Below are positions 1-64,000 of a stretch of 64,000 nucleotides of DNA, piece by piece (within the stretch, counting starts at the first letter, position 1; the number at the start of each line of letters is the position of its first letter). Below the pieces are notes generated by a model. That model did not search any database. It saw nothing but the letters and a program-made list of their open reading frames with translations, and had not been told where the DNA came from. The translations under genes and the position numbers were made by a program. This stretch comes from Thioalkalivibrio sulfidiphilus (GTDB lineage Bacteria > Pseudomonadota > Gammaproteobacteria > Ectothiorhodospirales > Ectothiorhodospiraceae). The stretch is taken from contig NZ_KB898921.1 of assembly GCF_000377945.1 (NCBI RefSeq), positions 1-64,000 on the forward strand, written 5' to 3'.

Positions 1-1
1 C

Positions 2-268
2 TTCTGGGCGACGGAAGCCGCCTTGGGCTTTGCGATGCTGGCCTACAACTTGATGAGCCTGTTTCGTCAGGCCGTGTTGCGTTCCCGAATCCAGCATACC
101 CTCTCCACTCTGCATGGCCTGGTGTTGGCCATCGGCGGCTCTTGGCACCCGGATGTCAAACAGAACAAGCTGATGCTATCCGTACCCCGTCGAAAACGTG
201 CTTGGTTCGCGGGTCTCTGGGCCAATGCATCCGCCCCGCCCGTCATTCATGGGCTGCATGCCGGCTAA
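2..268 (+). CDS. C-terminal fragment of a DDE transposase (IS4/IS1380-like), cut by window edge
   Basis: The open frame enters from the left edge and continues for 88 codons to TAA. It contains FWATEAALGFAMLAYNL followed by MSLFRQAVL and a basic SVPRRKRAW stretch, which resembles the C-terminal end of IS4/IS1380-superfamily DDE transposases. The catalytic DDE residues would lie upstream, outside the window, so activity cannot be judged. The right terminal inverted repeat of the element should lie just after the stop, but I cannot define it without the left end. Downstream DNA up to 317 is a purine/pyrimidine-biased tract with no gene. Family assignment is from pattern recognition only. Confidence 0.6.
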   Translation, partial: FWATEAALGFAMLAYNLMSLFRQAVLRSRIQHTLSTLHGLVLAIGGSWHPDVKQNKLMLSVPRRKRAWFAGLWANASAPPVIHGLHAG

Positions 269-317
269 TGGACAATCTGGGTTCAATTCCCACTTCCCAA
301 TTCACCCTTCCCACTTC

Positions 318-506
318 CTAAAAGTCCCTCCGCTCCCAGAGATCATCCTGCTTCTGCCGCCGGTCCTTGCCGGAGCGGCGCGGATCCTTCTCCGGCTCAA
401 AGCGCACCATCTCACGCCGGTCCTTGCCGGAACGCCGGTCCTTGCCGGAGCGGCGCTCAGGACCCGCGTAGGTGTTGCCGTTGATGATGGGGCTGTCGTC
501 GCTCAT
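318..506 (-). CDS. Small highly charged protein with RRSGKDRR repeats
   Basis: This 62-residue protein has three copies of an RRSGKDRR-type unit (two in tandem near residues 18-30, one near 43-50) separated by a short acidic/aromatic stretch. It is extremely rich in Arg, Lys, Asp and Glu, has no hydrophobic core and is probably disordered. Its ATG lies one base after the stop of the hsp20 gene upstream on the same strand, so the two are almost certainly co-transcribed and probably translationally coupled. A chaperone-linked or nucleic-acid-binding role is only an inference from that coupling. I recognise the GPERRSGKDRR pattern as recurring in small gammaproteobacterial proteins, but know no function for it. 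Confidence 0.65.
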   Translation of the reverse strand: MSDDSPIINGNTYAGPERRSGKDRRSGKDRREMVRFEPEKDPRRSGKDRRQKQDDLWERRDF

Positions 507-507
507 G

Positions 508-1011
508 TCAGGCTCCCTGGACGGGGATGCGCCGGCCGAGGGCGCGCAGGTTCTTGGGCAGGGTCACGGTGAGCACACCGTTGTGGTACTTGGCCCTGGC
601 GCCCTGGGAATCCACGGGGATGGGCAGGGGGACCACCCGCTCGAAGCGCCCGTAGGCCCGCTCCATCACGTAGAAACGGCCCCGGGCCTGTTCCCGTTCA
701 AGGTGCTTCTCGCCGCTGACCACCAGGTGATCATCCACCACCTGGATCTCGAAGTCCTTGGACTCCATGCCGGGGATCTCCAGGCCGATGATGAGTGCGT
801 CATCGGTCTCGCGCACCTCCGAGGCCAGCAGGCCCCAGCGGGCCGCGTTGCGGGCCACGCCGGCCTCGACGCTCTCCACAGGACCTTCGGCGGAGCTGGG
901 GTGGAAGCGGGTCAGCGCGCTGCCGGCGCGTTCGCGCAGCTGATGCCAGCCGCGGCTCAGGGTGTCGAGGGCATGGCCGAAGCCTTCTCTGATCTGGTCC
1001 AGTGTGCTCAT
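508..1011 (-). CDS. Hsp20/alpha-crystallin family small heat-shock protein
   Basis: The 167-residue protein has a variable N-terminal arm (residues 1-60) and an alpha-crystallin domain from about 62 to 155. Visible hallmarks are LIIGLEIPGMESKDFEIQV, VVSGEK and the C-terminal A-x-x-x-NGVLTVTLPK block. Small heat-shock proteins bind unfolding cytosolic proteins without ATP and hold them for refolding by DnaK/ClpB. The start is supported by an AGGAG ribosome site 9 nt upstream. A short CTACA/TGTAG inverted repeat lies about 40 bp upstream of the start; I see no clear sigma-32 promoter. The small RRSGKDRR protein follows after one base and forms an operon with it. Confidence 0.93.
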   Translation of the reverse strand: MSTLDQIREGFGHALDTLSRGWHQLRERAGSALTRFHPSSAEGPVESVEAGVARNAARWGLLASEVRETDDALIIGLEIPGMESKDFEIQVVDDHLVVSGEKHLEREQARGRFYVMERAYGRFERVVPLPIPVDSQGARAKYHNGVLTVTLPKNLRALGRRIPVQGA

Positions 1012-1103
1012 GGGGACGCTCCTGTGTTGGCTCTACAGGGAGTGTAGCCCGGCGCGCCTGCGAATCGTAGGGGCATTACGACCGGGCACATGGCCTGGGC
1101 TGC

Positions 1104-1976
1104 CTATCCGGGCCTGCGCAGTTCTTCCCGCAGGGCCCGAATCTCCTCGCGCAGGGCGCGCAGGTCCTGGTGCAGCTGCTGGTTCTCGCTCTCCACCCGG
1201 GTCAGGTCCTGGTGCAGCTGTTCGCTCTCGGCGTGCACCACCGTGGTGATGGTCTTTTCCTCGAAACGCTGCTGCTCCTCGGCCAGGGTCTGCATGGTGT
1301 TGACGATGATGGCGATAAACAGGTTGAGGATGGTGAAGGTGGCCACCAGGATGAAGGGCACGAAGAACACCCAGGCGTAGGGATGGGTCTCCATCACCGG
1401 CCGGGCGATGCCCATGGACCAGCTTTCCAGGGTCATGACCTGGAAGAGGGTGTACATGGAACGGCCGATTGATCCGAACCAGTCCGGGTGCTGCTCGGCG
1501 AACAGGTTGGTGGCGATGACCGCGAACACGTAGAACAGGATGATCAGCAGGCCGAAGATGGAGGCGATGCCCGGGATCGCCCGCAGCAGGGCCTCCACCA
1601 CGAAGCGCAGCTTGGGGACCATGGACACCAAGCGCAGCAGACGCAGGATACGCAGGACCGCGAAAGGACCCGAGGCCGGGAACAGGGCGATGCCCACCAC
1701 GAAGAAGTCGAACACGTTCCAGGGATTGCGGAAGAAGCGCAGGCCCTGGGCGTAGAGCTTGATCAGGATCTCCACCACGAACACGCCCAGGATCACCCGG
1801 TCGGCGCCGATCAGCCAGTCGCCGATACGGGCCATGATGTCAGGGTCGGTCTCCAGGCCCAGGATGGCGGCGTTGATCAGGATCAGGGCGACGATGACCC
1901 GCTGCACCGGGCCGGATTCGATCCAGCGCCCGGCGCGTTCGCGCAGGCCCGGATTCACACCAGGGGTGTGGGACAT
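1104..1976 (-). CDS. Bacterial voltage-gated sodium channel (NavBac/NaChBac type)
   Basis: This 290-residue protein has six predicted membrane helices. S4 carries arginines every third residue (VLRILRLLRLVSMVPKLR, about residues 107-125). The pore loop contains TLESWSM, the selectivity-filter signature of bacterial Nav channels, and S6 is the hydrophobic LNLFIAIIVNTMQ. The last 45 residues form a heptad-patterned coiled coil (LHQDLRALREEIRALREEL), as in family members that assemble as homotetramers. The predicted role is voltage-gated Na+ influx across the cytoplasmic membrane; in alkaliphiles this supports Na+ cycling, pH homeostasis and motility. It lies downstream of ldh on the same strand, separated by a repeat element, so it is likely expressed separately. 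Confidence 0.93.
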   Translation of the reverse strand: MSHTPGVNPGLRERAGRWIESGPVQRVIVALILINAAILGLETDPDIMARIGDWLIGADRVILGVFVVEILIKLYAQGLRFFRNPWNVFDFFVVGIALFPASGPFAVLRILRLLRLVSMVPKLRFVVEALLRAIPGIASIFGLLIILFYVFAVIATNLFAEQHPDWFGSIGRSMYTLFQVMTLESWSMGIARPVMETHPYAWVFFVPFILVATFTILNLFIAIIVNTMQTLAEEQQRFEEKTITTVVHAESEQLHQDLTRVESENQQLHQDLRALREEIRALREELRRPG

Positions 1977-2040
1977 GGTTGGGTGTCTCCAGAAGGGGGT
2001 CGGACTATAAGGCGGGCGGAAGGATAGGGGAAGGCAGTGG

Positions 2041-2195
2041 CTAGTCTCAAGTGGCTAGTGGCAAGGGGCCCCCACCCCAGCCCTCCCCCGCGTTGCGGGG
2101 GAGGGAGTACACCCTGTCTTCTCCCTCTCCCTCAGGGAGAGGGTCGGGGTGAGGGTGGTGTTCCTTGCCACTAGCCACTTGAGACTTGCCACTAG
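2041..2195. repeat. Inverted repeat with short-unit arms between ldh and the channel gene
   Basis: The arms at 2041-2066 (CTAGTCTCAAGTGGCTAGTG and on) and 2163-2195 are inverted copies built of repeated AAGTGGCTAGTGGC-like units. Between them are two further hairpins made of CCCTCNCCCC/GGGGNGAGGG tracts (about 2070-2105 and 2120-2157), the latter resembling a repeat common in gammaproteobacterial genomes. The right arm overlaps the TAG stop of the ldh gene. It could act as a transcript-end stabiliser, but no T-run is visible. Confidence 0.75.
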
Positions 2196-3133
2196 ATCTC
2201 CATCCCCTCCAGGCTCTCCCGCAGTACGGCGGCCGAGGCATGCAGTCCATCCCGTTCCTCAACCGAGACCTCCGGCGGTACCCGGCATTCCACGCCCCGG
2301 GCGCCCACCACGCAGGGGATGCTCAGGCACAGCCCCGGCTCGATGCCGTAGGTTCCGGCCGGGTCCACGCTCACGGGCAGGACGCTCTTCTGGTCCTCCA
2401 GGATCACCCGAACCAGGTAGGCGATCACCAGGCCGATGGCGGTGTTGGTGTAGCCTTTGCGGGCGATGATGTCGTAGGCGGCGCCGCGTACCTGCTGGAA
2501 GATGCGTTCCATGGCCGCGGCGTCGAAGGGCTTGCAGCTGATCTCGTTGCCCATGATGGGCAGGCCGCCGATGCTGGCGCTGCTCCAGATGGCCACCTCG
2601 GAATCGCCGTGCTCGCCCAGGATATAGGCATGCACGGAGCGGGGATTCACGTCGTAGTGTTCCCCCAGCAGGGCGCGGAAGCGGGAGGTGTCCAGCATGG
2701 TGCCGGTGCCGATCACCGCCTCCGGCGGGCGCTTGCTCAGGCGCTGCATCACGGTGGTGAGGATGTCCACCGGGTTGGTGGCGATCACCAGCACCGCCTC
2801 CGGGGCGTGGCGATCCAGCTGTTCGGCGATCTCCCGGAACACCGCCGCGTTGCGATTGAGCAGGTCCAGGCGGGTCTCACCGGGCTTCTGGCCGACGCCC
2901 GCGCAGATCACGATCACCCGGCAGCCGGCCAGGTCCGCGTAGTCGCCGGCGCGCACCGTCACCCGGCCCACCAGGGCCTGGCCGTGCATCAGGTCCATGG
3001 CCTCGCCCTCAGCCCGGCGGGGGTCCTTGTCCACCAGCACCAGGCTGCTGGCGATCTGGCGCTGAAACAGGGCATAGGCCGCGGCAATGCCGACGTTGCC
3101 CGTGCCGATGATGCCAACCGCGTTCTTGGACAT
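2192..3133 (-). CDS. ldh: L-lactate/malate dehydrogenase family enzyme, LDH-type specificity loop
   Basis: The 313-residue protein is an NAD-dependent 2-hydroxyacid dehydrogenase of the LDH/MDH superfamily. It has the Rossmann motif GTGNVG (10-15), the mobile loop GVGQKPGETRLDLLNRN (79-95), ATNPVD and the catalytic GEHGDSE (His about 175). The residue before KPGETR is Gln82; Gln at this position favours pyruvate/lactate, whereas malate dehydrogenases carry Arg. I therefore prefer L-lactate dehydrogenase, although such genes are often labelled mdh. A start 37 codons upstream is possible, but the ATG at 3133 has a GGGAGG site 8 nt away and begins directly before the nucleotide-binding strand. 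The stop codon sits in the adjacent repeat. Confidence 0.85.
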   Translation of the reverse strand: MSKNAVGIIGTGNVGIAAAYALFQRQIASSLVLVDKDPRRAEGEAMDLMHGQALVGRVTVRAGDYADLAGCRVIVICAGVGQKPGETRLDLLNRNAAVFREIAEQLDRHAPEAVLVIATNPVDILTTVMQRLSKRPPEAVIGTGTMLDTSRFRALLGEHYDVNPRSVHAYILGEHGDSEVAIWSSASIGGLPIMGNEISCKPFDAAAMERIFQQVRGAAYDIIARKGYTNTAIGLVIAYLVRVILEDQKSVLPVSVDPAGTYGIEPGLCLSIPCVVGARGVECRVPPEVSVEERDGLHASAAVLRESLEGMEI

Positions 3134-3306
3134 GAGGATTGCCTCCCTTGGGTTTGCGTGTAAAGATTCCGAGAGGTTTATCAGAAAGAACGTTGCAAAC
3201 GCATGTTCTTGATCACTTGGCCGATTTTTTCTGCTTAAGTTCACAGAAAATGGCCTTTATCCGCGCGCATACTCTATCTCAGTGAGCAACTGAGGTAGGC
3301 CAAACG

Positions 3307-3735
3307 ATGAAACACTTCATGCAGTCCTCCGACGACGGTTACAACGAGGCTTCACCGACCCAGCAGATCAGCGCAGAGCGCGTGCGGGCCATGTATGACC
3401 TCAGCGCGCGACTCTCCTTGAGCTATGAGGGTGTCGAGCACTGGTTCACGGCAAGCTCCCGGGTGTTCGTGGTGGGCCGCAACCTGGACTGCGATCTGGT
3501 GGTCGCGGTACCCGTGGCCTCCCGGCACCATGCCCGATTCATCTACCGCAAGGGCAAGTTCGTGGTCATTGACCAGAGTACCAATGGCACCTATGTGCAG
3601 CTCAAGGGCAATGACCAGGTCTGCCTGCTCAACGGTGAGGAGTTCCCCCTGGTGGGCGAGGGCGTGATCAGCCTGGGCCGTCCGGTGGAGGACGGTGACC
3701 CCCATCTGATCCATTTCCGCATCCCGGGCCGCTGA
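3307..3735 (+). CDS. FHA-domain protein
   Basis: The 142-residue protein consists of a short N-terminal region and a forkhead-associated domain (about 50-135) with the expected VGRNLDCDLVV, VASRHHARF and DQSTNGTYV motifs; these carry the Arg, Ser-x-x-His and Asn residues that contact phosphothreonine. FHA domains recruit Ser/Thr-phosphorylated partners, but no kinase gene is nearby, so the partner is unknown. No membrane segment or catalytic domain is present. The gene starts within a short divergent intergenic region opposite ldh and is followed by a strong palindromic terminator-like hairpin. Confidence 0.88.
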   Translation: MKHFMQSSDDGYNEASPTQQISAERVRAMYDLSARLSLSYEGVEHWFTASSRVFVVGRNLDCDLVVAVPVASRHHARFIYRKGKFVVIDQSTNGTYVQLKGNDQVCLLNGEEFPLVGEGVISLGRPVEDGDPHLIHFRIPGR

Positions 3736-3753
3736 GGCGCAAACAGTATGGAC

Positions 3754-3790
3754 ACGCAAACGGGCCGCCCTTTGGGCGGCCCGTTTGCGT
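3754..3790. terminator. Perfect 17-bp stem-loop after the FHA gene
   Basis: The arms 3754-3770 and 3774-3790 pair perfectly around a TTT loop and contain GGGCCGCCC. It begins 18 bp after the FHA stop. No T-run follows on the plus strand, so it is a terminator-like or RNA-protecting hairpin rather than a textbook intrinsic terminator. Confidence 0.6.
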
Positions 3791-3853
3791 TGGAGGGGCG
3801 TAGGGTGGGGTTATTATTAACCCGGCCTTGAATAACGAGACCATCGCGCAAGC

Positions 3854-3932
3854 TCCGTAGGCCCGATAGAGCGCAAGCGGTATCGGGCAGCTTGTGCCGG
3901 ACACCGCTGCGCTTTGTCCGGCCTACGATTCA
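3854..3932. repeat. REP-like double-hairpin element, copy 1
   Basis: The outer 8-bp arms CGTAGGCC (3856-3863) and GGCCTACG (3920-3927) enclose two adjacent hairpins: CCCGATA/TATCGGG and GCCGGACA/TGTCCGGC (with one imperfect pair). A second, nearly identical copy is at 62753-62829, so this is a dispersed family rather than a local accident. Confidence 0.8.
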
Positions 3933-3955
3933 CCATAGGTGGCAAGGTGAGTGAA

Positions 3956-3999
3956 TTAACCCGCATATTTCACCGGGACCGGTGAAATATGCGGGTTAA
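3956..3999. repeat. 44-bp near-perfect palindrome containing ATATGCGGGTTAA
   Basis: The 21-bp arms (3956-3976 and 3979-3999) pair around two bases. The half-site GGTGAAATATGCGGGTT resembles GGTGAGATATGCGGGCT seen at 24594-24614, 62574-62592 (inverted) and 62737-62754. It lies between the convergent FHA and yceF genes. Confidence 0.75.
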
Positions 4000-4008
4000 A
4001 GGGCCGCC

Positions 4009-4608
4009 TTAATAGGCCGAGGCCTTCCCGCCCAATACCGCCACGCCTTCCTCCCGCAGCATGCTTACCAGGGTGATCAGTGGCAGGCCGATCAGGGCGG
4101 TGGGATCATCGCCCTCCATGCGCTGGAACAGGGCGATGCCCAGGCCCTCGGACTTGAAGCTGCCGGCGCAGCCGTAGGGCTGCTCCCGGCGCAGGTAGTC
4201 CTCGATCATGGCCGAGTCCAGGGTGCGAAAGTGCACGGTGAACGGCACGGTGTGGATCTGGGCACGGCCGGTGTGTGCGTTGAACAGGCACAGGCCAGTG
4301 TGAAACACCACGGAGCGGCCCGAGGCGGCGCGCAGTTGCACCACGGCCCGCTCGTGGCTGCCGGGCTTGCCCAGGATACGACCGTCCAGCTCCGCCACCT
4401 GGTCGGAGCCGATGATCAGGGCCTCGGGGTGGTGCATGGCCACGGCCCGGGCCTTGTCCCGGGCAAGCCGGGCCACCAGGTCGGCGGGGGATTCGTCGGG
4501 CAGGGGGGTTTCGTCCACCTCGGGCGAGTGGCACTGAAACGGCAGTTGCAGGCGCTCCAGCAGTTCCCGTCGAAACGGCGAGGAGGAACCGAGGATCAGG
4601 GGGCTCAC
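4009..4608 (-). CDS. yceF: Maf-like nucleotide pyrophosphatase, YceF (m7GTP) type
   Basis: The 199-residue protein shows the Maf fold signature: [12 protein letters not shown] (5-16), IIGSDQV (64-70), GKPG, and the C-terminal block [12 protein letters not shown] followed by [12 protein letters not shown]. That last block is typical of the YceF subfamily, which hydrolyses 7-methyl-GTP to the monophosphate and is thought to clear modified nucleotides. The start is GTG at 4608; its GTGA overlaps the stop of the carboxyltransferase gene, indicating translational coupling. In many gammaproteobacteria yceF sits beside yceD-rpmF; here the carboxylase pair separates them. Confidence 0.9.
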
Positions 4609-6434
4609 TCGATCTCCACCAGGGTCTCGTCCGGGTTGACGCTGTCGCCCTTGGCCACGTGCACCGCCTTGACGGTGCCGTCCACCGGGGCCTGTACCTC
4701 GGTCTCCATCTTCATGGCCTCGAGTACCAGCACCGCGTCGCCGGCCTTGACCGTCTCGCCTTCCTTGACCAACACGTCGGTGATGCTGCCGGGCATGGAG
4801 GTGCTCACGTGTCCGGGCTTGGTGGCCCGGGGGCGCTGGCTGCCCTTGCCGCGGGGGCGGGGCTGGGCGGTGTCGCCGCCCTCGGCGGACACCAGCAGTT
4901 CATCCAGGGTCTCCACCTGGATCTCTTCGGGCATGCCATCCACGGTGACGTAGAAGGGGCGCATGTCCTCGCGCTTGTGGCCGGTGCCGGTGACCTTGAT
5001 GTGGTAGGTCTCGCCGTGCAGGGTGACGCGGAATTCCACCGGCGCGGCCTGTTCCTCCTTCTTGCCGCCGTTGGCAGGCAGTAGGGGTTCGGGCACCAGG
5101 TGGCCGTCGCGGCGCTGCTGCAGGAACTCCCGGCCCACCTCGGGGAACATGGCGTAGATCAGCACGTCCTCCTCGCTCTGGGCCAGCTCGCCGGCCTGCT
5201 CGCGCAGGTTATCCAGTTCGTCCTCCAGCAGGTCGGCAGGGCGGCAGTCGATCACCTCGGCGTTGCCGATGGCCTTCTGGCGCACCACCGCGTTCACCGT
5301 GCCCAGGGTGCGGCCGTAGCGGCCCTGGAGGTAGAGCTTCACCTCGTTGGTGATGGTCTTGTAGCGCTCGCCGGTGAGCACGTTCATCACCGCCTGGGTG
5401 CCCACGATCTGGGAGGTGGGGGTGACCAGGGGCGGGTAGCCCAGGTCCTCGCGCACCCGGGGGATCTCCTTCATCACCTGGTTCATCTTGTCCAGGGCGC
5501 CCTGTTCCCGCAGCTGGTTGGCCAGGTTGGAGATCATGCCGCCGGGTACCTGGGTGGTCTGTACACGGGTATCGATGCCGGTGAACTCGCTTTCGTACTG
5601 ACGGTACTTCTTGCGCACCTCGTGGAAGTAGAAGCCGATCTCCTGCAGGGCCTCCAGGTCCAGGCCGGTGTCGTACGCCGTGCCCTTGAGGGCCGCCACC
5701 ATGCTCTCGGTGGGCGCGTGGCTGGTGCCGCCGGCGAAGGCGGACATGGCGGTGTCGATCACGCTCACGCCGTGCTCGATGGCCTTGAGGTGGCACATCT
5801 CGGCGAGCCCCGAGGTGGCGTGGGTGTGCAGGTGCACGGGTACCTTGACCGCCGCCACCAGCTCGCTCACCAGTTCCGCGGTGGTGGACGGGGTCAGCAG
5901 GCCGGCCATGTCCTTGATGGCGATGCTGTCGCAGCCCATGTCCACCATCTCCCGGGCCATGGCAACGAACTGCGCGATGTTGTGCACCGGGCTGGTGGTG
6001 TAGCTGATGGTGCCCTGGGCGTGCTTGTTCTCCTGCTTCACCGCCTCGATGGACACGCGCAGATTGCGGGTGTCGTTCATGGCGTCGAAGATGCGGAATA
6101 CGTCCATGCCGTTGGCGGCGGAGCGGGCCACGAAGCTGCGCACCACGTCGTCGGCGTAGTGGCGGTAGCCCAACAGGTTCTGCCCGCGCAGCAACATCTG
6201 CAGGCGGGTGTTGGGCAGGGCCTCGCGCAGCTTGCGCAGGCGTTCCCAGGGGTCTTCCTTGAGGAAGCGGACGCAGGCGTCGAAGGTGGCGCCGCCCCAG
6301 ACCTCCATGGACCAGAAGCCGATCCGGTCCATGCGCTCGCATATCGGCAGCATGTCCTCGGTGCGCATGCGCGTGGCGATCAGGCTCTGGTGGCCGTCGC
6401 GCAGGGTGAGATCGGTGATCATGATCTTGGACAT
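4605..6434 (-). CDS. pycB: Pyruvate carboxylase subunit B / oxaloacetate decarboxylase alpha-like, biotin-bearing
   Basis: The 609-residue protein has a carboxyltransferase TIM barrel of the HMGL-like type ([11 protein letters not shown] at 7-17; the metal-binding HLHTHATSG motif near 200), a PYC_OADA conserved domain (about 300-460) and a C-terminal biotinyl domain (about 540-609) with [10 protein letters not shown], whose second-last Lys pair includes the biotinylated lysine. It is directly downstream of a biotin carboxylase gene with a 16-bp gap. No membrane beta or gamma subunits of the Na+-pumping oxaloacetate decarboxylase are nearby. I therefore infer a two-subunit pyruvate carboxylase that makes oxaloacetate for the TCA cycle; the decarboxylase role remains possible if oadB/oadG are elsewhere. 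Confidence 0.85.
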
Positions 6435-6450
6435 GGCGTTACCTTATGGC

Positions 6451-7869
6451 TTACAGGCCCTTGTGGGCGGCGATGGCGGCGGCGATCACGGCCGCCAGTT
6501 CACGGACCGGGCGGCGCACCGAGTAGTCGGTGAGTTCCGGGTGGGCCTCCACGAAGCCCGTGTCGAAGCGCCCCGACTGGAATTCCGCGTTGCCGAGGAT
6601 CTCCAGGTGATAGGGGATGGTGGTCTTCACGCCGAACACACCGATGTCCTGCAGGGCCCGGCGGGCGCGGCGGATCAGGCTTTCCCAGTCCAGGGCCCAG
6701 ACGATGAGCTTGGCGCACATGGAGTCGTAGTGGGGCGGAATGTGGTAACCGGTGTAGATGGCGCCATCGGTGCGCACGCCCGGGCCGCCCGGGGCGAAGT
6801 AGCGGGTGATGCGACCGAAGCTCGGCAGGAAGTCGTTCTTGGGATCTTCGGCGTTGATGCGGAACTCGATGGCAAAGCCGCGGCGCTGTACCTGCGCCTG
6901 GGCGTAGGTCATGGGCAGGCCCGAGGCGATGCGGATCTGTTCCTGGACGATGTCCACGCCGGTGATCATCTCGGTGACCGGGTGTTCCACCTGCAGGCGG
7001 GTGTTCATTTCCATGAAGTAGAAGTTGTCCTCGTGATCCATGAGGAACTCCACCGTGCCGGCGTTCTCGTAGCCCACCGCCCTGGCGGCGCGCACCGCCA
7101 GCTCGCCCACGTAGGCGCGTTGTGCATCGCTCAACTGGGGGGAGGGGGCGATCTCCACCAGCTTCTGGTGACGGCGCTGGATGGAACAGTCGCGCTCGAA
7201 CAGGTGGATGGCGTTGCCGTGGCTGTCGGCCAGCACCTGCACCTCGATGTGGCGCGGGTTGATGATGGCCTTCTCCATGAAGATCTCGGTGTTGCCGAAG
7301 GCCTTGGTGGCCTCGGAGCGCACCCGCTCGTAGTTGCTGCGCAGCTGGGCCGGGTCGTCGCAGCGGCGGATGCCGCGCCCGCCGCCGCCGGTGGTGGCCT
7401 TGAGCATCACCGGGTAGCCGATCTGCTCGGCCAGGGCCAGGGCCTCGTCCACGTTGGCCAGGTTGCCCTCGCTGCCGGGCACCACCGGCACCCCGGCGGC
7501 GATCATGGAACGCCGCGCCTGGACCTTGTCGCCCATGGCGTGGATCACCTCCGCCGAGGGGCCGATGAAGCGCACCCCGCGCTGGGCGCAGGTGCGGGCG
7601 AACTGGGGGTTTTCCGACAGGAAGCCGTAGCCGGGGTGGATGGCATCGCAGCCCACGGCCCGGGCCACGTTGACCATGCGGTGCACGTTGAGATAGCCGG
7701 CCAGGGAATCGGGGCCGATGGAGTAGGCCTCGTTGGCCTTCTTCACATGCAGGCTGTGGCGGTCCGCGTCGGTGTACACGGCCACCGAGGTGATCCCCAT
7801 TTCGGCGCAGGCACGGATGATGCGCACGGCGATCTCGCCGCGGTTGGCAATCAGGATCTTGCGTATCAC
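6451..7869 (-). CDS. pycA: Biotin carboxylase subunit (pyruvate carboxylase subunit A / AccC-like)
   Basis: The 472-residue protein has the ATP-grasp biotin carboxylase layout: IRKILIANRGEIAVRI at the N-terminus, HPGYGFLSEN, the glycine-rich KATTGGGGRGIR loop, ERDCSIQRRHQK, and EMNTRLQVEHPVTE with the catalytic Glu and Arg. It carboxylates biotin with bicarbonate and ATP. The frame is open 37 codons further upstream, but the GTG at 7869 has an AAGGTGG site and starts exactly at the conserved N-terminus. It pairs with the downstream biotin-bearing carboxyltransferase. AccB is absent next to it, so acetyl-CoA carboxylase is less likely. Confidence 0.87.
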   Translation of the reverse strand: MIRKILIANRGEIAVRIIRACAEMGITSVAVYTDADRHSLHVKKANEAYSIGPDSLAGYLNVHRMVNVARAVGCDAIHPGYGFLSENPQFARTCAQRGVRFIGPSAEVIHAMGDKVQARRSMIAAGVPVVPGSEGNLANVDEALALAEQIGYPVMLKATTGGGGRGIRRCDDPAQLRSNYERVRSEATKAFGNTEIFMEKAIINPRHIEVQVLADSHGNAIHLFERDCSIQRRHQKLVEIAPSPQLSDAQRAYVGELAVRAARAVGYENAGTVEFLMDHEDNFYFMEMNTRLQVEHPVTEMITGVDIVQEQIRIASGLPMTYAQAQVQRRGFAIEFRINAEDPKNDFLPSFGRITRYFAPGGPGVRTDGAIYTGYHIPPHYDSMCAKLIVWALDWESLIRRARRALQDIGVFGVKTTIPYHLEILGNAEFQSGRFDTGFVEAHPELTDYSVRRPVRELAAVIAAAIAAHKGL

Positions 7870-7993
7870 GGGGTGCCGCCACCTTGGGAATACGGGGCCC
7901 GAAAACCGGGTGATCCCGGAGTATCCGTGATTTGCCGTCGGCATTTCAAGCCAAGCCCCGGATTCACAAGGCAAAATCAAGGCAAAATCGTCT

Positions 7994-8023
7994 TTGACAG
8001 CGGGCTGTCCCGGGGCGTAAAAT
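7994..8023 (+). promoter_or_regulatory. Strong sigma-70 promoter of yceD-rpmF-plsX-fabH
   Basis: TTGACA at 7994-7999 and TAAAAT at 8018-8023 are separated by 18 bp. The predicted transcript start is near 8030, only about 3 nt before the yceD ATG at 8033, and no Shine-Dalgarno sequence precedes that ATG. The yceD message may therefore be nearly leaderless. Confidence 0.65.
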
Positions 8024-8032
8024 TGCCGGCTT

Positions 8033-8569
8033 ATGTTTGACGCCTTGCCCGACTGGATCGACTCGGCCCGGCTGTCTGCCAGGGCGGGCGAGGTGGCGGG
8101 TACGCTGCCCCTGTCACAGCTGACCCGGCTTGCCGGGGAACTGGTGGATACCGAGGGGGAGGCCAGTGTCCGTTTCCGCTTCGACAGGGCGCCCGGCGGC
8201 GGTGACCGGGTTCGAGGTCATGTCCGGGCCACCCTGCATCTGCGATGCCAGCGCTGTCTGGAGCGCATGGACCACCCGGTGGACCATGACTTCGAGGCCC
8301 GGCTGGTGGCCGATGAGAAGGCCCTGGAGGCACTGCCCGATGACCAGGACGCTGTCTGGGTGGAGGAACGGGGCCTGAGCCTGCACAGTCTCCTTGAAGA
8401 GGAGCTGCTGCTGGCACTACCGGTGGTGTCCCTGCATCCCCAGGGCAGCCCCTGCGCCGAGGGCGGATACCGGGAGTTCGCCGACGGGGACATCTCCCGC
8501 AGCCGGCGCGAAGTCGACAACCCATTCGCTGTCCTGAAGGGACTCAAGACAGACGAGAACAAACCCTAA
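8033..8569 (+). CDS. yceD: YceD / DUF177 protein
   Basis: The 178-residue protein has the DUF177 hallmarks: a central CQRCLERM metal-like motif (about 76-83), an acidic C-terminal half with EELLLALPVVSLH, and a terminal NPFAVLKGL. YceD homologues are linked to 23S rRNA and 50S assembly and are nearly always upstream of rpmF. The start MFDALPDWID matches pseudomonad-type homologues. It opens the operon yceD-rpmF-plsX-fabH, just below a consensus promoter. Confidence 0.92.
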   Translation: MFDALPDWIDSARLSARAGEVAGTLPLSQLTRLAGELVDTEGEASVRFRFDRAPGGGDRVRGHVRATLHLRCQRCLERMDHPVDHDFEARLVADEKALEALPDDQDAVWVEERGLSLHSLLEEELLLALPVVSLHPQGSPCAEGGYREFADGDISRSRREVDNPFAVLKGLKTDENKP

Positions 8570-8625
8570 CCCGGTCACGTTGACCGGGGACTGGTTCAAG
8601 CAAACGCTTTACGGAGATCTTTATC

Positions 8626-8814
8626 ATGGCAGTTCAACAGGCCCGTACCACCCCCTCGAAGCGCGGCATGCGTCGTTCCCACGATGCGCTCAAGAACGCT
8701 GCGCTCTCCATCGAGCCCACCACCGGTGAAGTGCACCGTCGGCACCACATCAGCCCCGATGGTTTCTACCGCGGGCGCCAGGTGATCAAGGCCAAGGAGC
8801 AGGACGAGGAGTAA
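8626..8814 (+). CDS. rpmF: 50S ribosomal protein L32
   Basis: The 62-residue basic protein starts [20 protein letters not shown], the conserved L32 N-terminus, and contains [15 protein letters not shown]. The four-cysteine zinc motif found in some L32 proteins is absent, so this is the C-minus type. A GGAG ribosome site lies 10 nt upstream. L32 is a structural component of the large subunit near the peptidyl-transferase region. The gene is second in the yceD operon, with two hairpins between it and plsX. Confidence 0.97.
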
Positions 8815-8829
8815 AACCCTCGCCGCTTC

Positions 8830-8907
8830 GCTGAACGGGGGCACAGGCGCCCGTTCAGCGCCTCACGCAAGATGTAACCAGACATCGCGGGATGGACACA
8901 TCCCGCG
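8830..8907 (+). terminator. Two stem-loops between rpmF and plsX
   Basis: Hairpin 1 pairs 8830-8839 with 8850-8859 (GCTGAACGGG arms). Hairpin 2 pairs 8886-8894 with 8899-8907 (CGCGGGATG arms, 4-nt loop). Neither is followed by a T-run. They probably adjust the ratio of L32 to lipid-synthesis transcripts by partial attenuation or RNA processing. Confidence 0.45.
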
Positions 8908-8945
8908 TCGTCATTTACGGGCAGGCGAAAATCGTCGACGACTGA

Positions 8946-9974
8946 ATGAGCGGACTCTTCACCATCGCACTGGACGCCATGGGCGGTGATCACGGCCCGG
9001 GTGTCGTGGTCCCGGCCGCCGTCGGGGCACTGGGCAAATACCCCGATATCGAGCTGGTGCTGGTGGGTGATGAATCCATGCTCGGCGCCGAGATCGCCCG
9101 CCACCCCGGACAGTCTTCCGAGCGGCTTCGCATCCACCACGCCAGCCAGGTGGTGGGCATGGACGAGCCGCCCGCACAGGCCCTGCGCAACAAGAAAGAC
9201 TCCTCCATGCGCGTGGCCATCAACCTGGTCAAGGACGGCAAGGCCCACGCCTGCGTGAGCGCCGGCAACACCGGCGCGCTCATGGCCACTGCCCGCTACG
9301 TGCTCAAGACCCTGCCCGGCATCGACCGCCCGGCCATCAGCACCGCCATCCCCTCCATCCACGGCCACACCCACATGCTGGACCTGGGCGCCAACGTAGA
9401 CTGCACCGCGGAACACCTGTTCCAGTTCGCGGTGATGGGCTCGGTGCTGGTGAGTGCCGTGGACAACAATCCCAGCCCCAAGGTGGGACTGCTCAACATC
9501 GGCCAGGAAGAGATCAAGGGCAGCGACCAGATCAAGGAAGCAGGCCGTCTGCTGGAGGCCAGCAACCTCAACTACATCGGCTTCGTGGAAGGCGACGACA
9601 TCTTCTGCGGCGACGTGGACGTGGTGGTCTGCGACGGCTTCGTGGGCAACGTCTCGCTGAAGACCAGCGAGGGTGTGGCGCGCATGGTGTCCCACTTCAT
9701 CCGCGCCGAGTTCAAGCGCAACCTGTTCAGCCGCTTCGCCGCGTTGTTCGCCCTGCCAGTACTCGGCAACCTAAAGAAGCGCATCGATCCGCGCCTGTAC
9801 AACGGTGCCAGCCTCCTGGGCCTGCAGGGCATCGTCATCAAGAGCCATGGCGGTGCCGACGCGTTTTCCTTTGAAAACGCCATCCGCATCGCCCGCCTCG
9901 AGGTGGAGAAGAACATCGCGCAACGCATCGACAAGCAGCTGGAACAGCTGCTGACGGAAAGGGAAGCATCGTGA
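8946..9974 (+). CDS. plsX: Phosphate acyltransferase PlsX
   Basis: The 342-residue protein starts [12 protein letters not shown], the PlsX signature, and contains [11 protein letters not shown] and [17 protein letters not shown]. PlsX converts acyl-ACP plus phosphate to acyl-phosphate, the donor for PlsY in phosphatidic-acid synthesis; it is peripheral at the inner membrane. Length and order match the family. It overlaps fabH by the GTGA motif, so lipid initiation steps are translationally coupled. Confidence 0.96.
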
Positions 9975-10939
9975 CCTACGCCCGGATCACCGGCACCGGG
10001 GGCTGTCTCCCGGAGAAAATCCTCACCAACCACGATCTGGAAAAGATGGTGGAGACCACGGATGAGTGGATCCAGGAGCGCACCGGCATCAAGAAGCGCC
10101 ACGTGGCGGGCCCCGAGGAGACCACCTGCGACCTGGCCGAGCGGGCCGCGCGCCGCGCCATGGAGATGGCCGGGCGCGGCAGCGCCGACATCGACCTGAT
10201 CATCGTCGCCACCACCACCCCGGATCGCGTGTTCCCCAGCACCGCCTGCCTGCTGCAGAAGCGCCTGGAGATCCACGGCTGCGCCGCCTTCGACGTGCAG
10301 GCGGTGTGCACCGGCTTCGTCTACGCCCTGGGCGTGGCCGATCGCTTCATCCGCACCGGCGGCGCGAAGTGTGCCCTGGTGGTGGGTGCCGAGACCCTGT
10401 CGCGCATCGTGGACTGGACCGACCGCACCACCTGCGTCCTGTTCGGCGACGGCGCCGGTGCCGTGGTCCTGGAGGCCAGCGAGGAGCAGGGCATCCTCTC
10501 CACCCACCTTCACGCCGACGGCCGCTTCGATAACCTGCTGCATGTACCCAAGGGGGTTTCCACCGCCTACAGCGAGGTGCTGGCGGGCGAGGCCTACATC
10601 GAGATGAAGGGCAACGAGGTCTTCAAGGTGGCGGTCAACACCCTGGGCCGAATCGTGGACGAGACCCTGGAATACAACGACATCGACCAGGCGGAGATCG
10701 ACTGGCTGATCCCGCACCAGGCCAACATCCGCATCATCCAGGCCACCGCGCGCAAGCTGAAGATGCCCATGGACCGGGTGGTGGTCACCGTGGGTGAACA
10801 CGGCAATACCTCCGCCGCCTCCATCCCCCTGGCCCTGGACGTGGCCGTGCGCGACGGGCGGGTGCGCCCCGGGGACCTGCTGATGATGGAGGCCTTCGGC
10901 GGCGGCTTCACCTGGGGTTCGGCCCTGCTGCGCTTCTGA
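9971..10939 (+). CDS. fabH: 3-oxoacyl-ACP synthase III (KAS III)
   Basis: The 322-residue protein has the catalytic Cys113 in VQAVCTGF, His in IPHQANIRI (about 249) and Asn in EHGNTSAA (about 279), the Cys-His-Asn triad of FabH. It condenses acetyl-CoA with malonyl-ACP to start fatty-acid synthesis. The start codon is GTG, overlapping the plsX stop. In most relatives fabD follows directly; here the operon ends at fabH and fabD lies at 44.6 kb. Confidence 0.96.
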
Positions 10940-10945
10940 TCCTGG

Positions 10946-10969
10946 CGGCCAGCGGTTTCCCGCTGGCCG
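10946..10969 (+). terminator. Hairpin downstream of fabH
   Basis: The 10-bp arms 10946-10955 and 10960-10969 (CGGCCAGCGG with its complement) close a TTTC loop seven bases after the fabH stop. No T-run follows, so termination efficiency is uncertain. Confidence 0.45.
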
Positions 10970-11032
10970 GATCAGGTAGAATGTCTGCCGTCCTGACCGG
11001 ACCGCGACGGCCCGGCCAACACGAGACGATCC

Positions 11033-11500
11033 ATGGGCCTGGAAATCGAACGCAAGTTTCTGGTGGTGGGTGAGAGCTGGAAGAAAAGCGTCTCTCGGCG
11101 CATCCACTTTCGTCAGGGTTACCTGTGCGGCAATCGCCACGCCTCCATCCGTGTGCGGGTGACCGACGAGGACGCCCGGCTCAACATCAAGAGCGCCACC
11201 CTGGGCGTTGAGCGTGAGGAGTTCGAGTATTCGATCCCGCCCGAAGAGGCCCGCCGCATGCTGGAGGCCCTGTGCGAAGGCCCGCTGATCGAAAAGACCC
11301 GGCACTTCGTGGAACATCAGGGGCATGTCTGGGAAGTGGACGTGTTCGAGGGCCGCAATGAGGGGCTGATCGTGGCCGAGATCGAGCTCACCGCCAGCGA
11401 CGAGGTCTTCGAGCGACCGGACTGGGTCGGCGAGGAGGTCTCCCATGACCCGCGTTATTACAATACCAGCCTGGTCAAACATCCTTTCAGTGAATGGTGA
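11033..11500 (+). CDS. CYTH-domain protein (triphosphate tunnel metalloenzyme)
   Basis: The 155-residue protein begins with the CYTH signature EIERKFLV (4-11) and has alternating basic and acidic strands (RVRVTDEDARLNIK; IVAEIELTASDE) that line the substrate tunnel. Short bacterial CYTH proteins of this size, such as the NeuTTM-like group, are usually inorganic triphosphatases rather than adenylate cyclases. It is a single gene between the fabH hairpin and the response regulator. Confidence 0.87.
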   Translation: MGLEIERKFLVVGESWKKSVSRRIHFRQGYLCGNRHASIRVRVTDEDARLNIKSATLGVEREEFEYSIPPEEARRMLEALCEGPLIEKTRHFVEHQGHVWEVDVFEGRNEGLIVAEIELTASDEVFERPDWVGEEVSHDPRYYNTSLVKHPFSEW

Positions 11501-11581
11501 ACCGCCGACCGTGAATCGTCTCCCGGCAAACCGTCATCGAATCTCCAGCCGCCGCACCCCGGGTGCGCCGGGGGGCGGGGC

Positions 11582-12244
11582 ATGATCGACGTCCTGCTGG
11601 TGGACGATCACGAACTGGTTCGCATGGGCATCCGCGGCCTGCTGGATGAGCGCGCCGCCGTGACCGGTATCCAGGTGGTGGGCGAGGCCTCCTCCGGCGA
11701 GGAGGCCCTGCTGGAGGCCAAGCGCCTCAAGCCGGACGTGGTGCTCATGGACATCAACATGCCGGGCATCGGCGGGCTCGTGGCCACCCGGCGCATCGTG
11801 GAGGCCCAGCCGTCGGTGAAGGTGCTGGTGCTCACGGCCATGGACGAAGGTCCCGTGCCCCGCTGGGTGCTGGAGGCCGGCGCCAGTGGCTATCTCACCA
11901 AGGGTTGCCGCATCGAGGAGATGATCGCCGCCATCCAGGGCGCCATGCAGGGTGAGCGCCACATCAGCCCGGCGGTGGCACAGCGCCTGGCCCTGGGCGG
12001 GATTGACAGGGACCAGGCCAACCCCTTTGACGAGCTCTCCGGACGGGAACGCCAGATCCTGTTGATGATCCTCCAGGGCCAGACACCCCAGGCCATCGCC
12101 ACCGCCCTGAACATCAGTCCCAAGACGGTGAGCACCTACAAGTGCCGGGTGATGGGCAAGCTGGGTATCAGCAACGACCTGCAACTGGTGACCCTGGCCG
12201 CGCAGCACGGTCTGATCGCTTCCCGGGAAGTGGGCGACAACTAG
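11582..12244 (+). CDS. LuxR/FixJ-type response regulator, GacA/UvrY-like
   Basis: The 220-residue protein has a receiver domain (1-120: VLLVDDHELVR, phospho-acceptor Asp in VLMDINMPG, LTAMDE, TKG) and a LuxR-type helix-turn-helix (about 150-210: LSGRERQILLMILQGQTPQ, SPKTVSTYKCRVMGKLGI). The DNA-binding part and its position just upstream of uvrC, as in E. coli uvrY-uvrC, support GacA/UvrY. That regulator activates CsrB/RsmZ-type RNAs under control of the BarA/GacS kinase, which is not in this window. Only the udg gene separates it from uvrC. Confidence 0.88.
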   Translation: MIDVLLVDDHELVRMGIRGLLDERAAVTGIQVVGEASSGEEALLEAKRLKPDVVLMDINMPGIGGLVATRRIVEAQPSVKVLVLTAMDEGPVPRWVLEAGASGYLTKGCRIEEMIAAIQGAMQGERHISPAVAQRLALGGIDRDQANPFDELSGRERQILLMILQGQTPQAIATALNISPKTVSTYKCRVMGKLGISNDLQLVTLAAQHGLIASREVGDN

Positions 12245-12308
12245 CAGAAGTCCGTCCAAGGTCTTCTGCCCCGGCCGGCAGGTCCCACTGCCGTGGTAGC
12301 ATGACGCC

Positions 12309-12965
12309 ATGGAAACCCACTTCGATCCCCACTGCACCCGTTGCCCGCGCCTGAGCGATTTCCTGGCTGACCTGCGCCAGAAACACCCCGGGTATCACAA
12401 TGCCCCCGTGGCGCCTTTCGGTGATCCCGAAGCCCGGCTGCTGATCGTCGGCCTGGCCCCGGGCATGCACGGCGCCAACGCCTCGGGACGGCCCTTCACC
12501 GGCGACTACGCCGGCATCCTGCTCTACGAGACCCTGCACCGCTTCGGCTTCGCCAGTCGCCCGGAATCGGTGTCCGCCGACGACGGGCTGGTGCTCAGTG
12601 ATTGCCGCATCACCAATGCGGTGAAGTGCCTGCCACCGGCCAACAAGCCGGAGACCGGCGAGGTGGTGAGCTGCAACGATTACCTGGCCGTGGAACTCAA
12701 GGGCCTGCCCCGGGACGCGGTGGTGCTGGCCCTGGGCACCATCGCCCACAATGCCGTCCTGCGCGCCCTGGGGATCAAGGCCAGCGCGTACCGCTTCGGC
12801 CATGGCGCTGAACATGAACTCGACGGCCTGACCCTGATCGATTCCTACCACTGCAGCCGCTACAACACCCAGACCCGGCGCCTGACCCCCGAGATGTTCC
12901 AGGCGGTGTTCGCCCGTATCCGCGAGCGGCTGCCCGGGCCGCAGGTCCGGCAGCGGCGCGCCTGA
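12309..12965 (+). CDS. Family 5-like (UdgB-type) uracil-DNA glycosylase with Fe-S cysteines
   Basis: The 218-residue protein has an N-terminal CTRC pair and two further cysteines (NAVKC and VVSC), the four-cysteine pattern of [4Fe-4S] family 4/5 UDGs. Motif 1 is GLAPGMHGANASGRPFTGD and motif 2 is SYHCSRYNTQTRRLT. Absence of a catalytic Asp/Glu after GLAPG and the HGAN extension point to family 5, which removes uracil and deaminated bases. It is inserted between the response regulator and uvrC, making a small repair cluster. Confidence 0.83.
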   Translation: METHFDPHCTRCPRLSDFLADLRQKHPGYHNAPVAPFGDPEARLLIVGLAPGMHGANASGRPFTGDYAGILLYETLHRFGFASRPESVSADDGLVLSDCRITNAVKCLPPANKPETGEVVSCNDYLAVELKGLPRDAVVLALGTIAHNAVLRALGIKASAYRFGHGAEHELDGLTLIDSYHCSRYNTQTRRLTPEMFQAVFARIRERLPGPQVRQRRA

Positions 12966-12983
12966 CAACCGACACCAGCGTCC

Positions 12984-14813
12984 ATGAGCGAGCAGCACGA
13001 GGCCGCACCCTTCGATCCCGCCAGCTTCCTGCGCACCCTGACCCATCGTCCGGGGGTGTACCGGATGCTGGGCGGAGCGGGGGAGGTGCTCTACGTGGGC
13101 AAGGCCAAGGACCTGAAGAAACGGGTCGCCAGCTATTTCCGCAGCAACGTAAGCAGCGCGCGGATCCGCTCCATGGTGAGCCAGATCCACAACATCGAGG
13201 TCACCGTCACCCGCACCGAGGCCGAGGCCCTGCTGCTGGAGAGCAACCTCATCAAGGAGCACCGGCCCCGCTACAACGTGCTGCTGCGCGACGACAAGAG
13301 TTACCCCTACATCCTGGTCACCGACCACGCCTTCCCGCGCCTGACCTTCCACCGGGGCGCGCGCAAGCCCGGCGGCCGCTACTTCGGTCCCTATCCCTCG
13401 GCGGGGGCGGTGCGCGAGACCCTGAACCTGCTGCAGAAGCTGTTCCTGGTGCGCCAGTGCGAGGACAGCTTCTTCCAGAACCGCTCCCGGCCCTGCCTGC
13501 AGTACCAGATCCGGCGCTGCACCGCGCCCTGCGTGGGGCTTGTCAACGAGGCCACCTACCGGCAGGACGTGGAACACGCGGTGCAGTTCCTGGAGGGCAA
13601 GAGCGAGGCGGTGATCCGCGACCTGGTAGTGCGCATGGAGCAGGCCTCCGAGCGGCTCGCCTTCGAGGAGGCGGCCCGTTACCGGGACCAGATCACCCGG
13701 CTGCGCCAGATCTCCGAGCAGCAGTACATCAGCGGCGCGGGTGGCGACGTGGACATCATCGCCTGTCACCAGGCCTCCGGTCAGGCCTGCGTGCAGGTGT
13801 TCTTCGTGCGCGGCGGGCACCACCTGGGCAACAAGGCCCTGTTCCCCAGCGTGCCCGAGGACACCAGTGCCGAGGAACTGATCAGCGCCTTCCTGGCCCA
13901 GTATTACCTGAGCCGCGAGGTGCCCGCGGAGATCATCCTGAGCCATGCCCCGGAGGATGCCGAACTGCTCACGGAGGTGCTCGGCCAGCGCCGGGGCAGG
14001 GCGGTGGGCCTGAGCTGGAACGTGCGCGGCGAGCGCGCCCGCTGGCTGGAGATGGCCGAGCGCAACGCGGAACTGGCCCTGCGCACCCGGCTCGCCAGCC
14101 GCGCCGGCATGCGCGAGCGCCTGGAGGCCCTGGCCGAGGCCCTGGACCTGGACGAGTTGCCTTCGCGGATGGAGTGTTTCGACATCAGCCACACCCAGGG
14201 AGAGCTCACCGTGGCCTCCTGCGTGGTGTTCGATGCCGAGGGGCCGGTGAAGTCCGACTACCGGCGCTTCAACATCGAGGGCATCACCCCGGGGGATGAC
14301 TATGCCGCCATGCGCCAGGCCCTGCAGCGGCGCTACACGCGCCTCAAGGAGGGCGAGGGGCGCCTGCCGGACGTGCTGTTCATCGACGGCGGCAAGGGCC
14401 AGGTGCGCCAGGCCCTGGAGGTGCTGGAGGAACTGCAGGTCCAGGGGGTGAGCGTGGTGGGCGTGGCCAAGGGGGCGGACCGCAAGCCGGGGCTCGAGAC
14501 CCTCGTGTTGAGCGACTCCGAGCGCCCGACTATACTGCCGCCGGGCTCCAGTGCCCTGCATCTCATCCAACAGATCCGCGACGAGGCGCACCGATTCGCC
14601 ATCACTGGCCACCGCCAGCGACGTGCCAAGGCGCGCACCACTTCTCCCCTGGAGCAGATCCCCGGCATGGGCCCGAAGCGTCGCCAGCAGTTACTCAAGC
14701 ATTTCGGCGGGCTGCGCGGCGTGAGCCGGGCCGGCGTGGCCGAGCTGTCCAAGGTCCCGGGCATCAGCCGGAAGCTGGCACAGCAGATCTACGACAGCTT
14801 TCATGAAGGCTGA
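12984..14813 (+). CDS. uvrC: Excinuclease ABC subunit C
   Basis: The 609-residue protein has a GIY-YIG nuclease domain (GVYRMLGGAGEVLYVGKAKD, about 22-41), a UvrB-binding UVR motif (about 205-235), the C-terminal RNase H-like nuclease (ECFDISHTQGE, IDGGKGQ) and two terminal helix-hairpin-helix motifs (IPGMGPKRRQQLLKHFG; VPGISRKLAQQI). It makes both incisions around bulky lesions with UvrB. Length is normal. The pgsA ATG follows after 6 bp, matching the gacA-uvrC-pgsA order of relatives. Confidence 0.97.
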   Translation: MSEQHEAAPFDPASFLRTLTHRPGVYRMLGGAGEVLYVGKAKDLKKRVASYFRSNVSSARIRSMVSQIHNIEVTVTRTEAEALLLESNLIKEHRPRYNVLLRDDKSYPYILVTDHAFPRLTFHRGARKPGGRYFGPYPSAGAVRETLNLLQKLFLVRQCEDSFFQNRSRPCLQYQIRRCTAPCVGLVNEATYRQDVEHAVQFLEGKSEAVIRDLVVRMEQASERLAFEEAARYRDQITRLRQISEQQYISGAGGDVDIIACHQASGQACVQVFFVRGGHHLGNKALFPSVPEDTSAEELISAFLAQYYLSREVPAEIILSHAPEDAELLTEVLGQRRGRAVGLSWNVRGERARWLEMAERNAELALRTRLASRAGMRERLEALAEALDLDELPSRMECFDISHTQGELTVASCVVFDAEGPVKSDYRRFNIEGITPGDDYAAMRQALQRRYTRLKEGEGRLPDVLFIDGGKGQVRQALEVLEELQVQGVSVVGVAKGADRKPGLETLVLSDSERPTILPPGSSALHLIQQIRDEAHRFAITGHRQRRAKARTTSPLEQIPGMGPKRRQQLLKHFGGLRGVSRAGVAELSKVPGISRKLAQQIYDSFHEG

Positions 14814-14819
14814 ATCTCG

Positions 14820-15377
14820 ATGACCTTGAACATACCCAACCTGCTCACCTGGCTGCGCATCGCCCTCATCCCCCTGATCGTGGTGGTGTTCTACCTGCCC
14901 GTGTCCTGGTCCGGGCCGGCCAGCGCCGCCATCTTCGCCCTGGCCGGCCTGACCGACTGGCTGGACGGGTACCTGGCGCGCAAGCTGGGCCAGACCTCCC
15001 GCTTCGGTGCCTTCCTCGATCCCGTGGCGGACAAGCTGATGGTGGCCGCGGCCCTGGTGCTGCTGGTGGATAAGATGGGCGGTGTGCTGCTGGCCGCCGC
15101 GGCCATCGTCATCATCGGCCGGGAGATCGCCATCTCCGCCCTGCGGGAATGGATGGCGGAGATCGGTCAGCGGGGCAAGGTAGCGGTCTCGAGCCTGGGC
15201 AAGGTGAAGACCACCGCGCAGATGGTGGCCATCTTCCTGCTGCTCTATCAGCAGCCGGTGCTGGGGTATGACCTACACACCCTGGGCCTGGTGCTGCTCT
15301 ACGCGGCTGCTGCCCTGACCCTGTGGTCCATGATCCAGTACCTGCGCGCCGCACTGCACAGGGTAAATGCCGCCTGA
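14820..15377 (+). CDS. pgsA: CDP-diacylglycerol-glycerol-3-phosphate phosphatidyltransferase
   Basis: The 185-residue integral membrane protein has the CDP-alcohol phosphotransferase motif D-G-x2-A-R-x8-G-x3-D-x3-D, seen as LDGYLARKLGQ followed by FGAFLDPVADKL. It makes phosphatidylglycerol phosphate, the precursor of PG and cardiolipin. About five membrane helices are apparent. It follows uvrC and precedes three tRNA genes, a common gammaproteobacterial order. Confidence 0.95.
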   Translation: MTLNIPNLLTWLRIALIPLIVVVFYLPVSWSGPASAAIFALAGLTDWLDGYLARKLGQTSRFGAFLDPVADKLMVAAALVLLVDKMGGVLLAAAAIVIIGREIAISALREWMAEIGQRGKVAVSSLGKVKTTAQMVAIFLLLYQQPVLGYDLHTLGLVLLYAAAALTLWSMIQYLRAALHRVNAA

Positions 15378-15445
15378 TGAGGTCAACCGTGCGTTTTTGC
15401 CTTCATCCTTCGTCCTTCATCCTTCATCCTTGTAAGAATCCCCCC

Positions 15446-15475
15446 TTGACACAAAACTGCAAGGATCCATAGAAT
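15446..15475 (+). promoter_or_regulatory. Promoter of the tRNA-Gly gene
   Basis: TTGACA at 15446-15451 and TAGAAT at 15470-15475 are separated by 18 bp; the tRNA begins 13 bp downstream. Immediately before the promoter, 15400-15432 carries four CTTCATC/CTTCGTC heptamers in tandem. Confidence 0.65.
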
Positions 15476-15487
15476 ACGCGCTCCCAA

Positions 15488-15563
<76 letters not shown>

Positions 15564-15571
15564 GATTCTCA

Positions 15572-15597
15572 AACCTCGGTTCTGCCGAGGTTTTTTG
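15572..15597 (+). terminator. Intrinsic terminator after tRNA-Gly
   Basis: The arms AACCTCGG (15572-15579) and CCGAGGTT (15585-15592) are followed by a run of T, a classical rho-independent terminator. Confidence 0.8.
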
Positions 15598-15641
15598 TTT
15601 TCGGGACAGGGGTGCTATGATTTGCGCCTCTTCCCGCACCC

Positions 15642-15715
15642 GGCTGGGTGGCAGAGTGGTTATGCAGCGGCCTGCAAAGCCGTGTACGCCGGTTCGATTC
15701 CGACCCCAGCCTCCA
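15642..15715 (+). tRNA. tRNA-Cys (GCA)
   Basis: Acceptor arms are GGCTGGG/CCCAGCC with an encoded CCA at 15713-15715. The anticodon loop reads CTGCAAA, giving GCA. The T-arm is GGTTCGATTCC. Confidence 0.95.
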
Positions 15716-15786
15716 CTTTTCCCTGATGTCTTTCGCGCGGTCCGCTGCAAGCGGCTACAATGCCGTCTGCCTGCCTTTTCGATTCA

Positions 15787-15871
15787 GCCCGGATGGCGGA
15801 ACTGGTAGACGCAGGGGACTTAAAATCCCCCGGCTTTTGCCGTGCCGGTTCGACTCCGGCTCCGGGCACCA
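15787..15871 (+). tRNA. tRNA-Leu (TAA)
   Basis: Acceptor arms are GCCCGGA/TCCGGGC with an encoded CCA. The anticodon loop is CTTAAAA, giving TAA, and the long variable arm (CCCGGCTTTTGCCG) is typical of class II tRNA-Leu. Confidence 0.95.
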
Positions 15872-16076
15872 TTCCAACAAGCCATGACATGCGCCGTCTT
15901 TTCGGTCCCTGGTGGCATGATATAGTCGATGCACGGGCAGTTGCTGTACAGCGGCCCGCGATTGGCCCTATAGCTCCCTGCCCAAGGAATCGTCACAGCG
16001 TGGTATCTCGCGAGTACCGCCCAGAACCCTCGCCAAGGCGCCGACCCGCCCCCATGACCCTGTGTCAACCCGAGCC

Positions 16077-18599
16077 ATGTCGTTGAAGGTCTCGCGCTGG
16101 TCCCTGTTGGCGGGTTGCCTTGCGGGCGGTCTGATGCTGCTGGTCCTATTCAGCCTGCTGCAGGTCTGGAAGCAGCGGGTCCAGGACGAGACCCGCACCG
16201 AGTTGGTGGGCCAACTGGGCAATCTCCGTGCCCGGCTCGAATCCGAACTCAATGCAGTGATCCACGTCACCGACGGTCTGGTCACCTACATCATGTTCAA
16301 CCCGGACCTGGGCGAGACGGAGTTCGATGCCATCGCCTCCATGCTCATGGAACGCAGGCCGGGGCTGATCAGCCACTTCACCGCTGCGCCCGACAACGTC
16401 ATCCGTTATCTGCATCCCCTGGAAGGCAACCGTGCGGCCCTGGGCCTGGATCTCATGAGCCACCCGGAGCAGTCCGCTTCGGTGCTGGACATGATCGAAC
16501 GCCGCTCGACGGTGCTCGCCGGTCCCTGGGAACTGGTACAGGGCGGTCTGCGCCTGATCATCCGCACGCCTATCTTCGTGCCTGCCCACGTGGCCGGGAC
16601 CGAGGACGACCGCTACTGGGGCCTGGTCTCCATCCCCGTGGACATGCAGCGCCTGTACGAGGCGGCCGGGCTGGGTTACTTCGAGCGCAGCATGGACATC
16701 GCCATCCGCGGGCGGGATGGTCTGGGTGCCCGGGGTGAGACCTTCTACGGTGATCCGGCGCTGTTTCGCCGCGACAGCCTGCGCCAGACGGTGACCATGC
16801 TGGGGGGCGAGTGGGAACTGGCCGCCGAACCCAGCGGCGGCTGGCAGGCGGTGACACCCGTCGGCGGCCTCTGGGGGCTGATTTGGTTGATCTCGCTGCT
16901 CACGGGCGCGCTGGCCTGGTATCTGAGCCTGCAGGGACAGCGCCTGCGCCACTCGGAGGTCAAGTACCGGGCGCTGATGGAGAACCTGAGCGACGGCGCG
17001 TGCATCGTCCAGGACGGCTGGCTGCGTTACGTGAATCCCCGCTTCCGGGACATCTTCGGCCATGACGAGGAACTCCTGCTGTCTCATCAGCTGAGTGACT
17101 TCCTGGTCGCCGAGGACCGCGATCTGCTCGCGAGGCTCATGTCCAGGGTGATCGCCGATCCCGCCCGCTCCGGGCCGCTGGAGACGGAGCTTCGCATCCG
17201 TACCGGTGATGCGGGACACAGCTATGTGCGCATCAATTTGAGCGCCATGGCGTGGGAGGACGGGCCGGCGATACTGGCGACGGTCTCCGACATCGATGAC
17301 CGCAAGCGCCTGGCCAACCAGCTGCTCGACAGCCACGAGCGGCTCAACGCCATCATCCGGGCACTGCCGGACATCGGCTTCATCATCGACGACCAGGGGC
17401 AGTACCGGGATGTCTTCGGCGGCCTGGACAGCCAGCTGTATCACCGGGGTCAGGCGCTGATCGGCAAGCGCCTGCACGAGGTACTGCCGCTGGAGCTGGC
17501 GGACCGCTTCCTGTCCGTGGTGCACAAGGCCCTGGAGACCTCGAGCCTGCAGACCCTGGAATATGCCCTGAGCGCCGAGCAGATCAGCATCCCGCCCAAG
17601 GGTGGTCCCGAGGGCACACTGTGGTTCGAGGGACGCGTGATGGCCATGGGGGCCAGGGTCTTCGACCGCCCCGCGGTGATCTGGCTGGCCATGAATGTCA
17701 CCGCGCGCAAGCGCCTGGAGGAATCCATGCGCCTCAACGCCCGGGTGTTCGAGGACAGCAACGAGGGGATCTTCATCACCGATGCGGGCAACCGCATCAT
17801 CTCCGCCAACACGGCCTTCACGCGCATCACCGGCTACGAGGCCGCCGAGGTGATCGGCCGCAATCCGGGACTGCTCAGCTCCGGCATGCACGACGAGGCC
17901 TTCTATCAGTCCCTGTGGGAACAGGTGCTGTTGCACGGGCGCTGGGAAGGGGAGATCTGGAACCGGCGCAAGGACGGCCGCGTGTATCCCCAGAACCTGT
18001 CCATCAGCGTGGTGCGCGATGGCGAGGGACACATCAGCCACCACATCGCCATCTTCTCCGACATCACCCGGCGCAAGGAGGCCGAGGCCCAGGTCCGGCA
18101 CATGGCGCTGCACGACAACCTCACCGGACTGGCCAACCGCACCCTGTTGCGGGATCGCCTGACACAGGCCATCGAACAGGCGCGCCGCGACAAGAACAGC
18201 CTGGCGCTGTTGTTCATCGATCTGGACGATTTCAAGCCGGTCAATGATACCCACGGCCACGAGGCGGGGGACCGGGTGCTCAAGGAAGTGGCTCAGCGTC
18301 TGCGGGCCGCGGTGCGCCGGGTGGACACCGTGGCGCGCATGGGCGGGGACGAGTTCGTGGTCCTGCTACAGGCCCTGGAGCAGGAGGACATGGCCATACA
18401 GGTGGCCGAGAAGATCATCGATTCGCTGTCCAGGCCCATACAGCTCAACGGCCAGACATGCCTGCTGGGGGCCAGCGTCGGCATCGCCCTGTATCCCCGC
18501 CATGGCGAGGACCACGACAGCCTGATGCGGGCCGCCGACCAGGCCCTTTACCAGGCCAAGTCGGCAGGCAAGAACCGCTACCAGGTCGCCGGGTACTGA
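16077..18599 (+). CDS. Membrane diguanylate cyclase with CHASE and PAS domains
   Basis: The protein of about 840 residues has an N-terminal membrane helix (about 8-30), a periplasmic CHASE-like sensor (about 50-235), a second helix (about 260-280), three PAS segments (about 290-405, 415-545 and 555-670; the last with FTRITGYEAAEVIG) and a C-terminal GGDEF domain with an intact MGGDEF active site (about 770). It should make c-di-GMP in response to an extracytoplasmic signal. An in-frame GTG 15 bp upstream is an alternative start; neither has a clear ribosome site. No EAL domain is present. Confidence 0.9.
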   Translation: MSLKVSRWSLLAGCLAGGLMLLVLFSLLQVWKQRVQDETRTELVGQLGNLRARLESELNAVIHVTDGLVTYIMFNPDLGETEFDAIASMLMERRPGLISHFTAAPDNVIRYLHPLEGNRAALGLDLMSHPEQSASVLDMIERRSTVLAGPWELVQGGLRLIIRTPIFVPAHVAGTEDDRYWGLVSIPVDMQRLYEAAGLGYFERSMDIAIRGRDGLGARGETFYGDPALFRRDSLRQTVTMLGGEWELAAEPSGGWQAVTPVGGLWGLIWLISLLTGALAWYLSLQGQRLRHSEVKYRALMENLSDGACIVQDGWLRYVNPRFRDIFGHDEELLLSHQLSDFLVAEDRDLLARLMSRVIADPARSGPLETELRIRTGDAGHSYVRINLSAMAWEDGPAILATVSDIDDRKRLANQLLDSHERLNAIIRALPDIGFIIDDQGQYRDVFGGLDSQLYHRGQALIGKRLHEVLPLELADRFLSVVHKALETSSLQTLEYALSAEQISIPPKGGPEGTLWFEGRVMAMGARVFDRPAVIWLAMNVTARKRLEESMRLNARVFEDSNEGIFITDAGNRIISANTAFTRITGYEAAEVIGRNPGLLSSGMHDEAFYQSLWEQVLLHGRWEGEIWNRRKDGRVYPQNLSISVVRDGEGHISHHIAIFSDITRRKEAEAQVRHMALHDNLTGLANRTLLRDRLTQAIEQARRDKNSLALLFIDLDDFKPVNDTHGHEAGDRVLKEVAQRLRAAVRRVDTVARMGGDEFVVLLQALEQEDMAIQVAEKIIDSLSRPIQLNGQTCLLGASVGIALYPRHGEDHDSLMRAADQALYQAKSAGKNRYQVAGY

Positions 18600-18603
18600 G
18601 GTC

Positions 18604-18840
18604 TCAGTCCACGCCCTCCACGGACTGCACCCACACGCCCCGGTCGCAGCGCAGCAGCATGCCGCCGCTGTTGACGTAATCGCCGTGCTGGTAGGCGATG
18701 TCATTGAAGTAGCACGCGGGTTCCCCCGGCACCTCCTGCTTGAGCACATCGGACTCCTCGTCCATCTCCATGGCGATGGGGGAGTTGCGCAGTTCGGGAT
18801 CCTGCGCGCCCACGTGGGGCGGGGTATGGCTGTTGCTCAT
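18604..18840 (-). CDS. Small DUF1496-like protein
   Basis: The 78-residue soluble protein has an acidic N-terminal half and a C-terminal region ACYFNDIAYQHGDYVNSGGM followed by LLRCDRGVW. The two cysteines framing a small beta-rich segment resemble DUF1496-type domains, but no signal peptide is present. The ATG at 18840 is chosen because a GGAG site lies 8 nt upstream; an upstream ATG would add 8 residues. It is convergent with the diguanylate cyclase, four bases from its stop. Function is unknown. Confidence 0.6.
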   Translation of the reverse strand: MSNSHTPPHVGAQDPELRNSPIAMEMDEESDVLKQEVPGEPACYFNDIAYQHGDYVNSGGMLLRCDRGVWVQSVEGVD

Positions 18841-19029
18841 CGGGTTCTCCGGTTCCTTATGCAATGTCTCTGGTCAAGCCTTCTGCGCAGTATGGGTGAT
18901 GTCCGGCGACCTGGTTTGACCGTCGTCAGGTAAACAGGCCGCTTGGGCACCGGATGGCAGGCAGCGCTAACAACTTGTGTTATTAGTCTACAACGTCAAC
19001 CGCCACCGTCACACAGGAACCGCAACATC

Positions 19030-19305
19030 ATGGGCAAGCCCACCGACGAAGAACTCAAGGCCGCGCTGACCGAGGCCGCGCGCATGCGCGAGCATGGCGA
19101 GGATCCCCACTTTCTCGCCAAGTGTCTGCTCAACCTCAACTACCGGATCAAGCAGCTGGAACGGGTGCTCAGCGCCTCGGAGCGTTACCTGCATTCGGGC
19201 CTTGCCGAGCACAACCACGCGGAACTGGTGCGCACCATCGAGGCCTACAAGCGCGCCGAGGCCCGGGGCACCTACGAGGAAGAGAAAGAACCCTGGCTCG
19301 AATAA
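19030..19305 (+). CDS. Uncharacterised 91-residue charged helical protein
   Basis: The protein is mainly helical, rich in Glu, Arg and Leu (LNLNYRIKQLERVLSASERY), with a possible short coiled coil (about 40-75). I do not recognise a named family. The ATG at 19030 is preferred over an upstream start because MGKPTDEELKAAL opens a compact domain and CAGGA precedes it. It is convergent with mnmC, with a heptamer-type inverted repeat in between. Confidence 0.65.
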   Translation: MGKPTDEELKAALTEAARMREHGEDPHFLAKCLLNLNYRIKQLERVLSASERYLHSGLAEHNHAELVRTIEAYKRAEARGTYEEEKEPWLE

Positions 19306-19308
19306 GCG

Positions 19309-19382
19309 AATTCAAGATTCAAAGTTCAAGATTCAAAGGGCAGATGCCTATCCCTTTGAATTTTGAATCTTGAATTTTGAAT
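19309..19382. repeat. Inverted repeat of ATTCAAG/ATTCAAA heptamers
   Basis: The left arm (19309-19340) is four tandem 7-nt units of the form RTTCAAR. The right arm (19352-19382) is the inverted series of TTTGAAT/CTTGAAT units. It sits between two convergent genes. A very similar element is at 53542-53610. Confidence 0.85.
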
Positions 19383-19399
19383 CCTCAAAAGAGTGCTTC

Positions 19400-21382
19400 T
19401 CACCGCGCTCTTTTGAGTTCCCTGACCCGGTCCCGCGCCGGATGCAGGGCCTCCACCAGGTCACGGGGCAGGGGCAGGGGATCGCCATGCATCAGCGAGG
19501 CCAGCAGTTCGGCGCTCAGGGGGGCGGTGGTCAGGCCCCGCGAGCCATGGGCCAGGCTGGTGTAGACGCCGGGCAGCAGGGGCGCCCCGGGATAACTGTC
19601 GGGGCGACGGCCGTGATGCAGTTCCCCGTAGCAGCGTTCGAAGGCCACCATGCCCGGCAGCGGCCCCGCAAGCGGCAGGCGGCCCGGGGCGTTGAAGCGC
19701 AGCGCCGCCCGTCCGGCCATGGGCGGGTCCAACTCCCCCAGTGCGTCCGGCCAGACCCGGCGCAGACCCGCCAGGTTGCTGGCATGTTCTTCGGGTCGCA
19801 GCCGGGTATCCCGGTCACCACGCACGAAGCTCGCGCCGCAGACATGGCCGCTTCGGGTTGCGGGTGTCAGGTAGCCCTCGTAACACAGCACCCTTTTCAA
19901 CCCCCGCGTGATGCGGCTTGCTTCAATCACGCTCAGCTGGCCGCGCAGGGGCCTGGGTTCGATGCCCGGATGCAGCCCTGGCATGCCCGCGCCGTTGGCC
20001 AGCACCACCCGGGGTGCGCGTGTGATCGCCACGCCATGCTCATCTTCCAGCAGCCAGTCTTGTCCGTCACGGGTGAGGCGTGACACCGGTCGTCCCAGGC
20101 GCAGTTCCACGCCCGCCTTCGCCATCTGGGCTCGGCACAGGGCCGCCGGGTCCACCCAGCCTGCCCGGGGCAGGAACAGGCACGGAAGCTCAAGCGGCAC
20201 GCCGGCCAGTTCGCTGGCCTCGGCGGCATCAACCGCCCGCATCAGTTCCGGGGGCAGGGGCAGGCGTTCACGGATGCGTTCCAGGCGCTGCGCCAGGCGC
20301 TTGCCGTCGGCCAGCCACAGCGCGCCGCACCAGTCCCGCGGCAGGTCCTCGACCGTCAGGCCTAGGGATTCGATCCAGTCGCGTGAAAACTCCGAAGCCA
20401 TCAGCGTGAAGCGGCTCACCACCCCGTGATCGGCGCTCAGGTGCGGCATGAGGATGCCGGCCGGGTTACCGGAGGCACCGGCGGCGACCTGATCCGCGCC
20501 ATCCACCACCGTGACCTGCCAGCCCCGGCGCGCCAGCGCCAAGGCCACGGCGCTGCCGGCAAGGCCTGCGCCGAGTACCGCCGCCTCGCGTTCGGCGGGT
20601 GCGGCGGGGGGCGGGTTCGAGAACCAGGGCGGGGTGGGGTCGGGGGTCGCTGCCTGTGCGTTTCTCAGGCCGCGGATGCGCTCCCGCTTGTGGCCAAAGC
20701 CCGGCAGGCGCTGGATGTCAAAGCCCGCGTTCTCCAGGCCGCGACGCACATGGCCGGCGGCGGTGAAACTGGCGAGTGACCCGCCCGCCGGTGTGAGTCG
20801 TGCCAGCTGCGCGTACAGCGCCTCCTGCCACAGGGCTTGGTTGCGCGCCGGGGCAAAGCCGTCCAGGTACCAGGCATCCACCTGCGCCTGGCACTGGCGC
20901 AGGCAGTCCACGGCATCGCCGAACATCAGGGTGAGGCTCAGACGTTCCCCGGGGAACACCAGCCGGTGAAAGCCGGGCACCGGCGCCGGGTACTGGGCCA
21001 ACAGCGACTCTCCCAGATGACGCAATGCCTGCGGCAGCGCAGAGATCAGACGGGCCAGGTCCTCGCGGGTGAAGGGATGCAGTTCCACGCTCAGGTAGTG
21101 CAGCCAGCCGGCTCCCGGCCGGCTGCGCCACAGGTCCCAGGTCAGCAGGAAGTTGAGCCCGGTGCCAAAGCCGGTCTCGGCGATGGTGAACACATCGCGG
21201 TCGAGCCAGCGCTCGGGCAGGCCGTTGGCGTCAAGGAACACGGTGCGGGATTCCTCGGCGCCATGGCCGTGGCTGAAGTACACGTCACCGTAGCGGGACG
21301 ACCAGGGCGTGCCGTCGCGAAATTCCAGCGCCGCCGGCTCCAGGGGCTGGAATCCGGCGCCTGTGTCAGTTGCGGATGCCAT
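19400..21382 (-). CDS. mnmC: Bifunctional tRNA wobble-uridine modification enzyme MnmC
   Basis: The 660-residue protein has an N-terminal SAM methyltransferase domain (about 1-240; ETGFGTGLNFLLTWDLW, WYLDGFAPARN) and a C-terminal FAD-dependent oxidoreductase (about 265-650; VLGAGLAGSAVALALARRG, SGNPAGILMPHLS). It converts cmnm5(s2)U34 to nm5 and then mnm5(s2)U34 in tRNAs. The gene overlaps the ABC permease upstream by 17 bp, an unusual coupling partner. MnmA, which supplies the 2-thio group of the same nucleotide, is at 38.3 kb. Confidence 0.94.
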   Translation of the reverse strand: MASATDTGAGFQPLEPAALEFRDGTPWSSRYGDVYFSHGHGAEESRTVFLDANGLPERWLDRDVFTIAETGFGTGLNFLLTWDLWRSRPGAGWLHYLSVELHPFTREDLARLISALPQALRHLGESLLAQYPAPVPGFHRLVFPGERLSLTLMFGDAVDCLRQCQAQVDAWYLDGFAPARNQALWQEALYAQLARLTPAGGSLASFTAAGHVRRGLENAGFDIQRLPGFGHKRERIRGLRNAQAATPDPTPPWFSNPPPAAPAEREAAVLGAGLAGSAVALALARRGWQVTVVDGADQVAAGASGNPAGILMPHLSADHGVVSRFTLMASEFSRDWIESLGLTVEDLPRDWCGALWLADGKRLAQRLERIRERLPLPPELMRAVDAAEASELAGVPLELPCLFLPRAGWVDPAALCRAQMAKAGVELRLGRPVSRLTRDGQDWLLEDEHGVAITRAPRVVLANGAGMPGLHPGIEPRPLRGQLSVIEASRITRGLKRVLCYEGYLTPATRSGHVCGASFVRGDRDTRLRPEEHASNLAGLRRVWPDALGELDPPMAGRAALRFNAPGRLPLAGPLPGMVAFERCYGELHHGRRPDSYPGAPLLPGVYTSLAHGSRGLTTAPLSAELLASLMHGDPLPLPRDLVEALHPARDRVRELKRAR

Positions 21383-22139
21383 GCCCCTTGTTGAGCAGGT
21401 ACAGGCTGAAGGAGAACAGCGCGGCGATGAAACCCAGGATGATGGCGTAGGAGAGCCACAGGTTGATGTCGCTCACCCCCAGCAGCCCGTAGCGGAAGGC
21501 ATTGACCATGTACAGGATGGGATTGAGGTGTGAGACCCCCTGCCAGAACTCCGGCAGCATGGTGATGGAGTAGAACACGCCGCCCAGGTAGGTGAGCGGG
21601 GTGAGCACGAAGGTGGGGATGATGGAGATGTCGTCGAAGCTCTTGGCGTAGATGCCGTTGATCAGCCCCGCCAGGGAGAACAGCACGGAGGTGAGCAGCA
21701 CCACCGAGAGCGTCACGCCCAGGTTGTGCATGCTGAAGGGACTGAACAGCAGCGACACCAGGGTGACCGCCACGCCAACGGTGAGCCCCCGGCACACGCC
21801 GCCGGCCACGAAGCCCAGGATGATGAGCGCGTTGGGGATAGGCGCCACCAGCATCTCCTCGATGTGATGCTGGAACTTGGAGCCGTAGAAGGATGACACC
21901 ACGTTGGCGTAGGAGTTGGTGATGATGGTCATCATGATCAGGCCGGGGACGATGAAGTCCATGTAGCGCAGCCCGTCCATCTCGCCGATGCGCGAACCGA
22001 TCAGGCCGCCGAAGATGATGAAGTAGAGCGCCGTGGTGATGGCCGGCGGCAGCACGGTCTGCACCCAGATGCGCATGAAGCGCAGCACTTCCTTGATGAC
22101 GATGGTCTGGAAGGCGATCCAGTTGCGACGCAGGTTCAT
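21366..22139 (-). CDS. ABC-2 type transporter permease (YadH-like)
   Basis: The 257-residue protein has six predicted membrane helices and the ABC2_membrane signature (ILYMVNAFRYGLLG near the C-terminus; PLTYLGGVFYSITMLPEFW). It pairs with the ATPase upstream, overlapping its end by 4 bp. Such YadGH-type exporters move lipids, polysaccharides or drugs outward; the substrate cannot be read from the sequence. Confidence 0.9.
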   Translation of the reverse strand: MNLRRNWIAFQTIVIKEVLRFMRIWVQTVLPPAITTALYFIIFGGLIGSRIGEMDGLRYMDFIVPGLIMMTIITNSYANVVSSFYGSKFQHHIEEMLVAPIPNALIILGFVAGGVCRGLTVGVAVTLVSLLFSPFSMHNLGVTLSVVLLTSVLFSLAGLINGIYAKSFDDISIIPTFVLTPLTYLGGVFYSITMLPEFWQGVSHLNPILYMVNAFRYGLLGVSDINLWLSYAIILGFIAALFSFSLYLLNKGHGIRN

Positions 22140-23059
22140 GAGGGACGGTTCTCCTTCACCAGGTTCATGAACAGCTGCTCCAGGCGGTTGGTCTTGTTGC
22201 GCAGGCTCAGCACCTGCACGTCAGCGGCGGCCAGATCCGTGAACAGCTGGTTGACGCTGTCCTCCTTGCGGATGTCCGCCTCCAGCGTGAGTTCATCCAC
22301 CCAGCGCAGCGTGTGCCTGGGCAGTTGCGGCAGCTGGGCCAGGGGGCGGGCCAGGTCGAGCACGAAGGTCTCCACGTTGAGCTTGCCCAGCAGGCCCTTC
22401 ATGGTGGTGTTCTCGACGATCTCGCCATGGTCGATGATGGCGATGTTACGGCACAGGTTCTCCGCCTCTTCCAGGTAGTGGGTGGTGAGGATGATGGTGC
22501 GACCCTCGGCGTTGATCTTGCGCAGGAAGGCCCACATGGAGCGGCGGATCTCGATGTCCACCCCGGCGGTGGGTTCGTCCAGGATCAGCAGTTGCGGTTC
22601 GTGCACCAGGGCCCGGGCGATCATGAGGCGGCGCTTCATACCCCCCGACAGGGTGCGTGCAGTCTCGTGGCGCTTTTCCCAAAGGCCCAGTTCCTTGAGA
22701 TAGCGCTCGGCCCTCTCATAAGCCTGGCGACGGGGGATGCCGTAATAACCGGCCTGGTTGACCACGATCTCCACCACCGGCTCGAAGCTGTTGAAGTTGA
22801 ATTCCTGGGGCACCAGGCCGAGGCAGGCCTTGGCGGCATCCTTCTCCCGGTCCAGGTCGTGGCCGAAGATAGAGACCTCACCCCCGGTCTTGTTCACCAG
22901 GGAGGCGATGATGCCGATGGTGGTGGACTTGCCTGCGCCGTTGGGGCCCAGCAGGGCGAAGAAATCCCCGGGCTCAACGTCCAGGTCGATGCCCTTGAGC
23001 GCCTGGAAGCCATTGCGGTAGGTCTTGGTCAGATTTCGGATCGAGAGGGCTTTGGGCAT
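22136..23059 (-). CDS. ABC transporter ATP-binding protein (YadG-like)
   Basis: The 307-residue protein contains Walker A GPNGAGKST, signature LSGGMKRRL, Walker B LLILDEP and the H-loop LTTHYLEEAE. The C-terminal 80 residues form the regulatory tail typical of ABC-2 exporter ATPases. It is the first gene of the exporter-mnmC cluster, and starts divergently from the aminopeptidase gene with a 139-bp gap. Confidence 0.93.
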   Translation of the reverse strand: MPKALSIRNLTKTYRNGFQALKGIDLDVEPGDFFALLGPNGAGKSTTIGIIASLVNKTGGEVSIFGHDLDREKDAAKACLGLVPQEFNFNSFEPVVEIVVNQAGYYGIPRRQAYERAERYLKELGLWEKRHETARTLSGGMKRRLMIARALVHEPQLLILDEPTAGVDIEIRRSMWAFLRKINAEGRTIILTTHYLEEAENLCRNIAIIDHGEIVENTTMKGLLGKLNVETFVLDLARPLAQLPQLPRHTLRWVDELTLEADIRKEDSVNQLFTDLAAADVQVLSLRNKTNRLEQLFMNLVKENRPS

Positions 23060-23198
23060 TGTTTTTAAGGGATTTTTGCGGGGCTGTCATAAGCCGTTAA
23101 TGCTAACATGAGAGCCGACGTGAGGGGTGGGGCGAGAGACGGCAGGTGCACCACGCCTTGCCGAAACCTGTGTTCTGAATGTCTGAATAGGTGATCTG

Positions 23199-24614
23199 AT
23201 GCGCGCGTGTTTCAGCCATGATGCCAAGGCCGAGACGATTCCTCTGGTTCCCCTGACCCCGGACACCCTGTCCGCCTGGCTCGAGGCCCATCCCCCACGG
23301 GTCAGGGCCTGGGTGGAGGCCAACGGTTTCAAGGGCAAGCCCAACACGCTCTGCACCCTGCCCGACGAGCATGGCCGTATCCAGTGCGTGCTAGTGGGCC
23401 TGGACACCGAGGCGCCCGTCTGGAGCGTGGCGGGCGCGGCACGCAAGCTTTGCCCGGGCGCCTACCGCCTGGAGACCGAACAGGACAGCGACTGGCTCAC
23501 CCAGGCCTGCATCGGCTGGGGTCTGGGTGCCTACCGTTTCGACCGTTACAAGGCTTCCGACAAACCGGCGCCAGTGCTGGTGTTGCCGGAGGCCGTGGAT
23601 GTGGACGAGGTGCTGCGGGTCGTGGACGCCACCGCCCTGGTGCGCGACCTGGTCAATACCCCGGCCCAGGACATGATGCCCGAGCACCTGGCGGAGGCGG
23701 CGCGCATGCTGGCCGATGCCCATGGCGCCAAGTTCACCACCGTGGAAGGGGAGGCCCTGCTGAGCGAAAACTTCCCCTGCATTCATGCCGTGGGCCGTGC
23801 CAGCAGCCACGCACCCCGCAAGGTGGAACTGAACTGGGGCGATGACAGCCATCCCCATGTGACCCTGGTCGGCAAGGGCGTGTGCTTCGACAGCGGCGGC
23901 CTGGACATCAAGCCTTCCAATGGCATGCGCCAGATGAAGAAGGACATGGGCGGCGCCGCCCACGTGCTGGGCCTGGCGCAGATGATCATGGCCGCGAAGC
24001 TGCCCGTGCGTCTGCGGGTGCTGATCGGCGCGGTGGAGAACGCCATCTCCGGCGATGCCTTCCGACCGGGGGACGTGCTCACTTCCCGCAAGGGCCTGAG
24101 CATCGAGATCGAGAACACCGACGCCGAGGGACGCCTGGTGCTCTGCGACCTGCTCACCGAGGCCTGCGAGGGTGAACGCAAGCCGGACCTGCTGGTGGAT
24201 TTCGCGACGCTCACCGGTGCCGCCCGTGTGGCCGTGGGCACTGAGATCGCCGCCACCTTCACCGACGACACGGCGCTTTACCAGGAGGTGGAGGAAGCTG
24301 CTTCGAGGCTGGGCGATCCGGTCTGGCGTCTGCCCCTGCACAAACCTTACCGCAGCAGCCTGGACAGCTCGGTGGCGGACATCGCCAACTGCGGCTCCGG
24401 TCCCTACGGTGGAGCGATCACTGCTGCCCTGTTCCTGCAGGAGTTCGTGGACCCGAAGGTGCCGTGGGTCCACTTCGACGTCATGGCCTTCAACATCCGC
24501 GGTCGTCCCGGCCGCCCCAAGGGCGGCGAGGCCATGGGGCTGCGCGCCATGTTCGAGGTGATCCGCGCGCGCTTCGGTGGCCGCAGTAGAAGGGTGGTGA
24601 GATATGCGGGCTAG
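23199..24614 (+). CDS. M17 leucyl aminopeptidase
   Basis: The 471-residue protein is an M17 dinuclear-zinc aminopeptidase: VGKGVCFDSGGLDIKPS carries the metal-binding Lys and Asp, and NTDAEGRLVLCD the catalytic signature; DFATLTGAARVAVG follows. It is closer to the PepB/short PepA group than to E. coli PepA. It releases N-terminal residues from peptides in the cytosol. The final residues GGRSRRVVRYAG are encoded by a dispersed repeat (24576-24614) and probably replace the original C-terminus. Its TAG stop shares the CTAG palindrome with the stop of the convergent gdh gene. Confidence 0.92.
   Translation: MRACFSHDAKAETIPLVPLTPDTLSAWLEAHPPRVRAWVEANGFKGKPNTLCTLPDEHGRIQCVLVGLDTEAPVWSVAGAARKLCPGAYRLETEQDSDWLTQACIGWGLGAYRFDRYKASDKPAPVLVLPEAVDVDEVLRVVDATALVRDLVNTPAQDMMPEHLAEAARMLADAHGAKFTTVEGEALLSENFPCIHAVGRASSHAPRKVELNWGDDSHPHVTLVGKGVCFDSGGLDIKPSNGMRQMKKDMGGAAHVLGLAQMIMAAKLPVRLRVLIGAVENAISGDAFRPGDVLTSRKGLSIEIENTDAEGRLVLCDLLTEACEGERKPDLLVDFATLTGAARVAVGTEIAATFTDDTALYQEVEEAASRLGDPVWRLPLHKPYRSSLDSSVADIANCGSGPYGGAITAALFLQEFVDPKVPWVHFDVMAFNIRGRPGRPKGGEAMGLRAMFEVIRARFGGRSRRVVRYAG
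24576..24614. repeat. 39-bp dispersed repeat overlapping the aminopeptidase 3' end
   Basis: The segment matches 62574-62612 in inverted orientation at 38 of 39 positions. It includes GGTGAGATATGCGGGCTAG. It encodes the last 12 residues and the stop of the aminopeptidase and contains the stop of the convergent dehydrogenase. Confidence 0.85.
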
Positions 24615-26029
24615 ACCACACCCAGATCCAGGTTCGCCCGGGCGATCTTCTGGATGGCGATGCGGTAGGCGGCAGTGCGGTAGTCGAACTTGCTGTTCTG
24701 GCGGGCCTCCTGGATCTCCTGGAAGGCGGTGCGCATGGTGTCGTCCAGGCCCGAACGCACCAGGTCGGTCTCGTGGGCGCCGCGCACCAGGGCCTCGTGC
24801 ATCCATTCCGGCACCTGTTCGCCGGTCATCAGCTCCAGGGCCGAGACCATGTGCTGGCCGCGCACCTCGTCGAAGCGTCGTTGCAGGCGGCCGAGACGGA
24901 TGTGGGAGAGGTTCCTGATCCACTCGAAATAGGAGACCACCACGCCGCCGGCGTTCATGAACACATCGGGCAGGATCATGATGCCGCGCTTGCGCAGGAT
25001 CTCGTCGGCCTCGTAGGTGACCGGACCATTGGCGCCCTCGGCGATGAGTTTTGCCTGGATACGCTCGGCGTTGCTGCTGGTGATCACGCCCTCCAGGGCC
25101 GCGGGTACCAGGATGTCGCATTCCTTCTCCAGAACCCGGGCCCCTGGCGGGACGAATTCCACGCCGGGGAAGCCTTCCACGCCGCCGGTCTTGGTGATGA
25201 ACTGGCGTACCTCCTCGACGGGCAGCCCGGCATCGCTCACCAGGGCGCCATCCTGTTCAATGATACCGGTGATCAGTGCCCCGTCTTCCTCCTGCAGGGC
25301 CTTGGCCAGGTGGTAGCCCACGTTGCCGAGACCCTGAACGATTACCCGCTTGCCCTCCAGGGAACCGGACAGGCCCGCTTCATTGAGCGCGGCGGGATGG
25401 CGGAAGAATTCACGTAGGGCGTATTGGATGCCCCGTCCGGTGGCCTCCACGCGTCCGCGGATGCCGCCGAACTGGATGGGCTTGCCGGTGACACAGGCGG
25501 CGTGATTGAGGTCCTCCGGGTAGAGGTTCTTGTAGGTGTCCATGATCCAGGCCATCTCCCGCTGCCCGGTGCCCAGGTCCGGGGCGGGCACGTTGGTGGC
25601 GGGACTGAGGAAACCCTTGCGTGCCAGTTCGCGGGCGAAGCGGCGCGTGATCTGCTCCATCTCGTCCCGGTCGTACTGACTGGGGTCGATGCACAGACCG
25701 CCCTTGGAGCCGCCGAAGGGCACGTCCACCAGGGCGCACTTGTAGGTCATCAGCGCGGCCAGGGCCTCGGTGGTCTCCTGGTCCAGGGTGGGGGAGTAAC
25801 GCAGGCCGCCCTTGGCGGGCAGCTTGTGGGTGCTGTGCACCGCCCGCCAGCCGGTGAACACCCGGATCTCGCCGCGAATGCGCAGGGGGAATGACACCTG
25901 CAGGATCGACTCGCAGGACTTGAGCGCGCGATCCGCGCCGGGGGGCAGATCGAGACCGTCCAGGGCGTGGTCGATCATCAGCGCCACGTTCTGCATGAAG
26001 TTGGGGGAGGGTGCGGTATCTCCGGGCAT
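24611..26029 (-). CDS. Glu/Leu/Phe/Val dehydrogenase family protein (glutamate dehydrogenase)
   Basis: The 472-residue protein has the ELFV dehydrogenase signature VDVPFGGSKGGL with the catalytic Lys, the VPAPDLGTG loop, GLGNVGYH (Rossmann motif, about 235) and EGANGPVT. It interconverts glutamate and 2-oxoglutarate with NAD(P)H. Substrate and cofactor choice are not certain from sequence alone. It is convergent with the aminopeptidase, so peptide breakdown and amino-acid deamination genes abut. Confidence 0.9.
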   Translation of the reverse strand: MPGDTAPSPNFMQNVALMIDHALDGLDLPPGADRALKSCESILQVSFPLRIRGEIRVFTGWRAVHSTHKLPAKGGLRYSPTLDQETTEALAALMTYKCALVDVPFGGSKGGLCIDPSQYDRDEMEQITRRFARELARKGFLSPATNVPAPDLGTGQREMAWIMDTYKNLYPEDLNHAACVTGKPIQFGGIRGRVEATGRGIQYALREFFRHPAALNEAGLSGSLEGKRVIVQGLGNVGYHLAKALQEEDGALITGIIEQDGALVSDAGLPVEEVRQFITKTGGVEGFPGVEFVPPGARVLEKECDILVPAALEGVITSSNAERIQAKLIAEGANGPVTYEADEILRKRGIMILPDVFMNAGGVVVSYFEWIRNLSHIRLGRLQRRFDEVRGQHMVSALELMTGEQVPEWMHEALVRGAHETDLVRSGLDDTMRTAFQEIQEARQNSKFDYRTAAYRIAIQKIARANLDLGVV

Positions 26030-26121
26030 CTGGGGACCTCTTGCGTAGGCATTCAGTTACAATCTAGCAGACTTGAGCGCCTGGCCGCTCGCCCGGTTGC
26101 GCCCTGACACGTTCCCTACTT

Positions 26122-27132
<1,011 letters not shown>

Positions 27133-27151
27133 CGCTCGCTACTTGCCAGTG

Positions 27152-28342
27152 TCATTCAGTGACCGGCAGCAGAACGCCGGCCTCGCAAAGCTTCCTCAGC
27201 AATCCCTCTCCATCCTTGTAGCTTGTACAGAGCTGCATGAGCATGCGGGCCTCATAGGTCTGTTGACCGCAGAGATATCGAACCAATGCTTCGGCATCAC
27301 TCGGTAGTAGATGCTCCTGGCCATTGACGAACAAACAGAATCCTTCATCTGCTCGGATCCACGCCATGCGTGCGGCGCCGTGGCGTTCCAGGATCCCGCT
27401 GCCTTCCAGCATTGCACTCACTGCGTCGTCGGTCAGCGGTTCGGGCAAGCACATGTGCTCTAGCAGTTCAGCCTTAGGTTCGGTGAGTACGCTCCCCAAC
27501 CAGCGGGCGAGTTCGGCGTCATCGACCGCCATGGCCCGGCGCAGGCCGGCGATCAGGCGGGCGAGGGCGGGGGAGGAGATCTCCCCCGGGTTGTCCTGGG
27601 GTTCCAGGCCGGGATCGGTGTAGCGGTCCTGGGGCGCGAGGGTTTCGTAGCGCTGGTCCACCCAGGCGGCCAGGAGATCCCGCCAGGCCGGGGCCCGAAA
27701 GCCCACGGACCAGGTCATGCAGGGGCCCACGGCGACGCCATGATGGGGGATGCGCGGGGGCAGGTAGAGCATGTCGCCGGGCTCCAGGATCCACTCCTGG
27801 TCCGGCTGGAAATCCCGCAGGATGCGCAGTTCAATCCCGGGCAGGAAGTCATCGCCGCTCACCGTCTGACTGGCGATCTGCCAGCGGCGTCGGCCCTGGG
27901 CCTGGAGCAGGAACACGTCGTACTCGTCCACGTGGGGCCCCACGGAACCCTCCGGCGCGGCATAGCTCACCATCAGGTCGTCCATGCGCCAGTCGGGGAT
28001 GAAGCGGAAGGGTTCCAGGGAGGCCCGCAGTTCCGGCAGGTGTTTCTCCATGTCCGAGACCAGCAGGGTCCAGTGGCTCTCGGGCAGGGAGGTGAAGTCG
28101 TCTTCGTCGAAGGGACCGGTGCGCAATGCCCAGGGCCCGGTCTCGCCCCGTTCGCGCACCAGGCGACTGATCACCCCTTCCTCGCAGGCCAGCCCCGCCA
28201 GTTCCTCGGGTGAGAGGGGCGACTCGAACCCAGGGATCGCCTGACGCACCAGCAGCGGTTTCTGCTGCCAGTACTCGCGCAGAAACGCCCGGGCGGTCAG
28301 CCCCCCCAGCAGCGTCAGCGGTTCATCGGGGTTCATGGTCAT
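27152..28342 (-). CDS. roxA: Ribosomal protein L16 3-hydroxylase (RoxA/YcfD, JmjC cupin)
   Basis: The 396-residue protein has a JmjC-type cupin with the iron-binding HVD motif in GSVGPHVDEYDVFLLQ and the distal His in IPHHGVAVG, followed by the dimerisation and winged-helix-like C-terminal regions of YcfD. It is a 2-oxoglutarate/Fe(II) oxygenase that hydroxylates an arginine of ribosomal protein L16. A second ATG two codons in (28336) is equally likely. It lies downstream of purB on the same strand, as often seen, with a CGCAAAG-type inverted repeat between. Confidence 0.92.
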   Translation of the reverse strand: MTMNPDEPLTLLGGLTARAFLREYWQQKPLLVRQAIPGFESPLSPEELAGLACEEGVISRLVRERGETGPWALRTGPFDEDDFTSLPESHWTLLVSDMEKHLPELRASLEPFRFIPDWRMDDLMVSYAAPEGSVGPHVDEYDVFLLQAQGRRRWQIASQTVSGDDFLPGIELRILRDFQPDQEWILEPGDMLYLPPRIPHHGVAVGPCMTWSVGFRAPAWRDLLAAWVDQRYETLAPQDRYTDPGLEPQDNPGEISSPALARLIAGLRRAMAVDDAELARWLGSVLTEPKAELLEHMCLPEPLTDDAVSAMLEGSGILERHGAARMAWIRADEGFCLFVNGQEHLLPSDAEALVRYLCGQQTYEARMLMQLCTSYKDGEGLLRKLCEAGVLLPVTE

Positions 28343-28369
28343 CGGGTGGCTCAGTCTGCGGAAAATCTT

Positions 28370-28460
28370 TCAACGCAAAGACGCAAAGAACGCAAAAAAG
28401 CTTTTGAAGTTACTTCAAAAAATCCTTTGCGCCCTTTGCGTCTTCGCGCCTTTGCGTTGA
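28370..28460. repeat. Inverted repeat of CGCAAAGA units
   Basis: The left arm (28370-28399) has three CGCAAA units; the right arm (28424-28460) has inverted TTTGCG units. The centre (28401-28420) is itself a hairpin, TTTTGAAGT/ACTTCAAAA. It separates purB and roxA. Confidence 0.85.
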
Positions 28461-28476
28461 ATTCTTTTGTGCGATG

Positions 28477-29859
<1,383 letters not shown>

Positions 29860-29927
29860 TCAAACGCGTGAAGGCGCTGGATTATACTACAGCCTACCTG
29901 TAGAGACGCCGTGACCCGGAGGCCCCC

Positions 29928-31298
<1,371 letters not shown>

Positions 31299-31299
31299 G

Positions 31300-31407
31300 A
31301 AGTCAGAAGTGTGAATTGGGAAATTGGAAGTAAAATGCTCAAACTTCGCACTTCTCAAATCGCACTTCTCACTTCACATCCCATTTCCCAATTCACACTT
31401 CTGACTT
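31300..31407. repeat. 25-bp perfect inverted repeat between fumC and the GGDEF-EAL gene
   Basis: The arms 31300-31324 and 31383-31407 pair perfectly. The 58-bp centre holds further CACTTCT/CGCACTTCTC units. The right arm encodes the last four residues (KSEV) and stop of the GGDEF-EAL gene. Similar CACTTCCCA units occur at 285-316. Confidence 0.9.
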
Positions 31408-33348
31408 GCCTTTAAGGTATTCCCTGAACCCCTCGAACGGCAGCGGCCTGCTGAAGAAGTAGCCCTGCACGATCTCGCATCCCAGTCGTTTGAGGAAGCC
31501 GAGCTGTTCCCGGGTCTCCACGCCTTCGGCCACCACCTCCAGTTCCAGGCTCTTGGCCAGGGCCACGATGGCGGTGACGATGGCCTCATCGTCCCGGTCG
31601 CCGGGGATGTCGCGCACGAAGGACTTGTCGATCTTCAGGGTGTCGATGGGGAAGTGCTTGAGGTTGTTGAGCGACGAATAGCCGGTGCCGAAATCATCGA
31701 TGGCCAGGCGCACGCCCAGGGCATTGAGCTGGCGCAGCATGCCCACGGCGATATCGATGTCCTTCATGATGGTGCTTTCGGTCAGTTCCAGCTCGATGTA
31801 GGCGGGGGCGATTCCGGCCGCCTTGAGGGTGTTGCGGCATTGTTCCACCAGGTCGGACTGACGGAACTGGCGCGCCGAGAGGTTGATGGAGATGCGCGGG
31901 ATCCGGTATCCGTCCCGGGTGAGTTGCCGGATGTCCTGACAGACCTTCTGCAGCACCCAGGCGCCCAGGCCCTCGATGATGCCTGTCTCCTCGGCGATGG
32001 CGATGAAATTGGCCGGCGGCTGCAGACCCTTCTCCGGGTGCCGCCAGCGCACCAGGGCCTCGGCGCCCACCACCTGCCCAGAGATCACGTCCACCTGGGG
32101 CTGGTAGTGCACCTCGAATTCCTCCCGGGCCAGGGCCTTGACCAGCTGGTTTTCCAGGATCAGCTGGCGGTAGGTCTGGGAGTTGATGTCCTTGGTGTAG
32201 AACTGAAAGCTGTTGCGTCCGCGCTGCTTGGCGTCGTACATGGCCGCGTCGGCGTTCTTGATCAGGGTGTCGGCGTCGTCGCCGTCGTAGGGGAACACGC
32301 TGATGCCCACGCTGCAGGTGAGAAACACCTGGTGTCCGTCAATGTCGTGTTCCCGGCTGATCACCTCGATCAGGTGCTGCACGATGCGCACCACCAGGTC
32401 CAGTGAATCCACTTCGTCCAGGATGATGCCGAATTCGTCACCGCCGAGGCGGGAGAGGGTGATGCTGGAGGCCTCGATGCCGTAGCGTCGCGCCAGCTCG
32501 TTGCCCAGGAATACCTTGCGCAGGTCTTCGCCCAGCTGCTTGATCAGCAGGTCGCCGCTCTTGTGGCCTAGCGAATCGTTGACTCGCTTGAAGTTGTCCA
32601 GGTCAAGCAGGATCACCGCCAGGTGTGCATCGCGGCTGGCGCGCCGGCCGATGCTCTGCTCCAGTCGGTCCACGAACAGGATGCGGTTGGGCAGGTTGGT
32701 GAGCAGGTCGTGGCTGTACTGGTGCACCAGTTCCTTGGACTGGCGTTCGGTGATCTTCTTGAGCGTGCGTTGCTGCTGCTCCATGAGGGCGTACAGTGCC
32801 GCGCTCTCCAGGGCGTAGGCGGTATTGAACAGCACGATCGACAGCAGCTTGAGCGCCGACTCCGTGGTGCCCACCCGTTCCTCGCCCAGACGCCCGGCGA
32901 ACATGCCGCGGATGCGGGTGCGGGTGGAGATCACGTGCAGGATGATGGTGGACTGGCGATCCCGGGAAGGCAGGCACACCGGGTGATTCTGGTTGATGGC
33001 CCAGGAGAACATGCCGTTGCGGATGAAGACCTCCACCTCGGCCTCGATGCTGGTCTTGTCCTCCTGGGACGGGGCATAGACCAGGTTGAAGCTGGATTCG
33101 TCGTCGACGATGTAATAACCGGTCTGCTGGAAATCCAGGATCCGGTCGATGCATTCGTGGGCGTTCTTGAGGATCGAGGCGGTGTCGCGGTTGCGCGCGC
33201 TGTCACCGAATATCGCGGTCATGGACGCAAGCACGTCCATGGCGTAGCTGTGCCACTGGGTGGTCTGTTCCAGGTATTCGACCCTGCGCTTGAGGAACTC
33301 CATTTCCGGCAGTGGGTGGTTGCCGTTCTCGGCCATGTTGTATGGCAT
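31393..33348 (-). CDS. Cytosolic GGDEF-EAL protein
   Basis: The 651-residue protein has an N-terminal GAF-like region (about 55-195), a short helical linker, a GGDEF domain (about 215-380, intact LGGDEF) and an EAL domain (about 400-640, with EALVRW, NLSARQF, ELTES and DDFGTGYSSL). Both catalytic signatures are intact, so it may make or degrade c-di-GMP; the direction cannot be told. There is no membrane segment. A start at the second Met (33336) is equally plausible. The C-terminus lies in a repeat arm. The HDOD gene is just upstream on the same strand. Confidence 0.92.
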   Translation of the reverse strand: MPYNMAENGNHPLPEMEFLKRRVEYLEQTTQWHSYAMDVLASMTAIFGDSARNRDTASILKNAHECIDRILDFQQTGYYIVDDESSFNLVYAPSQEDKTSIEAEVEVFIRNGMFSWAINQNHPVCLPSRDRQSTIILHVISTRTRIRGMFAGRLGEERVGTTESALKLLSIVLFNTAYALESAALYALMEQQQRTLKKITERQSKELVHQYSHDLLTNLPNRILFVDRLEQSIGRRASRDAHLAVILLDLDNFKRVNDSLGHKSGDLLIKQLGEDLRKVFLGNELARRYGIEASSITLSRLGGDEFGIILDEVDSLDLVVRIVQHLIEVISREHDIDGHQVFLTCSVGISVFPYDGDDADTLIKNADAAMYDAKQRGRNSFQFYTKDINSQTYRQLILENQLVKALAREEFEVHYQPQVDVISGQVVGAEALVRWRHPEKGLQPPANFIAIAEETGIIEGLGAWVLQKVCQDIRQLTRDGYRIPRISINLSARQFRQSDLVEQCRNTLKAAGIAPAYIELELTESTIMKDIDIAVGMLRQLNALGVRLAIDDFGTGYSSLNNLKHFPIDTLKIDKSFVRDIPGDRDDEAIVTAIVALAKSLELEVVAEGVETREQLGFLKRLGCEIVQGYFFSRPLPFEGFREYLKGKSEV

Positions 33349-33399
33349 GCGTTCCGTCTGTGGCGGTCCGAGGATGTGTCAACTGTCCTGTTGTGCTGC

Positions 33400-34251
33400 T
33401 CAACACGCCAGGAAGACTTCGACGGCCTGTTGATAATGCTGCTCAGTATACTCGATCACCTGCTCAAGAATGCCACCCGGCAGTGCAATTCGATTCCAGG
33501 CCACAGGGTCGACGGGTGGCACGAACCTTTCGCCGCTGGTGCCCATGCGCAGGGCATTGGCGATGCTGTCGGCCACATGGACCACGGCGGCCTCGACGGG
33601 GTAGTTGCTGGCCTCACCAGGATTGTGGTGAAACCGCACCGCCTCGCTGAACGCCGGCGGCAGGCGCCAGGCCTCCAGCAGGGCGCCACCCAGGGCGGCA
33701 TGGTCGAATCCGAGGATCTGCTGTTCCACCTTGAACAGCAGTTCGCTCATCTCGTCGCGGCGTTTGAGCAGCAGGGTCAGCTTGCCTTCCAGGTGCATGA
33801 ACATGACCAGCCGGCCCAGGTCGTGCAGCAGACCGCACACGTAGAAGCGCTCCACGTTGGGTTCGCGCCGGAAGGTGGCGATGGCGCGGCTCACCAACCC
33901 GCAGGCGATGCTGTGACGCCAGAAACTCTCCATGTTCACCTGGCCCAGGGGGAGCTCGTTGAAGAAGCGGATCACCGTGGCCGCCAGCACCACGTCGCGC
34001 AGCTGCTGGGTGCCGATGATGCTCACGGCGCGCGCCACGGACTGGATCTTGTAGGGGAAGCCGTACAGCGGACTGTTGGCGAGCTTGAGCACCTGGGCGG
34101 TGAGGGCGGGATCGTGTTCGATGAGCCGGGCCATGGCATCGAAAGAGCTGGTGGGGTCGTTGACCGCCTCCTCGATGCGGTGATAGACGTCCGGCAGGCT
34201 GCCGAGCTCGATGTGTTCCCTGATCAGCTCCTGGCAGATGGGATGGGTCAT
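33400..34251 (-). CDS. HDOD-domain signalling protein
   Basis: The 283-residue protein is one HDOD domain (about 20-215): VLKLANSPLYGFPYKIQSV, SIIGTQQLRDVVL, SIACGLVSR, CGLLHDLGRL. HDOD proteins resemble HD phosphohydrolases but lack catalytic residues and act as signalling scaffolds. The ATG at 34251 overlaps the end of the upstream gene by ATGA and has AAGGGC before it. With the next gene and the GGDEF-EAL gene it forms a likely signalling operon. Confidence 0.88.
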   Translation of the reverse strand: MTHPICQELIREHIELGSLPDVYHRIEEAVNDPTSSFDAMARLIEHDPALTAQVLKLANSPLYGFPYKIQSVARAVSIIGTQQLRDVVLAATVIRFFNELPLGQVNMESFWRHSIACGLVSRAIATFRREPNVERFYVCGLLHDLGRLVMFMHLEGKLTLLLKRRDEMSELLFKVEQQILGFDHAALGGALLEAWRLPPAFSEAVRFHHNPGEASNYPVEAAVVHVADSIANALRMGTSGERFVPPVDPVAWNRIALPGGILEQVIEYTEQHYQQAVEVFLAC

Positions 34252-34631
34252 GGGCTGCCCTTGTTGCGTCCGGCCTCTGCGGCTATGCGCCGTAGGGACG
34301 CCTCGTAGAGGGTCTGGCTGACCGGAAGACTCATGTCGCAATGTCTGAACAGGTCATCGGCCACCGGGGCCAGGCGGCTGCGAAGGGCGGGATCGAGGAC
34401 GGGTGTTGCCGGGTCGGCGTCGGAATGGCCGGGTTGCTCGTCGTTGTCGGGCTGGGTTTCGGTCCAGATGGTGACCTCGGTGACACCCCAGGTCATGAGC
34501 ACGCGCAGATGGCGTTCCTTGAGGGGCAGGCCGGCGGGCATCAGCAGTCGACCGGTGCGGTCGTGGATGTCCTCGGCCAAAACCTGGCCCGGAACTAGGT
34601 AAATCGTACGCAGTTTCTGCTTATTGTTCAT
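34248..34631 (-). CDS. Short protein resembling the N-terminal module of HD-GYP proteins
   Basis: The 127-residue protein has the pattern PGQVLAEDIHDRTGRLLMPA followed by GLPLKERHLRVLMTWGV, which is typical of the small beta-rich module that precedes HD-GYP or HDOD domains. Here it is a separate gene overlapping the HDOD gene by ATGA, so the two probably act together. The Asp/Pro-rich middle (about 60-80) looks flexible. The ATG at 34631 is preferred to an upstream start without family support. Function is inferred from context. Confidence 0.7.
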   Translation of the reverse strand: MNNKQKLRTIYLVPGQVLAEDIHDRTGRLLMPAGLPLKERHLRVLMTWGVTEVTIWTETQPDNDEQPGHSDADPATPVLDPALRSRLAPVADDLFRHCDMSLPVSQTLYEASLRRIAAEAGRNKGSP

Positions 34632-34694
34632 AAGCCCATGAATTCTAAGCCCCGCACGTAAACTACAGCCTGTGGTTTCTGGCTGCAAGTGTTT

Positions 34695-34731
34695 CCTTCA
34701 CCGGGCATCGCTGCGCGACACCCGGTGAAGG
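34695..34731. terminator. 11-bp stem-loop between acnA and the signalling operon
   Basis: CCTTCACCGGG (34695-34705) pairs perfectly with 34721-34731. It lies 20 bp past the acnA stop on the minus strand and may end that transcript. No long T-run is present. Confidence 0.45.
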
Positions 34732-34750
34732 ATATGTGACTGCCGGAGGC

Positions 34751-37498
<2,748 letters not shown>

Positions 37499-37533
37499 GG
37501 AGGGATCCCCGTGGTGATGTGTATTGGAATGGT

Positions 37534-38157
37534 TCAGTGGGCCAGCAGGGCGCGCGCCTCGCGCAGCAGTCCGGCCCGCGAGAACAGCAGCCGCCAGCGG
37601 GAACCGCCTGCCTGGCGCCAGAGCACCGCGGCGCGGATGCCCGAGAGCAGCAGGGTGCGGATGCGCGCGGCGTTGTCGCTGTTGGACAGGTGGGCCTGTT
37701 CGCCCTGCACGATGATGCGCGGACCCAGCTGGCTGATGGTGTCCTGGTAGGTCTGGGCCAGGGCGGCGATGACGCTCTCGTGGGTCGGGTCGTCGAAATA
37801 GTCGCGCTGGCGCTCGGCGCCCTGGATGCCCTCGCGCACCGCCTGGATCATGTGGGGCTGTTTCATGAGCTTGCGCTCCAGGAACAGCAGTCCGATCACG
37901 TAGCGGGTCAGCTCCATGTCGTTGCCCGAGCCCCGGTTCTCCAGCTGGCTGGCCAGGGCCTGCAGGCCGCGGCGCAGGCGGTGCACGTTGCCGTAGATGC
38001 CCTCGATGTCCGAGGCCTCGAAGCTGAACAGGCTGCCCACCATGGTGCGGAACTCGTCCGGGTCGCAGCGCCCGTGCCAGGCCACGTCCTTGACCAGTGA
38101 GGCCGCCTGGAACAGGGCGGCGAGGGCGATCACACGGTTGCGTTGGCTGGCTTCCAC
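37534..38157 (-). CDS. hflD: HflD-like lysogenisation regulator homologue
   Basis: The 207-residue helical protein has the HflD family features: [18 protein letters not shown] at the N-terminus, [13 protein letters not shown], and [18 protein letters not shown] in the middle. In E. coli HflD is a peripheral inner-membrane protein affecting lambda CII; its housekeeping role is unclear. The mnmA-hflD-purB neighbourhood of relatives is only partly kept: mnmA is adjacent, while purB lies on the far side of acnA. Confidence 0.92.
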
Positions 38158-38281
38158 GAGCGGTCAGGCCTTGTCTTGGGGTCGGGTATCGGGTGGGGGC
38201 AGCACCCCCGGGTCATCTATATCACTATACCGTGAAACGGCACGTCGGATGAACGTCAGCCCGTGATTTTGACGCAGGTTT

Positions 38282-39376
38282 TCAGGGATGGAATCGGCGC
38301 ACGATGATGCCCCCGCCCAGGCAGCGATCCTCCTGGTAGAAGACCACCGACTGCCCCGGTGCGATGGCCCGCTGGGCCTCGTCGAACAGCACCCGCACCC
38401 GGCCGTCGGCGAGCGGCTCCACCCGGCAGGCCTGCAGCGGCTGGCGATGGCGGATGCGCGCCCGGCAGGAGAAGGCCTCCCGGGGGGCTTCGCCCGACAC
38501 CCAGTGCAGGTCCTGGGCCTCCAGGCCCCGGTGGTGCATCAGGGGGTGGTCATGGCCCTGGGCGACGATCAGGCGGTTGTGCGCCATGTCCTTGTCCACC
38601 ACGTACCAGGGGGCCTCGTCTGCGTCGTGCACGCCGCCGATGCCCAGGCCCTGGCGCTGGCCCAGGGTGTAGTACATGAGCCCCTGGTGTTCCCCCAGCC
38701 GGATGCCCTCCGGGTCGACGATCTCCCCGGGTCGGGCGGGCAGGTAGGTCTGCAGGAAATCCCTGAAACGGCGCTCGCCGATGAAACAGATGCCGGTGCT
38801 GTCCTTCTTGGCGAACACCGGCAGGCCGTGCGCCCGGGCCAGTTCCCGGACCCGGGGCTTCTCCAGCTCGCCGATGGGGAACAGGGACCTAGAGAGCTGT
38901 TCCTGGCCCAGGGTGTAGAGGAAGTAGGTCTGGTCCTTGTTGGCATCCCGGCCGGCCAGCAGGGTATATGAGGCATCGTCGCGGCCGATGCGGGCGTAGT
39001 GGCCGGTGGCGATGCCGTCGGCGCCCAGTTGCCGGGCGTAGTCCAGGAAGGCCCGGAACTTGATCTCCTTGTTGCACAGGATGTCCGGGTTGGGGGTGCG
39101 GCCGGCCTGGTATTCGTCCAGAAAGTGACTGAACACCCGGTGCCAGTAGTCGGCGGAGAAGTTCACCTTGTGCAGGGGGATCTCGAGCACTTCGCAGACG
39201 GCCTTGGCATCGGCCAGGTCCTCGGCGGCGGCGCAGTAGCCGGGCTCGTCGTCCTCCTCCCAGTTCTTCATGAACAGGCCTTCCACCCGGTAGCCGGCCT
39301 GGATCAGCAGCAGGGCGGCCACGGAGGAGTCCACGCCCCCGGACATGCCCACGATGATGCGTCGCGACCCGCTCAT
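38282..39376 (-). CDS. mnmA: tRNA-specific 2-thiouridylase
   Basis: The 364-residue protein has the PP-loop [13 protein letters not shown] (about 8-20), catalytic Cys in [12 protein letters not shown] and [10 protein letters not shown]. It thiolates U34 of Lys, Glu and Gln tRNAs. A long upstream extension of the frame is Pro/Gly-rich and not conserved, so I chose the ATG at 39376, which overlaps the nudJ stop by ATGA. The partner modification enzyme MnmC is in the same window. Confidence 0.96.
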
Positions 39377-39852
39377 GGGCTCGGCAGGTCCTGCAGGAGT
39401 GCCAGGGGGTAGCGCCGTCCGGCCAGGTAGTCGTCCACGCAGCGCAGCACCAGGGGGCTTCGCAGGCGCGCGCGCTCCGTGACCAGGGTGTCCCGGTCCA
39501 GCCACAGGGTGCGAAGGATGTCCGGGTCCAGGGTGCGCGTGCCGTCCTGGTCATGGACCGCGCCGGCGAAGGCGAAGCGCAGGAAGGTCTCGCCGCCCGG
39601 GTGGCGCCAGCGGTAGATGCCCACCAGGGCCTCGGGGCGGAAATGCCAGGCGGTCTCCTCCAGGGTCTCCCGGATCACCGCCTGGAGCAGGGATTCGCCG
39701 TCCTCCAGGTGCCCCGCAGGCTGGTTCAGGCGCAGGCCGCCATCCACCTGTTCCTCCACCATCAGGAATCGCCCGTCCCGTTCCACCACGGCGGCCACGG
39801 TGGCCCGGGGTGTCCAGGGGCGGGCGGTGGTTTGATGGTCGGCTGACGGCAT
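39373..39852 (-). CDS. nudJ: NUDIX hydrolase, NudJ-like
   Basis: The 159-residue protein has a NUDIX box in [20 protein letters not shown], with the usual final Gly replaced by Ala. Upstream [17 protein letters not shown] and downstream [20 protein letters not shown] match NudJ, a phosphatase that acts on HMP-PP and nucleoside di/triphosphates. It is the first gene of nudJ-mnmA-hflD, an order shared with E. coli. The ATG at 39852 begins a compact domain; the frame upstream is a non-coding extension opposite icd. Confidence 0.88.
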
Positions 39853-39993
39853 GGCGGGGCGGGTGAGTGACGCAGGCGGGCAGATTATCACAGGAACCTC
39901 TGGCCGGGGCGCCGGGGCCCACCACCCCAGGGATGCGGCCGGGTGTATAATGATAATAAGTACTTTACCGCGATCCACACTCAGGGAGACCCC

Positions 39994-41253
<1,260 letters not shown>

Positions 41254-41267
41254 CACCGGCCGGCAAA

Positions 41268-41292
41268 CCCTCTCCCGCTGTGTGGGAGAGGG
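41268..41292 (+). terminator. Stem-loop after icd
   Basis: CCCTCTCCC (41268-41276) pairs with GGGAGAGGG (41284-41292) 15 bp after the icd stop. No T-run follows. Confidence 0.5.
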
Positions 41293-41421
41293 CTTGCCTG
41301 TGCCCCGCTGGGCTATACTCGAGGCATCCGGAATCGGCGATTTCCCGGCTCCGGGACTCCCTCAATCCTCCGGGCAATCTGCCCCATTGAACCGTTCAGA
41401 GAAAACAGCGCTCAAAGCATT

Positions 41422-41742
41422 ATGGGAGACGAAAGGAAAGACACACCCGACCGGGGTCTGGCCGTCGAGGAGGCTCGACCGAAACTCAAGCCACCACCGC
41501 AGTATCAGGTCGTACTGCTCAACGATGACTACACTCCTATGGAGTTTGTGGTTGAGGTCCTGGAGAGTTTTTTCGGCATGGACCGGGAGAAGGCCACGCG
41601 CATCATGCTGCACGTGCATACCCGGGGTAAGGGTGTGTGTGGCATCTACCCCCGCGACATCGCCGAGACCAAGGTGGCCCAGGTAAACGATTACGCCCGT
41701 CAGCACCAGCATCCGCTGCTGTGCGCGATGGAGCAGGCCTGA
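41422..41742 (+). CDS. clpS: ClpS adaptor protein
   Basis: The 106-residue protein has the N-degron pocket motif [19 protein letters not shown] and [15 protein letters not shown]. It delivers N-end-rule substrates to ClpAP. The N-terminal 25 residues form the flexible extension that engages ClpA. clpA begins 26 bp downstream, so adaptor and unfoldase are co-transcribed. Confidence 0.97.
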
Positions 41743-41768
41743 CAACGGCACATAACGGGGTTTACGCC

Positions 41769-44030
41769 ATGCTCAACAAGGAACTCGAATTCTCACTCAA
41801 CCTGGCCTTCAAGGCCGCTCGCGAGAAACGTCACGAGTTCATGACCGTCGAGCACCTGCTGCTCGCCCTCACGGAAAACCCCACCGCCGCCTCGGTGCTG
41901 CGCGCCTGCGGCGTGAACCTGGACAAGCTGCGCGGCGAACTGGCGGAGTTCGTGGACGCCAACACCCCGCGCCTGCCCCCCAACGACCCCCGCGACACCC
42001 AGCCCACCCTGGGCTTCCAGCGTGTGCTGCAGCGGGCGGTGTTCCACGTGCAGTCCTCCGGCCGCAAGGAGGTCACCGGCGCCAACGTGCTGGTGGCCAT
42101 CTTCGGTGAGCAGGAATCCCATGCCGTGTACCTGCTGTCCCAGCACGACGTGGCCCGACTGGACGTGGTGAACTACATCTCCCACGGCATCTCCAAGGTG
42201 CCCGAGGAGCATCCTGACGAGGAGGCCTCGAGCCAGCAGGAGGCCCCCGCCGAAGGCGAGGAGAGCCGCCAGAACCCGCTGGAGGCCTACGCCACCAACC
42301 TCAACGAACAGGCCCGCAAGGGCAAGATCGACCCGCTCATCGGCCGTGCCCACGAGCTGGAGCGCACGGTGCAGATCCTGTGCCGCCGGCGCAAGAACAA
42401 CCCGCTGTACGTGGGCGAGGCGGGCGTGGGCAAGACCGCCATTGCCGAGGGTCTGGCCAAGAAGATCGTCGACGGGGAGGTGCCCGAGATCCTCAAGGAC
42501 GCGGTGATCTACTCCCTGGACCTGGGTGCCCTGGTGGCGGGCACCAAGTACCGGGGTGATTTCGAGAAGCGCCTCAAGGGCGTGCTGGCCCAGCTCAAGC
42601 GCCGCAAGGGCTCGGTGCTGTTCATCGACGAGATCCACACCATCATCGGCGCCGGCGCCGCCTCCGGCGGCGTCATGGACGCCTCCAACCTGATCAAGCC
42701 CATGCTGGCCTCCGGCGAGTTGAAGTGCATCGGCTCCACCACCTACCAGGAATACCGGGGCATCTTCGAGAAGGACCGGGCGCTGGCACGTCGCTTCCAG
42801 AAGATCGACGTGAACGAGCCCACGGTGGACGAGACCTACGAGATCCTCAAGGGGCTCAAGTCGCGTTTCGAGTCACACCACGACGTGCGCTACACCAACA
42901 AGGCACTCCGGGCGGCCGCGGAGCTGGCCAGCCGCTACATCACCGACCGCCACCTGCCGGACAAGGCCATCGACGTGATCGACGAGGCCGGCGCCAACCG
43001 CCGCCTGCAGCCGGCCAGCACGCGCAAGAAGACCATCTCCGTGCACGACGTGGAGGCCATCGTCGCCAAGATTGCGCGCATCCCGCCCAAGAGCGTCTCC
43101 GCCTCCGACATGGAGACCCTCAAGAACCTGGAGCGCAACCTGAACATGGTGGTGTTCGGCCAGGACGAGGCCATCTCCACCCTGGCCGCCGCCATCAAGA
43201 TGGCCCGCTCGGGCCTCGGCGACGGGCAGAAGCCCATCGGCTCCTTCCTGTTCGCCGGTCCCACCGGCGTGGGCAAGACCGAGGTGACCCGCCAGCTGGC
43301 CGACCTGCTCGGCATCGAGCTGGTGCGCTTCGACATGTCCGAGTACATGGAGCGGCACACGGTATCGCGCCTGATCGGCGCGCCGCCCGGCTACGTGGGC
43401 TATGACGAGGGCGGCCTGCTCACCGACGCGATCCTCAAGCACCCCCACGCGGTGCTGCTGCTGGACGAGGTGGAAAAGGCCCACCCGGATGTGTTCAACC
43501 TGCTGCTGCAGGTGATGGACCACGGCACGCTTACTGACACCAACGGCCGCAAGGTGGATTTCCGCAACGTCATCCTGGTGATGACCAGCAACGTGGGCGC
43601 GGATGTCTCCAGCCGCGCCACCATGGGGTTCACCCGCCAGGATCATTCCAGCGATGCCATGGAAGTGCTCAAGCGCACCTTCACGCCCGAGTTCCGCAAC
43701 CGCCTGGACGCTATCATCCAGTTCCGCCCCCTGGCGCCGGAGACCATCGCCAGCGTGGTGGACAAGTTCCTCACCCAGCTCCAGGCGCAGCTGGACGAGA
43801 AGAAGGTGGTGCTGGACGTGGACGAGGAGGCACGCACCTGGCTGGCCGAACATGGCTACGACCCGAAGATGGGCGCCCGGCCCATGGCACGCGTGATCCA
43901 GGAGCACATCAAGAAGCCGCTCGCCGAGGAGATCCTGTTCGGCCGCCTGGCCGGCGGCGGCGAGGTGAGCGTCACCGTGCGCGACGGTGCCCTGGCGCTG
44001 GAGTACGAAGAAGAGCCGGTGGCATCATAA
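41769..44030 (+). CDS. clpA: ATP-dependent Clp protease ATP-binding subunit ClpA
   Basis: The 753-residue AAA+ unfoldase has an N-domain (1-145, [21 protein letters not shown]), D1 with [17 protein letters not shown] (about 215) and D2 with [15 protein letters not shown] (about 497). The ClpP-binding loop is likely near residues 610-625. It unfolds substrates for ClpP; clpP is not in the window. The ATG at 41769 starts the conserved [14 protein letters not shown]. Confidence 0.97.
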
Positions 44031-44045
44031 ATCTGCCGAAATGAC

Positions 44046-44188
44046 AAAGCCGCCGCAGAGACGCGAAGGCGCAGAGATTGAATCAGAAGGGCAACGTGAC
44101 ACCGTGAGGGGGCTGGTTATCCAGTCCTCAAGCTGGTGGTTTCTGACTCGGGATTTACTCTGCGCCTCCGCGTCTCTGCGGCGGCTTT
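44046..44188. repeat. 31-bp inverted repeat of GCAGAG/ACGCGAAG units between clpA and infA
   Basis: The arms 44046-44076 and 44158-44188 pair with one mismatch and contain CGCCGCAGAGACGCGAAG. The gene pair is convergent. The 80-bp centre shows no ORF or family resemblance. Confidence 0.88.
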
Positions 44189-44219
44189 TCAATGGTGCGA
44201 GGCTGAATTCGACAGGGAC

Positions 44220-44438
44220 TTACTTGTTGCGGTAGGTGATGCGGCCCTTGGTGAGGTCGTAAGGGGTCATCTGCACCGTGACACGGTCGCCGGTGAGGAT
44301 GCGGATGTAATTCTTGCGCATGCGTCCGGAGATGTGGGCCGTGACGATGTGGCCGTTGTCCAGCTGTACACGAAACATGGTGTTGGGCAGGGTGTCCAGC
44401 ACCGTGCCTTCCATTTCAATGTGGTCTTCTTTGGCCAT
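44220..44438 (-). CDS. infA: Translation initiation factor IF-1
   Basis: The 72-residue OB-fold protein reads [19 protein letters not shown] and continues [20 protein letters not shown], standard IF-1. It blocks the A site during initiation. The clpS-clpA-infA neighbourhood with infA convergent is conserved in gammaproteobacteria. Confidence 0.98.
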
Positions 44439-44540
44439 ATACCTGCAGTCGGTCGGGTCGAGTCAAGCGGCCCATTATCAACAACCGGGCCGATAAAACA
44501 AGGGTCTGGTGAACCTTGTTCACAACGCCGTGCGACCGAT

Positions 44541-44570
44541 TTGCCCGCATGCGGATGGATTGCCTAAACT
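44541..44570 (+). promoter_or_regulatory. Candidate promoter of the fabD operon
   Basis: TTGCCC (44541-44546) and TAAACT (44565-44570) are separated by 18 bp, about 40 bp upstream of the fabD ATG. The -10 deviates from consensus, so this is tentative. Confidence 0.35.
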
Positions 44571-44611
44571 ACGCGGCCTGATTTCCCTCCCTAAACAGAG
44601 GCCATTCCCCC

Positions 44612-45547
44612 ATGACCTTCGCCTGCGTGTTCCCCGGCCAGGGCTCCCAGTCCCTTGGCATGCTGAGCGCCCTGTCCGATGCCCATCCCCAGGTTCGCGA
44701 GACCTTCCAGGAGGCCTCCGACGTGCTGGGCTTCGACCTGTGGAGCCTGGTGCAGAACGGGCCCGAGGAGGACCTGAACCGCACCGAGAACACCCAGCCG
44801 GCCATGCTGGCGGCCGGCGTGGCCGTGTGGCGGGTCTGGCAGGCGGCGGGCGGACCGGCGCCTGCGGTGATGGCGGGCCACAGCCTGGGCGAGTACACCG
44901 CGCTGGTGTGTGCGGGTGCCCTGGGCTTCAGTGATGCCGCGGGCCTGGTGGCCGAACGCGGCCGGCTGATGCAGGGCGCCGTGGCGCCGGGGCAGGGGGC
45001 CATGGCCGCGATCCTGGGCCTGGATGACGCCCAGGTGATCGAGGTCTGCGCCCGGGCCGCCGAGGGCGGCGTGGTCGAGGCGGTGAACTTCAATTCCCCG
45101 GGCCAGGTGGTGATCGCCGGCGAGAGCGCCGCGGTGGACCGGGCCGTGGCCCTGGCCGCCGAGGCCGGCGCCAAGCGCAGCGTGAAACTGCCGGTGAGCG
45201 TGCCGTCCCACTGCCGGCTCATGGCGGGCGCGGCCGAGCAGCTCGCCGAACGCCTGGCCTCGGTCGCGATCGTCTCCCCGCCCATTCCCGTGATCCACAA
45301 TGTGGATGTGGCCAGTCACACGGACCCGGCGCAGATCCGCGCCGTGCTCGCGGCGCAGCTGCACCGTCCGGTGCGCTGGGTGGAGTCGGTGCAGAAGATG
45401 GCCGCCGATGGCAACACCACTGTGCTGGAGCTGGGCCCGGGCAAGGTGCTCACGGGCCTCAACAAGCGCATCGACAAGACCCTCGCGCTCGCCTGCGTGC
45501 AGGATCCCGAGAGCCTCGCCCAGGCCCTAGGAGCCTGTCGGACTTAG
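44612..45547 (+). CDS. fabD: Malonyl-CoA-ACP transacylase
   Basis: The 311-residue protein has FPGQGSQ at the N-terminus and the nucleophile Ser91 in AGHSLGEYTALV, with His in SVPSHCRLM. It loads malonate onto ACP. The last residues ACRT and the stop are encoded by the left arm of an inserted MITE-like repeat, so the native C-terminus was replaced. It begins a second fatty-acid cluster, separated from fabH by 33.7 kb. Confidence 0.96.
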   Translation: MTFACVFPGQGSQSLGMLSALSDAHPQVRETFQEASDVLGFDLWSLVQNGPEEDLNRTENTQPAMLAAGVAVWRVWQAAGGPAPAVMAGHSLGEYTALVCAGALGFSDAAGLVAERGRLMQGAVAPGQGAMAAILGLDDAQVIEVCARAAEGGVVEAVNFNSPGQVVIAGESAAVDRAVALAAEAGAKRSVKLPVSVPSHCRLMAGAAEQLAERLASVAIVSPPIPVIHNVDVASHTDPAQIRAVLAAQLHRPVRWVESVQKMAADGNTTVLELGPGKVLTGLNKRIDKTLALACVQDPESLAQALGACRT

Positions 45548-45697
45548 GCTGCGCCTACTGCGCTGGTGGGAGAGCGGTCCATTTTTCCGATCCCTTTCGT
45601 CGAATAGCGACGGCTATTCTCCTCAAACGATCGAAAAAATGGCCTCACTCTCCCATTCAGCTCGCTACGGGCACCTAAGTCCGACAGGCTCCTAGGG
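45525..45697. mobile_element. MITE-like element with 24-bp perfect terminal inverted repeats
   Basis: The ends 45525-45548 and 45674-45697 are perfect inverted copies beginning CCCTAGGAGCCTGTCGGACT. The interior continues as an imperfect palindrome (TGGGAGAG...TTTTTCCGATC against GATCGAAAAAA...CTCTCCCA). There is no ORF. A related end, GGGAGCCTGCCGGACTTAG, occurs at 62532-62552. It lies between fabD and fabG and interrupts the usual tight spacing. Confidence 0.85.
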
Positions 45698-45778
45698 CAG
45701 GTGCAGGGCTGAGTCTGTCGAACATTTAATATATCGGACTGCCCAAAGCGGCCCGCATCATCGTCAGGAGAAGTCTTC

Positions 45779-46522
45779 ATGAATCTGGAAAACGAGATCG
45801 CATTGGTCACCGGCGCGAGCCGCGGCATCGGCAAGGCCATCGCCATGGCGCTGGCGGAGCAGGGCGCCACCGTGGTGGGTACCGCCACCAGCGAATCCGG
45901 CGCCGAGGCCATCACCGCCTATCTGCGCGAGGCGGGCCTGAAGGGTCGGGGCATGGCCCTGAACGTGACCGATGCCGAGGCGGTCGAGGCGGCCATCAAG
46001 CAGATCAGCGACGATCTCGGTGGCATCTCCATCCTGGTCAACAACGCGGGCATCACCCGGGACAACCTGATGATGCGCATGAAGGACGAGGAGTGGGATG
46101 ACATCATCCAGACCAACCTGACCGCCGTGTGGCGCGTCACCCGGGGCGTGCTGCGGGGCATGATGAAGGCCCGCAAGGGTCGCATCATCAACGTTGGCTC
46201 CGTGGTGGGTTCCAGCGGCAATGCCGGGCAGACCAACTACGCCGCCGCCAAGGCGGGTCTGCTGGGCCTGGGCAAGTCGCTCGCCCGGGAAGTGGGCTCC
46301 CGGGGCATCACCGTGAATACTGTGGCCCCCGGCTTCATCGACACCGACATGACCCGTGGCCTGCCCCAGGCCCAGCGTGATGCCCTGCTGGGACAGATCC
46401 CCCTGGGCCGCCTGGGCCGCCCGGAAGAGATCGCCTCCGTGGTGGCCTTCCTGGCCTCGCCGGCCGCCGCCTACATCACGGGCGAGACCCTGCACATCAA
46501 TGGCGGCATGTACATGGCCTGA
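45779..46522 (+). CDS. fabG: 3-oxoacyl-ACP reductase
   Basis: The 247-residue short-chain dehydrogenase has the NADP motif VTGASRGIGKAIA, NNAGITRDN and the catalytic Ser-Tyr-Lys (GSVVGSSGNAGQTNYAAAKAG). It reduces 3-ketoacyl-ACP. AGGAG precedes the ATG. It follows the MITE-like element and may need its own promoter or read-through from fabD. Confidence 0.97.
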   Translation: MNLENEIALVTGASRGIGKAIAMALAEQGATVVGTATSESGAEAITAYLREAGLKGRGMALNVTDAEAVEAAIKQISDDLGGISILVNNAGITRDNLMMRMKDEEWDDIIQTNLTAVWRVTRGVLRGMMKARKGRIINVGSVVGSSGNAGQTNYAAAKAGLLGLGKSLAREVGSRGITVNTVAPGFIDTDMTRGLPQAQRDALLGQIPLGRLGRPEEIASVVAFLASPAAAYITGETLHINGGMYMA

Positions 46523-46784
46523 TCGCCCTGCACATGAGAAAGCTGCTGTAACGAACTAAACAGAAAGGTCTTTTGGTCTTCATTACGCTGCCGGACCCGG
46601 CGCAGGAAAGTGACTTGCGGTGGTTTACAGCGGACATGGGGCCGGGCGATACTCGCGCCCCTCGAAGACTTGCAATGCCGGACCGGCGGTTCGCGCCAGC
46701 CACTTCAGGTGGAACGGTCTGGGGGATTTATCTAGAATAGCTGCCCAGCTTCGGCTGCTTATCCAACAAGGGGATTGTCAAACC

Positions 46785-47024
46785 ATGAGCAACATTGAAG
46801 AACGCGTCAAGAAAATCGTTGTGGAACAGCTGGGCGTGAAGGAAGAAGAGGTCACCAACAGCGCTTCCTTCGTCGAAGATCTGGGCGCGGATTCTCTGGA
46901 CACCGTGGAACTCGTCATGGCCCTCGAAGAAGAATTCGAGACCGAGATTCCTGACGAGGAAGCGGAAAAGATCACCACCGTGCAGCAGGCGATTGATTAC
47001 ATCAACGCCCACGCTCAGGGTTGA
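46785..47024 (+). CDS. acpP: Acyl carrier protein
   Basis: The 79-residue acidic protein has the phosphopantetheine attachment Ser37 in [18 protein letters not shown]. It carries acyl chains through fatty-acid synthesis. The 262-bp gap after fabG probably holds its own promoter (TAGAAT at 46733-46738, weak -35). It ends before a T-tailed hairpin. Confidence 0.98.
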
Positions 47025-47061
47025 TTGAAACCGGAACGCCGCTTCCGGTTCATTACCTCGA

Positions 47062-47109
47062 CACCGTGGCCGCGACCAGTGCAGACTGCTCGCGGCCACG
47101 GGTGTTTTT
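47062..47109 (+). terminator. Intrinsic terminator/attenuator between acpP and fabF
   Basis: The stem CACCGTGGCCGCGA (47062-47075) pairs with 47090-47104 with one bulge and is followed by TTTTT (47105-47109). It explains high acpP and lower fabF transcript levels. Confidence 0.75.
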
Positions 47110-47146
47110 GAACCGCCTGGAAACTTAAATCTCCGAGGGCAAGAGC

Positions 47147-48385
47147 TTGTCTAAACGGCGCGTCGTCATCACTGGACTGGGGATCGTCTCCCCGGTCGGC
47201 TCCACCATCCAGTCCGCCTGGGACAACATCACCGCAGGCCGCAGCGGGATTACACCCATTGACGTCTTTGACGCCTCAGAGATGCCGGTGCGCATCTCCG
47301 GCGCGGTGCGGGACTTCAATGCCGACGATTACATCACCCCCAAGGACCAGCGCAAGATGGACACCTTCGTCCATTACGGTATTGCCGCTGGCCTGCAGGC
47401 CATCAAGGATTCCGGCCTGGAGGTGACCGAGCAGAACGCCGAACGCATCGGCGTGGCCATCGGTTCCGGCATCGGCGGTCTGCCCTACATCGAGAAGAGC
47501 CACACGGCCTACCTCAATGGTGGTGCCCGCAAGATCTCGCCCTTCTTCGTGCCCAGCGCGATCATCAACATGGTGGCCGGCAACCTGTCCATCATGTGTG
47601 GCCTCAAGGGCCCGAACATCTCCATCGTCTCCGCCTGCGCCACCGGCACCCACAACATCGGTGACGCCGCGCGCATGATCATGTACGGCGACGTGGACGT
47701 GATGGTCGCCGGTGGCGCCGAGATGGCCACCACGCCGCTGGGCATCGGCGGCTTCGCTGCCGCGCGCGCCCTGTCCACCCGCAACGACGATCCCGCCCGT
47801 GCCAGTCGTCCCTGGGACAAGGACCGGGACGGCTTCGTGCTGGGCGATGGCGCCGGCGCGCTGGTGCTGGAAGAGTACGAACACGCCAAGGCCCGTGGTG
47901 CGCAGATCTACTGCGAGCTGGCCGGTTTCGGCTGGAACAGTGACGCCTACCACATGACCCAGCCGTCCGCGGGCGGCGAGGGTGCGGCCAAGTGCATGCT
48001 CATGGCCCTGAAGGATGCCGGTCTCAACCCCACGGACGTGGACTACATCAACGCCCACGGCACCTCCACCCCGGCCGGTGACGTGGCCGAGACGGCCGCG
48101 GCCAAGCGCGCCCTGGGTGACCATGCCTACAAGGTGGCCATCAGCTCCACCAAGTCCATGACCGGCCACCTGCTGGGTGCCGCCGGCGGCGTGGAGGCGG
48201 TGTTCCTGGCCCTGGCCATGAAGCACGGCGTGATCCCCCCCACCATCAACCTGGACAACCCGGACCCCGAGTGCGATCTGGACTACGTGCCCAATACCGC
48301 CCGCGAGATGAAGATCAACGTGGGCCTGTCCAATTCCTTCGGATTTGGTGGCACCAACGGCACCCTCGTCTTCCGGATGCTCTGA
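47147..48385 (+). CDS. fabF: 3-oxoacyl-ACP synthase II
   Basis: The 412-residue KAS II has Cys164 in [12 protein letters not shown] and the two His in [12 protein letters not shown] (about 304) and [15 protein letters not shown] (about 341). It elongates acyl-ACP. The start is an unusual TTG (47147), chosen because [12 protein letters not shown] is the conserved N-terminus and GAGGG lies upstream; no ATG or GTG fits. Its end overlaps the possible longer form of pabB. Confidence 0.96.
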
Positions 48386-48389
48386 TCCG

Positions 48390-48422
48390 ATCCAGGCAGG
48401 GGGCGCGGCCCCCTGCCTGGAT
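48390..48422 (+). promoter_or_regulatory. Perfect 15-bp hairpin between fabF and pabB
   Basis: ATCCAGGCAGGGGGC (48390-48404) pairs perfectly with 48408-48422 around GCG. It begins 5 bp after the fabF stop and ends 4 bp before the best pabB start, so it would cover the ribosome site of pabB. Confidence 0.55.
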
Positions 48423-48425
48423 GCG

Positions 48426-49733
48426 GTGACGGACCTGCTGGCGCTGCACCGGCGCTGGCCCGGCAGATATCCCCATCTCCTGGAAAGCGCGCTCAAGGGC
48501 ACGCCCCAGGCCCGTTACAGCATCCTGTTCGCCTTCCCGGGCCAGACCCTAAGACTGGACGCCGACGGCGGTTCCGGGGATTTCCTGCGTGCCCTGGATG
48601 CCTGGTGGCAGCGCGAGCGTGTCGCGCCCCTGAACGATGCCGCCGACCCCTTGCCGTTTCGCGGCGGCTGGTTCCTGTTCCTGGCTTACGAGCTGGCCGC
48701 GCAGGTGGAGCCGGTGCTGGATCTGCCCCCGGATCCCTGCGCACTGCCCGTGGCCTTCGCCCAGCGCTTCCCCTGTGCCCTGGTGGTGGACCACGAACAG
48801 GGCCTGACCCACCTGGTGGCCGAACCGGGTCATGAGTCGGCACTGGAACAGATGCGCGCCGATCTGGCCGCACTGGATGGAAGCGATGCCGCTGCCACGC
48901 CCCTGGTGCTCGAATCCCTGGAGGAGGACGAGCCCCGACGCTACCTGGGTGGTGTGGAGCGCATCATCGACTACATCCGCGAGGGTGACGTGTTCCAGGT
49001 GAACCTGTCCCGTGCCTGGCAGGCCCGCTTGCGCGAGTCGGTGGCGGCGGCGGAGCTCTATGACCGCCTGCGCACCCGCAACCCGGCCCCCTTCGCGGCG
49101 CTGGCCAGCCTGCCCGGCGGGCACATCGTCAGTTCCTCGCCGGAACGCCTGGTGCGGGTGCGCGGCGAACGGGTGGACACCCGGCCCATCGCCGGCACCC
49201 GTCCCCGGGGCGAGGCCCTGGAATCGGACCGGGCCCTGGCCACCCAGCTGCTGGCCCATCCCAAGGAGCGCGCCGAGCACATCATGCTGCTGGACCTGGA
49301 GCGCAACGACCTGGGCCGGCTGTGCGTGCCGGGCAGCATCCGCGTGGATGAACTGATGACGCTCGAGACCTATCCCCACGTGCACCACATCGTCTCCAAC
49401 GTCACCGGCCGGCTTCGCCCCGGCATCAGCCCCGGCGAGGTGATCCGGGCGGTGTTTCCCGGCGGCACCATCACCGGCTGCCCCAAGGTGCGCTGCATGG
49501 AGATCATCGCCGAGCTCGAAGGGGAAGGGCGGGGCGCCTACACCGGCTCCCTGGGCTACCTCAACCGGGACGGCGACATGGACCTCAACATCCTCATCCG
49601 CACCCTGGTGCAGCGGGGCAACCAGGTGCACTTTCGCACCGGCGCCGGCATCGTTGCCGACTCCGATCCTCTGCGGGAGCTGGAAGAGACCCGCCACAAG
49701 GCGGAAGGCCTGCTACGGGCCCTGCGCGCATGA
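48426..49733 (+). CDS. pabB: Aminodeoxychorismate synthase component I
   Basis: The protein of about 435 residues is a chorismate-utilising enzyme of the PabB/TrpE family: FQVNLSRAW, SSSPERLVRV, RPIAGTRPRG, LDLERNDLGRLC, FPGGTITGCPKVRCMEII and GAGIVADS. With PabC downstream (overlap ATGA) the role is p-aminobenzoate synthesis for folate. The start is uncertain: the GTG at 48426 is the last possible one, but TTG 48345 or GTG 48348 inside fabF would give about 27 more residues and read through the hairpin. PabA is not in the window. Confidence 0.88.
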   Translation: MTDLLALHRRWPGRYPHLLESALKGTPQARYSILFAFPGQTLRLDADGGSGDFLRALDAWWQRERVAPLNDAADPLPFRGGWFLFLAYELAAQVEPVLDLPPDPCALPVAFAQRFPCALVVDHEQGLTHLVAEPGHESALEQMRADLAALDGSDAAATPLVLESLEEDEPRRYLGGVERIIDYIREGDVFQVNLSRAWQARLRESVAAAELYDRLRTRNPAPFAALASLPGGHIVSSSPERLVRVRGERVDTRPIAGTRPRGEALESDRALATQLLAHPKERAEHIMLLDLERNDLGRLCVPGSIRVDELMTLETYPHVHHIVSNVTGRLRPGISPGEVIRAVFPGGTITGCPKVRCMEIIAELEGEGRGAYTGSLGYLNRDGDMDLNILIRTLVQRGNQVHFRTGAGIVADSDPLRELEETRHKAEGLLRALRA

Positions 49734-50538
49734 TCCTGGTCAACGGACAAGCGGTAGACACCCTGCCGGTCCAGGACCGGGGGCTGGCCTACGGGGACGG
49801 CCTGTTCGAGACCCTGGCGGTGCGCGACGGCAAGCCCCTGCACTGGGACCGGCACATGGCGCGGATGGCCGAGGGCTGTGCGCGCCTTGGCCTGCCCGCG
49901 CCGGATGCCGGTCTGTGGCTGGCCGAGGCGCACCGGGTGTTGGCCGGCGGCGGGTTCGGGACCCTGAAGCTGATCCTGACCCGGGGCGTCGGCCCCCGGG
50001 GCTATCGCCCGCCTTTGAAGCCCGAGCCGACCCGGGTGGTGATGGGTGTCGAGACCTCAGGATTTCCCGCGGCCTGGTCGGAAGAGGGCGTGGAGGTCTG
50101 GCTGTGCCGGACCCGTCTCGGCCGCAATCCGCTGCTTGCGGGCATCAAGCATCTCAACCGCCTGGAGCAGGTGTTGGGACGCAGTGAATGGCAGGATGAA
50201 TGCCAGGAAGGCATCATGCTGGATACCGAGGACCATGTGGTGGAAGGCACCATGAGCAACCTGTTCCTGATCCGGGACGACCAGACCCTCATCACGCCGG
50301 TGCTGGATCAGTGCGGCGTGGCGGGGATCACCCGTGCCCGGGTGCTGGATGCGGCCCGGGCGCTGGGCGTCTCCTGTCACGAGGCGCGGCTCACGGTCGC
50401 GGACCTGTTCAAGGCCCGGGGCCTGTTCCTCACCAACACCCTGATCGGGCTCTGGCCCGTGCGCCGGCTCGACGGGCGCGAGATCCCGCGCCATGAGCTG
50501 GTGGCGCGCCTGCGCCGGGTGCTCACGGAGGGCATGGC

Positions 50539-50542
<4 letters not shown>
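49730..50542 (+). CDS. pabC: Aminodeoxychorismate lyase
   Basis: The 270-residue fold-type IV PLP enzyme has Lys140 in AGIKHLNRLEQV and EGTMSNLFLI and LTNTLIGLWPV downstream. It releases p-aminobenzoate and pyruvate from ADC. Overlaps on both sides (ATGA with pabB, GTGA with mltG) show tight coupling. Confidence 0.94.
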
Positions 50543-53182
<2,640 letters not shown>

Positions 53183-53194
53183 GAGAGTCACCGC

Positions 53195-53536
53195 ATGTCG
53201 GCAGGACAGGGCATTCTCTCGCTGGCCATCAAGGACAAGAACTCCTTGTATGCCGCCTACATGCCGTTCGTGAAAAACGGCGGTCTGTTCATCCCCACCC
53301 AGAAGCCCTACAAGCTGGGCGACGAGGTGTTCATGCTGCTGACCCTCATGGAAGAGCGCGAGCGCATGCCGGTGGCGGGCAAGATCATCTGGGTCACCCC
53401 GCCCCGCGCCCAGGGCAACCGCACCCCGGGCATCGGCGTGCAGTTCAACCCCCAGGACAACGGCGCCACCCGCAACAAGATCGAAGGCCTGCTGGCCGGC
53501 GCCCTTCAGGCGGACCGCCCGACGCACACCATGTAA
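53195..53536 (+). CDS. pilZ: PilZ-domain protein
   Basis: The 113-residue protein matches the type IV pilus PilZ group: ILSLAIKDKNSLYAAYMPFV, GGLFIPTQKPYKLGDEVFML and NRTPGIGVQF. It lacks the RxxxR motif needed for c-di-GMP binding, as does P. aeruginosa PilZ, and works through PilB/FimX. The holB-pilZ-tatD order is typical. Confidence 0.9.
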   Translation: MSAGQGILSLAIKDKNSLYAAYMPFVKNGGLFIPTQKPYKLGDEVFMLLTLMEERERMPVAGKIIWVTPPRAQGNRTPGIGVQFNPQDNGATRNKIEGLLAGALQADRPTHTM

Positions 53537-53541
53537 ACCGA

Positions 53542-53610
53542 AATTCAACGTTCAAAATTCAAGATTCAAAGTCGCTGCACCTTTGAATTTTGAACGTTGA
53601 ATGTTGAATT
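53542..53610. repeat. Inverted repeat of TTCAAAA/TTCAACG heptamers
   Basis: The arms 53542-53571 and 53581-53610 are inverted arrays of four 7-nt units. It resembles the element at 19309-19382. It lies between pilZ and tatD, both on the plus strand, and ends 8 bp before the tatD ATG. Confidence 0.85.
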
Positions 53611-53617
53611 GCCCCAT

Positions 53618-54391
53618 ATGCTCATCGACTCCCACTGCCATCTGGATCGCATCGATCTGGAGCCCTTCGACGGTTCCCTGGACAAGGTCATGGACAGCGC
53701 CCGCGCCGCCGGGGTGGACCACATGCTGTGCGTGAGCATCTCCCTGGAGGAATACCCCACGGTGCGGGGCATCGCTGAGCGCTACGCGGATGTGTCCTGC
53801 TCCGTGGGCGTGCATCCGGGCGAGACCGAGGGAGCCGATCCCACGGTCGAGGACCTGGTGAGCCGGGGTCGCGATTCCCTTGTCGTGGCCATCGGCGAGA
53901 CGGGGCTGGACTATCACTACCACCCCGAGGACAACGAGTGGCAGCGGGAGCGCTTTCGCACCCACATCCGCGCAGCCCGGGAGGTGGGCAAGCCGCTCAT
54001 CATCCACACCCGTGACGCCCGGGAGGACACCATCAGGATCCTCAAGGAGGAGGGCGCCGATCAGGTGCGCGGTGTGATGCACTGCTTCACCGAGACCTGG
54101 GAGATGGCGCAAGCCGCCCTGGATCTGGGCTTCTATATCTCTTTCTCCGGCATCGTTACCTTCCGCAACGCCGAGGAACTGCGCGAGGTGGCCCGCCAGG
54201 TCCCCGACGACCGCCTGCTGGTGGAGACCGACTCTCCGTATCTTGCGCCGGTGCCTCACCGCGGCAAGGGCAACCACCCCGCCTGGGTGCGTGACGTGGC
54301 CGCGAAGGTGGCCGAGGTGCGCGGCAGCGACCTTGAAAGCATCGCGGCGCTCACGACGCGCAACTATCAGCAGCTGTTTGGCGCGTTATAG
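53618..54391 (+). CDS. tatD: TatD family deoxyribonuclease
   Basis: The 257-residue TIM-barrel hydrolase has DSHCHLDR, GETGLDYHY, IIHTRDA, VMHCFTE and VETDSPYLAP, the metal ligands of TatD enzymes. It is of the YcfH type found after holB-pilZ. The ATG at 53618 is used; an upstream ATG is inside the repeat element. The integron begins 165 bp downstream. Confidence 0.94.
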   Translation: MLIDSHCHLDRIDLEPFDGSLDKVMDSARAAGVDHMLCVSISLEEYPTVRGIAERYADVSCSVGVHPGETEGADPTVEDLVSRGRDSLVVAIGETGLDYHYHPEDNEWQRERFRTHIRAAREVGKPLIIHTRDAREDTIRILKEEGADQVRGVMHCFTETWEMAQAALDLGFYISFSGIVTFRNAEELREVARQVPDDRLLVETDSPYLAPVPHRGKGNHPAWVRDVAAKVAEVRGSDLESIAALTTRNYQQLFGAL

Positions 54392-54555
54392 GGATTAAGG
54401 CGGGTTTGCCACGGAAGGCACAGAGGGAAAAAATCGAAACCTCAAGGACATGGCAGCGGCCGTCGTTTGCCTCTCTCGCCCGCCACCGTTAAAGTCGGGG
54501 CAAAGAAGACAGACAGGGAGTCTGGTCATCCATGAAGCCGCCCAATGCATCCCCT

Positions 54556-55854
54556 TCAGCCTGCATCCAGCGGGCTGCGCACGGCCAGACCGCCGCGGTT
54601 CAGCACATGGGTGTAGATCTGAGTCGTGGACACGTCCGCGTGTCCCAGCAGTTCCTGCACCGTGCGGATGTCGTAGCCGCTCTCCAGCAGATGGGTGGCG
54701 AAGCTATGGCGCAGCGTGTGGCAACTGGCCCGCTTCGCGATACCCGCCCGCCGGGCCGCCGAAACGACAGCCTTCTGCACCGCCGTCTCGTGCAGATGAT
54801 GTCGTCGCGTCGCATCACTGCGCGGATCCCTGGACAGCCGGCCACTGGGAAACACGAACTGCCAGCGCCACTCCCGGGGCGCGCTGGGATACTTGCGTGC
54901 CAGGGCATCCGGCAGCATGGCCTCGCCGTAGCCCGCGTCCAGGTCCCGCTGATGCAGCGCCCGCACCTCTCTCAAGTGACGGGCAAGCGGGCCGGCCAGG
55001 GATTCAGGCAGTGGCACGATGCGATCCTTGTCCCCCTTGCCGCGCCGCACCACGATCAAGCCCCGGTCGAACTCCAGATCCTGCACCCTCAGACGCAGTG
55101 CCTCCATGAGCCGCATGCCCGTGCCGTAGAGCAGGGAAGCGATCAGCCACTGCATGCCATCCAGTTCCGAAAGCAGTCGATTCACCTCATTGCGGGACAG
55201 CACCACCGGCAGGCGCCTCGGGCGCCGGGATCGTCTGAATGCCCCCAGATCACCCAGAGGTTGTTCGAGCACCTTGTCATAGAGGAACACCAGCTCATCC
55301 GGTGCCCGGGCGTCGAAGTGCAGGAGAAATCGGCAGACCCAGCCGAGATAAGTCTTTTCCGTGCGGATCGACATGCCCCGGGTGCGTATGCCCGAGGCCA
55401 GGCGCACGAAGGCGTCCAGGTGCTTGTGTATGAGTGGGGCAAAGCGAGTATCGCCGATACGGCCCGCATAATCCTCGGGCGTCACCGGGGCGAATTCACG
55501 TGCAGTGGTGGCGTGTTGCGCTTCGAGGGTGCGGGCCGAATCCCGCCAGAAATCCCAATCCGGCGGCACGGGCCATTCTGTGCGCACGATGCTATACAGA
55601 GTCTGTATAGCATCGACCGACTGGCGGAACTGCCAGGCCTGCAAATTGGGTTTTTGCCCCAGCCGGGCCAGGTAGTCGGAGACGTCGTTCGCCTCCAGTT
55701 CCGCCAGACGCCGGCCCGGAAAGGCACGGATTAACTGCTCCGCCCGCATCACATACCAGCGTACCGATGCGGGCTTAACGCCCTGAGAGATCAGAATATT
55801 CCGGTAAAGATCCCAAAACCGGCGTTCCTGCTCGGCGCGACTCCCTGTCGCCAT
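54556..55854 (-). CDS. intI: Integron integrase (long IntI) with apparent 30-residue internal deletion
   Basis: The 432-residue tyrosine recombinase has the catalytic residues R248 ([12 protein letters not shown]), H379 and R382 (CHTLRHSF), H405 ([10 protein letters not shown]) and Y414 (IYTHVL). The IntI-specific patch [20 protein letters not shown] is present. An extra N-terminal core-binding-like domain (about 1-150) precedes the canonical one. From [10 protein letters not shown] to RRLPVVL it is 30 residues shorter than IntI1; helices after APDE are missing and the chain resumes at [10 protein letters not shown]. It may thus be impaired. GGGAGGT precedes the ATG. It faces away from the cassettes, as in true integrons. 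Confidence 0.93.
55587..55615. repeat. 29-bp perfect palindrome inside intI
   Basis: The arms 55587-55600 (CGATGCTATACAGA) and 55602-55615 pair perfectly around a single base. It lies in the extra N-terminal domain of the integrase. It does not match the LexA spacing. Confidence 0.8.
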
Positions 55855-55924
55855 AAGGCACCTCCCTGTGTGCACGAAGCTCCTGAACAGGATTCATGCT
55901 GCCGCAACGCACACCGGAGAGGCA

Positions 55925-55994
55925 AGAGTTCCGCGTACTATACGGAATCCGCATATCATCGATATGGCAGAATCCGTCTAATCAACTGTTAGCA
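55925..55994 (+). other. Putative attI recombination site
   Basis: The site lies between intI and the first cassette. The crossover core is GTTAGCA (55988-55994), which matches in inverted form the TGCTAAC that begins attC1, as expected if cassette 1 inserted here. Upstream, TTCCG/CGGAA (55929-55947) and ATATCATCGATAT are candidate integrase-binding motifs. No confident Pc promoter was found. Confidence 0.65.
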
Positions 55995-56010
55995 CTGGAA
56001 GAAATTAGGT

Positions 56011-56490
56011 ATGAAGCTATTTTGCTTTGCATCAAAGAACGTCGAGAACATCCAAATTGGCATTGACCGTCAGTTGTGGGCAGTGGGCACGCTTCTGAAT
56101 CAACAGTCGATGGCCGGGCGTATCACAAAGGCAGAAAAATACCTTCGCCCTGGTGATCTCGGGGTTCTTTACTGCAATCCCACGCATTCATTTACCACCC
56201 CATTCATTGTCCGTTCACACGCAGATCCCAATGAGGTAGTTCTGGATGTTTGGCCTGAACCATGGTGTTTGCCTTTCAAGATCGAAACCCTCGGCGATTT
56301 GTCGAGGCAAATATCGGGAGATCTCGCTGCCAAGCATTGGCCAGTTTTGAAACGAAGGCTTGAGGCGAATCACGGGCGCGGTGGAGTAAGCGCAGCCATG
56401 AACATTACCGGTACAACCGTTTTCGTTCCTGTGGAAATTACTGGCGAAGACTGGGAGGCCATCCTTGAAGATTTGGCAAAACCAAAATAG
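56011..56490 (+). CDS. Cassette 1: EVE/PUA-like protein
   Basis: The 159-residue soluble protein has KAEKYLRPGDLGVLYCNPTH followed by a beta-rich segment and LDVWPEPWCLPFKI. This layout resembles EVE/YTH-like (PUA superfamily) domains, which recognise modified nucleotides. The match is by general pattern, not a decisive motif. Its AT content is higher than that of neighbouring core genes. It occupies a cassette running from 55989 to 56558, with the stop immediately before attC1. Confidence 0.6.
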   Translation: MKLFCFASKNVENIQIGIDRQLWAVGTLLNQQSMAGRITKAEKYLRPGDLGVLYCNPTHSFTTPFIVRSHADPNEVVLDVWPEPWCLPFKIETLGDLSRQISGDLAAKHWPVLKRRLEANHGRGGVSAAMNITGTTVFVPVEITGEDWEAILEDLAKPK

Positions 56491-56564
56491 TGCTAACAAG
56501 GGGCTCCAGGCGACCCCAAAAACGCTGGCGCGTTTTCGGGTCGCCTGAGCCCAATGCGTTGGGC
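56491..56564 (+). repeat. attC1 (74 bp)
   Basis: R'' TGCTAAC (56491-56497) and R' GTTGGGC (56558-56564) flank a long imperfect stem: GGGCTC/GAGCCC then AGGCGACCC/GGGTCGCCT, with an AAAACGC/GCGTTTT apex. Crossover is between G56558 and T56559. Confidence 0.9.
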
Positions 56565-56579
56565 AACCAAGGAGAAGCA

Positions 56580-56906
56580 ATGACGTCTGCTGAAAATGAA
56601 AAAAGGAAGACTTTGGCATTAACTGCCATCAAAAACGCCTTCGGAACCGAGGAAGGTGAAGGCAACGTTAATTTGTTTGTTGAGCATCATCTTGGGGAGT
56701 TGCCACAAAGTTATTGGCAGCAGCATCTTGGTGCTAGCTCGCCAGAACCGAAGTCTGTAGTGGGGCTTCTCCAACTTCGTTCATCCTGGGGAGACAAAGG
56801 CATTGAATATTTTGACTTCAAGCTTCCTGGCGAGGTAACGGACTACGTTGTTTCGGTGCGTTTTGATGATTCAGGTAATATCGATGGCATCTCAATGGAA
56901 AGTTGA
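56580..56906 (+). CDS. Cassette 2: DUF2004-like protein
   Basis: The 108-residue soluble protein ends YFDFKLPGEVTDYVVSVRFD followed by DDSGNIDGISMES-like residues, resembling DUF2004 members. Function is unknown. AGGAG lies 7 nt before the ATG. The coding sequence is less GC-rich than core genes. The cassette spans 56559-56978. Confidence 0.65.
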   Translation: MTSAENEKRKTLALTAIKNAFGTEEGEGNVNLFVEHHLGELPQSYWQQHLGASSPEPKSVVGLLQLRSSWGDKGIEYFDFKLPGEVTDYVVSVRFDDSGNIDGISMES

Positions 56907-56915
56907 ACCGGGCAT

Positions 56916-56984
56916 GCCCAACAAGGCGCTTGTGTGGGACGCTGCACTGCGTTGCGGCTTGCGCCCCACAGCTTGTCGTTAGCC
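56916..56984 (+). repeat. attC2 (69 bp)
   Basis: R'' GCCCAAC (56916-56922) is the complement of the GTTGGGC that starts cassette 2. R' is GTTAGCC (56978-56984). The stem includes TGTGGG/CCCACA. Confidence 0.88.
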
Positions 56985-57006
56985 ACTACACGAGGGAGGA
57001 TAGGAA

Positions 57007-58008
57007 TTGGCCGTCTGGATAGTCTCAGCAGGTTCGTCCGGGCGCGACTACGCCGACGCGTTCTACAAGTTCGGCATGGCGTTCGTGGGTGGGGGCAATC
57101 AGTGCTCTGCTATGGGCCGCGTGCAAGAGGGCGATATCATTCTATTGAAGCGCGGCGTCTCTGAGTTCTTGTCCGCGGGCATCGTCGTCAACCGGAACGG
57201 CGTCGTTTCTGGCAATGGAGATAAGGACTGGCTCCGAGATTTCGATGGCTGGGACTTGCCAGCGTATTGCCACGTTGAATGGCATGTCTCGCCTCAGCCG
57301 GTACCAGCCCAAGGATTGCGGCAGGGAACTATCTACAAAAGTTCGCAACCGCAGCATCTGGCGGCGGCTCAGGCGCTGCTAGCCGGTCCCGCCGCGCCTC
57401 CTGCCTCAGAACCCGGGGCAACGGAAGCAATCGACGACGAGAAGCTCCTGTCGTACCTAATCCAAATTGGGCTTCCCGTTTCCAGCGCAGATGAGCTAAC
57501 TGAGGCGCTCCGACGCATCCGCTTGCTTGCTCACTACTACTACACCAACTGGGACTGGGCTGAGATTCGAGAGCACGAGACGCGGACTTTCCTAGTCACG
57601 CCACTGCTTCTTGCGCTGGGCTGGTCAGAACAACAGCTCAAGATCGAACTCCCCGCGCCCGGCGGCCGGGTAGACGTCGCTTGCTTTGCTGGTCCGTACT
57701 CCGGCAAGGCTGAGGACGTCGTCGCCCTGCTCGAGACCAAGGGGTTTTCGCAGGGCCTTTTCTACGCGGCCGATCAGGCGAGAGGGTACGCTACTCATTT
57801 CCCGCGATGTAAGGCGGTAATCATCACAAACGGATTCTGCTACAAGACGTTCGTCAGAGGAGACGACGGAGCCTTTCCCGCGTCACCCTCGGCGTACTTG
57901 AACTTGTTGAGACCTCGTAGCCGCTATCCATTGGATCCTGAACATGTCGGGGGAGCACTCGATGCGCTCGATTGCTTACTTCCTGCAAAGCTGTTGCGTG
58001 GTGGCTAA
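57007..58008 (+). CDS. Cassette 3: EVE-like sensor fused to PD-(D/E)XK nuclease
   Basis: The 333-residue protein has an N-terminal domain (1-115: VWIVSAGSSGRDYADAF, QEGDIILLKRG) resembling EVE-like readers of restriction enzymes, a linker and a C-terminal HsdR_N/RecB-like nuclease. Visible catalytic residues are E191, D223 (RVDVACF), E243-x-K245 (LLETKG) and the QxxxY motif Q257/Y261 (DQARGY). This suggests a modification-dependent nuclease for defence against foreign DNA. The start is TTG at 57007 with GAGGGAGGA upstream. The stop TAA lies inside attC3. It is larger than most cassette genes. Confidence 0.75.
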   Translation: MAVWIVSAGSSGRDYADAFYKFGMAFVGGGNQCSAMGRVQEGDIILLKRGVSEFLSAGIVVNRNGVVSGNGDKDWLRDFDGWDLPAYCHVEWHVSPQPVPAQGLRQGTIYKSSQPQHLAAAQALLAGPAAPPASEPGATEAIDDEKLLSYLIQIGLPVSSADELTEALRRIRLLAHYYYTNWDWAEIREHETRTFLVTPLLLALGWSEQQLKIELPAPGGRVDVACFAGPYSGKAEDVVALLETKGFSQGLFYAADQARGYATHFPRCKAVIITNGFCYKTFVRGDDGAFPASPSAYLNLLRPRSRYPLDPEHVGGALDALDCLLPAKLLRGG

Positions 58009-58062
58009 CAATGGCTTCCGGCGGACGGCGCTTCGCGCCGCCGCTGAAGCCGAGCGTTATAC
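58003..58062 (+). repeat. attC3 (60 bp)
   Basis: R'' GGCTAAC (58003-58009) is the complement of the GTTAGCC that starts cassette 3. R' is GTTATAC (58056-58062). The stem GGCTTC/GAAGCC and GGCGG/CCGCC closes around GGCGCTTCGCGCC. Confidence 0.9.
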
Positions 58063-58091
58063 GATCAAGGATGATGAGGTGACTACGTAAT

Positions 58092-58328
58092 ATGCCAACG
58101 ATGCTCAATATTGGGCCCTATCGGTTCTTTTTCTATAGTAATGAAAGAGGGGAACCGCCCCATATTCATGTGCAGAGAGAACGGTTTCTTGCTAAGTTTT
58201 GGTTAAGTCCTGTTGCGTTGGCTGGCTCGAAACGGTTTGCTTCGCACGAGCTGCGAGCAATATAGAAGCATGTTGATGAAAACAGGGAAATATTCCTGGA
58301 GGCGTGGAATGAGCACATTGGCAGTTGA
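58092..58328 (+). pseudogene. Cassette 4a: DUF4160 gene interrupted by an amber codon
   Basis: Translation gives MPTMLNIGPYRFFFYSNERG, then EPPHIHVQ, AKFWLSPV and SHELRAI, a clear DUF4160 protein. Codon 58 is TAG (58263-58265). The frame then continues KHVDENREIFLEAWNEHIGS to TGA at 58326, the expected DUF4160 C-terminus. So a single base change removed the last 20 residues. A 57-residue truncated product is possible. Confidence 0.85.
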
Positions 58329-58554
58329 AACACATCCCCTGGCTCAGAATGTCGAGTTTACAGATGATGATCTAGTTGTGTCATTGGTGGATGGGCGAAA
58401 GGTTACAGTCCCATTGGTTTGGTTTCCGCGTTTGGCTGGAGCCAAGAAAGCGCAATTAGAGAACTACGAGCTTCTGGGTGATGGCGAAGGTATCCATTGG
58501 CCGGAAATGGATGAAGATCTGAGCGTAGCCGGATTGCTACGCGGAGATCATTAG
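58309..58554 (+). CDS. Cassette 4b: DUF2442 protein
   Basis: The 81-residue protein has VEFTDDDLVVSLVDGRKVTV and VPLVWFPRL followed by IHWPEMDEDLSVAGLL, the DUF2442 pattern. It overlaps the DUF4160 frame by 20 bp, the usual arrangement of this pair. Such pairs are often suspected to be toxin-antitoxin-like, which is unproven. GGAGG is 7 nt upstream. Confidence 0.85.
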   Translation: MSTLAVETHPLAQNVEFTDDDLVVSLVDGRKVTVPLVWFPRLAGAKKAQLENYELLGDGEGIHWPEMDEDLSVAGLLRGDH

Positions 58555-58562
58555 TATTCATC

Positions 58563-58621
58563 GCATAACAAACCCATCGAGCCGACGCTAAAAATCAGCG
58601 CGGCTCATGGTGCCGTCCGGC
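58563..58621 (+). repeat. attC4 with degenerate R' core
   Basis: R'' is GCATAAC (58563-58569), one base from the complement of GTTATAC. The stem GAGCC/GGCTC is clear. The expected R' is GTCCGGC (58615-58621), one base from the GTTCGGC predicted by the R'' of attC5. Confidence 0.7.
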
Positions 58622-58665
58622 GAGAACCATTGCGGGGAATATTCGCATGAAGGAGGACAATAAAG

Positions 58666-58854
58666 ATGTCCACAAAGATCAGTAAAGACGAAGCCCACAG
58701 GCTGGTGGATCAATTGCCTGCCGATGCGACGTGGGATGACCTGATGCGTGAAATATACGTACGCGAGGCAATTGAAAAGGGGCTAAGCGACAGTATTGCA
58801 GGAAGAACAAAGGCTGTAGAAGAGGTCAGGAAAAAGTACGGATTACCTGAATGA
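58666..58854 (+). CDS. Cassette 5a: antitoxin
   Basis: The 62-residue protein (KISKDEAHRLVDQLPADATW, then DDLMREIYVREAIEKGLSDS) is the type commonly encoded just upstream of ParE-family toxins. AAGGAGG precedes the ATG. It overlaps the toxin by ATGA. It should neutralise the toxin and bind its own promoter. Confidence 0.82.
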   Translation: MSTKISKDEAHRLVDQLPADATWDDLMREIYVREAIEKGLSDSIAGRTKAVEEVRKKYGLPE

Positions 58855-59144
58855 GAGTGCATTGGACCGAAACGGCCGAGGCCCATTTGGACGCGATATA
58901 TGGGTATATTGCACAGGATTCGGAAACCTATGCTCTTCGGACGGTTGATCAGATCACAAGAAAATCCCAGCAGATCGGCGCGTTCCCCTTGTCGGGGCGT
59001 CGGGTATCAGAATACGGCATGGATCAGATAAGGGAAGTGTTCTCAGGTCCATTCAGGATTATCTACTACATTAAGGCTGATCAGATCGACGTTCTTGCTG
59101 TAATTCACGGTGCGATGAATGTATTGCGGGATGAGCAAGAATAG
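58851..59144 (+). CDS. Cassette 5b: ParE/RelE superfamily toxin
   Basis: The 97-residue protein has VHWTETAEAHLDAIYGYIAQ, PLSGRRVSEYG and RIIYYIKADQIDVLAVIHGA, characteristic of ParE-type toxins. ParE toxins inhibit gyrase; RelE toxins cut mRNA. The ParE form is likelier from the sequence. It would stabilise the cassette array against loss. Confidence 0.88.
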   Translation: MRVHWTETAEAHLDAIYGYIAQDSETYALRTVDQITRKSQQIGAFPLSGRRVSEYGMDQIREVFSGPFRIIYYIKADQIDVLAVIHGAMNVLRDEQE

Positions 59145-59149
59145 GGAAG

Positions 59150-59246
59150 GCCGAACAATCTGCTCCAGACGTCGCTTGACAGCTTTCTCCATTCGCTATC
59201 GCTCCGGTCGGTCGCCGTCATGCGCGTCTGAGCACAAGCGTTAGGC
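59150..59246 (+). repeat. attC5 (97 bp), distal end of the array
   Basis: R'' GCCGAAC (59150-59156) and R' GTTAGGC (59240-59246) flank stem GCTCCAGACG/CGTCTGAGC with an extra C in the left strand. No further R'' core (GCCTAAC) follows, so the array ends here. Confidence 0.88.
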
Positions 59247-59341
59247 GGCACATGGTGGCCCTGTGAGACCACTTGATCGAACGTACCCAGCTGGCAATTA
59301 GCCGTTTTCTCTGTGTCCTCTGCAGCTCAATCATCCGCCCT

Positions 59342-60088
59342 TCACGCCGCTGGCATCGGCAAGACCCCCTCCACCAGAAACCTTTCCACCGGCAGCACGT
59401 GCACCTGGGTCTCCGTCTCACCCAGGAAGCGCACGTGCGCGCCGTCCGTTTCGCACAGCCAGTGTTCCTGTGACCTGGGCCGGGCATCGGCCAGGGCCCT
59501 GGGGGTGAACAGGGCGACATTGATGCCCTCATCCCGCGCCGAGCGGTACTCGAAGGCCTGCACCCCCGCCTCGCGCAGGGCCGTGCCCAGTTGCTGGGTG
59601 GCGCGGTAGTCGGCGGGGTGGGTGAGTGCCACCCGGAAGGCGTCGAAGGGCGGGTCCTGGAGTCTCAGTCCCCGGCGGCTGCGGTAGGCGGCCTCGAACA
59701 CCGTGTGCCGGGTCACCAGGGCGCTGGCGGGCGGGATTGTCATGCCGTACCAGAAATAGAAGCGGTAGAAGGCGGCTTCCGCGAGCAGGGTGGGCAGGCT
59801 CAGCGAGCCGTAGAACAGGCTCGGCTCGAAGCGGCGGCCGAACCGGGAGCCGTGGCGCAGGGGCGGGTAGCGGAACGGGGTGACGAGCAGGTAGTGGCGC
59901 GGCCCTTCGGCGGGCAGGGGCGGCTTGGTGGCCTCCAGCAGGGCCTCGAGAGTGGCCTGCTCCTCCAGGGAGTCCACCAGCCGGTTGGTGGCCACCTGTT
60001 CCTGGCTTTCCACCAGGCGCAGCAGGGTGCCCTTGAGCGGGCCCGGCGCGGCGGTCTCCCGACAGGCGGACCAGATATCAGGATACAC
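59342..60088 (-). CDS. RES-domain toxin
   Basis: The 248-residue protein has a RES domain (about 70-225) with FRYPPLRHGSRFG, a conserved Glu in TLLAEAAFYRF and the RSARDEGINVALF motif carrying the conserved Ser. RES toxins degrade NAD+. The GTG start follows directly on the antitoxin stop (no gap). It is convergent with the integron array. Confidence 0.88.
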   Translation of the reverse strand: MYPDIWSACRETAAPGPLKGTLLRLVESQEQVATNRLVDSLEEQATLEALLEATKPPLPAEGPRHYLLVTPFRYPPLRHGSRFGRRFEPSLFYGSLSLPTLLAEAAFYRFYFWYGMTIPPASALVTRHTVFEAAYRSRRGLRLQDPPFDAFRVALTHPADYRATQQLGTALREAGVQAFEYRSARDEGINVALFTPRALADARPRSQEHWLCETDGAHVRFLGETETQVHVLPVERFLVEGVLPMPAA

Positions 60089-60463
60089 TCAGACTTTGCC
60101 TCGCATGGCGTCGAGGTATTCTGTCACTCTGACCAGACCCTGGGCCGTGAGCACCTGCTCGGCCGGGACGCCGCCGGTGTGGTGGTTGGCCGTGTGCATC
60201 CAGTGGCGCAGCTGTTCGGGGTCGCCGCCCACCAGCACGAACAGGGCCCGGTAGCAGCGCACCAGCAGCAGCGCCAGTTCCCCGGCCTTGCTGTCGGGAT
60301 CGATCTGGCCCCGGGTGAGGGTGCTGCGGTCCTTCCCGATCACCTGGCCCAGGGCGGCGCGGTTGAGTCCCAGTTCCTTGCCGGCATTGAGAAACGCCTT
60401 GGTGAGCACTTGGGCGGGATCTGTGCGGGTCGCGGTGGCAAGCTGGCTCATGGCAGCCTCCAA
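60089..60463 (-). CDS. Xre/MbcA/ParS-type antitoxin of the RES toxin
   Basis: The 124-residue protein has an N-terminal helix-turn-helix (about 20-60: AFLNAGKELGLNRAALGQVI) and a C-terminal MbcA/ParS toxin-binding domain (HWMHTANHHTGGVPAEQVLT). Antitoxin-first order with zero spacing is typical. A second Met four codons in is an alternative start. It is divergent from the phosphoesterase with a 34-bp gap where the operator should lie. Confidence 0.88.
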   Translation of the reverse strand: MEAAMSQLATATRTDPAQVLTKAFLNAGKELGLNRAALGQVIGKDRSTLTRGQIDPDSKAGELALLLVRCYRALFVLVGGDPEQLRHWMHTANHHTGGVPAEQVLTAQGLVRVTEYLDAMRGKV

Positions 60464-60497
60464 ACATGATGCATATGCACATTATTAGACTATAAAA

Positions 60498-61184
60498 ATG
60501 CGAATGCAACGAATCATCTTTTACGGAGATCCCCACGGGGACTTCTCTGGCCTGATCCGGGCCGCCGAGGCCCGGCGACCGGAGGCGGTGGTGATCCTGG
60601 GGGATTTGGGCCTGGCGGAGGCCTCCCTGGACCGGGTGCTGGCGCCGCTGGTGGAGGCGGGCATCCAGGTGGCCTGGGTGCACGGCAACCATGAATCCGA
60701 CTCGGTCCGGGAACATGACCACGCCTTCCTGTGCCGGCTGGGGAATCTCAATCTCCATGGCCGGGTGATGGAGGTGGGCGGCCTGCGCATGGCGGGCCTG
60801 GGCGGGGTGTTCCGGGGCAAGGTCTGGTATCCGGGCACCGAGCCGGTGTTCCGCACCCGCAGTGCCCACCTGGCCAGCTTCCCGAAACGGGACCACTGGC
60901 GGGCGGGTTTGCCGCTTCGCCACCGCACCACCATCTACCCCGAGGACCTGGACCTTCTCGCCAGCCTGGAGGCTGACGTGCTGGTGTGTCACGAGGCGCC
61001 CGGCTGCCATCCCCACGGATTCGGCGTGATCGACGAACTGGCCCGCGCCATGGGTGCGGGGCTGATCGTGCACGGCCACCAGCATGTGGACTACGAGGAC
61101 AGCATCGGCGGGGTGCGGGTGCGTGGTGTGGCCGAGGCCACCGCGGTGATCATGGATGAGGCGATGCGTTTCGAGGCCTGTTGA
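60498..61184 (+). CDS. Calcineurin-like metallophosphoesterase
   Basis: The 228-residue protein has the dimetal motifs GDPHGD, ILGDLGL, VHGNHES, VCHEAPG and VHGHQHVDY in the canonical order. The substrate is unknown. Its 34-bp divergent spacing from the antitoxin means it may be under control of the RES/Xre regulator. It may thus be a third part of that module; this is inference. Confidence 0.88.
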   Translation: MRMQRIIFYGDPHGDFSGLIRAAEARRPEAVVILGDLGLAEASLDRVLAPLVEAGIQVAWVHGNHESDSVREHDHAFLCRLGNLNLHGRVMEVGGLRMAGLGGVFRGKVWYPGTEPVFRTRSAHLASFPKRDHWRAGLPLRHRTTIYPEDLDLLASLEADVLVCHEAPGCHPHGFGVIDELARAMGAGLIVHGHQHVDYEDSIGGVRVRGVAEATAVIMDEAMRFEAC

Positions 61185-61203
61185 ATGGCAAGTGCTTTGG
61201 AAT

Positions 61204-61333
61204 GGACAGGATGTACAGGATGAAAACATGATTTACAGGATTTAATTGAATGCGTTTTATCCTGTTCATCCTGTCCAAAGATTTTGATCGTGACCTTCTC
61301 TCCTGACTCCAAAAAATCCTGTTCATCCTGTCC
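61204..61333. repeat. Inverted repeat of GACAGGAT/ACAGGAT units
   Basis: Left arm GGACAGGATGTACAGGAT (61204-61221) pairs with 61259-61276 (one mismatch) and with a second copy at 61316-61333. The flanking genes are convergent. Confidence 0.85.
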
Positions 61334-61369
61334 CTTCGAGTTATCCGGCCTCGCCGAGGAACTCGGCTT

Positions 61370-62479
61370 CTACAGGAGCTCCAGGGCCGCGTCGATATCC
61401 GCTTGCGGGGTGTAGAAATGCGGGCTGAAACGCACCCCGCCGCCCCGGTGGGCACACAGCACCCCGGCGGCCATGAGGCGCTGATGCAGGGCCGCCATGT
61501 CCTGACCCGGGTGACGGAAGGTGAGGATGCCGGCGCGATGCGCCGGGGTCTTCGGAGTGATGATCTCGAAGCCTTTTGATTCAATAGAATCAATAAGATA
61601 AGAAATCTTTCCAGAAATACTCTCAGCTATATTCTCAAGCCCGGTCGCAAGCAGCAGGTCCAGGCTCGCCGCCAGGGCGTGGATGGCCAGCATGTTGGGG
61701 CTGCCGCATTCGAACCGGCGTGCCGATTCGGCCGGCGCCCAGTCCTCCCGGTCGTAATCCCCGAGGGCCTCCACCATGTGCCAGCCGTACTGGTTGAGCT
61801 TCAGCCAGTCGCGGATCTCCGCGCGCACGTAGAACACCGCCAGGCCTTCCGGGCCCAGCATCCACTTGTGACCGTCGGCGGCCACGAAGTCCGCGTGGCA
61901 GGCCTGGGCATCGAAGGGCAGGGCGCCCAGTTGCTGGATGGCGTCCACGCAGAACAGCACGTCCCGCTTGCGGCAGGCCTCGCCCAGACGTTCCAGGTCC
62001 AGGCGCAGGCCGCTGGCGTACTGCACGGCACTCACCGACAGCAGCCGGGTATTGGCATCCATGGCCTCGATCAGGGCGGCCTCCGGGTCCGCCGCGCCGG
62101 CGAGATCCACCCGCCGGGCCTCGATCCCGAAACGGGGCTCCAGAGACTCCCAGACCATGCGGTTGGACGGAAACTCCTCCCGGGGGAACACCACGTTGTC
62201 GCCCCGCACCCAGTCCAGGCCGTAGGCCACCACCGACAGGGCCTCGGAGGTGTTCTTGAGCAAGGCGATGTCGTCAGGGGAGGAGGCGTTGATCAGCCGT
62301 GCCAGCAGTCCCCGCAGGCGGGTTTCCTCCCGGGTCCAGGCGGGGTAGTCCCGGGAGCCGTGGGTCATGTTGGCCTCGGCAAAGCGGTGCACCGCCTCCG
62401 CCGTGCGCCGGGGCCAGGGGCCCACGGCGGCGTGGTTCAGGTGGATCAGGCCGGGTTCGAGGGGGAATTCGGGGTGCAT
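61370..62479 (-). CDS. Class V aminotransferase family PLP enzyme
   Basis: The 369-residue protein has LNHAAVGPWP at the N-terminus, VDAIQQLGALPFD and the PLP lysine in VAADGHKWMLGPEG. It resembles cysteine desulfurase/selenocysteine lyase-type enzymes, but lacks the C-terminal active cysteine segment of IscS. Substrate is not known. It is isolated between repeats. Confidence 0.87.
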   Translation of the reverse strand: MHPEFPLEPGLIHLNHAAVGPWPRRTAEAVHRFAEANMTHGSRDYPAWTREETRLRGLLARLINASSPDDIALLKNTSEALSVVAYGLDWVRGDNVVFPREEFPSNRMVWESLEPRFGIEARRVDLAGAADPEAALIEAMDANTRLLSVSAVQYASGLRLDLERLGEACRKRDVLFCVDAIQQLGALPFDAQACHADFVAADGHKWMLGPEGLAVFYVRAEIRDWLKLNQYGWHMVEALGDYDREDWAPAESARRFECGSPNMLAIHALAASLDLLLATGLENIAESISGKISYLIDSIESKGFEIITPKTPAHRAGILTFRHPGQDMAALHQRLMAAGVLCAHRGGGVRFSPHFYTPQADIDAALELL

Positions 62480-62573
62480 AAGGGCCAGGTCGGGTGAGGT
62501 GTGAGGGGGGCAGGTGATAGGAGTGTAAACCCTGGGAGCCTGCCGGACTTAGCGTGAAAGTCACGGTGCCTCC

Positions 62574-62752
62574 CTAGCCCGCATATCTCACCACCCTTCT
62601 ACTGCGGCCGCCGATCTACTCGCTGTGACGGGGCGTGCTCACTTCAGCCGGCTTGACGTAGTGTCGGCTACGCCGGCGCCGTCTTCCGTTCCGCGCGCCC
62701 CGTCACAGCGGCATCTCGACGCCCTCGCTACGAACGCTGGTGAGATATGCGG
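62574..62752. repeat. Inverted-repeat element with GGTGAGATATGCGGGC ends
   Basis: The left end CTAGCCCGCATATCTCACCA and the right end GCTGGTGAGATATGCGGG are inverted copies. Inside, CGCTGTGACGGGGCG pairs with CGCCCCGTCACAGCG. The left 39 bp match 24576-24614. Confidence 0.8.
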
Positions 62753-62829
62753 GCCAAGCCCGATAGAGCGAAGCGGTATCGGGCAGGTAGTGCCGGACAC
62801 CGCTGCGCTTTGTCCGGCCTACGATTCAC
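62753..62829. repeat. REP-like double-hairpin element, copy 2
   Basis: It matches 3854-3932 closely (CCCGATAGAGCG, GGTATCGGGCAG, GTGCCGGACACCGCTGCGCT), again next to an ATATGCGGG palindrome. Confidence 0.8.
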
Positions 62830-63007
62830 TTAACGGGAATGTCGGCCAGCCGGTTTGCATTATGCAACGCCCCTTTGTTACTTTGGGCGGCTAACCGGGT
62901 CGACGGCACAGGATCTCAGTAGCGATCTGCGTTATCTCGTCGGCCTTCCCATGTCCGGTCTTGCACGCCTGCGGGGGCCGGACAGCACACTGGGTCCGAA
63001 GGGGGCT

Positions 63008-63176
63008 TAACCCGAATGTTTCATGAATTGCGCACGCCCTCGCTTGTCTCTTGTCCGCACAGGAGATTTTCCTCAGTCGGCCGTATAGCCCGATACGGCG
63101 CTCCCTCGGAAAATCCCCTGTGCGGCCAATATCCTGCGCGATCATCGCACGAATTCATGAAACATTCGGGTTAAGT
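63008..63176. repeat. MITE-like inverted element with TTAACCCGAATGTTTCATGA ends
   Basis: The ends at 63008-63030 and about 63153-63175 are inverted copies. Inside, CCGCACAGGAGATTTTCC pairs imperfectly with GGAAAATCCCCTGTGCGG. It lies 34 bp before the kamA start. Confidence 0.8.
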
Positions 63177-63210
63177 TCCCCGGGCCCCGGCAGCATCGGA
63201 GGCGCACTGC

Positions 63211-64000
63211 ATGAGTTCCGTTCTCAAGTTCTACAGCGATACCGACCTGGGTGCGATCGAGGCCCGCCCCTTCAAGGTCTTCAACGAGCGCAGCCTGGAG
63301 AAGATCCCCCAGCTGGCGAAGCTCACCGAGGCCCAGCGCTTCGAGATGAAGGTGGTGGCCAGCGTGCTGCCGTTCCGGGTCAACGAGTACGTCATCAACG
63401 AGCTGATCGACTGGAGCGACATCCCCGCCGATCCCATCTTCCAGCTCACCTTCCCCCAGAAGGGCATGCTGGCCCCCGAGAGCTACGAGCGCATGGCCGA
63501 GCTGCACCGCCGCGGCGCCGACAAGGCGCAGATCTCGGCCCTGGCCAAGGAACTGCGCGACGGCCTCAACCCCCATCCCGCCGGGCAGCTGGAGATGAAC
63601 CTGCCCCGGGTCAACGGGGAGGTGGTGGAAGGACTGCAGCACAAGTACCGGGAGACGGTGCTGTTCTTCCCCAGCCAGGGCCAGACCTGCCATTCCTACT
63701 GCACCTTCTGCTTCCGCTGGGCCCAGTTCGTGGGCGACAAGGACCTGCGCATCGCCTCCAACCAGAAGGACCAGGTGCTCGGCTACCTGCGCGAACACCC
63801 CCAGGTCACGGACCTGCTGGTCACCGGCGGCGATCCCATGGTCATGAAGACCAAGAACCTGGCCCAGTACCTGGAGCCGCTCATGGAGGATGACAGCCTG
63901 GCCCACGTGCAGACCGTGCGCATCGGCACCAAGGCGCTCACCTTCTGGCCCTACCGCTTCGTCACCGACAACGACGCTGACGAGCTGCTGGGCCTGCTCA
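63211..64000 (+). CDS. KamA-type radical SAM protein (lysine 2,3-aminomutase family), runs off the window
   Basis: The first 263 residues are visible. The radical SAM cluster motif is C160-x3-C164-x2-C167 in QTCHSYCTFCFRW, followed by LVTGGDPMVMKT, which is the GGE-like SAM-binding segment. The N-terminal region (about 20-130) is the helical cap of the aminomutase family. It would convert L-lysine to beta-lysine or act on a related amine; in halophiles beta-lysine feeds a compatible solute, which is only a suggestion here. GGAGGC precedes the ATG. Confidence 0.85.
   Translation, partial: MSSVLKFYSDTDLGAIEARPFKVFNERSLEKIPQLAKLTEAQRFEMKVVASVLPFRVNEYVINELIDWSDIPADPIFQLTFPQKGMLAPESYERMAELHRRGADKAQISALAKELRDGLNPHPAGQLEMNLPRVNGEVVEGLQHKYRETVLFFPSQGQTCHSYCTFCFRWAQFVGDKDLRIASNQKDQVLGYLREHPQVTDLLVTGGDPMVMKTKNLAQYLEPLMEDDSLAHVQTVRIGTKALTFWPYRFVTDNDADELLGLL

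Follow-up and report, generated by a model that had tools for sequence, protein, structure and literature searches.

The window, a stretch of 64 kb, belongs to a draft genome of 69 contigs and 3.05 Mb, in a family that includes Ectothiorhodospira marina. At positions 54556-59246 it carries an integron constituted of an integrase gene (intI, minus strand), a recombination site (attI) and five gene cassettes (plus strand). Its components are as follows, the cassette bounds being drawn with the crossover between G and TT.

54556-55875, minus strand: intI, long-form integron integrase, 439 aa from GTG (TIGR02249, PF00589)
55291/55292, minus strand: junction of a 90-bp in-frame deletion (30 aa) in the second core-binding domain of IntI, from alignments and models
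55587-55615, no strand: perfect 29-bp palindrome CGATGCTATACAGA-N-TCTGTATAGCATCG inside intI, a motif shared with attI
55926-55994, plus strand: attI, with a copy of the motif CTATACGGAATCCGCATA (55938-55955), a second partial copy GGCAGAATCCGTCTAATC and the core GTTAGCA (55988-55994)
55989-56558, plus strand: cassette 1; ORF 56011-56490, 159 aa, no family
56491-56564, plus strand: attC1 (26.0 bits, E 0.001 over the window)
56559-56978, plus strand: cassette 2; ORF 56580-56906, 108 aa, no family
56916-56984, plus strand: attC2 (22.4 bits, E 0.0071)
56979-58056, plus strand: cassette 3; ORF 57007-58008, 333 aa, TTG start
58003-58062, plus strand: attC3 (34.6 bits, E 1.1e-5)
58057-58615, plus strand: cassette 4; DUF4160 gene (58092-58265) broken by TAG, then DUF2442 gene (ORF 58213-58554)
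58563-58621, plus strand: attC4, decayed, R' GTCCGGC and not GTTRRRY (11.8 bits, filters off)
58616-59240, plus strand: cassette 5; RelB-like antitoxin (58666-58854) and ParE-family toxin (58851-59144)
59150-59246, plus strand: attC5, last site of the array (31.8 bits, E 4.9e-5)

A RES/Xre toxin-antitoxin pair (59342-60463) forms the right flank of the array and is part of the chromosomal background, not a cassette.

A preliminary description of the locus had proposed a divergent IntI-type integrase, an attI core and five cassettes. All three are recovered: intI lies on the minus strand and the cassettes are read the opposite way, away from it, the core GTTAGCA is present at 55988, and every listed cassette core is found in place. 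In a profile search, IntI matches TIGR02249 with 402 bits (cut-off 265, E 1.7e-120); PF00589 is matched as well. By comparison with E. marina, the ATG at 55854 is a likelier start than the GTG. The catalytic residues R255, K280, H386, R389, H412 and Y421 are kept in invariant alignment columns, and the extra patch specific to integron integrases is present as a region aligned with IntI1. About 110-130 extra N-terminal residues characterize this long form, which occurs in 23 of 25 aligned relatives and is seen in relatives from Ectothiorhodospira, Chromatiaceae and 'Desulfo-' organisms. A group of integrases made ∼120 residues longer by gene fusion, named 'clade 15', was reported by Nemergut et al. 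(2008, PMC2426708). The long form has thus apparently been described already, and by the length criterion of that study the window IntI fits this group (a ∼120-aa N-terminal fusion). In an AlphaFold model of the E. marina protein, the N-terminal extension and the usual core-binding domain have four helices each; on account of this likeness, the extension looks like a core-binding domain in its own right, which would give the long form two.

The attC sites were searched with a covariance model made from 36 sites of other genomes, trimmed to their arms and aligned, none of them from the window. Candidates collected upstream of intI in these genomes lie predominantly on the expected strand (34 versus 4 on the other). 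The default search, used here, returns exactly four matches in the 64 kb, all within the array and all on the plus strand (attC3, attC5, attC1 and attC2); a run with the filters off missed or truncated longer sites. The fifth site, attC4, is seen only in that filters-off run (11.8 bits, E 1.8). Its weak score is due to an R' core with GTC at 58615-58617 and not GTT, which is also the mismatch in the core of cassette 5; as this mismatch falls in the near-invariant GTT, the site is considered decayed. An Rfam search gives no attC match. In circular form, the bottom strand of all five sites folds into one long hairpin.

Core complementarity supports the same reading. With each cassette taken as a circle, the preliminary description had paired its R'' core with the R' core at its own left end and considered the agreement very unlikely by chance. 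The pairing was counted correctly: circles give 7, 7, 7, 6 and 6 matches out of 7, versus 4, 5, 5, 4 and 6 for linear neighbours. When only the four variable positions of each core are considered (20 in total), 19 are complementary in the circle and 10 in the line, and the observed assignment is the only one of 120 to reach 19, the remaining 119 all staying below. Arrays from two related genomes follow the circle rule too (26/32 versus 11/32 for the linear reading, and 16/16 versus 4/16). Cores of only seven bases can match fortuitously, and an ordinary operon or genomic island with such matches might be envisaged. Its probability is negligible, given the single assignment in 120; the independent covariance matches and a sister strain in which the same attI is followed by another first cassette refute it. 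The attC sites are 48-61% alike, which supports the separate acquisition of the five cassettes, as had been suggested. Superintegrons hold tens of cassettes with near-identical attC sites; with five cassettes and dissimilar sites, the array is not one of them, again in line with the preliminary description.

Among 46 other genomes from the order, none encodes a relative of the proteins of cassettes 1-3; a search of 369 genomes from the class gives two weak relatives for cassette 3 and none for cassette 2. The cassette 3 protein is 53% identical, over 86%, to a protein of Photobacterium toruni whose annotation lists an HsdR N-terminal domain, and is perhaps a restriction-type nuclease. Plasmid searches with cassettes 1, 2 and 5 found nothing, and the relative of cassette 3 on a Photobacterium plasmid has no attC match nearby. 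Cassette 4 contains the domains PF13711 and PF10387; the DUF2442 domain begins at residue 45 of its ORF, the real start of which is probably internal. In cassette 5, the toxin matches PF05016 (E 2.4e-16) and the antitoxin has weak matches to RelB and ParD.

Related genomes indicate how the locus has changed. In G044, the closest genome compared, the tatD region is 96% identical to the window, and the nearly identical attI runs up to CTGTTA, after which comes a GNAT acetyltransferase cassette with its own cores in agreement (7/7). The break of the G044 attI at the crossover point, leading into another cassette, indicates cassette exchange at attI. G045 has no integron at this place: only about 160 bp separate its tatD and RES genes, and this empty site implies that the 5 kb of the window are an insertion relative to G045. 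The same genes in a fixed order without attC, which would suit a fixed operon, were also searched for in relatives; the proteins of cassettes 1-3 having none in the 46 genomes, no fixed gene order is found there. Site-specific cassette turnover would predict both the differences of G044 and G045 and the lack of relatives for cassettes 1-3, and these observations argue against a fixed operon. In a further genome, G042 (L125 3033-9515), about 6.5 kb of other DNA without attC matches separates tatD from the RES gene. Left of the integron, a 60-bp inverted repeat lies between two genes (53543-53602); it is present in G044 as well, resembles a stretch near 19309-19382 and has the appearance of a dispersed repeat.

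Collectively, the IntI family match, the independent attC model, the core complementarity, the dissimilar attC sites and the two related genomes form the basis for reading 54556-59246 as an integron. It is very probably a genuine small sedentary chromosomal integron of a known kind, with five cassettes, since a sister strain has the same attI with another cassette and a relative has the site empty. Mobile integrons (classes 1-5) are carried by a transposon or plasmid. That this genome has the same attI family twice, with a further occurrence at lipB in G045, could evoke such an element, but the flanking tatD and RES genes are adjacent at the empty site of G045 and the array contains no transposase or resistance gene, so that a mobile origin is highly improbable.

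The integrase itself appears damaged. The 90-bp deletion is shared by none of the 25 aligned relatives and is also absent from the intI of G045 (L127), which is 86% identical in DNA. In the model of the window IntI, the last two helices (3 and 4) of the second core-binding domain are missing, with pLDDT of 50-60 in this region, and their loss should remove or weaken DNA binding. Because the deletion removes two core-binding helices present in 25/25 relatives, IntI is probably inactive. In G044, the same intI is cut by a different deletion of about 1.1 kb, which leaves only its two ends (L123 8951-9340). Such decay is a common fate of intI, nearly one third of the genes in a genomic survey being pseudogenes (PMC2426708).

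An open reading frame, conserved catalytic residues and an intact first core-binding-like domain nevertheless leave room for activity. The shortened IntI would then work with its N-terminal domain replacing the damaged one, and in a Foldseek comparison with IntIA (2a3v) the shortened model spans 424 columns and a full-length relative 314, as though the first domain stood in for the second. This is unlikely in view of the conservation of the lost helices in every relative, the low model confidence in the affected region and the decay seen in an attC site and in a cassette gene. In a draft genome, the deletion could also be suspected to be an artefact of assembly or sequencing, leaving an ordinary and intact integron; it keeps the reading frame exactly and its flanks are clean, and we consider an error of this sort quite improbable. 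The reading retained is that of an integron platform that is probably a fossil or nearly so, and not an active device, because the IntI deletion is accompanied by the decayed attC4 core and the stop codon in cassette 4. The cassette array is probably frozen. The long-form IntI, its deletion, the attC4 decay, the cassette 4 stop and a second attI without intI are all absent from the preliminary description.

This second attI lies on contig C42 of the same genome (L142 5732-7979), where a copy of the attI region is followed by cassettes with attC sites at 20939-20997 (38.5 bits) and 21428-21499 (30.3 bits). At least two attC-bearing cassettes (a ClpP-like serine protease and a UPF0150-like gene) occur at this locus, together with an unbroken DUF4160/DUF2442 pair, and no intI is found there. 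Single attC-like sites occur away from any integrase on contigs C17 (L143 5806-5877, 25.1 bits) and C20 (L144 5187-5244, 20.1 bits); the former matches an attC of G044 with 89% identity over 65 bp.

The attI sequence is conserved in three other copies (G044, G045 and contig C42), which end at the GTT core. Its motif, CTATACNGANTCNGNATA, is found at three places in the 3.05-Mb genome, namely attI (55938-55955), the C42 attI (C42:19735-19752) and the palindrome inside intI (55587-55615); this pattern was defined once the attI and intI copies were known, and the independent result is thus its absence elsewhere only. The reversed control has no match in the genome. Both arms of the intI palindrome are unchanged in G045, and its third codon positions are more conserved than the rest of the gene, with 9/9 identical to G045 (0.68 elsewhere) and 5/7 identical to E. 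marina (0.47 elsewhere). Upstream of other long intI genes, related inverted repeats are in modest excess (17 versus a shuffled expectation of 10.7, two mismatches allowed). A LexA box before intI, for control by the SOS response, is common in integrons but not universal. At 55860-56010 there is no CTGT-N8-ACAG within 1 mismatch, which speaks against LexA control of intI; the palindrome is not itself a LexA box, and with only three genomic places, all in integron loci, it is not a general SOS box either. LexA boxes are known to be missing or poor in the company of broken integrases (PMC8946536).

As attI1 is known to have two additional direct repeats, which promote its recombination with attC (PMC8946536), the simplest guess is that the copies are accessory sites for IntI. 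It is tempting, if speculative, to propose that the palindrome CTATACNGA-N-TCNGNATA, present in both attI and intI, is a control or recombination element of this group's own, a LexA-independent autoregulatory or accessory site bound by IntI, perhaps through its extra N-terminal domain. Such a shared palindrome could be tested as an alternative to SOS control in long-form integrases and is the one unexplained lead in an otherwise ordinary integron.

The history of the locus can be proposed as follows. An integron inserted between tatD and the RES/Xre pair would formerly have captured circular cassettes through its long-form IntI, by recombination of the folded attC bottom strand with attI at the G/TT point, which would account for five cassettes all in one direction. 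With IntI now presumably inactive or greatly weakened, as its in-frame deletion suggests, the array would have become stable, and the further decay of the attC4 core and cassette 4 would fit; the ParE pair of cassette 5 may help to retain it. The case adds a well-bounded small chromosomal integron whose integrase seems switched off by an internal deletion. With two different intI deletions in sister strains, one genus shows integrase function lost repeatedly while the cassettes are retained.

The integron resembles the sedentary chromosomal integrons of Xanthomonas, Vibrio and Ectothiorhodospira in its divergent IntI, its attI and attC sites, its single reading direction and its content of mostly unknown genes with a toxin-antitoxin cassette; it differs by having only five cassettes, dissimilar attC sites and an internally deleted integrase. 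Its IntI shares the extra N-terminal residues of the clade 15 integrases (PMC2426708), but its second core-binding domain is 30 aa shorter. Like the superintegron of Vibrio cholerae, it is chromosomal with attC-bounded cassettes, though that array has about 180 (PMC8946536), against five here with attC sites only 48-61% alike. The lipB-locus integron of G045 has a similar integrase gene (86% identical in DNA) and the same attI motif; it occupies another place in the chromosome and encodes an IntI free of the deletion.

Follow-up and report, generated by a model that had tools for sequence, protein, structure and literature searches.

VcaM4I is an EVE-HNH enzyme that acts on DNA containing 5mC or 5hmC, and holds the flipped base mainly through P24, W82 and Y130 (PMC7897488). 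The main text of a study from 2020 predicted that fusions of an EVE domain with a PD-(D/E)XK nuclease are type IV restriction enzymes (PMC7641849). The census of McrBC systems by Bell et al. indicated that McrB GTPase domains frequently carry insertions, which likely encode specificity domains (PMC11090510). Vibrio cassettes have established that integrons carry anti-phage genes, among them type IV systems of reduced size (review PMC12409362). Precedents thus exist for the fusion of a reader with a PD-(D/E)XK nuclease and for integrons that carry type IV enzymes. Here we analyse a gene of Thioalkalivibrio sulfidiphilus that joins a predicted reader domain to a nuclease domain; the window is the whole stretch of 64,000 nucleotides in which it lies.

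The gene and its integron cassette

The reader-nuclease fusion gene (57007..58008, + strand) encodes a protein of 333 aa, with a TTG start and a GGAGG ribosome-binding site just upstream. Open frames of at least 333 codons appeared in none of 500 composition shuffles of the region (0/500). The window protein, searched alone, gave no Pfam or NCBIfam match; its relatives nevertheless show that the frame encodes a real protein.

As the earlier note had proposed, the gene is an integron cassette; it stands third in the array. An integron integrase gene of 439 aa lies at 54556..55875 on the - strand (TIGR02249, 402 bits, E 1.7e-120; Phage_integrase, E 5e-39), and paired attC cores flank the cassette on both sides. 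The array starts at the likely attI core GTTAGCA (55988..55994, + strand), the reverse complement of the R'' TGCTAAC of the first cassette at 56491. Sequence and fold placed three attC sites on the + strand: that of the first cassette (56491..56564, TGCTAAC ... GTTGGGC), that upstream of the fusion-gene cassette (56916..56984, R'' GCCCAAC ... R' GTTAGCC) and that of the fusion-gene cassette itself (58003..58062, R'' GGCTAAC ... R' GTTATAC). The fusion-gene cassette starts after the G of R' GTTAGCC, and its R'' GGCTAAC overlaps the stop codon of the gene. The stems of the first and third sites fold cleanly, and that of the second folds more poorly. For cassettes one to three, the R'' and the opening R' are exact reverse complements of one another (TGCTAAC/GTTAGCA, GCCCAAC/GTTGGGC and GGCTAAC/GTTAGCC), as expected for cassettes inserted whole.

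The G+C content of the cassettes is 46-59%, against 65% for the window, and the fusion gene is present in only one of the 47 genomes searched in the host order, the host itself. Taken together, the low G+C content and the absence from the other members of this set suggest that the gene was probably acquired. Its distribution is that expected for a mobile defence gene.

The genes around the cassette encode DNA polymerase III delta', PilZ, TatD, the integrase, the products of two cassettes of no known family, DUF4160/DUF2442, ParDE and a RES-Xre pair. The earlier note had reported no methyltransferase nearby, and none was present among the genes checked by Pfam between 52.2 and 62.5 kb. The first two cassettes (56011-56490 and 56580-56906, + strand) encode proteins of 159 and 108 aa, for which no Pfam, NCBIfam or plasmid relatives were found. 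PUA-like readers were considered in these two proteins (P0002 and P0003) and rejected, as they had neither profile support nor plasmid relatives. The fourth cassette (58093-58554, + strand) encodes DUF4160 and then DUF2442 (E 1.5e-12 and 8e-21); its trailing attC is degenerate and the R' core is not clear. The last cassette (58666-59144, + strand) encodes a ParE-type toxin (PF05016, E 2e-16) with a putative antitoxin of 62 aa upstream, and is followed by an attC-like site at 59150-59246. Directly beyond the end of the array, at 59342-60469 on the - strand, lies a RES-domain toxin (PF08808, E 3e-25) together with an Xre/MbcA/ParS-type antitoxin (PF09722, PF20432).

Nuclease and predicted reader domains

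The first AF2 model, built with four sequences, had a pLDDT of 62.8, and a second one with homologous domains added reached 82.8; two rows taken from plasmid records were excluded from the structure input. For both models the top PDB match in Foldseek was VcaM4I (E 4.9e-5 and 2.8e-5), followed by YTH, ASCH, EVE and HsdR structures; HsdR of EcoR124I was the second PDB match for the better model. The matches of the reader fold to VcaM4I, YTH and EVE mostly had probabilities of 0.9-1.0, and those to ASCH were lower. Searches of the PDB by sequence gave no meaningful match.

Profile alignment, conservation and the AF2 model all place a predicted HsdR/RecB-type PD-(D/E)XK core at residues 185-283 (57559..57855, + strand). 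The assignment of this type in the earlier note is borne out by hhalign, in which the nuclease half aligned with ten HsdR-type domains with a profile-profile probability of 99.4 (E 3.5e-20). Searched against other genomes, the family profile retrieves HsdR-type restriction subunits by way of residues ~185-290. Among the HsdR-type families (PF04313/PF13588), HSDR_N_2 and HSDR_N match the relatives with best E values of 3e-5 and 8e-5, both short of the cut-off, the former only just. In the AF2 model, residues ~185-285 form a core homologous to HsdR, in the order alpha-beta-beta-beta-alpha-beta. D223 lies on the second strand, and the third ends with E243 and K245; most of this region has a pLDDT >87. 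The six family members and the nine aligned HsdR-type domains all share E189, D223, E243, K245, Q257 and Y261. Of the catalytic residues proposed earlier, D223, E243-x-K245 and QxxxY are thus retained, whereas the glutamate conserved across HsdR is E189 and not E191, which is invariant within the fusion family but varies between E, D and A among the HsdR domains. As judged from alignment and model, the nuclease domain is intact and of the HsdR type, with all catalytic residues kept. The protein ends ~50 residues past the core and has no translocase (DEAD/Res) domain.

On the basis of hhalign and Foldseek, residues 1-112 (57007..57342, + strand) are predicted to form a PUA-like modified-base reader of the EVE/YTH fold, whose best structural neighbours are VcaM4I, YTH, ASCH and EVE. 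The AF2 model gives this part moderate confidence, with block means of 53-90, and adds a helical linker at residues ~144-181 (57436..57549, + strand; pLDDT ~90). The model thus shows both the PUA-like fold and the PD-(D/E)XK core whose absence from a structure prediction would, according to the earlier note, have refuted its reading, which is thereby supported. The earlier note had called the reader EVE-like. The predicted PUA-like fold does resemble EVE and YTH, but by sequence the domain is not an EVE domain and is related to domains inserted in McrB. The window protein did not match EVE (PF01878) in Pfam up to E 10, and hhalign of the reader half to an EVE protein alignment gave a probability of 0.04. 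Canonical EVE membership was hence rejected, the likeness being at the level of the fold only; profile searches of the two halves recovered HsdR for the nuclease and did not recover EVE for the reader.

With a relative as the query, tblastn located the reader domain in AAA+ ATPases of Sinorhizobium, Rhizobium and Sphingomonas plasmids, whose genes adjoin or precede McrC or another restriction endonuclease gene. In these proteins the homologue interrupts the McrB GTPase domain, with Walker A (GPPGTGKT) on one side and Walker B (LIIDEIN) on the other. Four further McrB-type genes with the reader domain were found by profile, and hhalign of the reader half to the McrB-inserted domains gave a probability of 98.8 (E 5.9e-16). 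McrB-type AAA+ proteins with a PUA-like domain between Walker A and B are encoded at L017:2432-4927, L020, L028, L029, L031 and L033; Pfam failed to recognise the inserted domain in the two that were scanned, L017 and L020. The reader half also has a free-standing homologue, a protein of 178 aa from Pseudoalteromonas sp. CF6-2 (L019:4989-5525), which matched with E 2e-10 when a small local set was searched and with E 6e-4 when all plasmids were; it has no Pfam match. W82 lies within an invariant DGWDL motif and W75 is F or Y in the McrB inserts; both are candidate aromatics of a base pocket. The candidate pocket loop, residues 71-80, has low AF2 confidence (about 53).

Relatives of the fusion protein

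Five relatives with both parts were found, from an unclassified MAG, Photobacterium, Cupriavidus, a genome of the same class as the host (G591) and a viral contig; coverage of genomes extended to about 1,265 genome searches and one scan of a genome contig collection. Two of them share 53% identity with the window protein (E 2e-112 and 3e-83): that on the MAG contig (L003), which is full length, and that on the Photobacterium toruni plasmid pCECT9189-1. The Cupriavidus metallidurans relative is full length with 27% identity, and that on the viral contig (L009) has 26% identity. No relatives were found among phage records.

The Photobacterium toruni copy (L007:4617-6864) is split inside the reader domain by an IS3-family element. 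Its 42 N-terminal residues lie beyond the insertion sequence, with 57% identity, and their recovery indicates that all six family members had both halves. The public record annotates the split gene as a shorter HsdR N-terminal domain protein. In G591, a RelBE-like toxin-antitoxin pair from the ORF list (L011:2803-3305) directly adjoins the homologous gene. No methyltransferase was seen in the inspected ORFs and annotation flanking the relatives. Weak N-terminal matches in two other genomes, G019 and G123 (L005 and L006), had no plausible gene continuation and were judged to be due to chance. The fusion appears to represent a new, unnamed family, set apart by the combination of a reader of the McrB-insert type with an HsdR-type nuclease.

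Proposed activity and comparison with known systems

The product of the cassette is likely to be a type IV-like DNA endonuclease that depends on modification and consists of a single chain; its recognition of modified DNA is inferred from the homology of the reader. The N-terminal PUA-like domain would bind DNA at a modified base, which would flip into an aromatic pocket; a cytosine modified at C5 is the most likely such base. Docking of the reader would then position the C-terminal HsdR-type PD-(D/E)XK domain to cut nearby DNA. The nuclease should require Mg2+ and not ATP, would probably cleave as a dimer, and would require no motor protein. Its targets are probably phages or plasmids with chemically modified DNA, so that the protein may have an anti-phage or anti-plasmid role. 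No partner methyltransferase would be needed, because host DNA would be without the mark. A more specific proposal is that the protein belongs to a motor-free type IV family, in which an McrB specificity domain fused to an HsdR-type nuclease reads a novel modification and fits within one cassette; we regard this as tentative.

The complement of methyltransferases in the hosts is consistent with a nuclease of the 5mC type. C5-cytosine methyltransferases (PF00145) were not found in the host or in G591, and the host genome has no match to PF01555; a 5mC-type nuclease would be harmless to hosts with no C5 methyltransferase. The evidence from PF00145 is weak, since four of 14 control genomes likewise have no match to it.

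EVE/YTH-type readers can bind RNA too. What the PUA-like domain reads might be RNA, tRNA, or an end or structure of DNA, in which case the protein would be an abortive-infection or RNA-linked effector. The structural neighbours comprise YTH and ASCH domains, some of which bind RNA, and methylated RNA is the ligand predicted in the CoCoNuT paper for the YTH-like domains of McrBC relatives (PMC11090510). However, the nuclease half is of the HsdR type, which cleaves DNA, with all of its catalytic residues, and the structure that best matches both domains together is that of an enzyme dependent on DNA modification, which makes an RNA or other target unlikely. The homology to HsdR could also point to an orphan nuclease that acts in trans with a type I methylation-specificity complex of the host, the PUA-like part only aiding DNA binding. 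The host does have N6_Mtase matches ~4 kb from an HSDR_N match on the same contig (C3), but the fusion protein has no DEAD/Res translocase and its relatives stand alone in unrelated hosts; such an association seems very improbable.

Three points count against the modification-dependent reading: the reader does not match canonical EVE profiles, the model confidence of the candidate pocket loop is low, and the gene is third in the array, from which expression may be low. The third position would also fit a cassette that is decaying or silent and has no function. A scan for the sigma-70 consensus found no forward promoter-like site, and the split of the Photobacterium gene by the IS3 element points in the same direction. 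In contrast, the frame is intact, the attC cores are paired, and the catalytic residues and both domains are kept down to ~27% identity. Loss of function is therefore improbable, and a modification-dependent DNA endonuclease remains the explanation that we prefer.

Such an enzyme would share with VcaM4I and other EVE-HNH enzymes a single chain with an N-terminal reader of the PUA superfamily, a helical linker and a C-terminal nuclease (PMC7897488). It differs from them in that the nuclease is an HsdR-type PD-(D/E)XK domain instead of HNH, and the reader has no EVE profile match. The general layout of a reader and a PD-(D/E)XK nuclease is also that of the EVE-PD(D/E)XK enzymes, but the reader here is of the McrB-insert lineage, and the main text of that study is silent on integrons and brings in HsdR solely as a partner in type I systems (PMC7641849). 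The nuclease core, including the QxxxY motif, is homologous to that of type I HsdR, although the fusion protein has no motor domain and neither HsdM nor HsdS. The reader halves of the relatives match positions ~60-125 of the profile of PDC-S02, a candidate phage defence family in PADLOC (E 4e-8), whereas the window protein gives no match and the nuclease half is unmatched.

Like the Vibrio anti-phage cassettes (PMC12409362), the locus places one small gene of a predicted defence type between attC sites of an integron; the host and apparently the gene family are different. If the proposed mechanism is true, the protein would be another small defence enzyme, and a further case in the mounting evidence for integrons as stores of anti-phage genes. 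The reader is homologous to the specificity insertions of McrBC (PMC11090510), but here it is joined directly to the nuclease, with neither a GTPase nor McrC. The protein would then be the counterpart of McrBC in a single gene, with no motor and open to shuffling by integrons. It would also offer a direct route to what the insert domain of the McrB GTPase recognises, because assays should be much simpler with one protein of 333 residues than with McrBC.
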